Origin: Euhalothece natronophila Z-M001
Lineage (GTDB): Bacteria; Cyanobacteriota; Cyanobacteriia; Cyanobacteriales; Rubidibacteraceae
Direction: 5' to 3'
Length of the DNA: 64,000 bases
Assembly (NCBI RefSeq): GCF_007904085.1
Contig: NZ_CP042326.1
Coordinates: 930,001-994,000 of the forward strand
The notes below the pieces were generated by a model. That model was not told where the DNA came from and did no database searches. It saw nothing but the letters and a program-made list of their open reading frames with translations. Shown piece by piece: positions 1 to 64,000 of this stretch (position 1 is its first letter; each line of letters begins with the position of its first letter). The position numbers and the translations under genes were made by a program.

Positions 1-2392
1 TGAAGTCCGTTTTCAAACCAAAAATGGTAACTTTTGTTGGATAGAAGTAATCGCGCGGGCGACCATTAATAGCCGCGGTGAGGTAACAGGTATTACAGGA
101 ACCCTTAATGATATCACGGAGCGTCGCCAGGCTGAAGATCAATTACGAGCTGTCATTAATACTGTGCCGGGTTTAGTGTCTTGGGTGAGTGCAGATGGCT
201 ATTATCTAGGGGTAAATCAACAATTAGCTTCTACCTTTACTCACAATTTACACCCCAGTGATTTTGTTGGTAAAGAGATTGGATTTCTTAATCATAGTTC
301 GTCCTTCGTGGAATTTATTGATGAATTTCTTGCTAGTGCGGAACAAGAAACAAGCCACGTTATTGAGAGTACGATAAAAAATGGGGAAACACGCAGTTTT
401 CTTATGGCAACGCAAAAGTACTGTCAGGGGAGTGCTGCCGTTTTAATTGGCATTGATATTACTGAACGCAAACAAGCGGAGTTAGCCCTAAAAGAGAGTG
501 AAAATCAGTTCCGTCAACTGGCTGAAAATATCGAACAAGTGTTCTGGATGGTAGATTTAAGGGAAAAATGTTTTATGTATGTTTCCCCAGCTTATGAATC
601 CACTTGGGGACGTAGTATAGAAAGTGTTTACCAAACCCCTAGTGCCTGGTTAGAAGCGATTCATCCTGACGATTATGAAACTGTTCTTCTCGCCTCACGC
701 AAACAAATTCGTGGTGAGTATGATGAAGAATATCGGATTATTCGCCCGAATGGTGAGGTGCGCTGGATTCACGATCGCGCTTTCCCGGTAAGAGATGACC
801 AAGGAGAAGTTTATCGGATTGCTGGTATTGCTGAAGATATTACCGAACGCAAACGCTCTAAAGAAGCTCTAAAACGACGAGAACGCTACCTCAAGGCATT
901 AGTAGGAGTGCAACGGCGTTTACTTGCTTCTAAAGTGGATGAAACACTTTATCGGGAGGTTTTAGCGATTTTAGGAGAAGCCTGTGAAGCCAGTCGAATT
1001 TATGTCTATGAAAACGCGATCGATGATCACGGTCAGGTTTACGCCCAAAAATGTGCCCAATGGCAATCCCCTCACACTTATTCAGTGAGCGATGGGGCAG
1101 CCTCTACTTTTTATTATGAAATTCTTGGAGAGGGAGCTTACTATCAACTTGAACAGGGAGAGTTTTTACAAAAAACCCTTGCCGAATTACCTGAAGACAT
1201 CCAACCTTGTTTCCAAGAGCGTGAAATTCTCTCCTTTTTAATGATTCCCTTAATTATTCATGGCGAGTTTTTTGGGGTAATTAGTTTTGATAGTTGTCAA
1301 GAAGAAACCCATTGGGGGCGTTTAGAAGTACGATTATTAAGTTCTGCTGCTGCCGCGATCGCGCTTGCCAAGGAAAGACAACTCACCCAAGAAACCCTAC
1401 AACAACAACTGACTGCCATTGAAGCTGCCACCGATGGCATTATGATTATAGATACCGCAGGGGAACTCCACTATGTGAACCCGGCTTACTGCCAAATGCT
1501 CGGTTATGAGTCGCCAAGTGCCCTTTTAGCAACACCCTGGTATCGTCATCACCCCGCACAAGAAATCCCTCGCATTCGAGAAGAAATCTTCCAAAAACTG
1601 CAAACCGAAGGCTACTGGAGTGGCGATATTTTGGGTCAACGCAACGATGCTAGTACCTTTATTCAAGAACTCTCAATGAATCTTACTGACAATGGAGAAA
1701 TTGTTGGGGTATGTCGGGATATCAGTGAACGTAAAGAAGCAGAAGAACAACTTAAAGCCTCTCTAGAAGAAAAAGAATTACTACTAAAAGAAGTCCATCA
1801 CCGCGTTAAAAATAATTTACAAGTCATTTCTAGTATTTTCTCCCTGCAATCCCAAGCCCTGGAAGATGAAAAAGCCCTTGCTATTCTCGAAGAGAGTCAA
1901 AATCGCATTAGTTCTATGTCTCTCATTCACGAGAAACTTTATCAAACCACAAATCTCACTAATATTGATTTTGCTGAATATATCCGTGATTTAGCCCATC
2001 ATCTTCTCGCTTCCTATAACGTGAATCCCGATCGAATTCAAACGGAAATGAACATCGAGTCTATTCCCCTAAATCTCGATAGTGCCATTCCCTGTGGCTT
2101 GTTAGTTAATGAACTGATTTCTAATTCTCTTAAACATGGCTTTCCTGATCAACGTCGTGGCACTATTTATATTTTCTTGGGCTTCTTAGATGAGGAAACC
2201 TTATGCTTAAAAGTGGAAGATAATGGCGTGGGCTTACCTGAAGACTTTAACCCTAGTCAAGCTACTTCTTTAGGGGTTTCTTTAATTACATCCTTAACGC
2301 AACAACTCCGTGGTCGTTTAAAATTTCAGAATAACCCCGGAGCAAGTTTTGAAATTACTTTTCCGAAACCGATTGAACGTAAGAGATTTTAA
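1..2392 (+). CDS. Multi-PAS/GAF sensor histidine kinase (HisKA_2 type), 5' truncated by window edge
   Basis: The frame is open from base 2 with no start, so the N-terminus lies outside the window. Reading through, the order is the end of one PAS/PAC unit (ends ITERRQAEDQL near base 145), a second PAS (to about base 480, DITERKQ), a third PAS/PAC (about 510-860), a GAF domain (about 900-1380), a fourth PAS (about 1400-1740), then a HisKA_2 dimerisation/phosphoacceptor helix with EVHHRVKNNLQVISS and a HATPase domain with N-box NELISNSLKHGF and G-box VEDNGVGLPE. This kinase class normally phosphorylates its own histidine and passes the phosphate to a receiver. The receiver gene starts 2 bp after the stop, so the pair is almost certainly co-transcribed. 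No membrane segment is visible in the part present, which suggests cytosolic sensing. The signal is unknown. Confidence 0.93.
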   Translation, partial: EVRFQTKNGNFCWIEVIARATINSRGEVTGITGTLNDITERRQAEDQLRAVINTVPGLVSWVSADGYYLGVNQQLASTFTHNLHPSDFVGKEIGFLNHSSSFVEFIDEFLASAEQETSHVIESTIKNGETRSFLMATQKYCQGSAAVLIGIDITERKQAELALKESENQFRQLAENIEQVFWMVDLREKCFMYVSPAYESTWGRSIESVYQTPSAWLEAIHPDDYETVLLASRKQIRGEYDEEYRIIRPNGEVRWIHDRAFPVRDDQGEVYRIAGIAEDITERKRSKEALKRRERYLKALVGVQRRLLASKVDETLYREVLAILGEACEASRIYVYENAIDDHGQVYAQKCAQWQSPHTYSVSDGAASTFYYEILGEGAYYQLEQGEFLQKTLAELPEDIQPCFQEREILSFLMIPLIIHGEFFGVISFDSCQEETHWGRLEVRLLSSAAAAIALAKERQLTQETLQQQLTAIEAATDGIMIIDTAGELHYVNPAYCQMLGYESPSALLATPWYRHHPAQEIPRIREEIFQKLQTEGYWSGDILGQRNDASTFIQELSMNLTDNGEIVGVCRDISERKEAEEQLKASLEEKELLLKEVHHRVKNNLQVISSIFSLQSQALEDEKALAILEESQNRISSMSLIHEKLYQTTNLTNIDFAEYIRDLAHHLLASYNVNPDRIQTEMNIESIPLNLDSAIPCGLLVNELISNSLKHGFPDQRRGTIYIFLGFLDEETLCLKVEDNGVGLPEDFNPSQATSLGVSLITSLTQQLRGRLKFQNNPGASFEITFPKPIERKRF

Positions 2393-2394
2393 TT

Positions 2395-2787
2395 ATGTCA
2401 ACTTATAAAATTTTAATTGTTGAAGATGAAGCCGTTGTTTCTCTTGATATCAACCGACGTTTAGAGAAAATGGGCTATGAAGTAGTTGGACGAGTTGCCT
2501 CTGGCGAAGAAGCGATTGAGTTAGTGAAAACTAATCCTCCTAATTTGGTTTTAATGGATATTAATCTCCAAGGCGAAATAGATGGCATTGATACCGCCAC
2601 GCAACTTTATCAAGAGTATAATCTTCCAGTTATTTATCTCACGGCTTATGCTGGTGACAGTACCTTAGAACGTGCTAAAGAAAGTAAACCTTATGGTTAT
2701 ATTCTCAAGCCTTTTAAGGAAAGAGAACTTCATGCCGCGATCGAAGTTGCAATTTCTCGTCATGAAACGGAATCTTTAAAGAGTTAA
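2395..2787 (+). CDS. Single-domain response regulator (CheY-like receiver)
   Basis: A 130-residue protein consisting only of a receiver domain. The acidic pocket is in IVEDE (residues 8-12), the phosphoacceptor is Asp55 in LVLMDINLQG, the switch threonine is T83 in YLTAYAG, and the conserved lysine is K105 in YILKPF. No output domain follows, so it should act by protein contact or as a phosphorelay intermediate rather than by binding DNA. It lies 2 bp downstream of the HisKA_2 kinase, an arrangement common for that kinase class, and is its probable phosphorylation target. The sequence is complete and shows no damage. Confidence 0.95.
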   Translation: MSTYKILIVEDEAVVSLDINRRLEKMGYEVVGRVASGEEAIELVKTNPPNLVLMDINLQGEIDGIDTATQLYQEYNLPVIYLTAYAGDSTLERAKESKPYGYILKPFKERELHAAIEVAISRHETESLKS

Positions 2788-2883
2788 GTGTCATTGTCCC
2801 TGCTTGAGAACTCACATTCACTCAAATTCACAGTTAAAATAGACTAGATAGAGTAAACCCTCTCTTAATTTATTCATCTTGAG

Positions 2884-2906
2884 CAGACCTGTATTTGGTC
2901 TGTTTT
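2884..2906 (+). terminator. Possible rho-independent terminator after the kinase/regulator pair
   Basis: CAGACC (2884-2889) pairs with GGTCTG (2897-2902) around a 7-nt loop and is followed by TTTT. It lies about 100 bp after the receiver gene but only 34 bp before the ATG of the next gene, so it could instead be a leader hairpin. The U-tract is short. Confidence 0.4.
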
Positions 2907-2939
2907 CAGGATAAAACGTAACTGTTGACCTCAGCAACT

Positions 2940-3803
2940 ATGCCCTTACTTGATATTCATGGTGTTACTCATGCCTATGATTTCCTTCCCTCTCAATCAG
3001 AAAAAAATGCCCCTGTTCTGGTTTTTATTCACGGTTGGTTACTGAGTCGTCAATACTGGCAACCATTAGCGGAAAAATTAACAGTCGCTTACCCTTGTTT
3101 GTGCTACGACTTACGGGGGTTTGGTGATTCTAAAAAAGGTTTAACGACTAACCCTGACTATAGTCTAGAAAGCTATGCTCATGATTTATCTTGTTTATTA
3201 GCGCAATTAGAGATTGACGAGGCATGGTTGATCGGTCACTCTCTTGGGGGGAGTATTGCCTTATGGGGGGCAAAATGTTGTGCAGAAAGAGTTAAGGGAG
3301 TAATTTGCTTAAATGCGGGTGGAGGCGTGTATCTTAAAGAAGAATTTGATCGCTTTCGTAAAGCCGGACAACAGTTGATTAAATATCGCCCGCAATGGTT
3401 ACCTTATCTTCCCTTTATTAATTTTCTCTTTACCCGAGTGATGGTTGCTCAACCTCTCCCATTACGTTGGGGAAAACAACGGGTAATTGACTTTGTGAAA
3501 GCGGATGCCCTAGCAGCAGTGGGATCACTGCTAGATTCTACTACAGAAAGAGAAGTTCATCGTCTTCCCCAATTAGTCTCCGAATTGAAGCAACCGATTC
3601 ACTTTGTTGCCGCAGACAAAGATACTGTTATGGAACCCAAATATGTGGGACACTTAGCCAGTTTTCATTATCTTTTTGCTAACTGTGGGGAAAATTTACG
3701 ACAAATTTCTAACTGTGGTCATATGTCTATGGTAGAAAAACCAAATGAGGTGACAAAAATCATCGAAGACATTTTAAGTTCATATCTAGCATTCGACTCT
3801 TAA
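2940..3803 (+). CDS. Alpha/beta hydrolase fold protein
   Basis: About 287 residues. The oxyanion region is FIHGWLLSRQYW, the nucleophile elbow is GHSLGGS (catalytic serine near residue 100), the acid is probably in VAADKDTVM, and the catalytic histidine is in SNCGHMSMVEKP near the C-terminus, so the full Ser-Asp-His set is present. There is no signal peptide, so it is probably cytosolic. The substrate cannot be read from sequence; relatives include esterases, haloperoxidase-like enzymes and lipid hydrolases. I prefer the ATG at 2940; an in-frame TTG at 2925 would add five residues. The gene stands alone between a weak hairpin and the rpsU unit. Confidence 0.85.
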   Translation: MPLLDIHGVTHAYDFLPSQSEKNAPVLVFIHGWLLSRQYWQPLAEKLTVAYPCLCYDLRGFGDSKKGLTTNPDYSLESYAHDLSCLLAQLEIDEAWLIGHSLGGSIALWGAKCCAERVKGVICLNAGGGVYLKEEFDRFRKAGQQLIKYRPQWLPYLPFINFLFTRVMVAQPLPLRWGKQRVIDFVKADALAAVGSLLDSTTEREVHRLPQLVSELKQPIHFVAADKDTVMEPKYVGHLASFHYLFANCGENLRQISNCGHMSMVEKPNEVTKIIEDILSSYLAFDS

Positions 3804-3967
3804 TGAGCAGTTTTCATTAATGAGCTATAGATATTTGTCTATATGTGATTCACTATGTTAAGCTTAATAAGCGATGTAAGCAGTCGCATCAGCCAAACAA
3901 CTGCTTTAATGTCCGATGGATTAAACGTAGTTCGTTGTTAAAATCTTCAAATTAGGTAAAGAATTGG

Positions 3968-4168
3968 ATGACGCAAGTAGTTATCAACAATAATGAACAG
4001 ATAGAGTCAGCCTTACGTCGCTTTAAGCGTAAAGTTTCTCAGGCAGGAATTTTTGCCGATATGAAAAAAAATCGGCATTTTGAAACTCCTGCTGAAAAAC
4101 GCAAGCGAAAAGAAATAAGCCGACACAGAGAGCGTCGGAGATTTCGTAATCGCAGAAATAAGAAGTAG
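3968..4168 (+). CDS. rpsU: 30S ribosomal protein S21
   Basis: A 66-residue, very basic protein with the S21 pattern: [17 protein letters not shown] followed by an arginine/lysine-rich tail ([18 protein letters not shown]). S21 binds near the anti-Shine-Dalgarno end of 16S rRNA in the small subunit. The length is typical for cyanobacteria. An FKBP-type isomerase follows after 18 bp with its own AAGGAG site, so the two are likely one transcript ending at the terminator near 4642. About 165 bp lie upstream of the start, AT-rich, with no clear consensus promoter that I can call. Confidence 0.96.
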
Positions 4169-4186
4169 AATTCCATAAGGAGTAAC

Positions 4187-4618
4187 ATGGTACAAGCAAA
4201 ATCCGGCGATACTGTCAAAGTTCACTACACAGGTAAGTTAGCCGATGGAACAGTTTTTGATTCCTCAGAAGGGCGAGATCCACTAGAGTTTGCCATCGGA
4301 GAGGGTCAGATCATTCCTGGGTTTGAGCAAGCTGTTATTGGAATGGCTCCGGGAGAATCAAAGACGGCTGAAATTAGTTCTGATGAAGCCTACGGTCCCC
4401 ATCGCTCGGAAATGGTTCTAGAAGTTGAACGGGAGCAAATTCCTGAAGATATTGAGGTTCAACCTGGTCAACAATTACAGGTTCAACATCCCAGTGGCCA
4501 ACAAATTCCAGTGGTGGTAACTGAGGTTGCCGAGTCTAAGGTTACTCTTGATGCTAACCATCCTCTAGCAGGTCAAGATTTAACCTTTGATATTGAGTTA
4601 GTTAACGTTGAAGGATAA
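4187..4618 (+). CDS. FKBP-type peptidyl-prolyl cis-trans isomerase (SlyD-like)
   Basis: 143 residues. The FKBP core is clear: VKVHYTGKLADGTVFDSS at the start, IIPGFEQAVIGMAPGES in the middle, and an insert-in-flap (IF) region around residues 65-125 as in SlyD. The His/Cys-rich metal-binding tail of E. coli SlyD is absent; the protein ends at FDIELVNVEG. The family catalyses prolyl isomerisation and chaperones folding in the cytosol. A good ribosome-binding site (AAGGAG) sits 6 bp before the ATG, and rpsU lies immediately upstream, suggesting coupling with translation. Confidence 0.93.
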   Translation: MVQAKSGDTVKVHYTGKLADGTVFDSSEGRDPLEFAIGEGQIIPGFEQAVIGMAPGESKTAEISSDEAYGPHRSEMVLEVEREQIPEDIEVQPGQQLQVQHPSGQQIPVVVTEVAESKVTLDANHPLAGQDLTFDIELVNVEG

Positions 4619-4641
4619 TTTTCGAATTTCCTAGTTAACTT

Positions 4642-4669
4642 GGGGAAGTGATTGGCTTCCCCCTTTTTT
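4642..4669 (+). terminator. Rho-independent terminator of rpsU-FKBP unit
   Basis: GGGGAAG (4642-4648) and CTTCCCC (4656-4662) form a perfect 7-bp stem with a 7-nt loop, followed by T6. It lies 23 bp after the FKBP stop. Confidence 0.85.
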
Positions 4670-4775
4670 GGCAAAAAATATGGCTGTTTTGGGCTATAGT
4701 CGTTCCAATTCACTTCTGTGCTACTAGGGAGCAAGATGCTCCCACTACTTTTAAGCTGCTGTTTTTGATTTGGAA

Positions 4776-5972
4776 TCACTGTGAATTAACAGGAGTAAGA
4801 GTGATTAGTTTCTGTTTATGTAGCGATCGCGCTTCAGATACATTTCCACCAACTTCGGTGATGATCTCCCTTAAAGAATGTTGCTTTTCTCGATTTTCAT
4901 TAATAGCTTTGAGCAGGTTAAACTCTTCCTCAGAAAGGCTCACTAATTCGTAATCAGCATTAAATAAGTTGCGACTTTCCCATCCTTCCATACAGGGATG
5001 ACGCTCAGGAATAGCACTTAAAAATTCACTGTCATCTGACCAATCACAGTGGATAAGTGGGGGTTTTGATAAGAAAAATTCGTAGTGAGTTACCTCCGGA
5101 TCAAGAGATTCAATGAGTCGATATTGCTCGCGCTCACTTAGTTGTTTGGCACGTTCTAAAATTTTCGGATCATCCCCTAAAAGCCGTTCTAATTGCCAAA
5201 ATTGTGGGTTAGAAAAGCCGACAAAATCTAACCATGATTCCTTAATTAAATCAAATAAAGTGTTGATATTATAGTCAATTTCTTGGGGATGAACATACAT
5301 ATCAGCAAAGCAGGCATCCCGTTGGTTATCTAAGGCCCAACGCTCTTTTTCTCGTTTCACGATGCGATTATTTTCGGGGAGAATTTCAAATAGCTTCCGC
5401 CCAATGTTAACCCCTTCTTGATAGTCATTGGGTTGCAGTAGCGCGATCGCGTTTTGCATTAACCGTACTTCCCAGCGCCCTAATTCCCCATACACAAAAA
5501 TGTGCATAATTCCGCCTGGAGCAAGTTTAGAAGCGAGGGCTTTAATCCCAGCTACGGGATCAGGAAGGTGGTGCAATACCCCAACGCAGTTAATCATCTC
5601 AAATTGACCCTCAAGAGTGTGTGCTTGTTCCACATTCATTTCTTGAAATGTTACCCGATCTGCTCCACCACTGCGCTGACAGCGTTCTTGTGCAACTTTT
5701 AGGGCTTCAGGGCTAATATCAATACCAATCACGGAGGCTTCAGGATTAAGATGGACTAAATACTCTGTTCCGACTCCTGTGCCACAACCAGCATCTAAAA
5801 TTCGGATATCCTGTTGCGCTGGTTTACGTCCTGTGCAGAAATCATAAGCTGCCGTCCAACTCCATCGCCAGTTATATCCAGGTGGAGGTTCATCTAATAA
5901 GGGTTCTGGGGGAAAGGGGTAGGCATTGTAAAGATTAGTAACTGCTGAATGAATTTGATTAGTCTCAGACAT
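4776..5972 (-). CDS. Class I SAM-dependent methyltransferase, two-part (398 aa)
   Basis: The N-terminus has the motif NLYNAYPFPPEPL, then a Rossmann methyltransferase core with motif I DAGCGTGVGTEYL (about residues 60-72), an acidic end of strand 2 (GIDISPEAL), and motif IV-like INCVGVLHHLPDP. After about residue 200 there is a second, alpha-helical segment of about 190 residues without motifs I recognise. The YPFPPEP N-terminus plus long C-terminal region is a type seen repeatedly in cyanobacteria, but I know of no assigned substrate. It is transcribed toward the rpsU/FKBP unit and separated by about 150 bp from the next methyltransferase gene on the same strand. Confidence 0.85.
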   Translation of the reverse strand: MSETNQIHSAVTNLYNAYPFPPEPLLDEPPPGYNWRWSWTAAYDFCTGRKPAQQDIRILDAGCGTGVGTEYLVHLNPEASVIGIDISPEALKVAQERCQRSGGADRVTFQEMNVEQAHTLEGQFEMINCVGVLHHLPDPVAGIKALASKLAPGGIMHIFVYGELGRWEVRLMQNAIALLQPNDYQEGVNIGRKLFEILPENNRIVKREKERWALDNQRDACFADMYVHPQEIDYNINTLFDLIKESWLDFVGFSNPQFWQLERLLGDDPKILERAKQLSEREQYRLIESLDPEVTHYEFFLSKPPLIHCDWSDDSEFLSAIPERHPCMEGWESRNLFNADYELVSLSEEEFNLLKAINENREKQHSLREIITEVGGNVSEARSLHKQKLITLTPVNSQ

Positions 5973-6120
5973 TGTTATAAACGTTTTTAACTATCTCAAT
6001 TTTAGGATGAATTGGTTTAATTATTCGCAGGATTAATTTTATTTTCTTGTACTTGCATTTTTTCGCAAAAGCTGTTAAATACTTTTTAGTAAAATCTTCT
6101 GTTTGATTTGATTATGCTCT

Positions 6121-6744
6121 TTATTTTTGCGCTTGTACCACTTGTAAGCTACCGCCTGCATAGAGAGTTTGCTGACAATTTTTAAAGCCGATCGCGCTTA
6201 GTTTTTCCGGTACATTTGTCTTCACAAATTGCCAAGCAGTTTCCGTTTCAAATAAGGTCATAAATAGAGATAACCCAGGAACAAAAATTGGATTATGGGG
6301 CTGATGGAGATCAATGCAAGCAAACATTCCTTGAGGTTTGAGAACTCGATAAATTTCCTGTAAAATTTGATTTAATTGCTCTGGCTTCATTTCATGGAGG
6401 GCAACACTGGTTTGAACCAAATCAAAACTTGCCTCAGAAAAGGGTAATTCCTCGGCTAATCCTTCCACATAATTGGCTTGGGGAACTCGTTTTTTTGCCC
6501 GTTCTAATGCTAGCGGAGAAGCATCTAACCCTGTTACTTGATTCGAGTATTTGATTAAAAATTGGGTAGTTTGTCCTGCCCCACAACATAAGTCTAAAAT
6601 TTGGGTATTGTTATCAATATTAAGGTCTTTTAGGGCAAGTTGACGGAAACGGGCTTCTCCGCCTACTGCTAAAGCAGAGAGTTGCGCGATCGCGTCATAT
6701 AACCATTGATATTGATAACTCCATTTCCGTAAAATTGTTGCCAA
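6121..6744 (-). CDS. Class I SAM-dependent methyltransferase (UbiE/Methyltransf_11-like)
   Basis: 207 residues. SAM-binding motif I is LDLCCGAGQTTQFL (about residues 50-63), followed by VTGLDASPLAL for the acidic adenosine contact, LVQTSVALHEM as motif IV, and YRVLKPQGMF as the post-core motif. The spacing and the HEM motif resemble quinone/lipid C-methyltransferases, but the substrate cannot be assigned. It is a soluble protein of full domain length. It is followed on the same strand by the larger methyltransferase after about 150 bp. Confidence 0.85.
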   Translation of the reverse strand: MATILRKWSYQYQWLYDAIAQLSALAVGGEARFRQLALKDLNIDNNTQILDLCCGAGQTTQFLIKYSNQVTGLDASPLALERAKKRVPQANYVEGLAEELPFSEASFDLVQTSVALHEMKPEQLNQILQEIYRVLKPQGMFACIDLHQPHNPIFVPGLSLFMTLFETETAWQFVKTNVPEKLSAIGFKNCQQTLYAGGSLQVVQAQK

Positions 6745-6779
6745 AATTGATTCTCCTTAGTCTCGTTACTCGTTATTTG

Positions 6780-7466
6780 TTATTGGTTTGCTAAAGTCAA
6801 ATTCCAAAATACTTCTCGCATTTTTTCTTCTCCTTCCGTTGAAAGAACCATAATATTACTTAAAAGAGAACCAAATAACCGCCATCCCACTAAACTTAAA
6901 CTTGCATGTCGCGTTGCTAAAAGCAAATTCTCAAGTTTAATTTGTACTAAACCATCAAAATCTACAACATTAAACAGAACTTCCTCTGAATCCATGGACA
7001 GAGGAGGAAGATACATCTGTTTTGTGGAATTAAACTTCAATAAATTGCCCAAAATTTCCTTATATTTAGAAACGTTTTTTGTCACTGGCTTGACACATAA
7101 TAAAGTAGCATACTGTCGCCTCTCTGGAACTAAATCACAGGTAGAACTAGCAATGGCAAATTTATTTTGATGTCCCGTTAATCGCTCTCCCATTAAATAA
7201 GCCGCCTCTGTGCTAATGATGTCACCTTGCAACAGACTAAACTCATCTTCTTCAGAGCTAATTACTCCGCAATTCAGAGCATCTTGATACTCAATGGGAG
7301 TCCGCACCAGCGCCCCTTTTTTATTTAACACCCTTTGCCGATGTTTAGTCTTCCCAAGACTCTCAGCAAAACCGCGAATAACGCTCATTGCCTCCTGATT
7401 ATGGGATAAGTCGTGCAGGTCATGCTCCAAATTGGCAAGGGTTTTGAAATCTTCATCATCAATCAT
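6780..7466 (-). CDS. Uncharacterised protein (228 aa)
   Basis: I do not recognise the family. The protein has an acidic, helical N-terminus (DDEDFKTLANLEHDLHDLSH), a mixed central part with IASSTCDLVPERRQYATLLCVKPV, and a C-terminal LRL-rich helical part ending FWNLTLANQ. The central segment is hydrophobic beta-like rather than membrane-spanning. It sits 17 bp downstream of another unknown gene on the same strand, so the two are likely one operon, oriented away from the reverse transcriptase. This region lacks the HIP1 octamer. Real coding is supported by length, the tight operon spacing and absence of a credible competing frame. Confidence 0.7.
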   Translation of the reverse strand: MIDDEDFKTLANLEHDLHDLSHNQEAMSVIRGFAESLGKTKHRQRVLNKKGALVRTPIEYQDALNCGVISSEEDEFSLLQGDIISTEAAYLMGERLTGHQNKFAIASSTCDLVPERRQYATLLCVKPVTKNVSKYKEILGNLLKFNSTKQMYLPPLSMDSEEVLFNVVDFDGLVQIKLENLLLATRHASLSLVGWRLFGSLLSNIMVLSTEGEEKMREVFWNLTLANQ

Positions 7467-7483
7467 GAATCACCCTACCTATT

Positions 7484-7924
7484 TTAAACGGGACGTTCTA
7501 CAAGAGAAGGATCATCAATTATTTCATCATCATCTTCCAGTTCTGAATAAGAGTCTTCTAGCTGCGGATGATCGAAATCTTCGCGACTGGGAAGTGCTGA
7601 TAGATTACCCATCATTTTGACGGTTTGAATTAAAACTTGAACCGTTTCTGGGTCATTATGCTTTTGCACGGCACGGGCCGCAGTTAAAACTACACTTAGC
7701 CCTCCCTGTAACCGAGCGACATCACAAGCTAATCCATATAAGTTTTGGAAATCCTGCTCTGACATGATTCGGTAATCACCAGTTCCTGTTTTTAGGGTTG
7801 CGATCTTACCCTCTTTAACTGGCTCAAGCGCTTTGGCTCCTGCTTTGCGGAAATCTTCAAAGGATTTCCAATTTCGCGCCACTTTTAAGTTGGTTGCGGT
7901 TTGCTCTTGCTGCTCACCTAACAT
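7484..7924 (-). CDS. Uncharacterised protein (146 aa)
   Basis: Not recognised. The first 115 residues look like a compact alpha/beta domain (NWKSFEDFRKAG near residue 18; TGDYRIMSEQDFQNLYGLA near residue 48; QGGLSVVLTAARAVQ), and the tail is strongly acidic (SELEDDDEIIDD). There is no signal peptide or membrane helix. It is first in a probable two-gene operon with the 228-residue gene. It is separated from the divergent reverse transcriptase by about 340 bp that contains no gene. A role linked to the reverse transcriptase is possible only by position. Confidence 0.65.
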   Translation of the reverse strand: MLGEQQEQTATNLKVARNWKSFEDFRKAGAKALEPVKEGKIATLKTGTGDYRIMSEQDFQNLYGLACDVARLQGGLSVVLTAARAVQKHNDPETVQVLIQTVKMMGNLSALPSREDFDHPQLEDSYSELEDDDEIIDDPSLVERPV

Positions 7925-8263
7925 ATAGTCCCTCCTCTGGCTTTAAACCAACGAGTTTACAACGAATTTACAATGATTTTATTATATATCCTAACAGTAA
8001 TCTTTGGTGTGGCTGCGTTTTTTTCCTCAAAAAAGGACAAAACCATGTCCTTGCGGGTTGAGAAATTTCAAAGTAGAGGGAAAGATGCTTAACGTATTCG
8101 AGTCGGAATGTATCGGGTTTTATAGGAAATTCGCGATCGAGAACTGAGTATATTAATTTTTTTTAAAGTCGGTCATCGGCGAGAATTTTATCGTTTTTAG
8201 ACAGTGCGCTTAAAGTAGGTTTAAATTATACATAAGTTATACTACTTTAATTAATTTACCGAT
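7925..8263. other. Gene-free divergent intergenic region upstream of the reverse transcriptase
   Basis: AT-rich stretch of about 340 bp without a credible reading frame. It contains a perfect hairpin, AAGGACA (8033-8039) with TGTCCTT (8046-8052), and a TATACT hexamer at 8238-8243 that could be a -10 element for the reverse transcriptase, but no matching -35. Several defence reverse transcriptases template on an adjacent non-coding RNA, so this is the natural place to look for one. I see no proof of it. Confidence 0.4.
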
Positions 8264-9808
8264 ATGAAACTTGATAGAGATTCTATTGAATGGGCAATCG
8301 ATTCACTTGATAAACATGGGGACACCGATTTATTTCCAAAACCAGTAGAATTAAAAATTATTAAAGAGTTAGGAGACGATGCAATTGACTTTATAGCAGA
8401 TATTGATATCTCTAATCATGAGCCCGGTGCACCTCGTCGATTTATTGTTCCTAAAGATGATTTATCTGTTCGGCCTGCTACTCAACTTGACCCACTTGAT
8501 AGCATTATTTTTACTGCAATAATGTATCAATTTGGAAAAGGAATTGAAGATAGAAGGTCTCCAGTATATGATTCTAAAGTTTTTAGTTATAGATTCGATA
8601 CCTCAGCAAATGGCGATTTGTATAGTTCTAATGATGCTTGGAACGAGTTTTGGAATCAAAGTAGATACTTAGCATCTCAGTACAAGTATGCTCTTAGTGT
8701 TGATATTTCTGATTTTTACAATCAAATTTACCATCATACTGTTGAAAACGAACTTATTGCTGCAGGTTTTCCAAATCAAGTTAATAAGTGGGTTCAAAAC
8801 CTATTTCAAACCGTTTCATCCAAAGTTTCCCGAGGTGTTCCAGTTGGTCCTCATGCGTCACATTTAATTGCAGAATCTTCACTTATACCTATTGATAATA
8901 GTTTATCTACGAGAGGAATAAAGTATTGTAGATTTGTAGATGATTTCGTTGTATTTACTGACGACGAATCAGTAGCAAGAAAACATCTGTATGAGATAGC
9001 AGGGATTTTGGATAAACAACAGAGACTTCAATTACAGAAAAGTAAAACAAAAATTATTGCATCCTCTGATTTTATTAGATATGCAAGAGAAATGATTGAA
9101 GATCGACCTATTAATGACATTGAAAATCATATTCTCAGTATAATAAGAAGACATTCGAATGGAAATCCATATAAGAGTATTCTATTCAGTGAATTGTCAG
9201 ATGATGAGCTGAAAGAATTTAATAGTGAGGCAATTGAAAAAATTCTTTCAGATTATTTATCAAGTGACGAACCCGACTATATAAGATTAAGATGGTTTTT
9301 AAGAAGATTGACTCAAGTTGGTCATGAAGCAGCGGTAAATTTTTGTCTTGATAACTTTGAAGATATGATACCTGCAATAACTGAAATTGCAAGGTATTTC
9401 GTAGCAGTAAGCTCAAAAGAAGTACAATTAGATTGGAAAGACATCGGAGGAAAGTTATTAGAACTTCTGGAAAATGACGTTGTAAAGTCAAATGAATATT
9501 TTCAAATATCTATACTCTCATTATTTGGGAATGAACCTGAATTAAACCATATCGATAGATTAGTTGATATTTATAAAACTGCTTCTTCATTTTTAAAAAG
9601 AAAAATTATTATTGCTGCAGCAGAGAGTAAAAAGGGAGATTGGTTAAGAGAGTTGAAAGAAGATGCTCCTGCAATGGATCCTTGGCAAAAAAGGGCTTAT
9701 TTATTTGCAACCAACCAATTACAAGCTGAAGAGCGAAAATTTTTAATTAGACATATAACTGACCTAGATAATCCACTTGAAAAGTTAATTGCAGATTGGG
9801 TCAAGTAG
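8264..9808 (+). CDS. Reverse transcriptase, unknown-group/Abi-like (candidate defence RT)
   Basis: 514 residues. RT palm motifs are visible: ALSVDISDFYNQIYHH (motif A, first Asp near 147), SRGVPVGPHASHLIAE (motif B, about 189-203), and the catalytic box CRFVDDFVVF with FVDD at 224-227, followed by QLQKSKTKII (motif D-like). Upstream is FIVPKDDLSVRPATQLDPLDSII, which resembles the region before the fingers in Abi/UG RTs. There is no maturase X domain or HNH endonuclease, so it is not a group II intron RT, and no msr/msd-like structure is evident. The C-terminal ~220 residues are all-helical, resembling the alpha-repeat tail of the Abi/UG class. Codon use differs from the neighbours (AGA and ATA are frequent) and HIP1 is absent, suggesting transfer. 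Exact subgroup is not assignable by eye. Confidence 0.85.
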   Translation: MKLDRDSIEWAIDSLDKHGDTDLFPKPVELKIIKELGDDAIDFIADIDISNHEPGAPRRFIVPKDDLSVRPATQLDPLDSIIFTAIMYQFGKGIEDRRSPVYDSKVFSYRFDTSANGDLYSSNDAWNEFWNQSRYLASQYKYALSVDISDFYNQIYHHTVENELIAAGFPNQVNKWVQNLFQTVSSKVSRGVPVGPHASHLIAESSLIPIDNSLSTRGIKYCRFVDDFVVFTDDESVARKHLYEIAGILDKQQRLQLQKSKTKIIASSDFIRYAREMIEDRPINDIENHILSIIRRHSNGNPYKSILFSELSDDELKEFNSEAIEKILSDYLSSDEPDYIRLRWFLRRLTQVGHEAAVNFCLDNFEDMIPAITEIARYFVAVSSKEVQLDWKDIGGKLLELLENDVVKSNEYFQISILSLFGNEPELNHIDRLVDIYKTASSFLKRKIIIAAAESKKGDWLRELKEDAPAMDPWQKRAYLFATNQLQAEERKFLIRHITDLDNPLEKLIADWVK

Positions 9809-9894
9809 TATAACAAAGCAAATTAAGCGGACGCATTTGCTTTATTTATTAATAAAAAATGCTACTAAATATTATAACGAAAAACAACACTATA

Positions 9895-10521
9895 TTACTT
9901 TATTCCTGCCTTTTTCGGTGGAACTGTTAACTTAACTGACTCAATATTATGTAAATCATTAAACCAATTTTTTAGATGAGGATACTTATTTTTCCAATCT
10001 TCATTAAGTCGTAAATCATGATAGGCAAAAGAACAAAGTGCCGCAATATCAGCCATTGACCAAGTTTCGTTCCCTAATAAATATTTGGTTTGCTTTAGTT
10101 GTTCTTCAAAAACTGGGATAATACGGGAAATTTTTTCTTGTAATAAAGATTGATATCGCGTTACTTTACCTTGATTAAATAATCCTTGAATCCAAAGATC
10201 AATGACATGATCCCCTAAAGTATCTGCCATTTCTTCCCATTTGCGACAAGCAATTTTTTCCTGAAAGGTTTGCGGACACAAATGAGGATGAGGATATTTT
10301 TCTTCTAAATACTCAGCAATTAACGAGGAATCCCAAATTACTGTGCCATCTTCATCCACAAAAACTGGGACTTTCCCAATGGGAGAAATTTTCAAAAAAT
10401 ACTCTGGTTTGGCACTGAGTTCAATCGCTTCTAACTCATAATCAATCTTTTTTTCCATTAATAAAATACGGATTTTACGAGCGAAATTCGATTGGGGATG
10501 ATAATATAATTTACAAGTCAT
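9895..10521 (-). CDS. Glutathione S-transferase family protein
   Basis: 208 residues with the two-domain GST plan. The N-terminal thioredoxin-like half begins KLYYHPQSNFARKIRILLMEK, where Ser/Asn at the helix-1 tip would contact glutathione, followed by GKVPVFVDEDG (cis-Pro loop) and DSSLIAEYLEEKYP. The C-terminal helical half includes YLLGNETWSMADIAALC, the conserved N-capping box of helix 6. Expected to conjugate or reduce with glutathione in the cytosol; the substrate is unknown. The start overlaps the end of the upstream PLP-enzyme gene by 4 bp (ATGA), so the two are translationally coupled. Confidence 0.9.
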   Translation of the reverse strand: MTCKLYYHPQSNFARKIRILLMEKKIDYELEAIELSAKPEYFLKISPIGKVPVFVDEDGTVIWDSSLIAEYLEEKYPHPHLCPQTFQEKIACRKWEEMADTLGDHVIDLWIQGLFNQGKVTRYQSLLQEKISRIIPVFEEQLKQTKYLLGNETWSMADIAALCSFAYHDLRLNEDWKNKYPHLKNWFNDLHNIESVKLTVPPKKAGIK

Positions 10522-11762
10522 AAGTCTTCTAAGGCTTTAATAATCGCTTCAAGCGCGATCGCGCAATGAGTCCAATGGGTTCCCCCCTGACAGAATACAA
10601 TATAAGGCTCTCGCAGTGGCCCATCAGCAGATAACTCAGAGGTGCTACCATCAATAAACGTTCCGCCTGCCATTACTAACTCACTTTCATAACCCGGCAT
10701 TTCTGCAGGCACAGGGTCTAAATAAGACCCCACAGGAGACTGCTGTTGTAAAGCGCGACAGAACGCCAGTAGCTTTTCTTTACTTCCCAGTTTAATTCCT
10801 TGAATCACATCTCGCCGTGGTGTTTCTGGGAGTGGATTAACAGGATAGCCCAATTGCTGAAAGACATGGGCAATTAAATGCGTTCCCTTAATCGCTTCTC
10901 CCACCATTTGCGGGGCTAAAAATAAGCCTTGAAATAAGAGACGATTTTGGTCAAAGGTTGCTCCTCCCTCGCTACCAATGCCAGGGGCAGTTAAACGACA
11001 GCAAGCGGCTTCGACTAAATGTTTTCGTCCGGCGAGATACCCGCCAGCCGTAACAATGGTTCCCCCTGGATTTTTAATTAGAGAACCTGCAATTAAATCT
11101 GCGCCTACTGCAGGGGGTTCTTGGGTTTCTACAAATTCCCCATAACAGTTATCGACAAAACAAACTGTCTCAGGATTTTGTTGCTTAACAATGTGAATAA
11201 TCCGCTCAATATCAGCAATAGAAAGGCTTTCTCGCCAAGTATAACCACAGGAACGTTGAATGAAGACTAAGCGCGTTTTTGCGGTAACTGCGGTTTTTAA
11301 GCCTTCCCAATCTATGGTATTTTCACTGGTAAGGGGGAGCTCTCGATAATGAACGCCAAACTCTTTTAATGATCCGAGTGTGGATTCCCGTAACCCGATG
11401 ACTTCTTCTAAAGTGTCATAAGGTCGTCCTGCCACAGCTAACATTTCATCCCCAAGACGCAACACTCCAAATAAGGCACAAGTAATGGCATGAGTTCCTG
11501 AGACTAATTGCACTCGCACCGCTGCAGCCTCTGCGCCCATAATCTTGGCAAAAGCGCGATCGAGCGTTTCTCGACCTAAATCACCATGCCCATACCCACT
11601 GACACTGGCAAAATGTTGTACGCCTACCCGTTCTTGCCGAAATACCTCTAAAACTTTTTTTGCGTTATGCTTAACTAGCGTGTCAATTTTAGAAAATATT
11701 GGAAAGAGTGCAGTTTCTGCTTTTTCTAAGATGATTTGGCTGCTCATATTCTCCAGTTTCAC
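10518..11762 (-). CDS. PLP-dependent enzyme, methionine gamma-lyase-like / aluminium-resistance protein family
   Basis: 414 residues. Fold-type I PLP enzyme: FASVSGYGHGDLGRETLDRAF near the N-terminus, AVRVQLVSGTHAI for cofactor phosphate contacts, CFVDNCYGEFVE with the pyridine-nitrogen Asp, and AGSLIKNPGGTIVTAGGY containing the Schiff-base lysine. This pattern is the family named after a plant/bacterial aluminium-resistance protein, related to cystathionine gamma-synthase enzymes; the physiological reaction in cyanobacteria is not established. First gene of a two-gene operon with the GST, overlapping it by 4 bp. A sulphur-amino-acid or glutathione link between the two is inference. Confidence 0.88.
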   Translation of the reverse strand: MKLENMSSQIILEKAETALFPIFSKIDTLVKHNAKKVLEVFRQERVGVQHFASVSGYGHGDLGRETLDRAFAKIMGAEAAAVRVQLVSGTHAITCALFGVLRLGDEMLAVAGRPYDTLEEVIGLRESTLGSLKEFGVHYRELPLTSENTIDWEGLKTAVTAKTRLVFIQRSCGYTWRESLSIADIERIIHIVKQQNPETVCFVDNCYGEFVETQEPPAVGADLIAGSLIKNPGGTIVTAGGYLAGRKHLVEAACCRLTAPGIGSEGGATFDQNRLLFQGLFLAPQMVGEAIKGTHLIAHVFQQLGYPVNPLPETPRRDVIQGIKLGSKEKLLAFCRALQQQSPVGSYLDPVPAEMPGYESELVMAGGTFIDGSTSELSADGPLREPYIVFCQGGTHWTHCAIALEAIIKALEDL

Positions 11763-11872
11763 GAAATATTCTTGAAATTTTAAGGATATTTTTGGATTTA
11801 GCTCTTGAATTTGGGGGCGTTAACTCAGGACAATACCATTAAAACCTTCATTAAAGAAACGTAATTTCATCT

Positions 11873-12685
11873 ATGACTGTTGCAACTGAAAAAAAATTAC
11901 CATTTGATTGGCCAACATTTGCCTATATTGCATCTATTCATCTAGTTGCTCTTTTAGCTTTCCTTCCCAACTTTTTTAGTTGGTCAGCAGTGGGAGTCGC
12001 TCTAATCATGCACTGGGTAACAGGAGGACTGGGAGTTACTTTAGGCTATCATCGTCTTCTAACTCACCGTAGCTTCCAAGTTCCCAAATGGCTAGAATAC
12101 TTCTTTGCGTTTTGCGGTACGCTATCTGCTCAAGGCAGTGTGATTGATTGGGTTGGGCTACACCGTATTCATCACAAATATTCTGATAACAGCCCTGATC
12201 CTCACGATTCTAATAAAGGTTTCTGGTGGAGTCACATGGGTTGGATGCTCCATGAAATTCCCGCCGAAAAAGATATTCCTAAATTTACACAAGATATTAA
12301 TTCGGACCCAGTTTATCAATTTTTATCGAACTATTTTATTCTTATTCAAGTTGCCTTTGGTCTGTTCTTATATGCCATCGGCGGCTGGTCTTTCGTCATC
12401 TGGGGCGTATTTGTTCGCTTAGTTGCGGTTTTCCACTGCACTTGGTTCGTTAATAGCGCTACGCACAAGTTTGGTTACCAAACCTATGAATCGAAAGATC
12501 ACTCTCGTAACTGCTGGTGGGTTGCTCTACTAACCTATGGCGAAGGCTGGCACAATAATCATCACGCTTATGAATATTCTGCTCGTCACGGCTTAAACTG
12601 GTGGGAACTCGATATTACTTGGATGACCATTCGTTTCCTTGAAATTCTTGGTTTAGCGAAAAACGTGAAACGCCTTAAAACCTAG
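11873..12685 (+). CDS. desC: Acyl-lipid delta-9 desaturase
   Basis: 270 residues. Three histidine boxes of the membrane desaturases bind the di-iron centre: HRLLTHRSF (about residue 61), HRIHHKYSD (about 98) and HNNHHAYEYSARHG (about 230). Hydrophobic segments near residues 15-55 and 150-190 form the membrane hairpins. In cyanobacteria this enzyme introduces the first double bond into stearoyl/palmitoyl chains of glycerolipids and uses ferredoxin. The spacing of boxes and the HRSFQVPKWLEY segment fit DesC rather than DesA/DesB. It is a single-gene unit closed by a strong terminator at 12692. Confidence 0.93.
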   Translation: MTVATEKKLPFDWPTFAYIASIHLVALLAFLPNFFSWSAVGVALIMHWVTGGLGVTLGYHRLLTHRSFQVPKWLEYFFAFCGTLSAQGSVIDWVGLHRIHHKYSDNSPDPHDSNKGFWWSHMGWMLHEIPAEKDIPKFTQDINSDPVYQFLSNYFILIQVAFGLFLYAIGGWSFVIWGVFVRLVAVFHCTWFVNSATHKFGYQTYESKDHSRNCWWVALLTYGEGWHNNHHAYEYSARHGLNWWELDITWMTIRFLEILGLAKNVKRLKT

Positions 12686-12691
12686 AGCTTT

Positions 12692-12722
12692 GCCCCGCTA
12701 ATGAACTTGGCGGGGCTTTTTC
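12692..12722 (+). terminator. Rho-independent terminator of desC
   Basis: GCCCCGC (12692-12698) pairs with GCGGGGC (12710-12716), followed directly by T5. Starts 6 bp after the desC stop. Confidence 0.92.
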
Positions 12723-12737
12723 AGTTGCAAATTTTGC

Positions 12738-12746
12738 TGCTATAAT
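12738..12746 (+). promoter_or_regulatory. Extended -10 promoter element for rplI
   Basis: TGC-TATAAT is a perfect extended -10 element (TG at 12738, TATAAT at 12741-12746). It lies between the desC terminator and rplI, and would give a leader of about 70 nt. There is no good -35, which extended -10 promoters can do without. Confidence 0.6.
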
Positions 12747-12760
12747 TAAGGTTTGTGCGT

Positions 12761-12783
12761 ACCACCTATATTGATAAGGTGGT
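12761..12783 (+). promoter_or_regulatory. Leader hairpin upstream of rplI
   Basis: ACCACCT (12761-12767) and AGGTGGT (12777-12783) form a perfect 7-bp stem with a 9-nt loop inside the predicted 5' untranslated leader of rplI, about 40 nt before the ATG. It has no following U-tract strong enough to be a clear terminator (only CATTCTTTTG). Could be a site for ribosomal-protein feedback, which is inference. Confidence 0.4.
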
Positions 12784-12822
12784 CATTCTTTTGTTCTATT
12801 TGGAAACTTTATAGTAAATATC

Positions 12823-13284
12823 ATGGCGAAACGATTACAAGTTGTTTTACACAAAGACGTGAAAAAGCTCGGTCAAGCCGATAGTATTGTGGAAGTAGCC
12901 CCTGGCTATGCTCGTAATTATCTTGTTCCCCAAAAGTTAGCAAGTTTTGCCACCCCTGGGGTGCTTAGACAGGCCGAACAAAGACAAGAGAAGGAACGTC
13001 AACGTCTCCTTGCTATCTTAAAAGAAGCTCAAGATCGGAAAACGGCTCTGGAAACAGTTGGTCGCTTTACCATTCGTAAGCAAGTGGGTGAAGGAGAAGC
13101 AATTTTTGGAACGGTCACCCCTCAAGATGTGGTAGATGTGATTAAAGAAGTAACAGGACAGGATATTGATCGTCGTGGTGTGGTGTTACCCGATGAGATT
13201 AGCCGCATTGGCTTCTACAAAACAGAGGTAAAACTCCATCCTGAAGTAACTGCTCAAATTGAAATTCAAGTTGTTCCTTTATAG
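12823..13284 (+). CDS. rplI: 50S ribosomal protein L9
   Basis: 153 residues. The N-terminal L9 domain carries [32 protein letters not shown], the family signature (read in two parts: [11 protein letters not shown] and GYARNYLVP), followed by the long connecting helix (residues 45-80) and the C-terminal domain ending EIQVVPL. L9 binds 23S rRNA domain V and protrudes from the large subunit. Length is typical. It is transcribed from its own promoter after desC and converges on amt. Confidence 0.96.
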
Positions 13285-13299
13285 CTCGCTATTAGTGGT

Positions 13300-13347
13300 T
13301 TAGCAGGGATTAGTGGGTAAGCCAACCCCTGCTAACAACAATTTTTT
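13300..13347. terminator. Convergent terminator between rplI and amt
   Basis: TTAGCAGGG (13300-13308) pairs perfectly with CCCTGCTAA (13327-13335); T6 follows at 13342-13347 on the + strand after a 6-nt gap. The stem is long enough to act for either convergent gene, though the U-tract is displaced. Confidence 0.6.
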
Positions 13348-13348
13348 C

Positions 13349-14740
13349 TTAGTGTTCTTCATCTAGGGTTAAATCTTCCATTTGCACAAAGCCACTATAG
13401 GCTTCCATGCCATGTTCCCCAATGTCTAACCCTTCTTCTTCCTCAGCAGAATCAACGCGAAGCCCCACCGAGAATTTCAAGGCTAACCAGAAAATCGTGG
13501 CAAGGATAACGGTATAAATTCCAACTGAAGCAATACCTAAAATTTGGGTAAAAAATTGACCCACACTTGCTAACTCTTGATGAAAAATGCCTACTGCTAA
13601 TGTTCCCCAAATGCCATTAACAAGGTGAACTGAAATTGCCCCTACTGGATCATCAATTTTGAGGCGATCAAAAATGGGAACGGCAAAAACAATGAGAACA
13701 CCAGCAACGCTGCCAATGATAATTGCCCCAATATAACTTACGCCATCACAACTGGCGGTAATGGCAACTAATCCTGCTAAAACGCCATTAATAATCATAG
13801 ATAGATCAGGGAGTCCAAATCGTAGCCATACCGCAATTGTTGCCGCGATCGCGCCACTTGCTGCTGACAGATTTGTGGTTACTGCAATATAAGGAACATT
13901 CAAATTGGCTTCTAATTCTGATCCCGGATTAAAGCCAAACCAGCCAATCCATAAAATAAGCCCCCCTAAGGTGGCAATACTCATGTTATGGGGGGGAATC
14001 CCTGTCATGCTTCCATCTTCTAAATACTTCCCTTCTCTTGGCCCCAGTATATAAGCCCCTGTTAGTGCCGCCCAACCGCCGACGGAATGAACCACCGTTG
14101 AACCAGCAAAGTCATGAAAATCTAAATTACCTAACCAGCCTGTTTCACTCCACACCCAATGTCCTGTTATAGGATAGGCAAAGGCGACAAGGAGAAAACT
14201 AAAAATCATAAAACTTCTAAACTTAATCCGTTCAGCAACCGCCCCTGATACAATCGTGGCAGCAGTACCAGCAAAGGCAACTTGGAATAGGAAAAAGACT
14301 GTAACGGGTAACCCCTCTGGAAAGGGATCAAGTCCATAAACTTCTGCATCACCACTGAGAAGCCATCCCCCAAAGCCAATTACAGGGCTACCATCAGCAA
14401 ACATAAAGGAAAAGCCAAAGGCAAAATATGCTATGGTAGCGAGGGCAAAAACAATTAAGTTTTTAGAAAGAATGCTAACTGCATTTTTCTGGCGACAAAA
14501 GCCTGTTTCTAGCATTCCAAACCCAGCATTCATAAAGATGACGAGAATGGCGGCAATTAAAATCCAAATGGTGTCAATAATTCCCTTAATGGTTTCTGGG
14601 GTTAGTTCTTCGGTTTCTTCGGCGGCAACTGCGGTTTGCAATGAAAGCAAGATCAGTAATGATAGTGGAATACATAACCAGATTGACCAGGGAATTCGCC
14701 TAAACTTGGCTTTTAAGGGAGAGTTTTTTAAGGTTGTCAT
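13349..14740 (-). CDS. amt: Ammonium transporter (Amt/MEP/Rh family)
   Basis: 463 residues. An N-terminal hydrophobic segment ending TAVAAEE looks like a cleaved signal peptide, as in many Amt proteins, and about 11 membrane spans follow. Family signatures: [15 protein letters not shown] near residue 75, [36 protein letters not shown] with a conserved pore histidine, and [13 protein letters not shown]. It conducts ammonium across the cytoplasmic membrane. The C-terminal tail (about 45 residues, acidic) is where PII (GlnB) would bind. No canonical NtcA box GTA-N8-TAC is present in the 72 bp before the divergent gene. Confidence 0.95.
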
Positions 14741-14812
14741 ATTGATCTATCTCACATCCATTACACTGGTTTTCCAATAAAACATTAATTATATGATAAT
14801 TCTGTATAAAAC

Positions 14813-15313
14813 ATGACTAAGAAAAGTATTAGCATTCAAATTGATGCGGAAAAACGAGAGGCGTTTCAGCAAAAAGTTAAGGCTGATGGCTTATCTATGA
14901 GTGAGTTAATTAAGACTTGGATTGATGAATATCTTGCAGAAGAAACAGTTAAAAAGGATAATGATCAAGATAATCAAGATTTATGGGAACGCATTGAAAA
15001 TTTAGAAGCAGAAGTCAAATTATTATCAGATGATCAAAGCGTCAGCCAAGAAGAAAGTTCTGAGAATTTATATGCTTATATTCAATACTTAGAACAGCGC
15101 ATTGATACCTTAGAAACGGTGGTTATTACACCTTTACAAGATGAGTTTGATAATCTCAAGAAAACCAACGAGGCATTATTTAATCAAGTGCGAGGCGTAA
15201 CTGATCATTTAAATGATCTGCGTAAAGCCGTTGACTCAGTACAGCAAAAAAATCAGCAACAAATGGGAGAACTTGTTCAATATATTAAGCAACAGTTGAA
15301 GCAGCAAGAATGA
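14813..15313 (+). CDS. Ribbon-helix-helix plus coiled-coil protein
   Basis: 166 residues. Residues 1-45 ([34 protein letters not shown]) read as a ribbon-helix-helix/CopG-type DNA-binding unit: a short basic strand, then two helices. The rest (about 60-166) is heptad-rich coiled coil ([45 protein letters not shown]). The stop overlaps the start of the NERD-helicase gene by 4 bp (ATGA), so the two are translationally coupled and probably partners: a DNA-binding or oligomerising adaptor, or an autoregulator. It does not match any antitoxin I can name. Confidence 0.7.
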
Positions 15314-17745
15314 AGGCTCGTTTTATTGCAACAGAACCCTTAAAGCAAGCTGGAGTAACTGCGGAAAAGGAAGTTTGGGATCAGGTTCAAAAAGCATTTG
15401 CCGATCGCGCTTGCCTTGGTTACTGGCGTTATCCAATTTTCTCACAGGTGGGGAATTTTCGCAAAGAACCCGATATTTTACTGCTCGATCGCGCTTTCGG
15501 GATTATTATCATTGAGGTAAAAGCTCTTGTTATTAATCAAATTCAACAAATTACTGGCCATCTTTGGCAATATCAGAATTTTTATACTAGCAGTGGCAAC
15601 CCCTATCAACAAGCAGAAAATCAGCTTTCCTCTCTCTTATCTTACTGTCATCAAGAACCCGATTTAAAAGAACAAATTACCAGCCGAATTTTAGTTGCCC
15701 TTCCCAACATTACTCAAAAAGAGTGGGAAAATCGAGGCTTTCATCGTCTCCCTAGTAATCCCCCATTATTATTACAAAATAATCTTACCGCTTCCTCAGA
15801 TTTATTAACAACAATTGAAACGACAGTTCCTCTATATCAAGGTAATCATTTAAGCGAGAGACAATGGCAATTATTACTCTCGGTTATTAGTGGAACGCCG
15901 CTGCATCAAAAAACAACTTTTCCTGTTCTGTCTCCCCCAAAAACGCGCGGTAAAGTTTTACAAGAACTCTATCAACATATCTCAGAATTTGATCACCAAC
16001 AAGAAAAAATTGGTAAACAAATTCCCCCCGGTTGTCAACGGATTCGAGGAATTGCAGGCTCTGGCAAAACGGCCGTTTTATGTCAAAAAGCTGTACAAAT
16101 GCACCTAAAATATCCGCAATGGGATATCGCTTTGGTGTTTTTCTCTCGTAGTCTCTATCCCGTAATTATTCATTATGTCAGTCACTATTTAAATCGCTTT
16201 AGTGAAGAGAAAACCAAGTTTAATGCTAAAACGTCAAAATTACGGATTCTTCATGCGTGGGGGGCAAAAACACAGCCAGGGTTTTATCGCGTCGTTTCTG
16301 AAGCCGCAGGGATTTCTCCTCTTACCGTACAAGATATCCCAACGCCTCATCGTTACCAACCCCAAAGCGCGATCGCGCTAGCCTGTGATCATCTCTTAAC
16401 CCAAACCACTATTCCCCAAATTTTTGATGCAATTCTCATTGATGAAGGACAAGACTTATTAGTTGACGATAGCGTTAAGCGACACCACAAACAACCCTTT
16501 TACCAATTAGCCTACCAAGCCCTGCGTCCCGTTAATCCCACTCAACCGCAACAACGACGTTTAATTTGGACATATGACGAAGCCCAAAGTTTAGATCATC
16601 TCACCATTCCTACCCCTGGGGAAATTTTAGGGGATGAACTCGCCCATCTTCTCAGTAGCGAATACAGTGATGGCATTCAGAAAACTGAGATATTATCGCG
16701 CTGTTATCGCCTTCCTCATCCTATCATTACCCTTGCCCATGGGGTGGGAATGGGCTTATTAAGAAAAGAAGGCATGTTAACAGGGGTTACCCATCCTCAA
16801 GACTGGGAAGCGCTAGGCTATCAGGTAGAAGGCAACTTTCAACTGGGGGAAACCATAACCCTCAAACGCCCACTTGCTAACTCCCCACATCCTCTACCGC
16901 AATTATGGGAGGGAGAGATGATTCGCTTTCAAAGTTATGCAACCCGCCAAGAAGAATTAACCGCATTAGCCGAGCAAATTTTTACCAACCTGCGCCAAGA
17001 AGGATTACGCCCTAGTCGCAACATTCTAGTATTAGTGTTAGGAGAAAGCAGACGCTTAGAAACGACAGTTGCTCAATTTCTCTATCAGCAGGGGATTGAT
17101 ATTTATTTACCCAGTGCGCCTGATTGTAATATTTTTGAAACCCCTTCTGGGCAACGCAACCCCAATCAATTTTGGTGTGAAGGAGGAGTGACGATTTCTC
17201 GCATTCATCGGGCAAAAGGGCAAGAAGCGGATATGGTGTATATTATCGGGTTAGATCAGGTGGCGCAAGCAGAGGCTAATATTTATCTTCGTAATCAGCT
17301 ATTTACTGCCATTACTCGCACTCGCGCTTGGGTAACTCTTAGTGGGATTGGTAATTATCCCTTTTATGAAGAATTGCAGGAAGTTATAGCAAGTGGGGAT
17401 AGCTTTCGCTTTGTGTATCGTCAGCCACCGCAACGACAGATTCCTGTAACGCCCATAGGAGAATTTCTCATGCGCTATGAGGCAGGAGAACGGAATTTTC
17501 AAAACATCGAGTTATCAGGGGTAGTATTAAGCTATTTTGATCTCAAAGGCTGTAACTTTATTGGGGCAAACTTACAGGGGGCAAATTTGAGTCATGCTTG
17601 TTTAGAAGGGGCAAATTTAGTTATTGCCAACTTAGAAGGGGCAAATTTATCCCATGCCAATTTACGGAAAGCAAAGTTAATGGGTGCGAACTTAAAAAAT
17701 GCTTGCTTAGATGGTGCTGATCTTACCTACACTGATTTATATTAG
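15310..17745 (+). CDS. NERD nuclease - superfamily I helicase - pentapeptide repeat fusion (811 aa)
   Basis: Residues about 1-180: NERD domain with [21 protein letters not shown]-type core (E-P-D ... E-V-K, the PD-(D/E)XK-like catalytic set). Residues about 240-720: UvrD/Rep-like SF1 helicase with Walker [15 protein letters not shown], Walker [12 protein letters not shown], motif [19 protein letters not shown], motif [20 protein letters not shown] and motif [17 protein letters not shown]. Residues about 735-811: pentapeptide repeats ([30 protein letters not shown]). NERD-helicases are a known family thought to process nucleic acids, and some occur near defence genes; the C-terminal repeat is an unusual addition, and such repeats can mimic DNA shape. 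Coupled by a 4-bp overlap to the ribbon-helix-helix gene. The gene carries HIP1 sites, so it is not a very recent import. Confidence 0.85.
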
Positions 17746-17883
17746 ACTATAATGCCATTTCCATAAACGAGTGCTATTGCATAGGCTCCCCAAGTCCCCT
17801 TGCTAAGGAGGCAAAGGGAGCACCTGCTGTAACTTGATTATTTAGAATTGGTAGAAGCACCAGATACCCCAAAATAAATTGCC

Positions 17884-18312
17884 ATGAGTTTGTTTAAGCG
17901 CGATCGCGTTTTAGTTCCTATCGACTTTTCCGAATCTTCTTTTCAGGCTTTAGAAGACACAATTGGAGAAATGGAAAACCCAGAAAATGTTCACATTATC
18001 CATGTTTTACGCCCTCTTAACCCTGGTGATCCCGGCATTATTTGGCATACTGTGGATAATGACACTCGCCGTCGTCATGTGGAAAAAGCCTTTTATAAAC
18101 GCTTTCCTGATCCCGAATATAAAAAAGCCCCTTTTAATGTTGTAATTGGTAAACCAGCAAGGAAAATTCTAGATTATGCCAAGAAAAATGGTATCGAGTT
18201 AATTATTATTCCCTCTCATGCCCACAAAGGTTTAAACCGCTTTGCTTTAGGATCAGTATCAGAAAGAGTGGTTCGTCAAGCCCCTTGTCCAGTTTTAGTT
18301 TTACGAGATTAA
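17884..18312 (+). CDS. Universal stress protein (UspA) family
   Basis: 142 residues, single Usp domain. The start VLVPIDFSESSFQAL and the ATP-binding end SHAHKGLNRFALGSVSERVVRQAPCPVLVLR fit the G-2X-G-9X-G(S/T) class (G, G, GS all present), which binds nucleotide. Cytosolic, role in stress response not defined. Stands alone; about 140 bp on each side are AT-rich and hold no gene. Confidence 0.92.
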   Translation: MSLFKRDRVLVPIDFSESSFQALEDTIGEMENPENVHIIHVLRPLNPGDPGIIWHTVDNDTRRRHVEKAFYKRFPDPEYKKAPFNVVIGKPARKILDYAKKNGIELIIIPSHAHKGLNRFALGSVSERVVRQAPCPVLVLRD

Positions 18313-18448
18313 AACTATAATACTATTTCCAAACAACTCTGTTAAAGCAAATGCTGTTTTTATCAGTTATTTAGGTGATCCAGGAAAAACATATCAATAT
18401 ACCGATAACTCCTAGAGATGATATTAGCACTATCAATAATAATTATTT

Positions 18449-20053
18449 ATGTTATGGTTATTCGCACAAGAAGGAGTCGTTCCTGGCGCAGAAGAAGAAG
18501 TTGTCACTGAATTAATTACCAGTTTAATTGTTCTTTTATTAGTTGCAACTGCAGTCGCCTTAATTACGCGAAGGCTGAAAATTCCTTATGTAACAGGATT
18601 AGTTTTAGCAGGGTTAGCCATTACCAAAGACTGGTTACCGGGGGATATTGGCATTGATCCCGCTTTAGTTCTCAACTTATTCCTCCCAATTCTAATTTTT
18701 GAATCTGCTATTAATACTGATATTAGTCGGCTGCGTACTACCTTTAGACCGATCGCGTTACTTGCCGGGCCAGGGTTAGTTTTAGCAGCGGCAATAACTG
18801 CATTTGTTCTGAAAATAGCCCTCAATTTAGAACTGAATGCCGCCTTATTTGCAGGGGCAATTTTGGCAATTACCGATACTGTTTCTGTGATTGCAGCGTT
18901 TAAAGAGGTATCAGTTCCCAGTCGTCTTTCCACCATTGTGGAGGGGGAGAGTTTATTTAATGATGGGGTTGCCCTCGTTATTTTAAGTGTAGTGGGAGAA
19001 GTTTATGCCCAAGGAGAATTTGATGCCACTGGGGCATTTCAACAACTTTTTCTCGCTATTGTCGGGGGAACAGTGGTGGGATTAGGGTTAGGGTATCTTT
19101 GTTTGGGTTTATTTCGACAACTCGATGATCCTTTAAGTAGTCTCTTACTAACTGTTGCTGTTTCTCTGGGAACCTTTCAAGTGGCTCAATTTCTAGAGGT
19201 TTCTGGGGCAGTTGCGGTAGTGGTATCAGGCTTAGTGGTAGGAAATATTGGTTTAGCCAGAGAGGTTTCTGCTTCTACTAAAATCACTCTCCTCAGTTTT
19301 TGGGAATATGCTGGGTTTGGAGTCAATACCTTTATTTTCCTCCTCATTGGCATTGAAGTGAATGTGGGAGTTTTAATCCAAACTTTACCAAGTGTGCTGA
19401 TTGCAGTGCTAAGTTATCAAGTTGGACGAGCAATTTCTGTCTATCCCTTATTAGCCTTATTACAATTTTTCGGTCGTCCTTTACCCTTAAAATGGCAGCA
19501 CGTTCTCTTTTTAGGTAATGTTAAAGGCTCTCTTTCCATGGCTTTAGCCTTAAGTTTACCCACCGATTTACCCGGACGAGAACAACTCATTACCTTAATT
19601 TTTGGAACAGTGTTTGTTTCTTTAATTGGTCAAGGTTTGACGTTACCTTGGTTAGTTTCCCGATTAAAGCTGGCTTCTTTCTCTAAAATGACTCGGGATA
19701 TCGAAACACGACAATTAGACTTAATTACTTCTAAAGCCGCCCAAGAAGAGTTAGACAATCTTCATAAAACAGGAGTGTTACCAAAAGCTGTTTATGAGGA
19801 AATGAGAGCCAATTATCAAGCACGAATTGCTAAGTCAGAACGTGACTTACGAGATTTATATAACCGCCGTAGTGATCCATTGAAATCTGCAACACAAGAA
19901 AATAATAAATTTCTCAAAATTCGTCGGCAATTACTTTTAGCGGAAAAGGGGGCAATTAATGATTCTTTGCGGAAAGGGATTTTATCAGAGGAATTAGCCC
20001 GTAATTCCATCCAACGAATTAATCAGAAACTTCTACAGTTGGAAGATGAGTAG
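18449..20053 (+). CDS. Sodium/proton antiporter, CPA1 (NhaP/NhaS-type)
   Basis: 534 residues with about 12 hydrophobic spans up to residue 410. Ion-binding region: AITDTVSVIAAFKEV followed by EGESLFNDGVALVILS, the conserved Thr-Asp and Asn-Asp pairs of CPA1 exchangers, and GNVKGSLSMALALSLP near the end. The remaining ~120 residues form a charged, helical cytosolic tail (NLHKTGVLPKAVYEEMRANYQ). It exchanges Na+ (or K+) for protons across the cytoplasmic or thylakoid membrane. The 3' end overlaps the convergent RCK-protein gene by 35 bp, suggesting the two are regulated together or at least kept together. Confidence 0.92.
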   Translation: MLWLFAQEGVVPGAEEEVVTELITSLIVLLLVATAVALITRRLKIPYVTGLVLAGLAITKDWLPGDIGIDPALVLNLFLPILIFESAINTDISRLRTTFRPIALLAGPGLVLAAAITAFVLKIALNLELNAALFAGAILAITDTVSVIAAFKEVSVPSRLSTIVEGESLFNDGVALVILSVVGEVYAQGEFDATGAFQQLFLAIVGGTVVGLGLGYLCLGLFRQLDDPLSSLLLTVAVSLGTFQVAQFLEVSGAVAVVVSGLVVGNIGLAREVSASTKITLLSFWEYAGFGVNTFIFLLIGIEVNVGVLIQTLPSVLIAVLSYQVGRAISVYPLLALLQFFGRPLPLKWQHVLFLGNVKGSLSMALALSLPTDLPGREQLITLIFGTVFVSLIGQGLTLPWLVSRLKLASFSKMTRDIETRQLDLITSKAAQEELDNLHKTGVLPKAVYEEMRANYQARIAKSERDLRDLYNRRSDPLKSATQENNKFLKIRRQLLLAEKGAINDSLRKGILSEELARNSIQRINQKLLQLEDE

Positions 20054-20726
20054 TGCTGAGTCCCACAAATTGAATAATTTGACGGAGATAGTTAGGCTTA
20101 GTGACAACAAGGATGGTAGAACCTGCTTCTAATACTGTGCCACCATTGGGAATAATGAGATCGGCTTGGGGATGAGATTGATAACCAATGACAAGTGAAC
20201 CTTTTGGGAATTTGGGATCACTGGCAATGTCAGCTACTGTGCGATCTGTAATATAACAATCTTTGGTAACGGGGAGTTTTAGCACTTCTACTTGTCCTTG
20301 TTCAAAGTGCATCATTGCTTCTACTTCGGGATATTCAATAGCATTGACAATGCGAGTAATGGCAACATCAATGGTACTAATAACATGACTTGCACCCGCA
20401 ATACGGTAGGGTTGGGCAAAATCGCGATCGTTGAGACGGACAACAATTTGAGGAACACCATAATGCTTGGAAAGGGTAACTAATGCAAGGTTTATGGCAT
20501 CACTTGTCATCGTCGCAACAATCGTGTTAGCTTTCATAATGCCAGCTTCTAGGAGGACACTGGTGGAAACAGCACTTCCTTCAAAAGACATGACCCCAAT
20601 TTTTTCCCGTGCATATTGACAAGCAAGGGGATCAATGTCGATAACGGCAACGGTATGTCCGAGGTCTAATAACCGTTGTGCTAACCGCAACCCCATCATA
20701 CCAGCCCCACCGATTAATACATACAT
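20019..20726 (-). CDS. TrkA-N/RCK (KTN) NAD-binding regulator of potassium transport
   Basis: 235 residues. N-terminal Rossmann domain with GGAGMMGLRLAQRLLDLGH (dinucleotide loop) and VAVIDIDP (acidic end of strand 2), followed by an RCK_C domain (about residues 145-220) ending TILVVTKPNYL. Proteins of this plan gate K+ channels or Trk/Ktr transporters in response to nucleotides; which one is served here is unclear, since no transporter subunit is adjacent except the convergent Na+/H+ antiporter. Its last 35 bp overlap that antiporter's 3' end tail-to-tail. Confidence 0.88.
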   Translation of the reverse strand: MYVLIGGAGMMGLRLAQRLLDLGHTVAVIDIDPLACQYAREKIGVMSFEGSAVSTSVLLEAGIMKANTIVATMTSDAINLALVTLSKHYGVPQIVVRLNDRDFAQPYRIAGASHVISTIDVAITRIVNAIEYPEVEAMMHFEQGQVEVLKLPVTKDCYITDRTVADIASDPKFPKGSLVIGYQSHPQADLIIPNGGTVLEAGSTILVVTKPNYLRQIIQFVGLSTTHLPTVEVSD

Positions 20727-20760
20727 CTACGGGTGAACCTCCTGCTATGTATTACTTTCA

Positions 20761-20809
20761 TTAGTCATTGGTCATTGGTCATTGGTCATTAGTCATTAGT
20801 CATTGGTTT
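20761..20809 (+). repeat. TTRGTCA heptamer array (6 copies) with GGTTTACAAAC tail
   Basis: Six perfect tandem copies of TTAGTCA/TTGGTCA run from 20761 to 20802, then degrade to TTGGTTT and continue into CAAACAACGAAGGACAAAGGACAAAGG (20810 on). The same unit plus tail occurs elsewhere in the window (23144, 48209, 49651 inverted, 61105). Confidence 0.9.
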
Positions 20810-20874
20810 ACAAACAACGAAGGACAAAGGACAAAGGACAAATAACAAAGGACAAACAATAAAGGACAAAGGAC

Positions 20875-20914
20875 AAAAAAACACAGTTGCTGCTTGAGGA
20901 AAACAACAACTGTG
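20875..20914 (-). terminator. Rho-independent terminator of psbY
   Basis: On the minus strand, CACAGTTG (20914-20907) pairs with CAACTGTG (20889-20882) and is followed by a run of T. It lies just downstream of the psbY stop. Confidence 0.8.
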
Positions 20915-20931
20915 CTACTTCATCAATAATG

Positions 20932-21054
20932 TTAACTATTTTGCCGATTCAAGAAGTCTTGAGCCTGTCTAAGCGCGATCGCGCCAATATTAAAGACAGC
21001 CCAACCAGCCGCTACCATAACAGGAGCGAGAACAATTAAAATTCGCCAATCCAT
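20932..21054 (-). CDS. psbY: Photosystem II protein Y (40 aa)
   Basis: A 40-residue reading frame beginning [20 protein letters not shown], then [20 protein letters not shown]. The MDWR start, a single membrane span ending in AAGWAVFNI, and the short amphipathic tail match PsbY, a one-helix subunit at the periphery of photosystem II near cytochrome b559. A good ribosome-binding site (GAGAGGTG) lies about 10 bp before the ATG. A terminator follows, so it is likely monocistronic, or the last gene after the S9 peptidase, whose stop is 90 bp upstream. The gene contains a HIP1 site. Confidence 0.93.
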
Positions 21055-21143
21055 AAGCCGTTTTCACCTCTCGTTTTAAACATTTTTTTATTATTCCTCT
21101 GCCTTCTATGATAACTGACAGAGGAAAATTTTTGGCAATAATC

Positions 21144-23045
21144 TTAACTGACAATCCCAGAGTGACCAGTCATTTCTCCAACTTCTTCAGCACGCCCGTC
21201 AAGATACTGGGCGAGGAAGTTTTCAGTAAGGGCATAAAAGTGCATCCGATTTTCAGGACGAGCAAACCCATGTCCTTCATCAGTATAAAGGGCATATTGG
21301 ACGGGTTTTCCTTTTTCTCGCATGGCAGCGACAATTTGTTCACTTTCGGCTTGTTTCACTCGTGGATCATTGGCTCCTTGCCCAATTAAAAGGGGTTTGG
21401 TAATTTGATCGGCATAAAAGAGGGGAGAGCGCGATCTTAAAAAGTCTTCTTCGGTTTCAATATCCCCAACGCGATGGGCAAACATAGACATCATGGGTTT
21501 CCAGTAGGGAGGAACACTATTAATGAGGGTAATGAGGTTGGAGGGGCCAACAATATCCACGCCACAAGCGAATACCTCTGGGGTAAAGGTTAAGCCTGCG
21601 AGGGTAGCATAACCGCCGTAAGAACCGCCCATGATAGCAATTTGATTAGGATCAGAAATGCCTTCTTGTTTTAGCCATTCCACGGCATCAATGAGATCAT
21701 CGTGCATCGCGGCTCCCCATTCTCGGTTTCCAGCGTTGAGAAAGTCTTTACCATAGCCAGTTGAACCACGGAAATTTACCTGTAAGACAGCATAACCACG
21801 ATTAGCAAGCCATTGTACAGTGGGGCTATATCCCCAAGTATCACGCGCCCAAGGGCCCCCATGAACATATAACACGGTGGGGAGTTGTTTGGCTTCTACC
21901 CCCACAGGAGTGGTTAAATAGCCATGAATCGTTAACCCATCTCTTGCTTGGAAGGAAATGGGTTGCATTTTGGCGAGGGGGAGGTCTTCTAATTCGGGTT
22001 GATTGGTGAAGAGAAATTCAAATTCTTGATTATCGCGGTGGTAGTGATAGTAATAAACGGGCCCATCATCAGTAATGTAGGCAACTAACCAGTTTTTATC
22101 GGCTAAGTCGCGGCTACCAATACCAAATTCTCCTTCGCGAAAGTTACGGATGGCTTCAAAGTCAGGCGCGATCGCGCTATCTAAAATTTGCCATTCTTCT
22201 TTGTCTTTATAAAAGGAAACGGCTTCAATATGACGCTTTGTAGGATGAATCATCACATCCCCAACATCATACTGTTCATCCGCGGCGATAACTGTTTCCT
22301 CTTTACTCTCTAAATCAAGGGCAAGTAGGCGTTGAGCATTTGCTTCATGTGACCCCACAATATAGAGGGTTTTCCCATCTTGAGAAAAACTTAACGCTCC
22401 TCCTTCGTCATCAGCACTCCAATGGCGCAAGCATTCCCATTCTTGGTTAGGGGTTTCCCGATAGAGTAAGTCTGATCCGCCATCTGGGGTAGCGGCGACA
22501 GCTGCCCGAACTTGAAATTGAGCATCTGCTGTCCAACTGACAATATTGCCGGGGTTATCGGTATCAAATTCTACTGCACCGTTATTTAAATTAATGCGGT
22601 AAACATCAAATTTTTGAGCATCATTCAGGTTTAATCCCACTAACACTTGATCAGGGGTTTCGGGATCAAGATCAATGGGTTGGGCTTTGACTCCTTGAAA
22701 TGGGGTTAAGTCACGAACAATGTTATTAGTGAGGTTAACGGCGTAAAGATGGAAGTTTTCATCCCCATCTGCATCTTGAAGGTATATTAACTGATCGGGT
22801 TTATATGTCCAAAAGTAGGCTCGAATGCCGCGTTTTTGATCTTGGGTCACTTGCTTATCATCGGTTTCCCCAATAGTTCGCACCCAAACTTGTAGCACAT
22901 CTTTGTCATCTGGGGCGAGATAAGCCATATATTTGGCATCAGGAGAAAGACGAGGACGGGCGCGTTTGGGATTACCAAAGAGAACTGAACGGGGAATTAA
23001 GGGGGGTAACTGAGTTTTCGTTTCTGGTGCTGTTGTTGTTGTCAT
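21144..23045 (-). CDS. S9 family prolyl oligopeptidase / acylaminoacyl peptidase-like
   Basis: 633 residues: an N-terminal seven-bladed beta-propeller (about residues 30-360, repeated WTADAQFQV/FSQDGKTLYIVG blades) and a C-terminal alpha/beta hydrolase. The nucleophile is in IAIMGGSYGGYATLAG, the catalytic Asp in IGQGANDPRVK, and the His in YTDEGHGFARPENR. HGGPWARDTWGYSP gives the oxyanion region. No signal peptide, so it is cytosolic, where the family trims short peptides. The gene is intact and faces psbY on the same strand. Confidence 0.93.
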   Translation of the reverse strand: MTTTTAPETKTQLPPLIPRSVLFGNPKRARPRLSPDAKYMAYLAPDDKDVLQVWVRTIGETDDKQVTQDQKRGIRAYFWTYKPDQLIYLQDADGDENFHLYAVNLTNNIVRDLTPFQGVKAQPIDLDPETPDQVLVGLNLNDAQKFDVYRINLNNGAVEFDTDNPGNIVSWTADAQFQVRAAVAATPDGGSDLLYRETPNQEWECLRHWSADDEGGALSFSQDGKTLYIVGSHEANAQRLLALDLESKEETVIAADEQYDVGDVMIHPTKRHIEAVSFYKDKEEWQILDSAIAPDFEAIRNFREGEFGIGSRDLADKNWLVAYITDDGPVYYYHYHRDNQEFEFLFTNQPELEDLPLAKMQPISFQARDGLTIHGYLTTPVGVEAKQLPTVLYVHGGPWARDTWGYSPTVQWLANRGYAVLQVNFRGSTGYGKDFLNAGNREWGAAMHDDLIDAVEWLKQEGISDPNQIAIMGGSYGGYATLAGLTFTPEVFACGVDIVGPSNLITLINSVPPYWKPMMSMFAHRVGDIETEEDFLRSRSPLFYADQITKPLLIGQGANDPRVKQAESEQIVAAMREKGKPVQYALYTDEGHGFARPENRMHFYALTENFLAQYLDGRAEEVGEMTGHSGIVS

Positions 23046-23415
23046 GGAGTATGTATTTTCATTAAGCCTACTTTTCTTATTGTGGCATTGAATTAATCGG
23101 GATTGCGTCTTTCTCGGGTGGAGATTCTTGCTGATAACGTTTCTTAGTCATTAGTCATTGGTCATTGGTCATTGGTCATTGGTCATTGGTCATTAGTCAT
23201 TAGTCATTGGTCATTAGTCATTAGTCATTGGTCATTGGTCATTAGTCATTAGTCATTAGGAATCAAGAAGTGACGAGAGAGAATTTAGAAGTGAGTTTAA
23301 TTGCTTATTTTCTCTTTTCTCTCTACTCGTTTATTAATGATGAGTTATTAGTTTACAAACAACAAAGGACGAAGGACTCACAAAAAGCGTGAAAACTGCT
23401 ATAGAAGCAAAAAAA
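23046..23415. repeat. Gene-free region with a 16-copy TTRGTCA heptamer array
   Basis: The region holds no gene. From 23144 to 23255 it contains 16 contiguous heptamers, all TTAGTCA or TTGGTCA, ending with TTAGG. Further on (23340-23380) the second half of the dispersed element appears by itself as GTTTACAAACAACAAAGGAC. The array is the longest of its kind in the window. Confidence 0.92.
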
Positions 23416-24039
23416 TTAGTCTTGATTAGCTCGAAAAATTTGATTTGCAGTTTTATTCAAAGTAGGAAATGTTGGGGAAATAATCTTATCATTACCGCGA
23501 AATTGCTGAACTTGATACTCACCTTCAATTAGTTGATAAACAGATAAAGTTGGCTCTTTGGGATTGCCTAAAAAATTGCGTCCTCCAAATGTGGCATAAT
23601 CAACAATCCAGTATTCAGTAATTCCTAATTCTTCGTAATCTGCTCGTTTTTTGAAGTAGTCATCACGCCAATTTGTACTCACTACTTCCACAATTAATTT
23701 TACTGATTCCGCCTTTTCAATGATTGATTCACTTGCCCAGCGAGACTCAGTCGCGATCGCGTTCTGATCGAGGACAATAATATCAGGTTCATAGCCTGAT
23801 TTACCATTACTTGATTTTATAATCGACTCTCTAGGAATTGTCCATTTTCCCCGTTGACCCATTTCAATCATCGTGAGGATTAATTCTTCCATGAGAAATC
23901 CTGTTATAATCGAGTGTTGTCCTTTAGGTTTCGGCATTTCAACGACAATTCCATCATGGAGTTCATAGCGTCCTTCTCCGTTAAGATATTGGATGTTAAA
24001 CTCATCAAAAGTAATCTTTTTCGCTAAAGTTTTAGTCAT
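23416..24039 (-). CDS. Uma2 family (DUF820) PD-(D/E)XK putative endonuclease
   Basis: 207 residues with the Uma2 pattern: ITFDEFNIQYLNGEGRYELHDGIVVEM at the start (the E-L-x-D-G-x-V/I box), YEPDIIVLD (catalytic Asp), and VKLIVEVVSTNWRDDYFKKRADYEELGITEYWIVD with the E-V-x-S and K-x-x-x-Y elements. This family is heavily amplified in cyanobacteria; a nuclease fold is established by structure but the role is not. Followed by a second, different Uma2 gene upstream on the same strand. Confidence 0.88.
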   Translation of the reverse strand: MTKTLAKKITFDEFNIQYLNGEGRYELHDGIVVEMPKPKGQHSIITGFLMEELILTMIEMGQRGKWTIPRESIIKSSNGKSGYEPDIIVLDQNAIATESRWASESIIEKAESVKLIVEVVSTNWRDDYFKKRADYEELGITEYWIVDYATFGGRNFLGNPKEPTLSVYQLIEGEYQVQQFRGNDKIISPTFPTLNKTANQIFRANQD

Positions 24040-24081
24040 AATTGCTGTTACTTCTTATTGAATAATTAAGCTATTAAAGTG

Positions 24082-24663
24082 TTATAAAATAACGTTTTCA
24101 TAAAGTTCAGAAAAAGTTGCCTCAAGACCAATGCTGTTGCAATAAAAAGATTTATGATTAGGAAGATAAAACTGAAATAGCCATAACTCTTTTTCAGTGC
24201 GACGATAACATTCAACTCGTTGTTTTTTGCTACTAATTAAAACATATTCTTCTAAGGTAGGGAGTGTTTGATAATCAATAAATTTATCTCCTCGGTCAAA
24301 GGCTTCTGTCGAGTCAGAAAGAATTTCTACAATAAGTTTTGGATAGGACTTATAAGTTGTTGTTTCCGCATCACGATCCTCAAAAGTTACCATCAAATCA
24401 GGATAGTAGAAACAGTTACAGCTTTCGAGTCTAGCTTTCACATCGGCAAAATAAACCCGAAAATTTGATCCTCGTAAATGGTTACGAATCATCGTGTAGA
24501 GGTTTCCTGCAATTAAGTTATGGCTGTCAGTAGTTCCTGCCATTGCATAGGCTTTTCCATTCCGATACTCGTGTTTAATGGGACTGCTTGCCTCTAGTTG
24601 GAGGTATTGGTCAGAGGTAAGATGAGTATAGTCTGGGCTTGCGATCATGATTCCCCTAATCAT
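24082..24663 (-). CDS. Uma2 family (DUF820) PD-(D/E)XK putative endonuclease
   Basis: 193 residues. Contains YLQLEASSPIKHEYRNGKAYAMAG (E-Y-x-N-G box), FYYPDLMVTFE (catalytic Asp) and YPKLIVEILSDSTEAFDRGDKFIDYQTLPTLEEYVLI (E-I-L-S and K-x-x-x-Y elements). The motif set matches the subfamily with HEYxxG, distinct from the neighbouring Uma2 gene, so the two are not a recent tandem duplication. They lie 42 bp apart on the same strand. The start MIRGIM could instead be the second methionine. Confidence 0.88.
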   Translation of the reverse strand: MIRGIMIASPDYTHLTSDQYLQLEASSPIKHEYRNGKAYAMAGTTDSHNLIAGNLYTMIRNHLRGSNFRVYFADVKARLESCNCFYYPDLMVTFEDRDAETTTYKSYPKLIVEILSDSTEAFDRGDKFIDYQTLPTLEEYVLISSKKQRVECYRRTEKELWLFQFYLPNHKSFYCNSIGLEATFSELYENVIL

Positions 24664-24731
24664 CTTGGGCTAATAACTTTTTCCCTGTTCCCTAATTCTA
24701 TCTTTAGAAGTTAGTAGGAGAAGAGGGAGAA

Positions 24732-25063
24732 TTACTGAAGATCAAGGTGATAGCGTTGGGCAAGTTGGGTGATTTTTTCTAAAGCGCGATCGCGCACACT
24801 TTTCGGTTCAATAACTTCGCACTGTTCCCAATATCTCGCAAGATCGCGCAAAAACCAAAAGGTATTAAAAATTTTCCGAATTACCTGCCGTGACTCTCCT
24901 TCTAATTCCCCAACAAAATCATCATCGGGTTTGACAGTGTAACCAAAGGCAAGTCTGCCATATAACTTAAAGGTTACTGCCACGCGCGCTAAATCTTTTG
25001 CCCAAGGCTGATTAATTTCAGTAATAGCGGCTTCTTGGATGCGATCGAGCCTTAATGTCCAGT
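24732..25063 (-). pseudogene. WYL-domain regulator remnant, cut by IS701 element
   Basis: About 110 codons are open from the IS boundary to the stop: NWTLRLDRIQEA, then NQPWAKDLARVAVTFKLYGR and FGYTVKPDDDF, FWFLRDLARYWEQCEVIEP, ending QRYHLDLQ. The L-R-L-D-R-I motif and the C-terminal helical segment resemble WYL-domain transcription factors of cyanobacteria. The N-terminal helix-turn-helix and first half are missing: the frame runs straight into the left inverted repeat of the IS701 element at 25064. A short downstream start (GTG at 24983) could yield 83 residues but would not be a functional regulator. Confidence 0.6.
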
Positions 25064-26142
25064 TATCCCTCTTTTGTCACTTTCCGAAGCAAGAAGTAAA
25101 AAATAATGAGTTCTAATCAACTCTTAAAAACCTATTTTAACTTGATGAACAGAAGAAAATAAATGCTGAAACCCCAATAATAAGTGGTCATTATTAAACA
25201 TCTCTAGCCAAGGGACAACTAACCAAAATAAGAACCATGGTTCCATAACTAAACGTAGGTTATGTAAGGCATCTTTCCAGCTATTTCCCTTCCTCCAATT
25301 GGGATGTTGAGGAGAATTATTACTTGTTGATGGTTGTGTCTTATCATCACTGTCTTCATCTTGCTCAAAAGAGCTAAAACCTGGCGTTTGTAAGCTCACC
25401 ATTAAATAAACACAGTAAATGATTTCCCACCACTTCTCGATCTCAGAAAACTTGGTGAAACGATAATCTTTCCAACCCAATTCTTGCTTACATTGGCGAA
25501 ATCCATATTCCACCCAAGTTCTTAAACCGTAAAGGTCTCCTAGTTTTTTCTTGACCTTCCCTTGAAGATTGGTCATAACAAAAGAGGTCCCATTACTGGG
25601 CAAAGTTTCTGGGTCAGTGGTGAGATCCCAATAAGTGATGTTTCTTCTCTTGCCATAAATAATTTCTCGAATGTATCTGGTTTCGGAACTGTTATCACTA
25701 AAGGTTCGAGTAAATTGACACCATTTATTGGCTCTTACCCTTTGTCCTGGGGGCAGTAGGACACTATGATTACTTCTAATTGCTACTACATAGGACAGCT
25801 GATAGTGGGTTAGGGTGTTGATGAAATCACTACTTTCTCCATACAAGCTATCTGCTAAAACTAGGTCAATGTTAAAGCCAAAATCAATTAACTCTTGAAT
25901 CAGTTCTATGGCTAATTCAATCTTGGTTTGGTATTTATCCCCTGGTTTGAGAGTTCCTTTGGGCTTAAATACCTTAAACTTTAAGGGGAAAGTGATATCT
26001 TGATACACTCCATAAGCATTGACCGAGACGATTCCTTGGTCAATTTTGCCCAAACTTCCTAAGTATTGTCTAGCGACATAATCGGTACGATTTCCCTTCT
26101 TTCTATCTCCAGTTTCATCAATAATGACGGTGATTGCTTTTC

Positions 26143-27428
26143 CTCAAGGGGTGACGACTGGCTTAAGCCCCTTGCTGTATAAGTTCCATAGCTCTTAACC
26201 CTTTCTGATAAAAGGGAAACTTATTGCGATTAAGACTCATCAATTCTTCTACCCAATCTTTGACAAAAATCTGAGTGATGATCCAAGTTTGACCATATAA
26301 GCCGATTAAGAAATTACTATTTTTCGTCATTTTTTGCTTCACTGTTCTCAGACGACCAAGATATTCTTGTTGACCTTTGAACCGAATGGATTGCCCCTTT
26401 AAACTGGAGACCGTGTACGCGATCGCGCACAACAAAACCAAATTACTTAGTCTTTTGACTGAAGCCTTAGAGCCTTCTAAATTATAACCTCCGATCTTAC
26501 AATCCTTAAACATGGCTTCGATTCCCATACGCTTTTGATAAGCTTTGATTGCCGAGTCGAGATCGGGAAGATTAGTCAGAAGATACCAAGGCTCTTTTTC
26601 GACACTTCCTCGGTATTTCTTTTTCCATTTAACGGCAACAGAAAATTGACCGAATCCGTTTTTACCCACTTTTATATTAGGAAAGAAATGAGAGTCTCCT
26701 GGTTGAAAGTCGAAGCAACTAAGAGATTGACAATCTTTTCCTTTGACTTGAATGTTTCGGTCTTTTTTCTGACGCAGAACAAAGCCCACTTTCTCTCTCC
26801 GTAACCATTTAGCCAGCTCGATGCTATGAAATTCACGGTCTCCTAAAATGATTAATCGATAACCTCTCAGAAGTTTCAAAATCGGTTTGAGTAAAGCTTT
26901 TTGTTCTTTTAAATTACTGGCTCCTTTCTTTGATAAAAATTGCCAATAAATGGGAAGAGCTCGTTTCTGATGAATGAAGGCGACAACAAACAAGTTTTTA
27001 TCTTGCCACTGCGTTCTGTCTAAAGCTAAGTAAAGAGGTTGATTACTTGGGTGAATGAGTTTAATAATTTCTTTAATGATTGGAAACCAAATTAGGGCCA
27101 TGGACAGGGAAGGAAGCACTAGAAATCTTTGAAGACGACGGCGACGACTTTCATACTTAATCGGTAAAGGATAGTACGCAGCTAGTTTTTCGATTTTCAC
27201 ATTTTTATGAACTTGTAACAGCCATACCCAGATTTCTAGGCTTAATAATTGGGCACGAGTGAGTCGATTAGCAAGGTGATTGCGATATAATTTTGGTAGC
27301 ATTTTTTAAGTTCATTTTGGTTTCTGCGATCGCACAGTTAGCGCGATCGCGCAGCCTGATCTGTTTATTATAAAAGGCTATCTACGTCAGCGCTTGAGGC
27401 GATTACAACACGATTGTCACCCCGTGAG
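26143..27428 (-). mobile_element. IS4-family insertion sequence, 1286 bp, nested in IS701
   Basis: Ends are CTCAAGGGGTGAC (26143) and the complement of CTCACGGGGTGAC (27428), inverted repeats matching at 13 of the first 15 positions. A 9-bp target duplication TTGCTTTTC flanks it (26134-26142 and 27429-27437). It carries one intact transposase gene and two HIP1 sites near its right end. Confidence 0.93.
26163..27302 (-). CDS. IS4 family transposase (379 aa)
   Basis: Complete DDE transposase. First Asp in YLALDRTQWQDKN, second Asp in IILGDREFHSIE, and the IS4 signature Y-(2)-R-(3)-E-(6)-K is perfect in YQKRMGIEAMFKDCKIGGYN. The N-terminus (LTRAQLLSLEIWVWLLQVH) matches cyanobacterial members. 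The frame is intact and the element's ends and 9-bp target duplication are clean, so this insertion appears recent and the transposase is probably active. Confidence 0.94.
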   Translation of the reverse strand: MLPKLYRNHLANRLTRAQLLSLEIWVWLLQVHKNVKIEKLAAYYPLPIKYESRRRRLQRFLVLPSLSMALIWFPIIKEIIKLIHPSNQPLYLALDRTQWQDKNLFVVAFIHQKRALPIYWQFLSKKGASNLKEQKALLKPILKLLRGYRLIILGDREFHSIELAKWLRREKVGFVLRQKKDRNIQVKGKDCQSLSCFDFQPGDSHFFPNIKVGKNGFGQFSVAVKWKKKYRGSVEKEPWYLLTNLPDLDSAIKAYQKRMGIEAMFKDCKIGGYNLEGSKASVKRLSNLVLLCAIAYTVSSLKGQSIRFKGQQEYLGRLRTVKQKMTKNSNFLIGLYGQTWIITQIFVKDWVEELMSLNRNKFPFYQKGLRAMELIQQGA

Positions 27429-27815
27429 TTGCTTTTCCCTTTAAGGCTTCTTTAGTTTTTTGTAATCTTCTTTCTCTTAATTGTTCTACTGACCAAGGTG
27501 AGTTAGCAAGGAAGTGATGTAGAGATTGTGCAGAAGTAATCCCGACGACTTTGGCAATTTCTGGTAGAGATTTTCGTTTAATCGGTGCGATGAGTCCTAA
27601 ATGTAAAAATTTAAAGCATTCATAATTTCTCACATCTTGAAACAGGTCTTGATAGTAACCACAATAGTTGTCTACGATCGCGCTAGTAGGTTCTGGGTCT
27701 CGCGGTAGGTGTTGACGAATCTGTAAAGCTACATCCATCATGAGCACTCGCTTCCCTCTTTGTTCTTACTTTTCTTTTCTTATCATTTTTCTCGGAAAAT
27801 GACAAAAGAGGGATA

Positions 27816-27978
27816 CTTCCTTGACTGTTCCTCTAATTAGCCAGCAATATTAATTTTAAAGGCGCGATCGTTCCGTTTCAATCCCACCACTTTAGCATCA
27901 TTTTGGTTTTCTTCATAGCTTAGAGATTGACAAGCGCGATCGCGATCGAAAATTAGATAATGTTCAGCTTTCTTCTGG
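27816..27978. other. Short segment between tniQ and IS701; cas12k absent
   Basis: This 163-bp stretch follows the tniQ stop, where cas12k begins in known type V-K CASTs. It holds no Cas12k-like N-terminus. On the minus strand a frame reads AEHYLIFDRDRACQSLSYEE and then QNDAKVVGLKRNDRAFKINIAG to a stop. It may be the end of another gene, perhaps the first half of the WYL-type gene lying on the other side of the IS701 element, but this is not shown. It contains a HIP1 site. Confidence 0.4.
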
Positions 27979-28999
27979 TTATATTTTCTTCTGAGATGAT
28001 GCCATTTCTGAAAACGCCGTAAAACAGCGATCGCACCACCCATCAACCCAAAGCGATGGAATCTTAAATCTTACGCCACAATTGGGGCATTCTGACAACA
28101 ACGTTAACAGATGCTCAGAGCAAAACTCCGTTGTCTTCAACTGCCACTCAATTTTATGATATGGAGTCTCCCCATAACAAGTACCACATAAACGAATTGG
28201 CTCTAACTTCATTCCAACGCCCTTGGGTGGTAACATTTCTCTTAATTGAGAAACATCCACCTGCACAATACTTGCTAAAGCGGATAACTCTTTTTGCGAA
28301 GGCGGTGGATTAAATCGAAACTTTTCCCAGCGCGAGATAACCGCGCCCAAACCAGTCTCCTTACCTAACATTGTCGGTGTTAGGGTATTTTCCCGACGAA
28401 ACCGTCCCAAAAAGTGATACCATTTCTAAAAACCTACACTACAGTAAGAGCTTTTTGTAGGTAATCCCAATTGGTTAGAGAGATGATAGTTTTCGGTGTA
28501 ATTTTCGTTAAAATAGTTCTTACTTCTTTCTTAAGCTCTTCCAGTTCTTCATATAAGTTCCAACTTAGTTCGTCTTTAATATATTGCCAAAACCTTTCAA
28601 TTGGGTTTAGCTCTGGACTAGCTGGCGGTTGAAATAGTAATAAAATGTTTTCGGGAATTTTTAAGTTTTTACTTTGATGAAATTTCCCTTGATCCAATTG
28701 AATAATATTCAAACAATTCGGAGAGTGTTTAGACACTTGCTCTAAAAAGACTTGAAAACAATCACTATCTAAGTGAGAAAATTCTAGAAAGAAATTATCT
28801 CCACTACTTGGCTCAATTATTCCATACAAATAATAAGCGACAAATTCCCATTGCACCTTTCCTATTGGCTTAACTCCATGAGCTGTAATTCTTTTTCTTT
28901 CAATTGTCTTTAATCCTAATCGCGTTTCGTCTTGACACCAATACCTAATTTTTCGACTTTCTTTCCTTTCCATTTCTTCCAGCCATTTCACTGCATTTA

Positions 29000-30116
29000 T
29001 TAATCCGTGCAGGAAATAGTTAACACCTAAAGGCCAGCATATTGAACTGGCTGAGCCCAAAAATAACGACTAATACGTTCGGGACATTTCTGAAGACTGT
29101 ATAAATAAGAGCGAACCCTTTTCATGAGTTCATTACGATTACGGGGTCTTTGTCGTCTCATAGCATTGCTTTTAATGTCCTGATTGAGAAATTCATCGGG
29201 ATTTCGTTCTGGGCTGTAGGGGGGAAGATAAAACAGTTCCAATTCATCCTGATGTTGAGCTACCCATTGTTGAACTTTACGGGAGCGATGTACTGGGTGG
29301 CGATCTACAATCAAAAAAACTTTGTTTTCCCTGGAGCGAATTAATCGGCGTAAAAATTCCAAAAAGACATCGCTATTAAATCCCCCTTGAAATACTTGAA
29401 AGCGTAGGGTTCCTCGATTGGTCAGGGCGGAAATTAAGTTGCAACTGAAACGTTGCCCAGTTCCTTCTACAATTGGCGTTTTCCCTACCTCAGACCAACA
29501 AGTCCCTGCTTGATGGTCCGAACGCAATCCCATTTCATCACCCCAATGAATCTCAGCTCCTTCCTGCTGTGCTCGCTTGTGAATCGCTGGATATTCATGA
29601 GTTAACCAATGCTGAAGCTGGTGAGGACATTGCTCACGAGCGCATTTGGCAGGCTTTTGTGGAGACAGTCCCCAACGACGCAGATAACGACCAATCGTCG
29701 TTTGAGAAAGAGTAATTCCCCAACATTGTTCAATGAGCTGAGATACGGCTTGTCGAGTCCAGAGAGTAAATGGCAGTTGTAGTTGTTCTGGGCTGTAATC
29801 CCGAATGAGACGAGTAATTGTCGTTACCTGCGATCGCGCCAAGGTAGGATGCTCACGACGACCTTGTTTACAAGCTTTGAGAGCTGTCTCACCCCCACGA
29901 CGGTAACGTTGCACCCACTGATTAACTGCTGTACGAGTAACTCCAAACTCTTGGGCCACTTCTCCTTGAGAACGTTTGTTCTCAATCACTGCCATGACCG
30001 CCCTTTTACGGATTGCTTGTTGAGCTTGAGGGGGTAAACTCCGAGCGTCTTTTAATTGCATATAGAAAACTGCCGTACTTCACTTTCCCATGTTAACTAT
30101 TTAGCGCACGGATTAA
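29000..30116 (-). mobile_element. IS630-family insertion sequence (B), 1117 bp, nested inside element A
   Basis: Inverted ends TTAATCCGTGC...(29000) and the complement of TTAATCCGTGC (30116), continuing with AAATAGTTAACA after a 3-bp mismatch block. The flanking dinucleotide TA at 28998-28999 and 30117-30118 is the canonical IS630 duplication. Its removal restores element A's transposase frame. Contains one intact transposase gene. Confidence 0.93.
29027..30061 (-). CDS. IS630 family transposase (344 aa)
   Basis: Complete. N-terminal helix-turn-helix pair (GEVAQEFGVTRTAVNQWVQRY, read GVTRTAVNQW), a linker, then the IS630/Tc1 DDE domain: IHWGDEMGLRSDHQAG (first Asp), VFLIVDRHPVHRSRKVQQW (second Asp) and ELFYLPPYSPERNPDEFLNQ (third acidic residue). 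The C-terminus extends nearly to the left end of the element. No frameshift, so likely functional. This lineage is distinct from elements A and C, which carry shorter, two-part transposases. Confidence 0.94.
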   Translation of the reverse strand: MQLKDARSLPPQAQQAIRKRAVMAVIENKRSQGEVAQEFGVTRTAVNQWVQRYRRGGETALKACKQGRREHPTLARSQVTTITRLIRDYSPEQLQLPFTLWTRQAVSQLIEQCWGITLSQTTIGRYLRRWGLSPQKPAKCAREQCPHQLQHWLTHEYPAIHKRAQQEGAEIHWGDEMGLRSDHQAGTCWSEVGKTPIVEGTGQRFSCNLISALTNRGTLRFQVFQGGFNSDVFLEFLRRLIRSRENKVFLIVDRHPVHRSRKVQQWVAQHQDELELFYLPPYSPERNPDEFLNQDIKSNAMRRQRPRNRNELMKRVRSYLYSLQKCPERISRYFWAQPVQYAGL

Positions 30117-30600
30117 TAGCAAATTAGGAAGTTTTTTTTTGAAGCCTTCTGCTTCTTGTTCATTCTTCTTGGCTGAGCTTCGTCTAGGAACTTTCAGTTT
30201 CGCTTTTAGTTTATATTTCACCAAATGGTATAGCGTTTTATAGTTGAGGAAAATCTGGTAATTATCTTCTAACCATTTTTGGATTTCTCCGAATAGTTAC
30301 CCGATGCACTCCTAAATAAGTCGCTAGATGAGTCACTGTTTTTACTTCACCGGTTTTTAGCAAATATAAACCTTGCATTTTCCGAAATTTTGAAAGCTCT
30401 TTCTGCTGGGTTTGAAGTTTTTTCAGTTGTGAGGGAGTTTCTTGAATGACGCATTGATAGTTAACTCTCATGGCACTTAACTCCAAGTCATTTTACTTCC
30501 GAGGCATTGTAGCATAAGTTATCAGAGATGGTATGACTAATGCTCTCCCCATCATAGGGATCAATCACAAATAACCAAGGCTCAATATCCGTTATTTCCA

Positions 30601-31449
30601 TCAACGATACTCTCCCGCCACTTCTTCCAGAGTTTCTTTATCGATCTTCCCTAATCCCTTCTGCAATGCTCGAATGGCTGCTTCTCGTAGAATCATATCT
30701 AGTAAACCGATATAGCCTCCCGTTGCTTCTCCTAGAATCTTCAGGGTTGATTTACTGCTTAAATTAGAAGCCACAGGCAATTGCAAAACTTTCTTTTCCC
30801 AAAGATCGACTGTTTCCTGAAACTCTTTTCCTGATAGCTTTCCAAAACGATAACAAGCGCGAAACCGATTATAAACCTGTTCATCTCGCTTGATAACTGT
30901 ATCTAAGTGATCGGTTTCCACTAAAACCACTGATATTCCCAACTGATCAAAAATATCCCGAACATCAGCAAAGGTTTTTGGTTTCAGGCGATCTGCTTCA
31001 TCAATAATCAGCATTTCCACGCCACAACGTTTTAACACCTGCAAACTTCGAGAACGAATTTCCCCCACTGTTCCTTTTACCATCTTGTATTTCAGATGTT
31101 CGATAATGGTGCGAAACAACTCTCTTGCAGGGCATTCTTGAGGAGGCTGAATATAAACAACGGGTACACTTGGGGGTTTTCCAACTTCCTGAGTGGGTTT
31201 ATGTCGCAACCGATAGGCATTACAGGACATAGTTTTTCCTGTTCTTGATTCCCCAACTACCCGACAAGACTGTCGAGAATGACGCTTTCCTTCTAACCAG
31301 TCATGGAGTTTTTTAACTTGCTCCAATTGGACTAAACTCCGTCCTCGTAAACGTTCGATTTCTGCTTTTAGATCAGCACCTACGCGATCAATGTTTCCTA
31401 ATTGTTGAGCAACATTTTCTGCTTCTGTATTTGCGTTAGTTTTTCCCAT
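30601..31449 (-). CDS. tnsC: TnsC AAA+ ATPase of a type V-K CAST-like transposon
   Basis: 282 residues from the ATG at 31449 (a GTG at 31458 would add three). Walker A is VVGESRTGKTMSC (about residues 65-77), Walker B VEMLIIDEADRLKP, sensor-type segment ISVVLVETDHLDTVIKRDEQ, and C-terminal TGGYIGLLDMILREAAIRAL. TnsC polymerises on DNA with ATP and recruits TnsB; here the core residues are present and the frame intact. Compared with the best-known CAST TnsC, as I recall it, one position in the VLVGTD strand is Glu instead of Gly. It starts 2 bp after tnsB stop and its stop overlaps tniQ start, so the three genes form one translationally coupled operon. Confidence 0.92.
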   Translation of the reverse strand: MGKTNANTEAENVAQQLGNIDRVGADLKAEIERLRGRSLVQLEQVKKLHDWLEGKRHSRQSCRVVGESRTGKTMSCNAYRLRHKPTQEVGKPPSVPVVYIQPPQECPARELFRTIIEHLKYKMVKGTVGEIRSRSLQVLKRCGVEMLIIDEADRLKPKTFADVRDIFDQLGISVVLVETDHLDTVIKRDEQVYNRFRACYRFGKLSGKEFQETVDLWEKKVLQLPVASNLSSKSTLKILGEATGGYIGLLDMILREAAIRALQKGLGKIDKETLEEVAGEYR

Positions 31450-31451
31450 TT

Positions 31452-33183
31452 TTACCACCCGTAATTTTCTAACATTTCGTCGTAGTCCAACACTTCTACT
31501 TCTTCGACAAGTTCTTCATTTGGAACAACTGTTTCCCCTTCTGCTTCTTCCTCGATTTCTTTCGATGTAGAATTAGCAGTGGGAGTTAGTAACTCTGCCT
31601 GTTCTTCCTTCTGGCGTTCCTTTTTCGTTTTCTTCTCTTTAACAAACTGATCGCGATCGCGCACCTCTTCACTAATAGAATGATTGCTGAGTGTCTTTCC
31701 AGCGTTACGAAGTTTCCGACTCATTGCTTTTGCTTCATCAAGGGATAAGTGTTCTGTTTCCCAATCCGAGGCAAAGGCACGAGTTAAGAAAACATCTTCA
31801 TTCCCTTCCTTGCGATAAACCAAAAGCCTTGTAATATCATTAGGGTCATAACGCAAAGTGACATTCTCCCCAACATAACCCTCTAGATGCTCTCCTCGAT
31901 ACATCAGGTTCTCGAACTGTAAATACCCTCCCCGTTGAACTCTGCGCCGAGTTTGCTTCATTAAACAGATATCCAACTCGCGTTCAGAGCGTAACTCAGG
32001 CATAGCAATCAATCCCGACTCCCATCGTTGAAAACGAGTCTGTTCTCCCATTCGAGCATCTATTTGTTGGTTATAACGATCCACGATATATCGAACGAAT
32101 AATTGTTCTAAATCTCGCAGCGTTAAACAAGCCTCCTTTTCGGCATCTTTGGGACGCTCTTGAACATTTGAGCCAGTATATCCTCTTAACGTCGAAAAGA
32201 ATTCTGTATTAAAGGTTTTAAAGGGACGTTCAACAATTCCGCCTTCACTGGGACGATCGCGCAGATGGCATACAAACCCTAACTGTGCCGAAATTTGTTG
32301 GAGATGGTTAGAGCGAAAATCCTTACCGCCATCAGTGAAGAAATGCTCAGGTTTGCCATACGTTCCCCATGATTCGTGGAGTTTATATTCTGCGCCGTAT
32401 CGTTTGGGTAGCATTGCATGACGCAAGGCTAAAGACACCACTTGAGAACTTGGGGCATCGTAGCCCAAATGAAACCCAACAATACAACGAGAATAAGTAT
32501 CAATAACTGTTGTCAGCCAGGGACGACTCAGAATTTCTCCGTATTTATCAACCAGTAAAATATCAGCACGAGTATGGTCACACTGCCAAACATGATTACT
32601 ATACTCAACAGATAAATCCTGTCCAGCACGAGTTTTTACAGATAATTGTGAACCCCGCCAGCCAGGAGAACGAATACTCTTTTTCTTTTCTTGTGCTTCT
32701 ATGACTGGCTCAAGAACACGATAAACTGTCATGTGACTGAGAGGTTTTAAGCCCAATTCTTTGGCTTTAATTGCAGTACGGAGATAAACTTGCTTGCGGG
32801 TCATGCGCTTGCTTCCTTTATTCCCCTCTTTATAGGTCTTGAGAATAAATTCTTCTAAACGAGAATCAATGCGATGATCTCCTTTATCGGAACGTTCCCC
32901 AGTAGATAAAGCACTTAAACCTTCTTCTTCCCATCGCTTTACCAGCCGTTGAACCGTTCGCACTGACTTTCCTAACTTTTGGGCTGCATCTTTTAATTTC
33001 TTACCATAGGTAGCGCGATGCGCCGAAGGCGCGTGACGCTTCGCGTCAATCGCAGGGTTCAAGAAGACTTTGAATAATCTCCAGCTTGAGTTTCGCTTCC
33101 TCTGAAAGTTCTTCAGAAGGAATAACAGGAAAAGCTGGTTTCTCCTCTTGGGTATTAGATGATGAGGTTAGTTGTTCCTCCAT
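31452..33183 (-). pseudogene. tnsB: TnsB transposase (DDE/Mu-type) of CAST, frameshifted by a 31-bp palindromic insert
   Basis: The original start is the ATG at 33183 (MEEQLTSSSN, then LSEEAKLKLEIIQSLLEPCD). After the codon for D the frame hits TGA inside a 31-bp insertion (33018-33048). The original frame resumes as RATYGKKLKDAAQKLGKSV and continues to NYGW at 31452. A TTG at 33062 can read through the insert and give 536 residues lacking the first ~40. The DDE core is intact: YSNHVWQCDHTRADILLVD, EHFFTDGGKDFRSNHL, and RPSEGGIVERPFKTFN. The C-terminal tail (about 430-536) contacts TnsC in the family. Whether the shortened product works is unknown. Confidence 0.88.
33018..33048. repeat. 31-bp double-hairpin repeat inserted in a HIP1 site within tnsB
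   Basis: The insert contains two small palindromes, GCGCCGAAGGCGC and TGACGCTTCGCGTCA, back to back. It splits GCGCGATCGC so that AT is present on both sides (33018-33019 and 33049-33050), consistent with a 2-bp duplication or a 31-bp insertion. Removing it gives GCGCGATCGC, a HIP1 octamer, and restores the tnsB frame. Confidence 0.85.
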
Positions 33184-33252
33184 TGCACAATTTTGATTAA
33201 TAATACATTTATGTTTTTATAATTTAAGCCTAACACGAACAATTGGATTCGA

Positions 33253-33492
33253 CGACAAATTTCCTGTGAATTTACAGTAAAATTATGCAAAATCCCAGAA
33301 TCAGGGAAATGACAATTATTTTGTGAAAAGTCAGGAAAACGACATCGAATTTGTGAAAGCCCGTGAGGAGGATTCTTTAAGGTTATAGTAATGTTTAAAT
33401 TGCGGTAATCCCTGCGCCATGACTCTATCTGAAGTGTTTAAAAAGCCGATGACATAAATTTGTTAAGACGACAGATAATTAGTTACTGTACA
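33253..33492 (-). promoter_or_regulatory. CAST left end with five TnsB-type boxes
   Basis: On the + strand, five boxes of the form (C/T)GACA-n-AATTTGTGAA-like occur at about 33253-33270, 33309-33327, 33340-33357, 33448-33466 and 33467-33492. The outermost box ends in TGTACA (33487-33492), the terminal sequence of V-K CASTs. The last two boxes are adjacent, the others spaced, as in transposon ends that assemble TnsB. The next five bases outside are TGAAG, which would be the target duplication, but the partner copy is not in view because the right end is missing. Confidence 0.75.
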
Positions 33493-33593
33493 TGAAGCTT
33501 TCCTCAGATAGGGAGAATATGGAGGTTTATACGCCCCGTCTGGCGTTAGGATTAGTCGTAGGATTCCCGCTTATCTCGCTAAACCATTGAAGA

Positions 33594-34910
33594 ATGCTTA
33601 TTATTCATAACGAAGAATTACTAGACTTAATTCGTTCTCATTATTCTCCTGTTGATATTGAAAATATATTGGTGCGACTTCTTGAAAAAGAAGCCCTTAC
33701 ATTTCCCCGTTTAGAGAATGGTTTGTTCCCGGCAGCAGAATTAGATGAGGAAACAGAATATACAGGATACTCTAATGTTTGGGTACGAGATAATATTCAT
33801 GTTGCCCATGCCCATTATGTCTGGGGAAAAACAGATATTGCGGTACAAAATGCCCAAACCTTGATGGCATATTTTACCAAGCATCGATCGCGCTTTGAAA
33901 AGATTATTGATCAACCTCCCCTAGCAAAAAATGTCATGAATCGTCCTCATGTTCGATTTAATGGCAACACCCTTGAAGAAAACCCTGAAAACTGGCCCCA
34001 TGCCCAAAATGATGCCTTAGGCTACTTTTTATGGTTCTATTGTTTCTTAGTACGAGAAGGATGGATTAGTTTAACGGAATTGGATGTAAAAACCCTCGCG
34101 TTGTTTCCTCTCTATTTTCGCGCGATCGCGTTTTGGCAAGATGAAGATAGTGGTCATTGGGAAGAAACTCGCAAGATAGAAGCCTCTAGTATTGGCACAG
34201 TGGTAGCAGGATTAAAAGCACTAAGACAACTGAATCTCAATGCTAATTTTATTGCCCATTGCTGTGAGTATAATGGCGAAGTTATTACTCCTCGCTTATT
34301 AGATGAGTTAATTGAAAAAGGCAATATTGCCCTCAATCAAATTCTCCCGGCTGAATGTATCCAAAAGGATCCCAAGAAACAACGAGAGTCTGATGGGGCG
34401 TTATTATTCTTAATTTATCCTTTAGGTGTCATCTCCGATGCAATGGCAGAAAAAGTGCGCGATCGCGTTTTAAATAACTTAGAAGGGAAGTATGGAATTA
34501 AACGGTATTTAGGCGATTCGTTTTGGTTTCCTAACTACAAAACCCTCTTAAGCCAAGAGTTGCGTACTGCTGATTTTAGTAATGAAATTGAAAAACGAGA
34601 TGCCTTTTTAAAAGAAGGACAAGAAGCCCAATGGTGCATTTTTGATCCCATTGTTTCTGTTATCTTTGGGCAAGATTATCAGAAAACTAAACATCCAGAA
34701 AACTTACAGCAGCAAATCCATTACCTGAATCGTTCCCTTGGACAAATTACAGGCAAAAACAGTGAATTTGGCGCTTATAAATGTCCCGAGTTGTATCATA
34801 TCGAAGGGGAAGAATATGTTCCCAGTGATGCCACGCCACTATTATGGACACAAGCTAATTTAATTATTGCCTTAAAAATGATGGAAGCCAGTTTAAGCAA
34901 CCAGCATTGA
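33594..34910 (+). CDS. Glycoside hydrolase family 15-like / phosphorylase kinase regulatory-like protein
   Basis: 438 residues. NVWVRDNIHVAHAHYVWGKTD near residue 62 and ENPENWPHAQNDALGYFLWFY near residue 140 match the (alpha/alpha)6 barrel of GH15 proteins, where WVRDN and QNDALG line the active cleft. The length is short for a glucoamylase, and a starch-binding domain is absent; there is no signal peptide. Such cyanobacterial proteins may act on glycogen or be phosphorylase-kinase-like regulators, which is unresolved. The gene begins 100 bp outside the CAST left end and is undamaged, with HIP1 sites. Confidence 0.75.
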   Translation: MLIIHNEELLDLIRSHYSPVDIENILVRLLEKEALTFPRLENGLFPAAELDEETEYTGYSNVWVRDNIHVAHAHYVWGKTDIAVQNAQTLMAYFTKHRSRFEKIIDQPPLAKNVMNRPHVRFNGNTLEENPENWPHAQNDALGYFLWFYCFLVREGWISLTELDVKTLALFPLYFRAIAFWQDEDSGHWEETRKIEASSIGTVVAGLKALRQLNLNANFIAHCCEYNGEVITPRLLDELIEKGNIALNQILPAECIQKDPKKQRESDGALLFLIYPLGVISDAMAEKVRDRVLNNLEGKYGIKRYLGDSFWFPNYKTLLSQELRTADFSNEIEKRDAFLKEGQEAQWCIFDPIVSVIFGQDYQKTKHPENLQQQIHYLNRSLGQITGKNSEFGAYKCPELYHIEGEEYVPSDATPLLWTQANLIIALKMMEASLSNQH

Positions 34911-34966
34911 TTCTAGACCAAAATGGCTTAGGATATTAAGAAGGTGTTGTTCTTTAGGGAGAAATT

Positions 34967-36367
34967 ATGGCGGTGCAATTGAAAAAACCCATTTTAATCG
35001 GTGGTGTTGGTTTATCTTTCTTGTTGTGGATGGGATCAATGCTTCAAGATACCTTAATGGGGGTTGGAGAATGGGGCATCCCAAGCGCGATCGCGCTAGG
35101 AACAGGTCTGTGGTTATGGCAATCACGAAAAACGCCTCCCACAGCACCCAAAGTTTTACCTAAAATTGACCAGAAGGTAGTAGAAGCGGAAATTCACAAA
35201 GTACAAACCATTCTGGAGAAAATTCAAGAAGAAGACTCAGACACTGATCCTTCCTACCTGCAAAGCCAGCTTAACAGCCTCTGGGAAAACCTCAACCGTG
35301 ATTCCCTTAACCTTGTCATCACAGGGGGGAAAAATGTGGGGAAAACCAGCCTAAAAACAACCCTAGATCTTCCCTCCCATCACCTGAGTGAAACCTCTCC
35401 CCTTTATCAAAATGACAGTAATCTAGAAACCATCCAAACCACCGCCCTCACTAGCGAAGTTGTGATTTTTGTTGTCAATGGCGACATCACCGACTCCGAA
35501 TATCAAACCCTTCAGCAATGGAGTCAACAGCAACAAAAACTTCTAGTCGTCTTTAATAAACAAGATCAATATTCCCCTGAAGAACAAGCCATTATTTATC
35601 AACAATTAAAAACGCGACTGACTCCGCTTATTTCCGAGAAGAATATTATCACTAGCACCGCTTCCCCTAACCCCATCAAAGTGCGAAAAGTCAAAGCTGA
35701 TAATAGCCATGAAGAATGGGAAGAAACCCCATCTCCTGAGGTAGAAACTTTACAGACACGCTTAAATACGATTTTGACAGAAGAAAGACTAACCCTCCTG
35801 TATCAAAGCACCTGGCGTAAAGCCCAACAGTTAAAGTTAGAAGCAAAAACGATTCTTAACGAAATTCGCCGTCAACGCGCCCTTCCCTATATTGAGCAAT
35901 ATCAGTGGATTGCCGCTGGAACCGCTTTTGCTAATCCTGTGAGTAGTTTAGACTTACTAGCAACTGTCGCCATTAATACTCAGTTAATTGTTGACTTAGG
36001 CAAAATTTACCAGCAAACGTTTTCCTTTTCCCAAGCCCAGACTGTTGCAGGAACCCTCGGAAAACAGATGGTGCAATTAGGATTAGTTGAATTTTCCACC
36101 CAAGCCGTAACAGGAATCTTAAAAACGAATTTTGTCACTTATATTGCTGGGGGAACCGTCCAAGGTTTAAGTGCCGCCTATCTGACTCGTATCGCTGGAT
36201 TAAGTTTAATTGAGTATTTCCAAGAACAAGAAATTAATGACACCACCCAAGTAAATCCGAATCGCCTACAAGCTAAATTACAAAAAGTGTTCCAAAATAA
36301 TCAGCGCACCGCTTTGTTAAAAAGTTTAGTCCGACAGGGGAAAGAACGGCTATCACTGCAGGGCTAA
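34967..36367 (+). CDS. P-loop GTPase-like membrane protein with DUF697-type C-terminus
   Basis: 466 residues. An N-terminal pair of membrane segments (ILIGGVGLSFLLWMG; SAIALGTGLWLWQ) precedes a G domain with P-loop ITGGKNVGKTSLKTTL (about residue 119) and NKQD as G4 (VVFNKQDQY). The DxxG switch is not clearly present (LTSEVVIFVVNGDI), so GTP hydrolysis may be altered. The C-terminal ~200 residues have hydrophobic helices (ANPVSSLDLLATVAINTQL, YIAGGTVQGLSAAYLTRIAG) typical of DUF697. This architecture is common in cyanobacteria; its function is unknown. Converges on galE. Confidence 0.8.
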   Translation: MAVQLKKPILIGGVGLSFLLWMGSMLQDTLMGVGEWGIPSAIALGTGLWLWQSRKTPPTAPKVLPKIDQKVVEAEIHKVQTILEKIQEEDSDTDPSYLQSQLNSLWENLNRDSLNLVITGGKNVGKTSLKTTLDLPSHHLSETSPLYQNDSNLETIQTTALTSEVVIFVVNGDITDSEYQTLQQWSQQQQKLLVVFNKQDQYSPEEQAIIYQQLKTRLTPLISEKNIITSTASPNPIKVRKVKADNSHEEWEETPSPEVETLQTRLNTILTEERLTLLYQSTWRKAQQLKLEAKTILNEIRRQRALPYIEQYQWIAAGTAFANPVSSLDLLATVAINTQLIVDLGKIYQQTFSFSQAQTVAGTLGKQMVQLGLVEFSTQAVTGILKTNFVTYIAGGTVQGLSAAYLTRIAGLSLIEYFQEQEINDTTQVNPNRLQAKLQKVFQNNQRTALLKSLVRQGKERLSLQG

Positions 36368-36380
36368 CTTTCCTGTTGCC

Positions 36381-37370
36381 TCAACCATGTCGCTTTTGAT
36401 GCCATTGCCAGGCATGACTGAGAATTTGGTTTAACTCATCATATTGCGGTGTCCAACCCAATATTTGCTTTGCCTTGTCACTACTGCCAATTAAGGTTGG
36501 GGGATCTCCAGGGCGACGTTGGGCATCTTCCACAGCAAACTCTTTTCCCGTAACGGCTTTGGCAGTCGCAATCATTTCTTGTACAGTAAACCCATTGCCA
36601 TTGCCTAAATTAAAAATCTCACTATTTCCGCCCTGTAGCAAGTATTCTAATCCCAAAACATGAGCTTGGGCTAAATCGGTTACATGAATATAGTCTCGAA
36701 TACAAGTGCCATCGCGAGTGGGATAATCACGACCAAAGATTTTAATAGCTTTACGTTTTCCTAGAGCAGTGAGTAAAATCAGGGGAATGAGATGAGTTTC
36801 TGGGTTGTGATCTTCTCCTGTTCGCCCCTCAGGATCTGCCCCTGCCGCGTTAAAATACCGAAAAATAACGGATTTCAAATTATAGGCAGTATCAAAGTCT
36901 TTAAGGATACGTTCCACCATTAATTTACTCGCACCATAGGGGTTAATGGGGTTTTGAGGGTGGGTTTCGGGAATGGGAATTATCTCAGGAACGCCATAAG
37001 TGGCACAGGTGGAAGAGAAAACAAATTTGTTAACCCCTGCTTTTTGCATTGCTTCCAGTAAAGTGAGCGTTCCCACAACATTATTGTGATAATATTTGGC
37101 AGGGTTCTCCACTGACTCGCCCACATAGGCATAAGCAGCAAAGTGCATGACAGCGGAAATGTCTCGGGTTTGAAATAGTTGCTCCAGCAGAGAAGCATCG
37201 CAGGTATCTCCAACTACTAATTCTACCTTGAGTTGCTTTTCAACCAGATCACGATGGCCATAAACGAGATTATCGAGAATAACAACCTGATAGCCTTTTT
37301 CTTTTAAGGAAAGAACGGCATGAGAACCAATATAGCCCGCACCGCCGGTTACGAGAATGGTAGATGACAT
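36381..37370 (-). CDS. galE: UDP-glucose 4-epimerase
   Basis: 329 residues. Extended SDR epimerase: NAD-binding GGAGYIGSHAVLSL at the N-terminus, FSSTCATYG with the catalytic Ser/Thr, and YGASKLMVE with the Tyr-x-x-x-Lys pair (about residues 146-150). RDGTCIRDYIHVTDLAQAH is the sugar-binding GalE signature. It interconverts UDP-glucose and UDP-galactose for glycolipids and exopolysaccharide. Full length, intact, convergent with the GTPase-like gene, and divergent from the EamA transporter. Confidence 0.95.
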   Translation of the reverse strand: MSSTILVTGGAGYIGSHAVLSLKEKGYQVVILDNLVYGHRDLVEKQLKVELVVGDTCDASLLEQLFQTRDISAVMHFAAYAYVGESVENPAKYYHNNVVGTLTLLEAMQKAGVNKFVFSSTCATYGVPEIIPIPETHPQNPINPYGASKLMVERILKDFDTAYNLKSVIFRYFNAAGADPEGRTGEDHNPETHLIPLILLTALGKRKAIKIFGRDYPTRDGTCIRDYIHVTDLAQAHVLGLEYLLQGGNSEIFNLGNGNGFTVQEMIATAKAVTGKEFAVEDAQRRPGDPPTLIGSSDKAKQILGWTPQYDELNQILSHAWQWHQKRHG

Positions 37371-37476
37371 GGGAGGTTAATGAATGAGGGATAAGAAATA
37401 GTATAAACGCTAAGATCAATGATCTGTTTTCTTTGATTGTTCCTTATTGTTTATTGTTAATGGAAGATTGTCAATT

Positions 37477-38403
37477 ATGCTTGGTCTTTTGGTGATGCTA
37501 TTGGCGGCAATTTTTCTGTCAATTCAGAATGTCATTGTCCGTCTTTTTTTTGAAGGGACTGCTGAACTGGGAGGGGTTTTAACCTCTAATTTTGAGCATA
37601 CTGTCCTATTTTTGCAGGTTAGAACCTTTTTTATGTCGCTCGCGATCGCGTTACTGGCCTGGCGTATTTATCCCAAGGTTTTTCTCGAAATTAAAAACAG
37701 TGGTAAACAGTTACAATCCCCAATTCTCTGCGGTGCTATTTACTTTTTTACCGTAATTTTACTCTATTTGGCCATTGGCAATCTTCCTGCTGGAATCGCA
37801 ATTACCCTCTTTTTTGTCCATCCCGCGATCGCGCTTTTATTAGGATGGTGGTTCAATCAGGAGAAACCCACTTTTTTCCGTTGGCTGATTATTACTGGGG
37901 TAATTTTAGGATTAATTTTAGTTACCCCCAACTTACAAGCAGATTTATCATCGCAGTTTATTTTTGGAACTTTATGTGCCTTAGGGGCTGGCATAGGGTT
38001 TGCCCTATATGCCACTAGCGCCCAGAGAGCGTTAATCCATTTTCACCCCCTTTCCTTTTCTCTAGTAACCTTTACCCTGCTTTTTGTTTTCTCAAGTGTG
38101 ACAGTGTTACTGATGGGGATAGAAATTCCCAGCACTAGGTTACTTCCAGTCATTTTATGGAGTTTAATCTCAGGGTTAGTAACAGTAGGCGGATTAGTCT
38201 TTACCAACCTCGGTATCCGTTTAGTCGGCGCACCTACTGCCTCGTTAGTCGGCTCAAGCGAACCTGTTTTAACCACAGTTCTAGCCTGGCTACTTCTACA
38301 AGAAAATCTAGAATTAAGACAAGTTGCAGGAATGATGCTGGTTACTCTCTCAATATCAGGATTGGGAGTAGAAAAACAAGTATCAAGTTTCCACAGGAAC
38401 TGA
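37477..38403 (+). CDS. EamA/DMT family transporter
   Basis: About 308 residues from the ATG at 37477 (an upstream TTG at 37447 is possible but adds a poor N-terminus). Ten hydrophobic segments make two five-helix EamA repeats; the first ends near residue 140 with ITLFFVHPAIALLLGWW, the second near 290 with ASLVGSSEPVLTTVLAWLL, the well-conserved end of each repeat. The substrate is not predictable (amino acids, nucleotides or drugs in relatives). Its 3' end overlaps the convergent MoxR gene by 21 bp. Confidence 0.88.
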   Translation: MLGLLVMLLAAIFLSIQNVIVRLFFEGTAELGGVLTSNFEHTVLFLQVRTFFMSLAIALLAWRIYPKVFLEIKNSGKQLQSPILCGAIYFFTVILLYLAIGNLPAGIAITLFFVHPAIALLLGWWFNQEKPTFFRWLIITGVILGLILVTPNLQADLSSQFIFGTLCALGAGIGFALYATSAQRALIHFHPLSFSLVTFTLLFVFSSVTVLLMGIEIPSTRLLPVILWSLISGLVTVGGLVFTNLGIRLVGAPTASLVGSSEPVLTTVLAWLLLQENLELRQVAGMMLVTLSISGLGVEKQVSSFHRN

Positions 38404-39288
38404 TTGTAAAAGCCGATCAATAATCATTCTCTCTTTCCGTCCGCCAGTGGTCATTAAACGGTGAGAGAGAACATAGGGAGCAAGAAATTTAACATCATCA
38501 GGGATGGCGTAGTCTCTTCCTTCTAAAAAGGCAAGAGCTTGGGTAGCCCGTTGTAGAGCAACTGCACCTCGTGGGCTAATCCCTAAAGTAACATCTTCAT
38601 CCTCTCGGGAAGCCCGAACCAGATTTAAAATATATTGTTGTAGAGGCGTGGCAACTTTCACTTCTAGAACTTGCTTTTGTAATTCTAAGAGGTCTTTGGG
38701 GGAAATTGAGGGTTGTAAATCTTCTAAGTTTGTTCCTTGGCGCTGTAGCATTTGTAACTCTTCTTCGGCAGTGGGATAGCCTAAACTTAGAGAGATGGCA
38801 AAGCGATCCATTTGTGCTTCAGGAAGCGGAAACGTTCCTTGATATTCCACAGGGTTTTGGGTGGCGATAACGAAAAAGGGTTTTCCCACAACACGAGTTT
38901 CCCCATCAACAGTAACCTGCTGCTCTTCCATCACTTCTAAAAGGGCGGATTGGGTGCGAGGAGTCGCCCGATTAATTTCGTCAGCAAGAAAAATATTGGC
39001 AAAAATTGGACCTGGAACAAAATCAAAAATTTGATCGCGCTGATTCCAAACACTGGTTCCCGTTACATCAGAGGGAAGTAAATCTGGAGTACATTGGATG
39101 CGTTGAAATTTTCCGTTAATGGAACGAGCAAGGGCTTTTGCTAATAAGGTTTTCCCGACTCCAGGGACATCTTCTAGTAAGATATGACCCCCACTGAGAA
39201 GGGCAACAATCACAAGACGAACGGAACTCTCTTTGCCAACAAAGATTTGTGCGATGTTATCAGTTAGGTGTTGAATGTAGTCTCTCAT
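38383..39288 (-). CDS. MoxR family AAA+ ATPase
   Basis: 301 residues. Walker A is LLEDVPGVGKTLLAKALA, Walker B IFLADEINRATPRTQSALLEVMEE, sensor 1 PFFVIATQNPVEYQGTFPL and the sensor-2 helix ISPRGAVALQRATQAL. MoxR ATPases are chaperones that help insert cofactors or mature complexes, often with a VWA protein; no such partner gene is adjacent here. The 3' end overlaps the EamA transporter's by 21 bp. Confidence 0.93.
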   Translation of the reverse strand: MRDYIQHLTDNIAQIFVGKESSVRLVIVALLSGGHILLEDVPGVGKTLLAKALARSINGKFQRIQCTPDLLPSDVTGTSVWNQRDQIFDFVPGPIFANIFLADEINRATPRTQSALLEVMEEQQVTVDGETRVVGKPFFVIATQNPVEYQGTFPLPEAQMDRFAISLSLGYPTAEEELQMLQRQGTNLEDLQPSISPKDLLELQKQVLEVKVATPLQQYILNLVRASREDEDVTLGISPRGAVALQRATQALAFLEGRDYAIPDDVKFLAPYVLSHRLMTTGGRKERMIIDRLLQSVPVET

Positions 39289-39338
39289 GAATTGGTTAAT
39301 TGGTTATTCCCTGTCTCCCTTACTGTATCTTCTCTTGA

Positions 39339-40247
39339 TCATTTTCGAGAAATTGCTTGTTCACAGTCACGATTAATTTGCGCTTTTAGCTCATCAAGGG
39401 AAGAAAATTTTTCTTCTGGGCGCAGGAATTGTTTCATAGCGATACTGAGACTATGAGAATATAGATTGCCACTCCAGTTTAAGAGATGAACTTCAATTGT
39501 CGGATGTTTGCCGTTAACGGTGGGACGCATCCCAATATTCATAACTGCGGGATGAGGGTCAGTAATCGGAAAAGTGGAACTAGTTACTTCCACTGCATAA
39601 ACGCCGTAGCGAGGAATAAGTTTGTTGTGGGGTGGGGTTAAGTTAGCTGTAGGAAAGCCAATGGTGCGCCCGCGTTGTTCCCCTGTGGTGACAGTTCCGG
39701 TGAGGTTATAGGGTCGTCCTAAAAGTTCATTAGCGAGGCTGATTTCCCCACTATTTAGGCAAGCACGAATTCTGGAACTACTAATGCGTTGCTGTTGGTT
39801 ACTTTTTAGGGAAATAATGTTAACTTCGATACTTTTTGTGAGCGCGATCGCGCTTAAATCTTGGGCAGTTCCCTTTCGCTGATAGCCAAACCGAAAGTCC
39901 TCCCCCACACTAATATAATGGGGGTTAAGTTTTGCGATTAAAATCTCTTTGACAAAGGTTTCAGGCGAGAGAGAGGCAAGTTCCTGATTGAAGGGAAGTA
40001 AGATCAGCTGTTCTACGCCAAGGGCTTTGAGATAGCTGATTTTCTCTTCTAATGGGGTTAACAGGGAACAACGTTTGCCACTAAAGTATTCTCGGGGGTG
40101 AGGCTCAAACGTGACAACAGTTGAACGAACAGGTTGTTGTAAAACGGGTATGATAACATTTTGGTGTCCACGGTGAACGCCATCAAAGTTACCGAGCGCG
40201 ATCGCAGTCGGCGTTAAGGCTCGTTCTAGATCTGAGGTAATCCACAC
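39339..40247 (-). CDS. ribF: Bifunctional riboflavin kinase / FAD synthetase
   Basis: 302 residues. The FAD-synthetase half has IALGNFDGVHRGHQNVI (nucleotidyl-transferase HxGH-like) and ISVGEDFRFGYQRKG; the kinase half starts near residue 185 with GRTIGFPTANLTPP (flavokinase P-loop) and has MRPTVNGKHPTIEVHLLNW. It converts riboflavin to FMN and then FAD. Length is normal. It precedes the MoxR gene on the same strand by about 50 bp, so they may be co-transcribed. Confidence 0.95.
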   Translation of the reverse strand: MWITSDLERALTPTAIALGNFDGVHRGHQNVIIPVLQQPVRSTVVTFEPHPREYFSGKRCSLLTPLEEKISYLKALGVEQLILLPFNQELASLSPETFVKEILIAKLNPHYISVGEDFRFGYQRKGTAQDLSAIALTKSIEVNIISLKSNQQQRISSSRIRACLNSGEISLANELLGRPYNLTGTVTTGEQRGRTIGFPTANLTPPHNKLIPRYGVYAVEVTSSTFPITDPHPAVMNIGMRPTVNGKHPTIEVHLLNWSGNLYSHSLSIAMKQFLRPEEKFSSLDELKAQINRDCEQAISRK

Positions 40248-40370
40248 AGGTTTCCTTGCTTTCCTCCTTTTAGATTAGATTCTATTCAGGCATTAAAGAG
40301 CAGAAATCCCCCCATTTTGGGAAAATTTGGTTACAATTAACCTCGGCTTACAGAAGCATTATGGGCTTAA

Positions 40371-40868
40371 TTACCATCCCCAAGTTCCGGGAGCACCCTT
40401 AAAGGGACCAACAATCTCACTGGTAATCCAACCCCCATAGAAATCTCCTTCTTGAGATTGCACTTTTTCCCCATCCACATAACAGGCTTCCATTTTAGCG
40501 GGATAGAAAGCAAAATAGCCTTTAATATCTGAGTAGCGTGAACTGGGGTTAGGATAATCCCAAACAGCATTAATTACTTCTTGATCTCCCACTTTTAGCG
40601 CGTAATAGCGGGCTTTTCCTTTCCACTCACAGAAGGTTTGATGATTAGTTTGGGTTAAATATTCCTGTTTCACATCTTCAGCAGGCACATAATATACAGG
40701 AGGATGACTGGTTTCTAACATTCTCAGGGAATTTTTGGTATCAGCGATAATTTCCCCATTAAAGACCACTTGAATGTGTTTTGACGAGGATTCGAGACGC
40801 GGGGGGCGCGGATAATCCCAGACTGACTCTTGTCCTGGTTTTGGTTCAATGCGTTGACGATTAAACAT
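40371..40868 (-). CDS. DUF427 domain protein
   Basis: 165 residues. Contains two halves of the DUF427 fold: VWDYPRPPRLESSSKHIQVVFNGEIIAD and a second VWDYPNPSSRYSDIKGYFAFYP, with LETSHPPVYYVPAEDV and TFCEWKGKARYYAL between them, the family's conserved C-x-W-K-G box. The function is unknown. It is single-copy here, with no operon partner; 123 bp separate it from ribF upstream. Confidence 0.88.
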   Translation of the reverse strand: MFNRQRIEPKPGQESVWDYPRPPRLESSSKHIQVVFNGEIIADTKNSLRMLETSHPPVYYVPAEDVKQEYLTQTNHQTFCEWKGKARYYALKVGDQEVINAVWDYPNPSSRYSDIKGYFAFYPAKMEACYVDGEKVQSQEGDFYGGWITSEIVGPFKGAPGTWGW

Positions 40869-41181
40869 AGCTTTGGCAACAGAGGATTGGGTTCAGCTTT
40901 TAATTAATTTAACAAATCGCGATCGCGCTCTAGAGTCACGTAATATCAAATGGATAAATGTTTGCTACAGTTTGCTTGGGGAAATAGGGAGACAAGGGAG
41001 ACAAGGGAGACAAGGAGACAACGTGAAAAAATTACTTATGTGTAGCATGAATTAATCAATTTCATATTAGAAGCTTTTAGAACCGCGATTACTTATCGTT
41101 TTCTCAAATGGATGCAAGAGAATTGGGACGTATTTGTGGCTTATAAAGCGAGCTTTGGCTACATTTTAGCTTAAACTTCGT
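40869..41181. other. Gene-poor stretch: GGGAGACAA repeats and a hydrophobic gene remnant
   Basis: Contains 3.9 tandem copies of GGGAGACAA (40987-41021). Then, on the + strand at about 41060-41174, a frame without a start reads EAFRTAITYRFLKWMQENWD and VFVAYKASFGYILA to a TAA; this could be a C-terminal scrap of a membrane protein such as UppP, but is short. The junction with the truncated tnpB is at about 41180. Confidence 0.4.
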
Positions 41182-41922
41182 TTAAGTCCCGCTAATTTGC
41201 TTTTGGTGTTTTTTCCATCTGCGAGAGGCTTTTACCTTTCCTTTTTCTGGACGGCGTTTTCGTCGAAGGTTTTTGGAAAGTTGATTGACTTTTTCTTGAG
41301 CTTTGGCTTGGGATTTAGGAGCTTCGATGAACTCACCGTTAGAAGTGGCAACAGCCACCTTACACCCAAAATCCAAACCGATTGCGCCAAAACCAGTATC
41401 TCTGGTTGGTTCGCACTGAACTGTGATGGAAGCATACCAGTTCTTTCCATCCCAAAAGATAGTACAGGTATTAGGAGTTCCCCAAGTTCTGGCCTGACCT
41501 CGCATTTGGATGGTTAAGCCCAAGTCTTTAAGCTCAAGATAGCCATTTTTCCCGTCCGAGTGTACTTTCCAACCTGCTTGATCTGGGTAAGTCCATCCTC
41601 GATAACGTCTTCTTGCCTTAAACCGAGGGTATTTCCCTAGTCCTTTGAAAAAGCGTTGAAATCCAAAGTCAACCCTTTTTAGAGTGGCTTGGAGGGTATG
41701 ACTCCCAAATTCCTTATACTCAGGTAATCCCTCCTTAAACTCAGGAAGACTATTTTGTTGGTCAAAGTAATTAACCGAGTTGCCAAACTGCTTATACTGC
41801 GTCTTCCGATGGGAAAGTGCAGCATTATATAAGTCGCAGTGACCTTTTCTCGCATAATGGAGTTTATTCTCTGCGGACTTCTTTGGGTACAGTTTGAAGG
41901 TGACTCGACGGGTTGTTACCAT
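41182..41922 (-). pseudogene. tnpB: IS200/IS605-type TnpB (OrfB), 3'-truncated
   Basis: About 246 codons from MVTTRRVTFKLYPKKSAENKL remain: the N-terminal HTH region, an OrfB central region (ATLKRVDFGFQRFFKGLGKY, PRFKARRRYRGWTYPD), and the first RuvC motif GAIGLDFGCKVAVATSNGEF. The frame ends at RRWKKHQKQISGT, so the other two RuvC acidic residues and the zinc finger are missing. An alternative start 13 codons upstream overlaps the divergent small gene, so the MVTT start is preferred. TnpB is an RNA-guided nuclease; this copy is inactive. No TnpA is present. Confidence 0.85.
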
Positions 41923-41954
41923 AATCTTTATCTTGTAACTTACAAAAACATTAC

Positions 41955-42092
41955 ATGACAACCAGAAAAAAGATATTCCAAGTTAGGTTATCGAGCGAAG
42001 AACAAGACAAATTAAGAAGGTTTGCCGAGAGTAAAGGATGGAGTCAGGCGCAAGCAGTAAGAGATTGGATTAGGAGGTTACCTCAAAAATAA
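41955..42092 (+). CDS. Small ribbon-helix-helix protein divergent from tnpB
   Basis: A 45-residue frame, MTTRKKIFQVRLSSEEQDKL then RRFAESKGWSQAQAVRDWIRRLPQK. It has a basic beta-strand (IFQVRLSS) and two helices, as in CopG/Arc-like proteins. It starts 33 bp from the tnpB ATG on the opposite strand. Some IS200/IS605-like elements of cyanobacteria carry such a small gene; whether it regulates transposition is inference. About 190 bp follow without a gene; they include a hairpin CTCAAG (42101-42106)/CTTGAG (42131-42136) that may mark the end of the element. Confidence 0.6.
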   Translation: MTTRKKIFQVRLSSEEQDKLRRFAESKGWSQAQAVRDWIRRLPQK

Positions 42093-42286
42093 AAGGATGT
42101 CTCAAGGGATCGAACCTTTCGACAGCCGCGCTTGAGTTCAATTAAGAGCCCCACAACTAAAGCAAGGGAAATTAAAGGTGGTTGTGGAGGCAATAATTTT
42201 AAAACTTTATTATCAACTTATCTGCGATTTTTATCCGAAAAATGGATAGAGTTGTTAAACTTTTGTTAGTTATCAACTAAATCACG

Positions 42287-42643
42287 ATGAAACCTCATCC
42301 TTCAGCAACTAAACTAACCCTTTACCTCATTCCAATTTTCGGGGTTATTCCAGCCTTGTGGCAAATTTACCATTCGGAACAGGGAACTTTTGAAGAACGA
42401 CAAGTGAGTCGTTTTGCAATTGTTCTTGCTTTATCTTGGTTAATTACCTATAGTTTATTAGGGGTAGGTGGAGAGGTGAGTCCCTCTCTCATCTGGTCAG
42501 TTCGTTTTCTTTACCTTGATGCTCTAATTACATCTGGCTATTTTATTACTTGTTTAGTTTTAATGATTCAAACCTGGCGAGGAAACGTTCCCAATCTCCC
42601 TGCAATGAAAGCGCTAGCAAATAAGCTCTTTCGCTCTCATTGA
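42287..42643 (+). CDS. Uncharacterised small membrane protein
   Basis: 118 residues with three hydrophobic segments (about 10-28 LTLYLIPIFGVIPALWQIY, 45-65 FAIVLALSWLITYSLLGVG, 80-105 LDALITSGYFITCLVLMIQ). No known domain recognised. Cyanobacterial genomes often carry small proteins of this type next to LCP genes; here the LCP gene follows after 73 bp on the same strand. Confidence 0.7.
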   Translation: MKPHPSATKLTLYLIPIFGVIPALWQIYHSEQGTFEERQVSRFAIVLALSWLITYSLLGVGGEVSPSLIWSVRFLYLDALITSGYFITCLVLMIQTWRGNVPNLPAMKALANKLFRSH

Positions 42644-42716
42644 GAATAATATAGAAACAATGATCATCATAACGCTCGTTTTTTGTAAAAAAAGCCTCTA
42701 AAATAAATAAACTAAA

Positions 42717-44159
42717 GTGAGTGTGAGGAAGCCTGTGCAAGTTCAAAACTCAAAACCATCCAGCAGACCCAAAAGGACTTATCCTGTCAAAAAAAAGAAG
42801 GAGAAACAGCGATCGCGCTCTCCCCATTGGTTTTTAATTGGTTTAGGTCTATCTGGAATTGCAATGCTTTCAGCAACCGCAGGTGCTTTTTTAGCCATTA
42901 CCCTCGGTTCTACAAATGCAATTAATAATGATAGGACAGCTTCTGATGATGACCCAGAGTTTTCACGAGAAGAAATTACCAATACCCCCCCTCTTCAACT
43001 ACCGAAATTAAAACAACCAGTTAACCTGCTTGTATTAGGAACCAAAGTTTTAAGTTCAGATTTAGGGGAGTCTCCTCGAGAACTTGGTTATCATAGGCTA
43101 GTTCATGACTCCTTTGATGGGGCAACGGATGCTATGTTCTTGGTTCGGTTTGATCCAGAAGCTGACAAAGTAACCATGTTGTCTATTCCTAGAGATAGCA
43201 AAGTGGACTTACCAGGACATGGCACGGTTAAAATTAATGCCGCTAATCGCTATGGAGGTGCTGGAGCCAGTGCGCGAGCGGTGAGTAATTTACTCGGTGG
43301 CGTTGAAATTGACCGTTACATTCGTGTCAACGTGCAAGGGGTAGAACAGTTAGTGGACGCTTTGGGAGGTGTAGATATGTATGTTCCCAAAGACATGAGG
43401 TATCGCGATGATAGTCAGCGTCTTTATATTGATTTAGAACAGGGTGAGCAAACTCTAGACGGTGAGGAAGCGATGCAGTTTATCCGTTTTCGTCAAGACG
43501 AATATGGTGATATTGGACGAGTGCAAAGACAGCAATTACTGCTACGAGCAATGGTTCAACAAGCCCTCAATCCCTCGACCCTCACCCGAATTCCTAATAT
43601 ATTATCTGTGATTCGCTCTAACCTTGATACGAATTTAGGAAACAAAGAAATGCTTGCTTTAGCCAGATTTGCCTCCAATAGAGATGATGAAAATCTGGAA
43701 ATGTTGATGTTACCAGGAGAATTTGAGGATGTGGTAGAAAACCGCAATGGCCGAAGAATCACCACCAGTTACTGGCTTCCCCATAATCGTCGCATTGAAC
43801 AAATGATGGCGCGTCATTTTGATGTAGAATCTAATCGCCTTAGCAGCAGTAGCAGTGATGAAGTTTCTCCTCGGATTCGGATTGCTATTCAAGATAGCAC
43901 AGATAATTCTGAAGCGGTGAGAGGGGTGGCAAGAGATTTAGAAGATGATGGCTTCCGTAATGTTTATGTGGCTTCAGATTGGTCACAACCTTTAGAGACA
44001 ACTCGCATTGTGGCTCAAACGGGTAATGTAGAAGCAGCCAAAGCTGTGGCTGAGGTTCTCGGAGTCGGAGAAGTACGAGTAGAAAGTACGGGGGCGCTAG
44101 ATTCTGTGGTTAGTATCCAGTTAGGTGAAGATTGGTGGGAAAAACAGGAATCAGAATAG
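42717..44159 (+). CDS. LytR-CpsA-Psr (LCP) family protein
   Basis: 480 residues. A basic N-terminus and one membrane span (about residues 37-62, SGIAMLSATAGAFLAITLG) are followed by the LCP domain (about 95-310): NLLVLGTKVL, DAMFLVRFDPEADKVTMLSIPRD, INAANRYGGAGASARAVSNLL, QFIRFRQDEYGDIGRVQRQQ. The conserved arginines and aspartates for polyprenyl-phosphate binding are present. A C-terminal LytR_C-type domain (about 375-480) has IAIQDSTDNSEAVRGVARDL. LCP enzymes transfer glycopolymers from lipid carriers to the cell wall. The start codon is GTG at 42717. Confidence 0.92.
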   Translation: MSVRKPVQVQNSKPSSRPKRTYPVKKKKEKQRSRSPHWFLIGLGLSGIAMLSATAGAFLAITLGSTNAINNDRTASDDDPEFSREEITNTPPLQLPKLKQPVNLLVLGTKVLSSDLGESPRELGYHRLVHDSFDGATDAMFLVRFDPEADKVTMLSIPRDSKVDLPGHGTVKINAANRYGGAGASARAVSNLLGGVEIDRYIRVNVQGVEQLVDALGGVDMYVPKDMRYRDDSQRLYIDLEQGEQTLDGEEAMQFIRFRQDEYGDIGRVQRQQLLLRAMVQQALNPSTLTRIPNILSVIRSNLDTNLGNKEMLALARFASNRDDENLEMLMLPGEFEDVVENRNGRRITTSYWLPHNRRIEQMMARHFDVESNRLSSSSSDEVSPRIRIAIQDSTDNSEAVRGVARDLEDDGFRNVYVASDWSQPLETTRIVAQTGNVEAAKAVAEVLGVGEVRVESTGALDSVVSIQLGEDWWEKQESE

Positions 44160-44160
44160 C

Positions 44161-45060
44161 CTAATAGTGATATTGAGACCCGACGATCATTGAGCCAATC
44201 CCTTCGTCGCTAAAAATTTCCAAGAGAATGGAATGGGGAATACGCCCGTCTATGATATGGGCGGCTCTTACCCCTTGAGCGAGGGAACGAATACAACATT
44301 CTACTTTCGGGATCATTCCCCCTTGAACAACTCCTGTTGCAATTAACGATCGCGCTTCTGCAATCGTCAGATGGGTAATGAGACTAGAGGGGTCAGTATA
44401 ATCCTTGAGTAAGCCAAGGGTATCGGTAAGTAGAATCAGTTTTTCTGCTCCTAATGACGCAGCAATTTCCCCTGCTACAGTATCAGCATTAATATTATAG
44501 GCTTGTCCCGTTTCATCAGAAGCAACGGTAGAAATGACAGGAACATGACCTGTTTTAATGAGGGATTCCAATAGGTGAGGATTAATGGTGCTAACTTCTC
44601 CTACAAAGCCAATTCCTTCTTCACCGCGAGGGCGTGCTGAGATCAGATTGCCATCACGACCACAAATGCCGATCGCGCTTCCCCCAGCTTGATTAATTAA
44701 CTCTACTAATTCTTTATTCACTCGCCCCACTAACACCATTTCTACCACATCCATGGTGTCAGAATCAGTGACTCGTAGCCCGTTTTTAAACTGCGGTTCA
44801 ATGCCCAATTTCCCTAGCCAGCTATTAATTTCGGGGCCACCCCCATGAACAATAATTGGACGCATTCCCACACAGGATAAAAACACTACGTCCCGAATGA
44901 CCTGTTTTTTCAGGGCTTGATCTTTCATCGCAGCGCCCCCATATTTAATCACAATGGTTCGTCCCGCAAATTTCTGGATATAGGGGAGGGCTTCACTGAG
45001 AATGCGGACTCGTTGGGCTTCTTCTTGGTTAATCGGTTCGCGATCGCGCTGGTTTACCAT
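44161..45060 (-). CDS. argB: Acetylglutamate kinase
   Basis: 299 residues. N-terminal [16 protein letters not shown] (ATP-binding Lys-Tyr-Gly-Gly), [16 protein letters not shown] (substrate), [20 protein letters not shown] and [15 protein letters not shown] for the remaining active site. It phosphorylates N-acetyl-L-glutamate in arginine synthesis and is controlled by arginine and by PII in cyanobacteria. It follows aroK 7 bp later on the same strand and ends 1 bp from the LCP stop, tail to tail. Confidence 0.96.
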
Positions 45061-45067
45061 ACCTCTC

Positions 45068-45628
45068 TTAACTAGCTGAATTTTGTGATTTTACCACAGT
45101 TGGAATTTCCTGAATCATTCGTGACGCGATCGCGCTTGGAGATTCATCTGCATGAATATTAATCTGTAAGTCAGCTTGAGCATACTGAGAATAGCGTTCT
45201 TCTAATAGCCTTTCTAAAGTTTCTCGTGGGTTTGCTGTTTGCAATAGAGGGCGACTTTCATCTTGAGCGAGTCGTTCCATGAGTAGATCCACGCCAGCAT
45301 TGAGCCATACCACTAACCCCTGTTGCAAGAAACTCCAATTTTCTGGCTTAAGAATAATTCCTCCCCCAGTGGCAATCACACTGCGAGTATAAGTGGATAA
45401 CTCCTCCAATACCTTAGTTTCTAACTCCCGAAAGTAAGTTTCTCCCTGTTGGGAAAAAATCTCAGTAATCGGTTGTCCTTGGATTTTTGTAATTAAATCA
45501 TCAGTATCTAAAAAGCGATAAGAGAGTTGTTCTGCTACTGCTTTGCCAACAGATGTTTTTCCTACTCCCATCATTCCAACTAGATAAATATTTAAGCCTT
45601 GTAATAAATTAGCGTTGTTCTTTGTCAT
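45068..45628 (-). CDS. aroK: Shikimate kinase
   Basis: 186 residues. P-loop [25 protein letters not shown] for shikimate and Mg2+, [24 protein letters not shown] and the LID arginine segment [11 protein letters not shown]. It phosphorylates shikimate before chorismate synthesis. The start overlaps the LapA-like membrane gene's 3' end by 20 bp and argB follows 7 bp later, so these are one operon. Confidence 0.95.
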
Positions 45629-46433
45629 CCTCTTCTAAATCTTCTTCTTCCTCATCCGGTAAGTTCCATAAAGGAGGACGAATTACACGATAGTTCGCCT
45701 CATAAACTTGGGATGATCTTGGCTCATCCGTATAGGCATTGTCATCATCATTTTTATCATTTTCTGAGTCATCAAATTCCTCATCAGTTTCCCGATAACG
45801 ATAAGAATAAACAGATCCTTCCTGAGGTGAGGTTTCTTTAGGAGTTTGGGGGCGCTCATAAATATTTCTTGTGGTGTCCGGTGGCGAATAGAGAGTTTCA
45901 TCATCCTCCTCATCATTATTACTAGGAGGCGGTGGATTAGGGCGACGCGGGGGCTGTTCAATATCCCATTCCTCATCAATTTGATTCCAATCTTCTCCTG
46001 TTAGGGGTAACTCCCAATCATCATCATTTTTATCATATTGAAACGCCTTAGGATTAGAAACCCCATAACTAGCCCGTTCCGAAGTATTATAAGAACTTTT
46101 TTCTTCTGATTGGTAGCGATTGGGATTGGCTACTCGATAAGTGGTGTCTGGTGGGTTAGGTGAATCAGGTTCATCATCTGGATCGTCTGGATCATCCCAG
46201 TCACGCGATCGCGATTTCGGAGGCGGATAAACCCCTAATAACAGTTGCAGAATGAGACTGCTTAAAAGACCAGCGATCGCGCTTAAAACCAGCCACAATC
46301 CCACAGGAAGGCTAACAGTTTGCGTTCCAAAAAATACTAAAGAGAGAACCGGAGAAGTATTCTGTAGAAAAAAAATCCCTCCGCCCAGAATCATAACTCC
46401 CAAAATCACTAATATAAGTTTGCTATTTTTCAT
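45609..46433 (-). CDS. LapA-domain (DUF1049) membrane protein with acidic, proline-rich tail
   Basis: 274 residues. Two membrane spans in the first 70 residues (KLILVILGVMILGGGIFFL; GLWLVLSAIAGLLSSLILQLL) with the loop LQNTSPVLSLVFFGTQTVSLP make the LapA/DUF1049 unit. The remaining ~200 residues are low-complexity and strongly acidic ([31 protein letters not shown]) with Ser/Pro/Tyr, probably disordered in the cytosol. Function unknown. It overlaps aroK by 20 bp, so it is part of the aroK-argB transcript. Confidence 0.82.
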   Translation of the reverse strand: MKNSKLILVILGVMILGGGIFFLQNTSPVLSLVFFGTQTVSLPVGLWLVLSAIAGLLSSLILQLLLGVYPPPKSRSRDWDDPDDPDDEPDSPNPPDTTYRVANPNRYQSEEKSSYNTSERASYGVSNPKAFQYDKNDDDWELPLTGEDWNQIDEEWDIEQPPRRPNPPPPSNNDEEDDETLYSPPDTTRNIYERPQTPKETSPQEGSVYSYRYRETDEEFDDSENDKNDDDNAYTDEPRSSQVYEANYRVIRPPLWNLPDEEEEDLEEDDKEQR

Positions 46434-46544
46434 AAAAAAACTTCATCCAAATATTTTCATAACTAGTTCTTAATCCCAATTTCACAAGCACTTGACTAGC
46501 AATTTTTATCATAAGATGTCAAACTATAAGTAACATCCTCTATA

Positions 46545-47120
46545 ATGATCGCAGTTAAAAAGATGGCTTATTCCTCAGTTCAACTGCCAAAAATTACACC
46601 AGTTCTTACCTTGTTGCCTGAACCAAAATCTCCCTTAGAAGTTTACATCTGTGAACCCACTCCTTTTGTGCAAGACAATCTAGAAAAAATGCTACCTGAT
46701 TGGACACTGCCAAGAGCTTGGGTTGTGATTATTCTTCAAAAAGCAAGGTTCCCCTTATTAACTTGCTCCCATATTGTAGAACAAGAAAAACAGCGGTTGC
46801 GAGAACGGTTTATGCGCTTTGGGGTAGAAGTTGCCTTTGATATCAAAGAACAAGGAGAACTTGCAGACTTGATTGATCCCCGCAGTGGACAACCCTTACT
46901 TTCCCATCCTGGTGTTTTATGTCATGATGATGTAAAAGTAGTTTCTACCTTACTCGGTTTTCATACTGCTCCGGGAGATTGCATGAGACTTTTTCATCCC
47001 CAATGGGGAAATGCTGTCTATCCTAGTATTATTTTATCCTCTGCTACCCCTAAGACAACAGCTACTTTGATCAAAACTGCCGCTCAACGTTTTCAATGGC
47101 AAATCAATTCGCAAAAGTAG
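46545..47120 (+). CDS. MMADHC-like (cobalamin type D) domain protein, cyanobacterial type
   Basis: 191 residues. The core QDNLEKMLPDWTLPRAWVVII followed by EKQRLRERFMRFG and DLIDPRSGQPLLSHPG matches what I recall of the cyanobacterial family annotated as methylmalonic aciduria and homocystinuria type D protein. In animals MMADHC routes cobalamin between enzymes; a role in bacteria is unproven. No signal peptide. It precedes recX by 17 bp on the same strand. Confidence 0.7.
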   Translation: MIAVKKMAYSSVQLPKITPVLTLLPEPKSPLEVYICEPTPFVQDNLEKMLPDWTLPRAWVVIILQKARFPLLTCSHIVEQEKQRLRERFMRFGVEVAFDIKEQGELADLIDPRSGQPLLSHPGVLCHDDVKVVSTLLGFHTAPGDCMRLFHPQWGNAVYPSIILSSATPKTTATLIKTAAQRFQWQINSQK

Positions 47121-47137
47121 ATGCTTAAAAAGCGGAA

Positions 47138-47614
47138 ATGCATACCATATTTATGAGTAATTGTCAAACCTATTTCTTTCGACTCCTTGCCAGACGGGAA
47201 TATAGTGAAAAAGAACTCCGAAAAAAAGGACAAGAAAAAGGATTCTCAGAAGCAGAAATCACAGAAACAATAGAGCATTTACAAGAAATTAATGCTCAAT
47301 CAGACACTCGTGTTGCTGAGGAAATGATACTAGGGTATCAGGGAAAATATGGCAGACCTAAAATTAAACAAAAATGCCGAGAGAAAGGTATCAGTGATGA
47401 GTTATTTGCACAAACTTGGGAAAACTTATCAGATCAGCTAGAGGCAGAAGAACTACCAAACTTAAAAAACAAAGTAAAGCGGAAATATAACCTCAATCAA
47501 TTTTCCAACCTTGATCCAAAAACAAAACGCAAAATTTGTAATTTTCTCCAATATCGGGGTTTTAATCCTTGGCAACTACTCAAGCAATGGGAACAAGAAG
47601 GACAGAATTTTTAG
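47138..47614 (+). CDS. recX: Regulatory protein RecX
   Basis: 158 residues made of three three-helix repeats: FFRLLARREYSEKELRKKGQ, EKGFSEAEITETIEHLQEIN, IKQKCREKGISDELF and YNLNQFSNLDPKTKRKICNFL then LQYRGFNPWQLLKQW. RecX binds RecA filaments and blocks their growth. recA is not adjacent; the preceding gene is a MMADHC-like protein. An in-frame ATG at 47153 may be the true start. Confidence 0.92.
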   Translation: MHTIFMSNCQTYFFRLLARREYSEKELRKKGQEKGFSEAEITETIEHLQEINAQSDTRVAEEMILGYQGKYGRPKIKQKCREKGISDELFAQTWENLSDQLEAEELPNLKNKVKRKYNLNQFSNLDPKTKRKICNFLQYRGFNPWQLLKQWEQEGQNF

Positions 47615-47655
47615 AGGAAGGAGATAACAGCGATCATAATAAAATTGCTAAATAG

Positions 47656-47729
47656 GGCGAACGATGGGATTTGAACCCACGAATGGCGGAACCACAATCC
47701 GCTGCCTTAACCACTTGGCTACGCTCGCC
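47656..47729 (-). tRNA. tRNA-His(GUG)
   Basis: Cloverleaf on the minus strand with anticodon GTG in loop TTGTGGT and stem GCGGA/TCCGC, T-arm GTGGGTTCAAATCCCAT, D-arm AGCCAAGTGGTTAAGGC. The 5' G at position -1 that is diagnostic for tRNA-His is encoded in the genome (47729) opposite C73; the 3' CCA is not encoded. Confidence 0.95.
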
Positions 47730-47799
47730 ATAGTTGACTAATCAACCATATCATAACATGGTAACTAGAGACAACGTCAACCCTGCAAAGAGGTTTTTT

Positions 47800-48174
47800 A
47801 TGAAGTTCAAATCTTGGAAAATCAGTGTAATTATAGGTAGCCTTGCTGTTATTGGTATTGGGGGAGCGATGGCTGCCACTAACCCTAGCCGTGAGGCTTA
47901 CAAAGATTATGCTGCAGAAAAAATGAGTACCTATCTCAAAGAAGAAGCTTGTTCTGATGTGCCTGAATTTTTACAAGGGCAATGTGCTAATTTAGTGGAT
48001 ATGGGAAGAGAACCAATGAAAGAAATAATTGATAATTCCACTGAAAGACATAACTATGTTTTTTTTAGTATTTATGAAACGAATTTATCGATTGCGGAGC
48101 CTCTTCCTAGCTATCATTTCCAAACCATTGGCATTTTCAATAATTTAATTATCTATGAAACTGAAGAACAATAG
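47800..48174 (+). CDS. Exported/anchored DUF4359-like protein
   Basis: 124 residues from the ATG at 47800 (preceded by AGAGG; a longer frame from 47734 begins inside the tRNA flank and is less likely). The start MKFKSWKISVIIGSLAVIGIGGAMA is a signal peptide or anchor. The rest, REAYKDYAAEKMSTYLKEEAC then CADVPEFLQ-type cysteines and HNYVFFSIYETNLSI, resembles the DUF4359 proteins of cyanobacteria, periplasmic with unknown function. Two cysteines (EEACSD, GQCAN) could form a disulphide. Confidence 0.65.
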   Translation: MKFKSWKISVIIGSLAVIGIGGAMAATNPSREAYKDYAAEKMSTYLKEEACSDVPEFLQGQCANLVDMGREPMKEIIDNSTERHNYVFFSIYETNLSIAEPLPSYHFQTIGIFNNLIIYETEEQ

Positions 48175-48194
48175 GATAGCGTTTCTTATTTTAT

Positions 48195-48246
48195 TGAGGG
48201 ACAAACTTAGTCATTAGTCATTGGTTTACAAAGGACAAAGGACAAC
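48195..48246 (+). repeat. Dispersed TTGAGGGACAAAC-TTAGTCATT repeat
   Basis: Reads TTGAGGGACAAACTTAGTCA then TTAGTCATTGGTTTACAAAGGACAAAGGAC. The same order (TTGAGGGACAAACTGAGTCATTAG...) occurs at 61087-61142, showing that the heptamer tracts are part of a longer dispersed element. Confidence 0.8.
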
Positions 48247-48247
48247 T

Positions 48248-49027
48248 TTAAATGACAATTTCTGTAATTTCTGAAGCTTCAATGTTATCTTTTTTCGATT
48301 GAGAACGACCACAAGAGTGTTTAAATTGACATGGCAAACAATGACTTTTAATTTGATTGGGTTCTACTTTGGGAAAAAATTGATTATTATTTTGGTAATT
48401 TTGCCAGTAATTACTTAGTTGATTAAGCAATTGGTCTAGTTCTTGATCTGTCTTTTCATGTTGTTTACTGCTATAAAAAAAGGTTGCGGAGGTCGGCTTA
48501 TGAGGCACTTTAATAAACCAATAGGTAAACTTAATATTTTCAGGAATATAGGAAGATGTTTCGGCTAATAAGTAAAGATATAGACGAGTTTGCCAGTTAT
48601 TAGCAAGTTTCTCTTTTTGTGGTGGTTGGGGGTAAGTTTTCCAGTCAATAATTTGAGCTTCAGTTTGGGTTAAGATTAGTAAATCATAAATTCCCGTTAA
48701 GAGAAAGTTTCCTTTTAGAATGGTGCGTCTATGTTCAGGATAACGAGAGGTTTTAGGTTGAGGATAAACAATCTCAGGGGCAGCCGCCGCGATCGCGCTA
48801 AATGACTGTTTTATTTCCTCATCTGTGCCGAGAACATTCTCTGTGGGAATTCCTAACTCTCGTTGTTGCATAAAACGATGAAAGCGATTCCCTAAACTTA
48901 AACTGGCTGATTGTTGACTCACACAAGGAGAAGAAAATTGTTCTAAATAAATATGTTGAAACTTTCGCGGACAAGTTGAAAATAAATTGAGATGATTTTG
49001 AGATAATCGCCAGATGTCATTAGTCAT
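48248..49027 (-). CDS. PD-(D/E)XK nuclease domain protein (AddB/Cas4-like, Fe-S type)
   Basis: 259 residues. LSQNHLNLFSTCPRKFQHIYL at the start (first cysteine), LGNRFHRFMQQR (motif I His), EAQIIDWKTYPQP (motif III Asp-x-Lys), QTRLYLYLLAE (QxxxY), and the C-terminal trio SHCLPCQFKHSCGRSQ. The four cysteines fit the iron-sulphur clasp of AddB/Cas4-like nucleases, so it probably binds and cuts DNA ends. No CRISPR genes are adjacent, so a Cas4 role is unsupported. Confidence 0.85.
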   Translation of the reverse strand: MTNDIWRLSQNHLNLFSTCPRKFQHIYLEQFSSPCVSQQSASLSLGNRFHRFMQQRELGIPTENVLGTDEEIKQSFSAIAAAAPEIVYPQPKTSRYPEHRRTILKGNFLLTGIYDLLILTQTEAQIIDWKTYPQPPQKEKLANNWQTRLYLYLLAETSSYIPENIKFTYWFIKVPHKPTSATFFYSSKQHEKTDQELDQLLNQLSNYWQNYQNNNQFFPKVEPNQIKSHCLPCQFKHSCGRSQSKKDNIEASEITEIVI

Positions 49028-49039
49028 TTTAACCAGTGC

Positions 49040-49624
49040 TTAATTTTTCGTTAATACAAAAACGCTACCTCGGTTTCCTCTCCCAATGCGTAAATTATCA
49101 TCAAGATAAGTGATGTCTAACCAAGCATTCGAGTTGGGATTACTAATGTCAAAATCTAAGGGAATAAACTTTTTTCCTTGCTTAATTTTATTAATATAAC
49201 TACTAGGATTGTCATAACCGAGAAAGCGTTGTAAGCCAACAATAGAACGCTTAAAATTAACATTAACTCGTTTTTCAGAAGCTGGGGTAAACTCAGCAAC
49301 TACCGAGACAATTCCCTCTAAAAAAGGAACTCCCACAATTTCAGCAATGTTATAAACTTTGTTTTCTTCAGTATCAATGCACTGATAAATTTGCCCCGAT
49401 TGTAAGAAGGGAAACTGATCAAATCGCAGTAAATCTTTACTGGTGGTGTAAAGAAGTCGCCAATTTCCTTTTAATAAATCGCTCCGTTCAATCGGATTAG
49501 GAGTGGGATTTTCTGTCTCTAATTGCGCGATCGCGCTCAGTACAGCTACTTTATCAGCTTCTTTAGCTAAATTTCCACGATTTTTTCCCGCAATCGCGCT
49601 AAGTAATTGCTCTTTATGACTCAT
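49040..49624 (-). CDS. PAP/fibrillin family protein
   Basis: About 194 residues from the ATG at 49624 (MSHKEQLLSAIAGKNRG). Matches the fibrillin (plastid lipid-associated protein) fold: LKGNWRLLYTTSKDLLRFD, IYQCIDTEENKVYNIAEIVG, GIVSVVAEFTPASEKRVNVNFK and the end WLDITYLDDNLRIGRGNRGS. In plants these bind carotenoids or lipids at thylakoid lipid droplets. A longer frame would begin in the TTRGTCA repeat, which is not likely to be coding. Confidence 0.88.
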   Translation of the reverse strand: MSHKEQLLSAIAGKNRGNLAKEADKVAVLSAIAQLETENPTPNPIERSDLLKGNWRLLYTTSKDLLRFDQFPFLQSGQIYQCIDTEENKVYNIAEIVGVPFLEGIVSVVAEFTPASEKRVNVNFKRSIVGLQRFLGYDNPSSYINKIKQGKKFIPLDFDISNPNSNAWLDITYLDDNLRIGRGNRGSVFVLTKN

Positions 49625-49640
49625 CGTTTTTTGTCCTTTG

Positions 49641-49690
49641 TTGTTTGTAAACCAATGACTAATGACCAATGACTAATGACTAATAACTAA
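49641..49690 (-). repeat. Dispersed TTRGTCA repeat (minus orientation)
   Basis: On the minus strand it reads TTAGTCATTAGTCATTGG then TCATTAGTCATTGGTTTACAAACAACAAAGGAC, the same element as at 20761 and 61105 but inverted. Lies between nadA and the fibrillin gene. Confidence 0.85.
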
Positions 49691-50649
49691 TAACTCATTT
49701 CTAACATTTTTTGAATCGGCTTCAACGCCGCCACTCGGATATCTTCAGGGAGATAAACTTCAGGCTGTCGATGCTTCATTGCTAAATATAATTTTTCCAA
49801 GGTATTTAAGCGCATATAAGGGCATTCATTACAAGCACAATTATTCATCGCAGGGGCAGGAATAAACGTTTTTTCTGGGGCAACTTTTTGCATTTGATGG
49901 ATAATTCCAGGTTCTGTTGCCACAATAAATTCCTGTTGGGAAGTTTCCTGACAATACTTTAATAAAGCAGTAGTGGAACCGATGTAATTAGCATGACGTA
50001 AAACCGGTTCTTCACATTCAGGGTGAGCAATAATTTCTGCTTGGGGATGCGTTGTTTTTAGTTGCACAATTGCTTTTTCTGAAAAGGTTTCATGGACAAT
50101 ACAGCTTCCTTGCCATAACACTAAATCTCGCCCCGTTTGCTGCATGACATACCGTCCTAAATTGCGATCTGGGGCAAAAATAATTCCTTTATTTTCAGGA
50201 ATTTGATTAATAATTTTCACCGCATTAGAACTGGTACAAATAATATCACTCATCGCCTTAATTTCGGCGGTACAGTTGATATAAGAAACCACCAAATGGT
50301 CAGGATACTTTTCCTTAAATTTCGCAAACTCTTGTGGTGGGCAACTCTCAGCCAAAGAACACCCTGCTTCCAAATCAGGTAACAAGACTAATTTATCGGG
50401 ATTCAAAATTTTGGCTGTCTCCGCCATAAAATGAACCCCAGCAAAGACAATGACATCCGCATCTGTTTTCGCCGCTTGCTGAGATAACCCTAAAGAGTCG
50501 CCAAGGTAGTCAGCGACATCTTGAATGTCTCCTTCTTGATAATAGTGGGCTAATACCACCGCATTTAGTTCTTTTTTCAATTCCTCAACTGCGGTGAATA
50601 AGTCTCGGGGAAGTCCATTTGATTTTGATTTAACAGCCGTTGTAAACAC
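49687..50649 (-). CDS. nadA: Quinolinate synthase
   Basis: 320 residues. [21 protein letters not shown] at the start, [21 protein letters not shown] with one cluster cysteine, [20 protein letters not shown], and [10 protein letters not shown] near the end with the others, which together hold the [4Fe-4S] cluster. It condenses iminoaspartate and dihydroxyacetone phosphate to quinolinate in NAD synthesis. No nadB or nadC adjacent. Confidence 0.95.
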
Positions 50650-50716
50650 AGTTCAATTCGACGCTCTTAATTTTAGTTAATTCTACCATATATTATAGTC
50701 ATCTTTACCAAAATTG

Positions 50717-51682
50717 TCAGGTTGGGGCTTTTGCAATCACAATTCCTCGTTGAGGTGCTGGATATCCTTCAATGGTTTGACTGTGATCTTCGGGATTGAG
50801 AAAATTCTCTAGAGAATGAAATGTCATCCATGGGGTGCGACGTTGTTCTTGAATTGTGGTTTTTGTGACATTAATTGTTCTCACTTCCTGAAAGCCACAC
50901 TCAGTTAACCAAGATTCTAAAGTGGAACAACTGGGAATTGACCAAACATTTCGCATTTTGGCATAGCGTTTTTCTGGAATGAGAGTCTCTCTATAATTTT
51001 CTGGAATCACAAGGGTTTCTAAAACTAATTCTCCTCCTGGAATGAGAGTATCCCTTAGGGTTTGGAGATGGTGAAGCGGCGATCGCTGATGATAAAGTAT
51101 TCCCATAGAGAAGACAGTATCAAACCCCTGTAATTTCTCAGGAAGATGTTGCACCCCTAAAGGTAAGACATAGGCTTGTGTAGTGGGAAAATAACGGCGA
51201 AGGGCTTCATACTGCATCACATAAAGCAAAGAGGGATCGATTCCTACCACTAACTTTGCGCCCTTTCCTAGCATTCGTAAGCCGTAATAGCCATTCCCAC
51301 AGCCCACATCTAAAACCATTCGCCCGTCTAGGGGGGTAATATGATCTTGTAAGCGTTCCCATTTCCAATCCGAACGCCACTCCGTATCAATATACACGCC
51401 AAACAGTTCAATTGGGCCCTTACGCCAAGGATGAAGCTGTTTTAATTCAGTTTCTAACTGCTTGCGAGTTGTTTCTTCAGCATCTTCTCGACAACCAATT
51501 TTGACTTGTTCTTGAAGATCAATGACACTAGGGGTTAATCGGGGTAAATTTTCTATTGCTTGTTTCCACTTCGGAAAGTCGCCATGGGGTTGATTAAATG
51601 CTTTTTCTATCTCTTGAGGAAGCGTCTCTAACCATTTCGCCGCCGCCGAGTGTTCTAATTGTTGATATAAAGATTCATACAT
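50717..51682 (-). CDS. cmoB: tRNA U34 carboxymethyltransferase-like protein (CmoB family)
   Basis: 321 residues. N-terminal helical part, then LHPWRKGPIELFGVYIDTEW RSDWKWERL, the CmoB signature before the SAM domain, with VLDVGCGNGYYGLRMLGKGA (motif I) and FDTVFSMGILYHQRSPLHHL (motif IV). In E. coli, CmoB uses carboxy-SAM made by CmoA to modify tRNA wobble uridine. CmoA is not adjacent here, so the reaction is inferred from homology. Confidence 0.88.
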   Translation of the reverse strand: MYESLYQQLEHSAAAKWLETLPQEIEKAFNQPHGDFPKWKQAIENLPRLTPSVIDLQEQVKIGCREDAEETTRKQLETELKQLHPWRKGPIELFGVYIDTEWRSDWKWERLQDHITPLDGRMVLDVGCGNGYYGLRMLGKGAKLVVGIDPSLLYVMQYEALRRYFPTTQAYVLPLGVQHLPEKLQGFDTVFSMGILYHQRSPLHHLQTLRDTLIPGGELVLETLVIPENYRETLIPEKRYAKMRNVWSIPSCSTLESWLTECGFQEVRTINVTKTTIQEQRRTPWMTFHSLENFLNPEDHSQTIEGYPAPQRGIVIAKAPT

Positions 51683-51733
51683 ATTCGAAGGATTGTGCTA
51701 GGCTATGGGATTAAATTTAAGGATAAATGAGTG

Positions 51734-52783
51734 ATGACAAAAATACAGGTAGGATTATTATTTGGTGGGCGTTCTGGGGAACATGAAGTGTCGATTCGTT
51801 CAGCAGCCGCGATCGCGCAGGCTTTAAAAACTGAAGATAATGCCCAAAAATATGATCTCACCCCTGTTTATATTCATAAAAATGGCATTTGGGAAGGGGG
51901 AGAAACTGCAAAAAGTGTTTTACAACAACAAACTCCTCCTCATTCGGAAGGTTCAGGCAATTTATGGGATTTTCCGCCAGAAGCTACCCAGATTGATGTT
52001 TGGTTCCCCATTTTACATGGGCCCAATGGGGAAGATGGAACAGTTCAAGGATTATTAACCTTAATGCAAGTTCCCTTTGTCGGCAGTGGTGTGTTAGGGT
52101 CAGCAATGGGAATGGATAAATTAGCCATGAAAACGGCTTTTGCCCAAGCTGGACTCCCACAAGTGACGTATAAAGGAGTCAATCGGGATAAAATTTGGTC
52201 AAGTCCTTGTGTATTTCCCAAACTCTGTGATGAGATAGAAGAGGAAATTGGTTATCCTTGTTTTGTGAAACCAGCTAATTTAGGGTCATCGGTAGGGATT
52301 TCTAAAGCCAAAGCGCGATCGGAGTTAGAAACGGCGTTAGATGAAGCAGCAAGCTATGATCGGCGGATTATTATTGAAAAAGGGATTACCGCAAGAGAGG
52401 TAGAATGTGCCGTATTAGGAAATGATGATCCTCAAGCCTCAGTAGTCGGAGAAATTAGCTACAATACAGACTTTTACGATTACGAAACGAAATACACCGA
52501 AGGAAAAGCAGAACTTTATATTCCTTCTCCACTTCCCGATAAAATCTTCAAACAAGTGCAAGAAATAGCGAAACAAGCCTTTATCGCTGTCGATGCCGCT
52601 GGTTTATCTCGGGTAGATATTTTCTATGAAGAAGCGACAGGAGAGGTTTATCTTAACGAAATTAATACTCTCCCAGGGTTTACAATGACCAGTATGTATC
52701 CGCGTTTGTGGGAAGCCACTGGCATTTCTTTTCCCGAATTAGTGGATCGATTAATTCAGTTAGGGATACAACGACATCAATAA
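51734..52783 (+). CDS. ddl: D-alanine--D-alanine ligase
   Basis: 349 residues from the ATG at 51734 (a GTG one codon earlier is possible). ATP-grasp fold: [79 protein letters not shown] and [20 protein letters not shown] with the Mg2+-binding Glu and Asn. It joins two D-alanines for peptidoglycan. The next gene starts 4 bp after the stop and is the IS630-interrupted exported-protein gene, so this operon has been disrupted downstream. Confidence 0.95.
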
Positions 52784-53128
52784 GGAAATGCGGAGACAAT
52801 GGCGCTTAGTTGCTTTATTCATTCTGTTGCTGCTTGTCTTTTCTTTAAATCAAAATCCTTTTCGGCAACAATTGGCTTCTCCTCCCCCTATTCCTACCTC
52901 TTTTCAAGTAGAAAGATGGCGACAACAGTTAGGGGAAAAAATTATCAGGCTGCGTCAAGTCATTCCCACAGAAAAGAAGGTTATTTTAGTTCCTGATGAA
53001 GAAACATTTTTAAGTGCGATTCAACAATGGAACTTAAAACGTCGCTATCCTATTTTAATTGAAGATGATCACTATACGCCTCGATTTTTAAATCGTTTTC
53101 AACCTGAACAAGTCATTCGGCTATCTTC

Positions 53129-54270
53129 TATGAAATGGAACTGTGTATGCTACAAATAGAGGGAGAGATTGTTAGTAATCGAGATTAGCTATGGCAGGTG
53201 TCATTAAAATTGAGATTGCCGAGTCAGCTCAAGAGCTTAAAAAACAGCTCAACTTCTCCCAAAACAGTGAAGTCAAAGAACGAATCCAAGTCTTGTATTG
53301 GCTGAAAACGAACCAAGTCAGAAGTACCGGCGCGCTCGCCTCCCTAATCGGAAAACACCGAACGACAGTATCAAGATGGCTCAGTAAATATCGCAAAGGA
53401 GGTCTCAAAGGTCTTTTAGAAGTTAAGAAAAGTCCTGGGCGAGTCCCTAAAATCACGCCATCAGTAGAAAAAAAATTAATCCAAGAACTAGAAGATCCAG
53501 AAGGATTTTCTAGTTATAAGGAAATTCAAACATGGCTTCAGTTAATTCAAGATATTGATATTAGTTATAGTGCTGTTCATAAACGAGTCCGCTATGGTTT
53601 AGAAGGAAAACTGAAAGTGCCACGTCCAGTTCATAGCAAACAGGAATTGGGAGCACCGGAAGCTTTTAAAAAAAACTAAGTGAAATTGTTACAACCCAAC
53701 TAGAAGCTAATTCAGAAAAGGTTAAACGATATCAAAACATTAGATATTGGTGCCAAGATGAATCTCGAATCGGGTTAATCACACTTCACGATACAAAAAT
53801 TACAGGTAAAGGAATTCAACCGACAGGAAAAAAACAGTGGAAGTTTGATTATTTATGGTTGTACGGTTTAGTGGAACCGAGAACGGGAGAGAATTTTTTC
53901 AGAGAATTTTCTCATCTTGATGGTCTTTGCTTTGAGCAGTATTTAAGCTGGTTTGCTCAAGAATATCCTGACGATTTACACTTAATACAAGTTGATAACA
54001 GTCGTTGCCATACTTGGTTAGAGTTACAACTTCCTGATAATGTCATTTTAATTTTCCAACCACCTTATTCCCCAGAAGTTAATCCCATTGAACGATTATG
54101 GCAAGAAATTAAGAAACCTTTGAAATGGGAATTCTTTCCCGATTTAGATGATTTAAGAAAGCGACTTTCCAAAATCTTATCAAAATTAAGTTCTCAAGTG
54201 ATTACTCAGATCACTGGATGGGACTTTATTCTCAATGCTTTATCTGTAGCAAACATTTAGATATTTCATA
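53129..54270 (+). mobile_element. IS630-type element (C), 1142 bp
   Basis: Ends TATGAAAT...TGCTACA (53129) and the complement of TATGAAAT...TGCTACA (54270), flanked by TTC on both sides (53126-53128 and 54271-54273). Removing one copy and the element restores the host frame. It belongs to the same subgroup as element A at 28418 (shared CTACA inner motif and transposase plan). Confidence 0.9.
53191..54260 (+). CDS. IS630-type transposase of element C, expressed by programmed -1 frameshift
   Basis: The first frame (53191-53679, 162 aa) carries a helix-turn-helix (ALASLIGKHRTTVSRWLSKY) and linker; it stops shortly after a run of eight A (53668-53675, TTTTAAAAAAAAC). In the -1 frame the reading continues as KKLSEIVTTQLEAN, then RYWCQDESRIGLITL (first Asp), IQVDNSRCHTWLEL (second Asp) and LIFQPPYSPEVNPIERLWQE (Glu). 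Slipping at the A run gives a fusion of about 356 residues containing the whole DDE domain. The element's termini are intact. Confidence 0.88.
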
Positions 54271-55396
54271 TTCTATTGCGGAAGTCTCGTTTAACCGAGA
54301 AGAAACTATGAGAAAAGCAGTTGCAACTGCTTGGGAAGCTGAAACCGAAACCTTATCCCAAACTTGGGAAAATTTAGGCTGGAAGCCACCTGGCGTTGTA
54401 ATTACTTCAAGCAATGATTCTGCTTCTGTCGCCGCTGTTGCCCTTGCAGCCGATCGCGGTCAGCCTTTATTATTTTTAGACGAGTATTTTGGCGGTGTCA
54501 ATCAAACTTTAAACCCTGAATCTTGGCAACAATTGAATCAGCAAGTTAATGAATTAGTTCATAACACAGGCTATGAGTATCAAACTTTAGGAGATACTAT
54601 TGATACAATCACCTTAGCCCGTAGTCTTCCTGTAAAATATCAAAGCCCTGAAGATGGCAATTTATTAGCAGTGACTGATGGTTTAGGGCGAAATGAAGAC
54701 GGTAGCCGCTACGCGATCGCTGGCTGGATATATGGTACTCCTGAGCGAGCAGTTTATCAAGCCATGTCTGCGATTTTTTTACCCACAGAAACCGCCCTTC
54801 TTTATGATAGTTATCCCAAAACTGAAAGTTGGAAGGAGTATCACTTTCAAGAAGCCCTGTCAATTTTAGAAAGAAAAGACTTAAAATTTAAGCATATTGA
54901 ACATCCTAGTGCCAGTCAAGAAACTTGGCAAGAGATCACGAATCAATCTTGGGATTATGATCTCACTTTTATTAATTCCCGAGGAGGAAAAGCGAAGTTT
55001 GCTGTTGGTAATGGTGATGCGTCTGTTAAAGAAATTCCTGAATTAAATATTCCCATGACAATGCACATGATTCATAGTTTTTCTGCAACCACTCCTGATG
55101 ATATTAATACCATTGCTGGACGTTGGTTAAATAATGGGGTGTATGCTTATGTTGGTGCAGTGGATGAACCTTATGTTAGTGGGTTTGTTCCCCCGAAATA
55201 TGTTATATCTCAGTTAGCTTTAAATGTTCCGTTTCTTGTTGCGTCTCGTTATAGCAACTCCCCGACGTGGAAAGTAACTACCATTGGTGATCCGTTAATG
55301 GTAATTCAGTTCTCACCTTAACTTAAATAAATCAGCAACAACGCCTATACAACGGAACAAGCCGAAGATTTAGGCAATATTGGAAACCGTAAAAAA

Positions 55397-55468
55397 TGGC
55401 TCAGGTGTGATTTGAACACACGACCAAGGGCTTATGAGTCCCCTGCTCTACCGCTGAGCTACTGAGCC
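55397..55468 (-). tRNA. tRNA-Met(CAU), elongator-type
   Basis: Cloverleaf on the minus strand: acceptor GGCTCAG/CTGAGCC, A73, D-arm AGCTCAGCGGTAGAGC, anticodon CAT in loop CTCATAA, T-arm GTGTGTTCAAATCACAC. The CCA is not encoded and a run of T follows. The initiator features (mismatched first pair, three G-C pairs next to the anticodon) are absent, so elongator Met is preferred; tRNA-Ile2 with lysidine cannot be fully excluded. Confidence 0.9.
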
Positions 55469-55520
55469 TTAGCTAAATGCCTTAGCTAGTATAACTTAAA
55501 ATACAAAGGATGGCAAGGCA

Positions 55521-56513
55521 CTATCGAAACATACTGCTAACAGAACTTTCTTCATGAATCCGTGAAATTGCCTCTCCAATTAAATTGGCCACAGATAAGA
55601 TAGTTAACGGCTCAATATCTTCATGTCCGGGCACAGGAATTGTATTGCTAACAATCACTTCTTCAAAATCACCGCTAAATAGACGTTCTCTAGCAGGTCC
55701 CGATAACACAGCATGAGTAGCACAAGCATAAACTTGATCTGCTCCCTCTTCTCGGAGCAAACGAGAGCCCTCTAGCATCGTACCAGCAGTATCAATGAGA
55801 TCATCAACCATAACAGCAGTTTTTCCTTTAACATCCCCAATTAAATTAAGAACTTCTGCTTCATTATGGCTATGGCGACGTTTATCAATAATAGCTAAGG
55901 GAGCATCATTAAGTTTTTTGGCAAATGCTCTAGCACGAGCTACCCCTCCTACATCTGGAGATACTACCACTAGATTAGATAATTCTTTACTCGCTATATA
56001 TTGAATTAATACAGGAGATCCATACACATGATCCAAAGGAATATCAAAATATCCCTGAATTTGTGCCGAGTGTAAGTCCATTGCTAAAACCCGACTCGCT
56101 CCTGCTTGAGTGACTAGGTTAGCCACTAGTTTGGCTGTAATTGACTCACGTCCTGCAGTTTTACGGTCAGCGCGGGCATAACTATAGTAAGGAATGACTG
56201 CGGTAATTTGGCGAGCTGAAGCACGCCGACACGCATCAATCATAATCAGTAATTCCATTAAGTTGTCATTAACCGGATGACAACAGGGTTGGACTAAATA
56301 AACATCACAGCCACGAATAGATTCCTGAATTTGGACATATAACTCACCGTCTGCAAACCGTTTCCTTACCATTGGTCCTAGTTGAAGACCGAGATAAGTG
56401 GCCACTTCTTGGGCAAGTGGCTCATTTGCAGATCCTGAAAAAATCCGTAAACGGTTTTGGTCAGGAAGTTGGCTTAGTGAAGATTGAAGCGTTAAAGTAG
56501 CAGAATGGCTCAC
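55521..56513 (-). CDS. prs: Ribose-phosphate pyrophosphokinase
   Basis: 330 residues. Signatures: RIFSGSANEPLAQEVATYL, MDLHSAQIQGYFDIPLDHV (divalent metal and ATP), VVSPDVGGVARARAFAKKL, and the PRPP loop TAVMVDDLIDTAGTM. It makes PRPP from ribose 5-phosphate and ATP, feeding nucleotides, His, Trp and NAD. Complete and monocistronic. Confidence 0.96.
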   Translation of the reverse strand: MSHSATLTLQSSLSQLPDQNRLRIFSGSANEPLAQEVATYLGLQLGPMVRKRFADGELYVQIQESIRGCDVYLVQPCCHPVNDNLMELLIMIDACRRASARQITAVIPYYSYARADRKTAGRESITAKLVANLVTQAGASRVLAMDLHSAQIQGYFDIPLDHVYGSPVLIQYIASKELSNLVVVSPDVGGVARARAFAKKLNDAPLAIIDKRRHSHNEAEVLNLIGDVKGKTAVMVDDLIDTAGTMLEGSRLLREEGADQVYACATHAVLSGPARERLFSGDFEEVIVSNTIPVPGHEDIEPLTILSVANLIGEAISRIHEESSVSSMFR

Positions 56514-56652
56514 GGGCTTTCCCTTTAACCTCAGTTCATTGCAATCATATCATCCCAATTTTAACAATGGGATTTAAATAACATTAAGAAATAATGTTTC
56601 AATCCTGCCCTAAACCGAGTCAAAAATGTTAGTTCAAGTCTAATCTTAAACC

Positions 56653-57330
56653 ATGACAACACTTTTAATCACCGGCACAGATACAGAAATTGGTAAAACC
56701 GTTGTTACTCTTAGTTTAACTGCCTACTGGCACAAATATTGTGCTTGGGAGAAATTAGGAATTATGAAACTAATTCAAACTGGGAGTCCTGGCGATAGTC
56801 ATCTTTATCAACAACTATTTCAGTGGCAACAAGAGACAGCATTAATTAACCCTGTCTCTTATCAATCTCCCATTGCGCCCCCTTTGGCAGCAGAAAAAGA
56901 AAATCAACCTGTTAATCTTACTACAATTTGGGAGGGGTTGACTACTTTACAATCACAAAAAGAGGTGGTGTTGGTAGAGGCTTTAGGTGGATTGGGATCT
57001 CCAATTACGTTTGAAATGACCGTAGCCGATATTGCAGCCGCCTGGCAGCTTCCTATTATTTTAGTTGTTCCGGTCAAATTAGGCGCGATCGCGCAGACTG
57101 TCGCCAATGTAGCCCTTGCCCGTCAACATCAAGTTTCGATTAAAGGAGTAATTTTTAACTGTGTCAGTGCAGAAGCCGAAAACAATCAACACAACTGGAC
57201 TCCCTCTGAGTTAATTAGTAACCTCTGTCAAGTCCCCATTTTAGGAACCATTCCCTATTTATCGAATCCTAGCGATCTAGAAAAACTCGCACAAGTTGCG
57301 TCAAACTTAGAATTAGAATATCTTTGGTAG
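56653..57330 (+). CDS. bioD: Dethiobiotin synthetase
   Basis: 225 residues. P-loop ITGTDTEIGKTVVTLSL at the N-terminus, IMKLIQTGSPGDSHL for the biotin precursor, EALGGLGSPITFEMTVADIA and LVVPVKLGAIAQTVANVALA. The cyanobacterial form has Ile instead of Lys in the first lysine-rich loop variant that I see here, but the key Lys in the P-loop is present. It closes the ureido ring in biotin synthesis. Its 3' end overlaps the next gene's upstream extension. Confidence 0.92.
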   Translation: MTTLLITGTDTEIGKTVVTLSLTAYWHKYCAWEKLGIMKLIQTGSPGDSHLYQQLFQWQQETALINPVSYQSPIAPPLAAEKENQPVNLTTIWEGLTTLQSQKEVVLVEALGGLGSPITFEMTVADIAAAWQLPIILVVPVKLGAIAQTVANVALARQHQVSIKGVIFNCVSAEAENNQHNWTPSELISNLCQVPILGTIPYLSNPSDLEKLAQVASNLELEYLW

Positions 57331-57347
57331 CTCTCAGAAAACTCATT

Positions 57348-58559
57348 ATGACAGTCTCTCCGGCTCAACCCATTAAAACTTCTAAGATTCGCCCTGAAAT
57401 CCAAAACTTACAAGAACAATTAGTTAAATGGCGCAGAGGGATTCATCAACGCCCAGAACTTGCCTTTAAAGAAAAACTGACTTCTGAGTTTGTGATTAGC
57501 AAACTGCAAGAATGGGGGATTCCTCATCAAACTAAAATTGCCCAAACAGGAGTCGCCGCCATTATTGAAGGGAAAACTCCAGGCAAGGTGCTAGGGATTC
57601 GTGCTGATATGGATGCCCTGCCTATTGATGAAGAAAACGAGGTTTCTTATCGTTCCCAACATGATGGAATTATGCACGCTTGTGGGCATGATGGACATAC
57701 CGCGATCGCGCTTGGAACAGCTTATTATCTTTGGCAACATCGAGAAAATTTAACAGGAACGGTCAAAATCATCTTTCAGCCTGCCGAAGAAAGGCCTGGT
57801 GGGGCAAAACCAATGATCGAAGAAGGGGTACTTAAAAACCCTGATGTGGATGCCATCATTGGCTTACACCTCTGGAACAATTTGCCTTTAGGAACCATTG
57901 GCGTGAGAGAAGGCGCTTTAATGGCAGCAGTGGAGTTATTTCAATGCCAAATCCAAGGCAAAGGGGGGCATGGGGCAATGCCTCATCAAACCACAGATGC
58001 CATTGTTGTCGGAAGTCAAGTAGTTAATGCAGTGCAGAGTATTGTTGCCCGCAATATTGATCCCACCGATTCAGCAGTAGTGACAGTTGGGGAATTTAAG
58101 GCAGGTTCAGCGATGAATGTTATTGCTGATAGCGCCTATCTTTCGGGAACAGTTCGTTATTTTAATCCTGCCTTAGAAGGGTATATCGGACAGAGAGTAG
58201 AAGAGATTATCGCAGGGACTTGTCAAAGCCACGGAGCAAGTTATAACCTTAACTATTGGCGAATTTACCCCCCTGTCATTAATAATCCTCGCATTACTGA
58301 GTTAGTGCGTTCGGTTGCCAATAATGTTGTAGAAACTCCTATTGGGGTTGTTCCTGAATGTCAAACCATGGGAGGGGAGGATATGTCATTTTTCCTGCAA
58401 GAAGTTCCGGGTTGCTACTTCTTTCTTGGGGCTGCTAATACCAGCTTGGGATTAAACTATCCCCACCATCATCCTCGCTTTGACTTTGATGAAACTGCTT
58501 TAAGCATGGGAGTAGAAATGTTTGTTCGCTGTGTTGAACAAGCGGAAAACCAACTTTAA
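57348..58559 (+). CDS. M20 family amidohydrolase (N-acyl-amino acid amidohydrolase type)
   Basis: About 403 residues from the ATG at 57348; a TTG at 57324 would overlap bioD. Metal ligands: IRADMDALPIDEEN, HACGHDGHTAIALGTAYYL, IIFQPAEERPGG (Glu pair), VDAIIGLHLWNNL, and CQTMGGEDMSFFLQEVPG. The lid domain (about residues 190-310) has KGGHGAMPHQTTDAIVV. Such enzymes (hippurate / IAA-amino acid hydrolase class) cleave N-acyl amino acids using two zinc ions. Cotranscribed with bioD by position, though a functional link is not evident. Confidence 0.93.
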   Translation: MTVSPAQPIKTSKIRPEIQNLQEQLVKWRRGIHQRPELAFKEKLTSEFVISKLQEWGIPHQTKIAQTGVAAIIEGKTPGKVLGIRADMDALPIDEENEVSYRSQHDGIMHACGHDGHTAIALGTAYYLWQHRENLTGTVKIIFQPAEERPGGAKPMIEEGVLKNPDVDAIIGLHLWNNLPLGTIGVREGALMAAVELFQCQIQGKGGHGAMPHQTTDAIVVGSQVVNAVQSIVARNIDPTDSAVVTVGEFKAGSAMNVIADSAYLSGTVRYFNPALEGYIGQRVEEIIAGTCQSHGASYNLNYWRIYPPVINNPRITELVRSVANNVVETPIGVVPECQTMGGEDMSFFLQEVPGCYFFLGAANTSLGLNYPHHHPRFDFDETALSMGVEMFVRCVEQAENQL

Positions 58560-58670
58560 CCCCTTCTTGGCTGTGGGATTGGTGTTATTTTCTGAACAAA
58601 GAAACATGATTATGGTTAGCCCCTTAGTGAGAGAATTAGATTAATATTCACCCATCCTCTTTATACGATC

Positions 58671-60314
58671 ATGATTCATCACTTAAAACCAAAATGGCAG
58701 GCTTGGGGACGCTTTCTCAGCCTATTTCTACTTTGTGCCACCGTCGTTATTGCTTGTGCTAGCGATAATGATGCTGTGGAAAATGAGATAGAAACGCTTA
58801 ATGGAGAGAGAAGCCGAATTACTCTCGGTACAACTCAAAAACCCAGTCATCTTGATCCTGCCGATAGTTATCAAATTGCAGGGCTAGGGATTCTCTATAA
58901 TCTTAGTGACTGTCTTTTTGCCTATGAATTAGATAGTACAGAACTTAAACCCCAACTGGCAACCGCCCTACCAGAGGTGAGTGATGATGGCTTAACTTAT
59001 ACCATTCCCCTACGAGAAGATGTTGTCTTTCATGATCAAACCCCCTTTAATGCTGAAGCTATGGCATTTTCGTTAAGGCGGTTTATGGAAAATGAGGGTC
59101 AACCTTCTTTTCTACTCGCAGATATTGTCAACTCGGTAGAAGCGACAGGAGACTATGAATTAACCATTGAACTCGATAGCCCATTTTCAGCTTTTCCTGC
59201 TTTACTCGCTTTTACAGGAACAGCAGCGGTTTCCCCTAACGCCTATGAAATTGGGAAAGATCAGTTTAATGAGGAAACTTTTGTGGGAACTGGCCCCTAT
59301 CAACTGACAGAATGGGAAGAAGACTCTCTAGAGTTAACAGCATTTGAGCAATATTGGGGGGAGACTCCTGAAAATGCAGGGGTAAACATTCAATTTTATG
59401 CTAATGAAGCGACTGAGTTATTTGAGGCGTTTCAGGATGGGGAAGTTGATGTGGCTTACCAATCTCTTGATGTGGATCAGATTCGCTATTTGGTGGAAGA
59501 GGCAACAGAAGGAAAATGGCAAGCGGTGTCAAGTCCGGGCATGGCAGTGGTTTATATGGCTTTAAATGTTACAAAAGAACCCTTAGATGATCCGCAAGTG
59601 CGACGCGCGATCGCGTCTATGATTGATCGTAATCTGTTTACGGAAACCACTCTAGAAGGGCAAGCTGAACCAATTTATAGTCTTATTCCCACCAGTGTCG
59701 AAGTTTATGAACCCGCTTTTCAAAATCAGTATGGGGATGGCAATATTGAGCAAGCAAAAGCCTTACTCACTGAAGCAGGTTATTCTGAGGATGATCCCGT
59801 AACTGTAGAGATTTGGTATCCTGGGGCTTCTCATAACCGTCATTTAGTTGCCTCCAGATTACAAGAGTATGCCGAGGAACATTTAGAGGGTTTGTTGCAG
59901 TTTGAACCTCAGGGAAATGATGATGGAACCTTCTTTAGTAGTGTCAGAGAAGGGCTTTATCCCATTTCTTTAGTAGATTGGCATCCTGATTTTATTGATC
60001 CTGATAATTATATTCACCCGTTTGTCAGTTGTGGAGAGGGATCAGAAGAAACAGGTTGTGAAGAAGGAGGTGCTGCCTCTCAGGGGTCTTTTTATTATAA
60101 TGAGCGACTCAATGAACTGGTAACCCTGCAACGACAAGAACAAGATCCTGAAACCCGTCAAGAACAATTTGCAGAAATCCAAGAAATTATTGCCACAGAT
60201 GTGCCTTATATTCCCCTCTGGCAAGTCAAAAACCATGTATTTGCTCAAAATGAGATTACAGGAGTTAAACTCAGTCCTAGTCAAGGCTTTCCCTACTGGA
60301 CAATGGCAAAATAG
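58671..60314 (+). CDS. Peptide/nickel-type ABC transporter substrate-binding lipoprotein (SBP_bac_5)
   Basis: 547 residues. Lipoprotein signal: basic start, hydrophobic FLSLFLLCATVV, then lipobox VIAC with the Cys lipidated. The mature protein begins SRITLGTTQKPSHLDP, and has AFSLRRFMENEG and GTGPYQLTEWEEDSLEL, the class-C binding-protein pattern. It binds oligopeptides or similar in the periplasm for a Dpp/Opp-type importer. No permease or ATPase gene is adjacent. C-terminal ITGVKLSPSQGFPYW is typical of the family. Confidence 0.93.
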   Translation: MIHHLKPKWQAWGRFLSLFLLCATVVIACASDNDAVENEIETLNGERSRITLGTTQKPSHLDPADSYQIAGLGILYNLSDCLFAYELDSTELKPQLATALPEVSDDGLTYTIPLREDVVFHDQTPFNAEAMAFSLRRFMENEGQPSFLLADIVNSVEATGDYELTIELDSPFSAFPALLAFTGTAAVSPNAYEIGKDQFNEETFVGTGPYQLTEWEEDSLELTAFEQYWGETPENAGVNIQFYANEATELFEAFQDGEVDVAYQSLDVDQIRYLVEEATEGKWQAVSSPGMAVVYMALNVTKEPLDDPQVRRAIASMIDRNLFTETTLEGQAEPIYSLIPTSVEVYEPAFQNQYGDGNIEQAKALLTEAGYSEDDPVTVEIWYPGASHNRHLVASRLQEYAEEHLEGLLQFEPQGNDDGTFFSSVREGLYPISLVDWHPDFIDPDNYIHPFVSCGEGSEETGCEEGGAASQGSFYYNERLNELVTLQRQEQDPETRQEQFAEIQEIIATDVPYIPLWQVKNHVFAQNEITGVKLSPSQGFPYWTMAK

Positions 60315-60493
60315 TATTCTATTTCTGTCTTAAATAATTCTACGAAATTGCGCCATTTTAGCCAACGGAAAATCAGAATTTGAAAGCAGTTGGATAAAAG
60401 AGGAATATCTTAATGTACAATTTTTAATTAAACCCTTAAAATGATACGGTTTTGCTAATCAGTAGCTAGCCAAGAAAAATAAGATCATTAACT

Positions 60494-61060
60494 ATGCAAG
60501 ATAATCTTCCCTTTTTATACTTATTAATGCTCGTAATCATTCTGGCGGTAGCAAGTTTTTTTGTATTCCGTCAGGTTTTAAAGACTCGTAAAAAAGAAAA
60601 CCGAATTACCCAATTACAGAAAAAACTTAAAAATGAAGAGGCTACAGCAAAAGATTATTATGAATTAGGCAGTCTCTACCTAAATAAAAAATTATATGTG
60701 CAAGCTACTCGCATTTTACAACAAGCTCTTAAATTCAAAGACATTGAAGATGAAAATCGAGCTTTAATCTATAACGCTATGGGTTATGCGTATTTTGCCC
60801 AAGAACAATATGATTTAGCAATTCGCCAATATAAAGAAGCAATTAAACTATATCCTGATTACGTGATTGCTTTAAATAACCTTGCCAACTCTTACCGCCA
60901 GAAAAAATTAATTGCTCAAGCCATTGAAACCTATGAAGAAACCCTTAACTATGATCCTGAAAATAAAATTGCAAATCGGCAATTAGAAAAATTGAGAAAG
61001 CAATTTGTTAAAGAACCAGAACAAGAAGAAAAATCTTCTAAAAAGGAAGCGAAAAAATAA
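60494..61060 (+). CDS. Membrane-anchored TPR protein
   Basis: 188 residues. One membrane span near the N-terminus (LYLLMLVIILAVASFFVFR), then a coiled region, then tetratricopeptide repeats: YYELGSLYLNKKLYVQATRI, LIYNAMGYAYFAQEQYDLAI, VIALNNLANSYRQKKLIAQA, ending in a Lys/Glu-rich tail. It probably scaffolds a membrane complex. The neighbours give no clear hint; similar genes are common in cyanobacteria. Confidence 0.85.
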   Translation: MQDNLPFLYLLMLVIILAVASFFVFRQVLKTRKKENRITQLQKKLKNEEATAKDYYELGSLYLNKKLYVQATRILQQALKFKDIEDENRALIYNAMGYAYFAQEQYDLAIRQYKEAIKLYPDYVIALNNLANSYRQKKLIAQAIETYEETLNYDPENKIANRQLEKLRKQFVKEPEQEEKSSKKEAKK

Positions 61061-61086
61061 AAGTCTATTATAGTGCTTCTTAGCCT

Positions 61087-61142
61087 GTTGAGGGACAAAC
61101 TGAGTCATTAGTCATTAGTCATTGGTTTACAAACAACAAAGG
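61087..61142 (+). repeat. Dispersed TTGAGGGACAAAC-TTAGTCATT repeat
   Basis: Second copy of the element at 48195: TTGAGGGACAAACTGAGTCA then three heptamers and GGTTTACAAACAACAAAGGA. It sits in the 265-bp gene-free space (61061-61325) before the pilin genes. Confidence 0.85.
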
Positions 61143-61273
61143 AGGATTTAAAAGCAATTTAAGAAATTTCTCGTAAAAAATATTCTCTGAATAAATAATA
61201 ATTATTCTTTTCAGGTAGAGCCAATGATACTGTTAAGATCACTTCAACTAAAGGGCTTATTCACAAAAAAATA

Positions 61274-61282
61274 TGCTATATT
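61274..61282 (+). promoter_or_regulatory. Extended -10 element upstream of the pilin cluster
   Basis: TGC-TATATT (TG at 61274, TATATT at 61277-61282) lies about 45 bp before the first pilin-cluster start. There is no clear -35. Weak but well placed. Confidence 0.35.
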
Positions 61283-61325
61283 ACAACTAAATATTTATTC
61301 AAGCAATTACATGGGGTAACCAATC

Positions 61326-62102
61326 ATGCAAGGTTATAAGCGTTTCCTAATTAAAGCCTTACAGCATTCTCATAATAAGAATCATCAAGGATTTGTTCTA
61401 CCGATGATGATCGGCTTAGGGCTAATTATGACCGTTGTTGGCTTAACGATGATTGGTCGCTCCAGTGATGATCAAATTCGTTCCACTTTAGAAGAACAGA
61501 CCGCTCAAGCGTTAGCCACAGCAGAAACAGGGGCTACTAGAACTCTTGCCTCACTTAATCAACCAAATAATTCCGAATTGCTAACACTAGATATTGACGA
61601 TTGGGAGAATCCAGACCAAACGAACAATCCTTGTCTATTACCTGATAAGATTGATGAAATTATGGAAGGGGAAGTTAATAATCAAGGACGTTATCAAATT
61701 ATTGATTACCAATACGATGAAAATGCTGAAGAAGGAAGATTACGAGTTCAAGGAAAAGTAGGAGAGGCAAAACAAGAAATTAAGTTAGTTGTAGATGTCT
61801 TGGAAGAAGCTTTAGATGATAGTTTTGGAGGTTTAGTCGGAATAGAGAATGTTAACCTCCGTCATCTTGATGTTAGAGACGTTGTTGATGGAACATTATT
61901 AGCTAATGTTTTGTGTCAAGACTGCACTTTGTCTGGAGATGATTTAGAAGCATACTGTAATGACCCGAGTTCAAGTGATGGACAAAATGCAGCAAGAAAC
62001 GCTGTTAGAGCTAGCCAAAATAGCATAATTGATGGAAGTATTTTTTTAGGTGAACTTAATTTGCCAGAAGTACCCCCCCCTGAAAATGCCAATGAGTTAT
62101 AA
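61326..62102 (+). CDS. Type IV pilus PilX-like prepilin-type protein
   Basis: 258 residues. The start MQGYKRFLIKALQHSHNKNH leads into GFVLPMMIGLGLIMTVVGLT, a prepilin-like cleavage site (G before F/V) and hydrophobic helix without the usual +5 Glu, as in PilX/GspK-like minor pilins. The mature part has Glu/Asp-rich and Cys-containing segments (NNPCLLPDKIDEIMEG; CQDCTLSGDDLEAYC). It probably sits at the tip or initiation complex of type IV pili. First in a run of pilin-type genes. Confidence 0.75.
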   Translation: MQGYKRFLIKALQHSHNKNHQGFVLPMMIGLGLIMTVVGLTMIGRSSDDQIRSTLEEQTAQALATAETGATRTLASLNQPNNSELLTLDIDDWENPDQTNNPCLLPDKIDEIMEGEVNNQGRYQIIDYQYDENAEEGRLRVQGKVGEAKQEIKLVVDVLEEALDDSFGGLVGIENVNLRHLDVRDVVDGTLLANVLCQDCTLSGDDLEAYCNDPSSSDGQNAARNAVRASQNSIIDGSIFLGELNLPEVPPPENANEL

Positions 62103-62166
62103 CCGTTTGATTTTTAGCACTGACTTGTTCACAGTAATTTAATAGACTTAAAGGAAATTACACATT

Positions 62167-63009
62167 ATGATTAACCCAAAATATTTTGAAAAATTAGTCA
62201 ATTCCTTCAAATTTGATAAAAAACTCTTTTCTAAATTAATCGTAATATTAATTACCTTATTATTGAGTAGTGCCTTAAATTACGAGCATCAAAATGTAGT
62301 TGCATAAGGTCAAGGTCAAGGTCAAGATTCCGGGTCTGGGTCTAGTAACGGTGACAATGGTTGTGGTGCAAATTATCCCAGGACTGATTCAGATTGCAAA
62401 ATTGAGGATAATTTTAATCTGGAACTAGATGAAGGTTTTATTACTTTTCACTATGAAGGTGATAGCTTAAGTCTAAAGGGAGGAGATAGCCTAGAAGTTT
62501 ATACAGATGAAGTTTGTCTAGCCACTGATGGAAGCGATCAACAGATTTACGCAAAATCTTGTGACGATGTATCACAAGAGTCTAACAAATCCTATCAAAA
62601 TTTTAATTCTAGAGTTTACCTCCATCTCACTGGCGAAGATATGCTGACTCTCTCTGGTAACTCGAATATTACCAATACTAGTACTCAACCAGGTCGGTTT
62701 CGCATCTATGGTAATCCTGCGGGAGGGGAATCACAGGATATAAGATTTAATGGAACTCCTTGTTTTGAAGGCTTTATTTATGCGCCCACTGCTACTGCAG
62801 GAATTAGAGGAGGAGGAGGCGGCCAAGGTGGCAGCTGTGTTGTAACTGGTGCCATTTGGGTTAATAAGTGGTCTGAAGGTAGTAATGCCCCAGGCGCAGT
62901 TATCAACGTACCAGAAGATATAGATCAAGCATTTGAAGACAATTCTATTAGTAACGCCGGTCTAAAGATCATTCGTTCTAGTGCCCCTCGACAATGGCAA
63001 CGTAGATAG
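62167..63009 (+). pseudogene. Pilin-locus exported protein with in-frame nonsense codon
   Basis: An ATG at 62167 begins a 46-codon segment (KYFEKLVNSFKFDKKLFSKL then IVILITLLLSSALNYEHQNV VA) that is a signal peptide or anchor, ending at TAA (62305-62307). The same frame continues open for another 234 codons: GQGQGQDSGSGSSNGDNGC, LEVYTDEVCLATDGSD, NFNSRVYLHLTGEDMLTLSG, PCFEGFIYAPTATAG and GSCVVTGAIWVNKWSE to 63009. The stop sits where CAA (Gln) would fit the GQGQGQ pattern (V-V-A-Q-G-Q). Without the stop the protein is 280 residues. The content resembles periplasmic/cell-surface beta proteins. A point mutation or sequencing error explains it. Confidence 0.75.
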
Positions 63010-63058
63010 ATCAGTGATACAAGTAATTAATTGAGATAAAGACAGAAGAGGGAAGTGC

Positions 63059-63667
63059 ATGAAAAACTTCATATTCATAAAATATTTACTAGCTGGTTAC
63101 AAAAACTCAGCACAAGGCTTCACTTTGCTAGAAGTGTTAGTTGGGATTATTCTTATCACCACTTTCACCTTAACAGCAATGCAAGCCCTTGTTATTTCAA
63201 CTGTTTTTCGGGTGCGATCCGCAGAAAAATCAGGAGCAACCGCATGGATTCAAGAAAATGTTGAAGAGGCAAGATTTTTAGGTACAGAGGAACAGTTTAA
63301 CGCTACTGAAGACATTCCAGATCTTGACATTAGCCCAAATTGTAGGGATGATGATAGTTGCGGAGAGGATTTAGAAACATATATAGAATTCATATCGCCT
63401 TCTAATGACGAGGAAGAGGTACGGTGGGGCGACGAGGATTTTTATTTGATTAATGGCGGTAACTCCAGACAATTTCTTGGAGATAATGATAGTGGAAGAG
63501 AGGTTTGGCTGTTTAGATATACAAGCCATGATGACAATACCTTAGAATTAAGATATATTGCTGTTTTAGGTAACAACAATGGATCTCCCCCAAGCTCGGT
63601 AAGTGAAAATGATATTGTTGCTGCAGTTAACACAGAGGTAGTTCCTGATGTCGCCTTTGATGACTAA
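63059..63667 (+). CDS. Type IV prepilin (PilV-like minor pilin)
   Basis: 202 residues. Canonical prepilin leader of 20 residues ending at Gly before FTLLEVLVGIILITTFTLTA, with Glu at +5 and the long hydrophobic helix. The body (about 45-202) has a conserved Cys pair CRDDDSCGEDLETYI. Processed by PilD, it should join the pilus or its tip complex. It overlaps the next gene's start by 20 bp, so the genes are one operon. Confidence 0.9.
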   Translation: MKNFIFIKYLLAGYKNSAQGFTLLEVLVGIILITTFTLTAMQALVISTVFRVRSAEKSGATAWIQENVEEARFLGTEEQFNATEDIPDLDISPNCRDDDSCGEDLETYIEFISPSNDEEEVRWGDEDFYLINGGNSRQFLGDNDSGREVWLFRYTSHDDNTLELRYIAVLGNNNGSPPSSVSENDIVAAVNTEVVPDVAFDD

Positions 63668-64000
63668 AAATAACCAAGGATTTAATCTCCTTGAAATTAC
63701 GATTGTTTTATTCATTGTTGGTATTTTAGCCGCCATTTCTGCTCCCAACTTTCTGGTCTGGTATCGGCGAAACCAATTAAACCAAAGTGTTAGTGAAGTT
63801 AAAGGGGCATTAATACAAGCGCAAGAAGAAGCGATTCGCCGTAGTGAGGAGTGCGATGTTGATATTACCAATAATACGATTAGCTCCTGTATTTCAACAA
63901 GAACATTACCAGAGCTTATAAACGTAGGAATTGATACTGATGGTGACACACCAATTAGGTTTAACCTTCGAGGTGTATTAGTAGATGAGGATGGCGAGGA
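63648..64000 (+). CDS. Type IV pilin / FimT-like minor pilin, 3' truncated by window edge
   Basis: Starts at ATG 63648 (or 63660), inside the end of the previous gene. NNQGFNLLEITIVLFIVGIL is a prepilin site and N-terminal helix, with Glu at +5. The mature part includes LNQSVSEVKGALIQAQEEAI, the GspH/FimT-like pattern, and a possible Cys pair. The frame is open to the window end. It is the last visible member of the minor-pilin run. Confidence 0.88.
   Translation, partial: MSPLMTKNNQGFNLLEITIVLFIVGILAAISAPNFLVWYRRNQLNQSVSEVKGALIQAQEEAIRRSEECDVDITNNTISSCISTRTLPELINVGIDTDGDTPIRFNLRGVLVDEDGE

Follow-up and report, generated by a model that had tools for sequence, protein, structure and literature searches.

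The stretch of DNA analysed here (the window, 64,000 nucleotides of Euhalothece natronophila Z-M001) carries a gene for a reverse transcriptase (RT) at positions 8264-9808, and the locus raises the question of which kind of RT this is and how it might act. A sequence-only reading had proposed a defence enzyme of the unknown-group (UG)/Abi type, with a compact RT core marked by the motifs SVDISDF, GVPVGP, and FVDD and an all-helical tail of about 220 residues. ORF analysis showed a forward-strand reading frame with an ATG start, encoding 514 amino acids without internal stops. The features of the locus are as follows.

7925..8263 (339 bp), + strand: AT-rich intergenic DNA, presumed promoter region; no Rfam match, promoter matches at chance level
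8264..9808, + strand: solo Drt8/UG7 reverse transcriptase gene; PADLOC Drt8 match (534 bits), Pfam RVT_1 match, intact reading frame
8264..9076, + strand: RT core, palm and fingers, residues 1-271; residues 1-280 of the model can be aligned to RT cores
8696..8716, + strand: RT motif A, SVDISDF, residues 145-151, catalytic D147; D147, I148, and F151 unchanged across 80 relatives
8834..8851, + strand: RT motif B, GVPVGP, residues 191-196; all 80 relatives have G191 and G195
8933..8944, + strand: RT motif C, FVDD, residues 224-227, catalytic D226 and D227; both invariant in 80 relatives
9077..9805, + strand: C-terminal HEAT-like (alphaRep-type) helical solenoid, residues 272-514; predicted, 16 helices, alphaRep/HEAT-like Foldseek matches
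9170..9172, + strand: codon of Tyr303, candidate priming residue; 97% of 80 relatives have Tyr here, with or without a nuclease
9395..9397, + strand: codon of Tyr378, second candidate priming residue, solo-specific; Tyr in 90% of relatives

All three motifs quoted in the sequence-only reading were present at these residues. An initial exact-peptide scan of genome contigs for relatives found nothing, and an alignment-based scan of the contigs returned 203, of which 80 were retained for alignment. D147, G191, G195, D226, and D227 were identical across this alignment, and the active site of the window RT is intact.

Membership of the window RT in the Drt8 family, which we take to be UG7 from the order of the PADLOC model numbers, is near certain. 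The protein matched the PADLOC Drt8 profile end to end (534 bits, 1-490/493), and the runner-up PADLOC families were all UG RTs (UG21, 175 bits; UG23, 145 bits; UG20, 139 bits). RT_UG21, the nearest other UG profile, aligned over almost the full length but scored 359 bits below Drt8, and it is itself uncharacterised. The NCBIfam models for Drt4 and Drt5 gave weak matches far under their cut-offs. The scanned relatives likewise scored highest with Drt8. When Drt5, Drt6-like, and group II RTs of related genomes were included in a tree, the window RT fell within Drt8 and this placement was strongly supported. Its nearest supported group comprised locus L026 and a clade of 45 rows. The root of Drt8 itself is not settled because the outgroup branches are very long and support was of the SH-aLRT type only. 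The profile search and the tree, which had been recommended along with the original proposal, thus upheld the UG/Abi affinity and narrowed the group to UG7/Drt8.

The same data bear on whether the enzyme could be the RT of a group II intron, a retron, or a DGR. Its core aligned well with group II and DGR enzymes, as any RT core does, but the scores for group_II_RT_mat (TIGR04416, NCBIfam; 58 bits against a cut-off of 300) and retron_St85 (NF038233, NCBIfam; 42 bits against 235) were low. Pfam gave a match to RVT_1 and none to a maturase domain, no intron or retron RNA was found at the locus, and the tree separated the window RT from the group II RTs of its own genome. The profile scores and the tree refute this identity, which can for practical purposes be dismissed, in agreement with the earlier remark that intron maturase and retron features are missing.

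The fold was then considered. An AlphaFold model computed with the 80 relatives reached a pLDDT of 95.3 and a pTM of 0.93, and the tail modelled alone (residues 272-514) formed 16 helices with a pLDDT of 94.6. The helical nature of the tail was therefore reproduced with high confidence, whereas its length, 243 residues, slightly exceeded the estimate of about 220. The best twelve Foldseek matches of the whole model were chains of DRT6, DRT4, UG15, Abi-P2, and AbiK. Full-length matches in VIA-align were limited to class-1 DRT/Abi enzymes, namely DRT6 (Z 22.5, 453 residues, 6-512), DRT4 (Z 19.6, 449 residues), AbiA (Z 18.4, 391 residues), UG15 (Z 17.6, 448 residues), AbiK (Z 17.2, 458 residues), and Abi-P2 (Z 16.9, 391 residues). 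Group II, DGR, retron, R2, and LINE enzymes, as well as DRT2 and DRT9, aligned mainly over the RT core. A profile of the 80 relatives run against the PDB found Abi-P2, DRT6, and UG15/DRT4 as best matches. For the tail alone, the best Foldseek matches were alphaRep/HEAT-like proteins with a weak E-value (~0.01), which speaks to the arrangement only, and VIA-align returned many unrelated solenoids with Z of ~12-13, a range for which the tool issues a warning, so that these matches show only the general arrangement. The alpha-repeat tail foreseen in the sequence-only reading was thus recovered as an all-helical solenoid in the model. In the model, the window RT thus joins an RT core to a HEAT-like solenoid at its C-terminus, and class-1 UG RTs are defined by this arrangement.

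DRT6 (UG12) and DRT4 (UG15), the best full-length structural matches, share this plan of RT core plus helical tail and, like the window RT, are single-gene systems (PMC13213688), but they have only ~12-16% identity to it, and their PADLOC profiles scored it at 77 bits each, far under Drt8. AbiK, Abi-P2, and AbiA, with an RT-like lobe and a helical HEAT-like lobe, also aligned with it over the full length, at ~13-17% identity. Those class-1 members that have been studied synthesize DNA with no nucleic-acid template (PMC13174585). Such synthesis has been described for AbiK and Abi-P2 (PMC9508834) and, according to a summary in PMC13314766, for DRT4. By analogy with these enzymes and on the strength of the model, the window RT likely synthesizes DNA in the class-1 mode.

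Class-2 systems work differently, in that DRT2, DRT9, and DRT10 carry ncRNAs (PMC12632851), and the 339-bp intergenic space upstream of the window RT would be large enough for one. Templating by an undetected ncRNA, e.g. in 7925-8263, is nevertheless very unlikely in our estimation. An Rfam scan of the locus gave no match, the full-length fold matched class 1 while DRT2 and DRT9 corresponded mainly in the core, and closely related solo RTs at different genomic places had no flanking DNA in common beyond 23-30 bp; the exception was L048 and L077, two very close relatives with 245 bp in common upstream. Clustering of 1,140 neighbouring ORFs did not reveal a recurrent operon partner of solo RTs; those neighbours that did repeat either belonged to broad families or were explained by vertical synteny in the alaS branch. 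The lack of common flanks, of an Rfam match, and of a widely recurrent neighbour favours a one-gene system that has no cis-encoded ncRNA, as far as the DNA itself can tell. In three proteobacterial loci only, belonging to different subclades, the solo Drt8 RT is followed downstream by a small gene on the opposite strand whose product has a HEPN-like RNNLFHG motif (L018:9620-10147, L039:7603-8163, and L041:8210-8686, all on the minus strand). This gene could be a partner that recurs or simply a neighbour within an island.

In the window, the genes around the RT were housekeeping genes and did not form a defence island. Promoter and terminator scans around the gene stayed at chance level, and neither convincing flanking repeats marking insertion boundaries nor a tRNA near the gene were detected. 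Synteny with genus mates ended at ~10530, just past the GST gene downstream of the RT. The genes beyond were unrelated, and a clean empty site could therefore not be recovered. The opposite-strand pair of unknown genes mentioned in the sequence-only reading is real (6780-7466 and 7484-7924, both on the minus strand, without a Pfam, NCBIfam, or PADLOC match). It was kept together in three other cyanobacteria at 54-59% identity with no RT found beside it, and was for this reason rejected as a partner of the RT and regarded as a separate gene pair. Further downstream, a ribbon-helix-helix protein gene (14813-15313, + strand) directly precedes a gene for an 811-aa protein with NERD and UvrD-like helicase parts and C-terminal pentapeptide repeats (15310-17745, + strand). 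The latter matched the PADLOC helicase and NERD+UvrD models with 275 and 60 bits, and the two genes are possibly a separate defence or DNA-repair pair.

DRT8 has been described with a PD-(D/E)XK domain (PMC12596737). The PADLOC partner model for this nuclease, RTasPDDEXK, found no match beside the window RT or anywhere in its genome, nor in any of 32 genomes of its multi-phylum clade that carry solo relatives and were searched genome-wide, whereas the nuclease of a positive-control genome was recovered. In the distant relative G263, an RTasPDDEXK gene (186 bits) overlaps the end of the RT gene. Among the loci fetched by similarity, such a gene was otherwise present only in L105, L108-L112, and L115. 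A single branch with full support divided the tree into the nuclease-bearing RTs and 84 rows without nuclease. Because the fetched loci had been chosen by their likeness to the window RT, a profile survey of phyla was added. In the phylum of the window, Drt8 occurred in 5 of 386 genomes, one with nuclease and four solo; in the phylum of the Citrobacter locus it occurred in 4 of 398, with an adjacent nuclease in none. The nuclease type of DRT8 was found in 105 of 5,426 E. coli genomes. Three viral contigs (L109-L111, 5968-8333, + strand) carry a nuclease-bearing DRT8 directly after an integrase gene, and this is essentially the unit present in the 105 E. coli genomes.

Compared with the two-gene DRT8, which combines a UG7 RT with a PD-(D/E)XK nuclease, the window RT belongs to the same RT family, as its full-length Drt8 match indicates, but has no nuclease in its operon or genome, falls into a separate clade with 23-28% identity to nuclease-bearing members, and shares with the solo group alone a set of conserved tail residues: R347, R348, Q351, Y378, and G395 are well conserved among solo RTs, but most or all nuclease-bearing RTs carry other residues at these positions. 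The Drt8 profile scored the window RT (534 bits) about as highly as the nuclease-bearing L110 (552 bits) and L007 (509 bits), which suggests that both forms are part of the PADLOC seed set, and the original UG survey (Mestre et al. 2022) may already have noted the solo form. What is new here is the missing nuclease partner and the position of the window RT within a large nuclease-free Drt8 lineage. One could also regard the gene as an incomplete DRT8 that uses a PD-(D/E)XK or other nuclease encoded elsewhere in the genome. The described association with such a domain and the NERD-helicase gene 5.5 kb away would fit this view. The absence of RTasPDDEXK from the genome and from all 32 solo-relative genomes, with the positive control found, and the division of solo and nuclease-bearing RTs into groups with different conserved tail residues make it highly unlikely. 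Since there is no nuclease partner, the solo RT probably acts by untemplated DNA alone.

A protein-primed enzyme needs a suitable side chain. AbiK and Abi-P2 prime from N-terminal tyrosines (Tyr44 and Tyr61, respectively; PMC9508834), but the matching region of the window RT has no Tyr; none was found in its first 87 residues. Without a Tyr in this region, priming may differ in the window RT or be absent. An N-terminal priming Tyr in the fingers loop is not universal in class 1, as DRT3b primes from a tail Tyr, Y666 (PMC13174585). Because the AbiK-type N-terminal Tyr has no counterpart here, Y303 and Y378 appear to be the best priming candidates. At position 378, Leu, Ile, or Val replaced Tyr in all nuclease-bearing relatives.

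The composition of the gene was foreign to the window. Its GC content was 32.8% (window, 40.5%) and its GC3 was the lowest among 61 window ORFs; AGA/AGG made up 79% of its Arg codons (window mean, 20%) and ATA 27% of its Ile codons (mean, 7%). These figures substantiated the AT richness and the excess of AGA and ATA over the neighbours noticed before. A stretch of ~3.9 kb without the HIP1 octamer had been noticed as well. The gap exists (6686-10555, 3,869 bp) and is the largest of the window, but with a mean HIP1 spacing of 1,494 bp a simple exponential estimate predicts ~3 gaps of at least 3,869 bp by chance among 39, so that it carries no weight, in line with the caution attached to it from the start.

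The closest relative of the window RT was found in a planctomycete (55% identity), and the 45-row clade mixes Cyanobacteriota, Planctomycetota, Bacillota, Bacteroidota, Pseudomonadota, and one ANME-1 archaeon. The gene was not found in five genus mates. Foreign codon use, absence from these genus mates, and a gene tree spanning several phyla argue that the gene was acquired horizontally, apparently in recent times. Relatives adjoin Gabija (GajA, 998 bits; GajB, 787 bits), LmuB, HerA, and PDC-S46 genes, which is a description and not an enrichment; likewise, when 142 neighbours of solo RTs were scanned with PADLOC, defence-type matches came up, but each family was confined to at most two loci, and enrichment is not claimed. 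On an Aminobacter plasmid (L019:7998-11683, + strand), two tandem RT genes, one of them Drt8-type, follow a DUF87 ATPase gene, with an AbiE-type toxin-antitoxin pair further upstream. A decayed Drt8 gene of which the last ~115 residues are left was seen in L024:8568-8915 (G147), and in L056, L062, L083, and L102 the gene is split into two ORFs; such decay and splitting are typical of defence-gene turnover. In five cyanobacterial loci (L020, L030, L031, L032, and L071) the solo RT gene is fixed 85-158 bp after alaS, with shared downstream genes in several of them. This suggests that it is kept vertically in this lineage. A fixed site is less typical of mobile defence genes and counts against a reading as mobile defence.

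The gene might be a passenger or have been taken over for a non-defence role without protection against phages. The housekeeping surroundings in the window and the alaS-linked cyanobacterial branch are compatible with this. We consider it unlikely in view of the intact and strictly conserved active site, a gene tree that crosses phyla, and the defence genes beside relatives.

The explanation that we regard as probable is a horizontally acquired single-gene class-1 DRT of the UG7/Drt8 family, which would make untemplated, probably protein-primed DNA and bring about abortive infection. For the primer, the trigger, and the effector step we infer the following course. The window RT would assemble via its tail into trimers or hexamers, and the growing strand would be held between the RT lobe and the solenoid. 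The tail would take the place of the template strand, allowing the active site to polymerise DNA without a nucleic-acid template. Synthesis would start on a side chain of the enzyme itself, with Y303 or Y378 as best candidates. By analogy with DRT4 and its ORF55, a phage product may activate the enzyme or stabilise its DNA. Accumulating single-stranded DNA would then stop growth of the infected cell, amounting to abortive infection, in an effector step that would need no nuclease.

We put forward more tentatively, as an idea with less than an even chance, that the nuclease-less Drt8 lineage as a whole is a separate, widespread one-gene defence system, primed from a tail Tyr (Y303 or the solo-specific Y378), with the DNA product as effector and the nuclease as a later addition in one branch. 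If this is true, the solo lineage works unlike the two-gene DRT8. Few named DRT types still lack an established mechanism, and DRT8 is one of them (PMC13213688, PMC13314766); the solo lineage could help to explain how it works. A large natural group of nuclease-free Drt8 enzymes makes the question of whether the nuclease is the effector directly testable against the two-gene form of E. coli. For cyanobacteria, the window RT adds a DRT to the defence repertoires.
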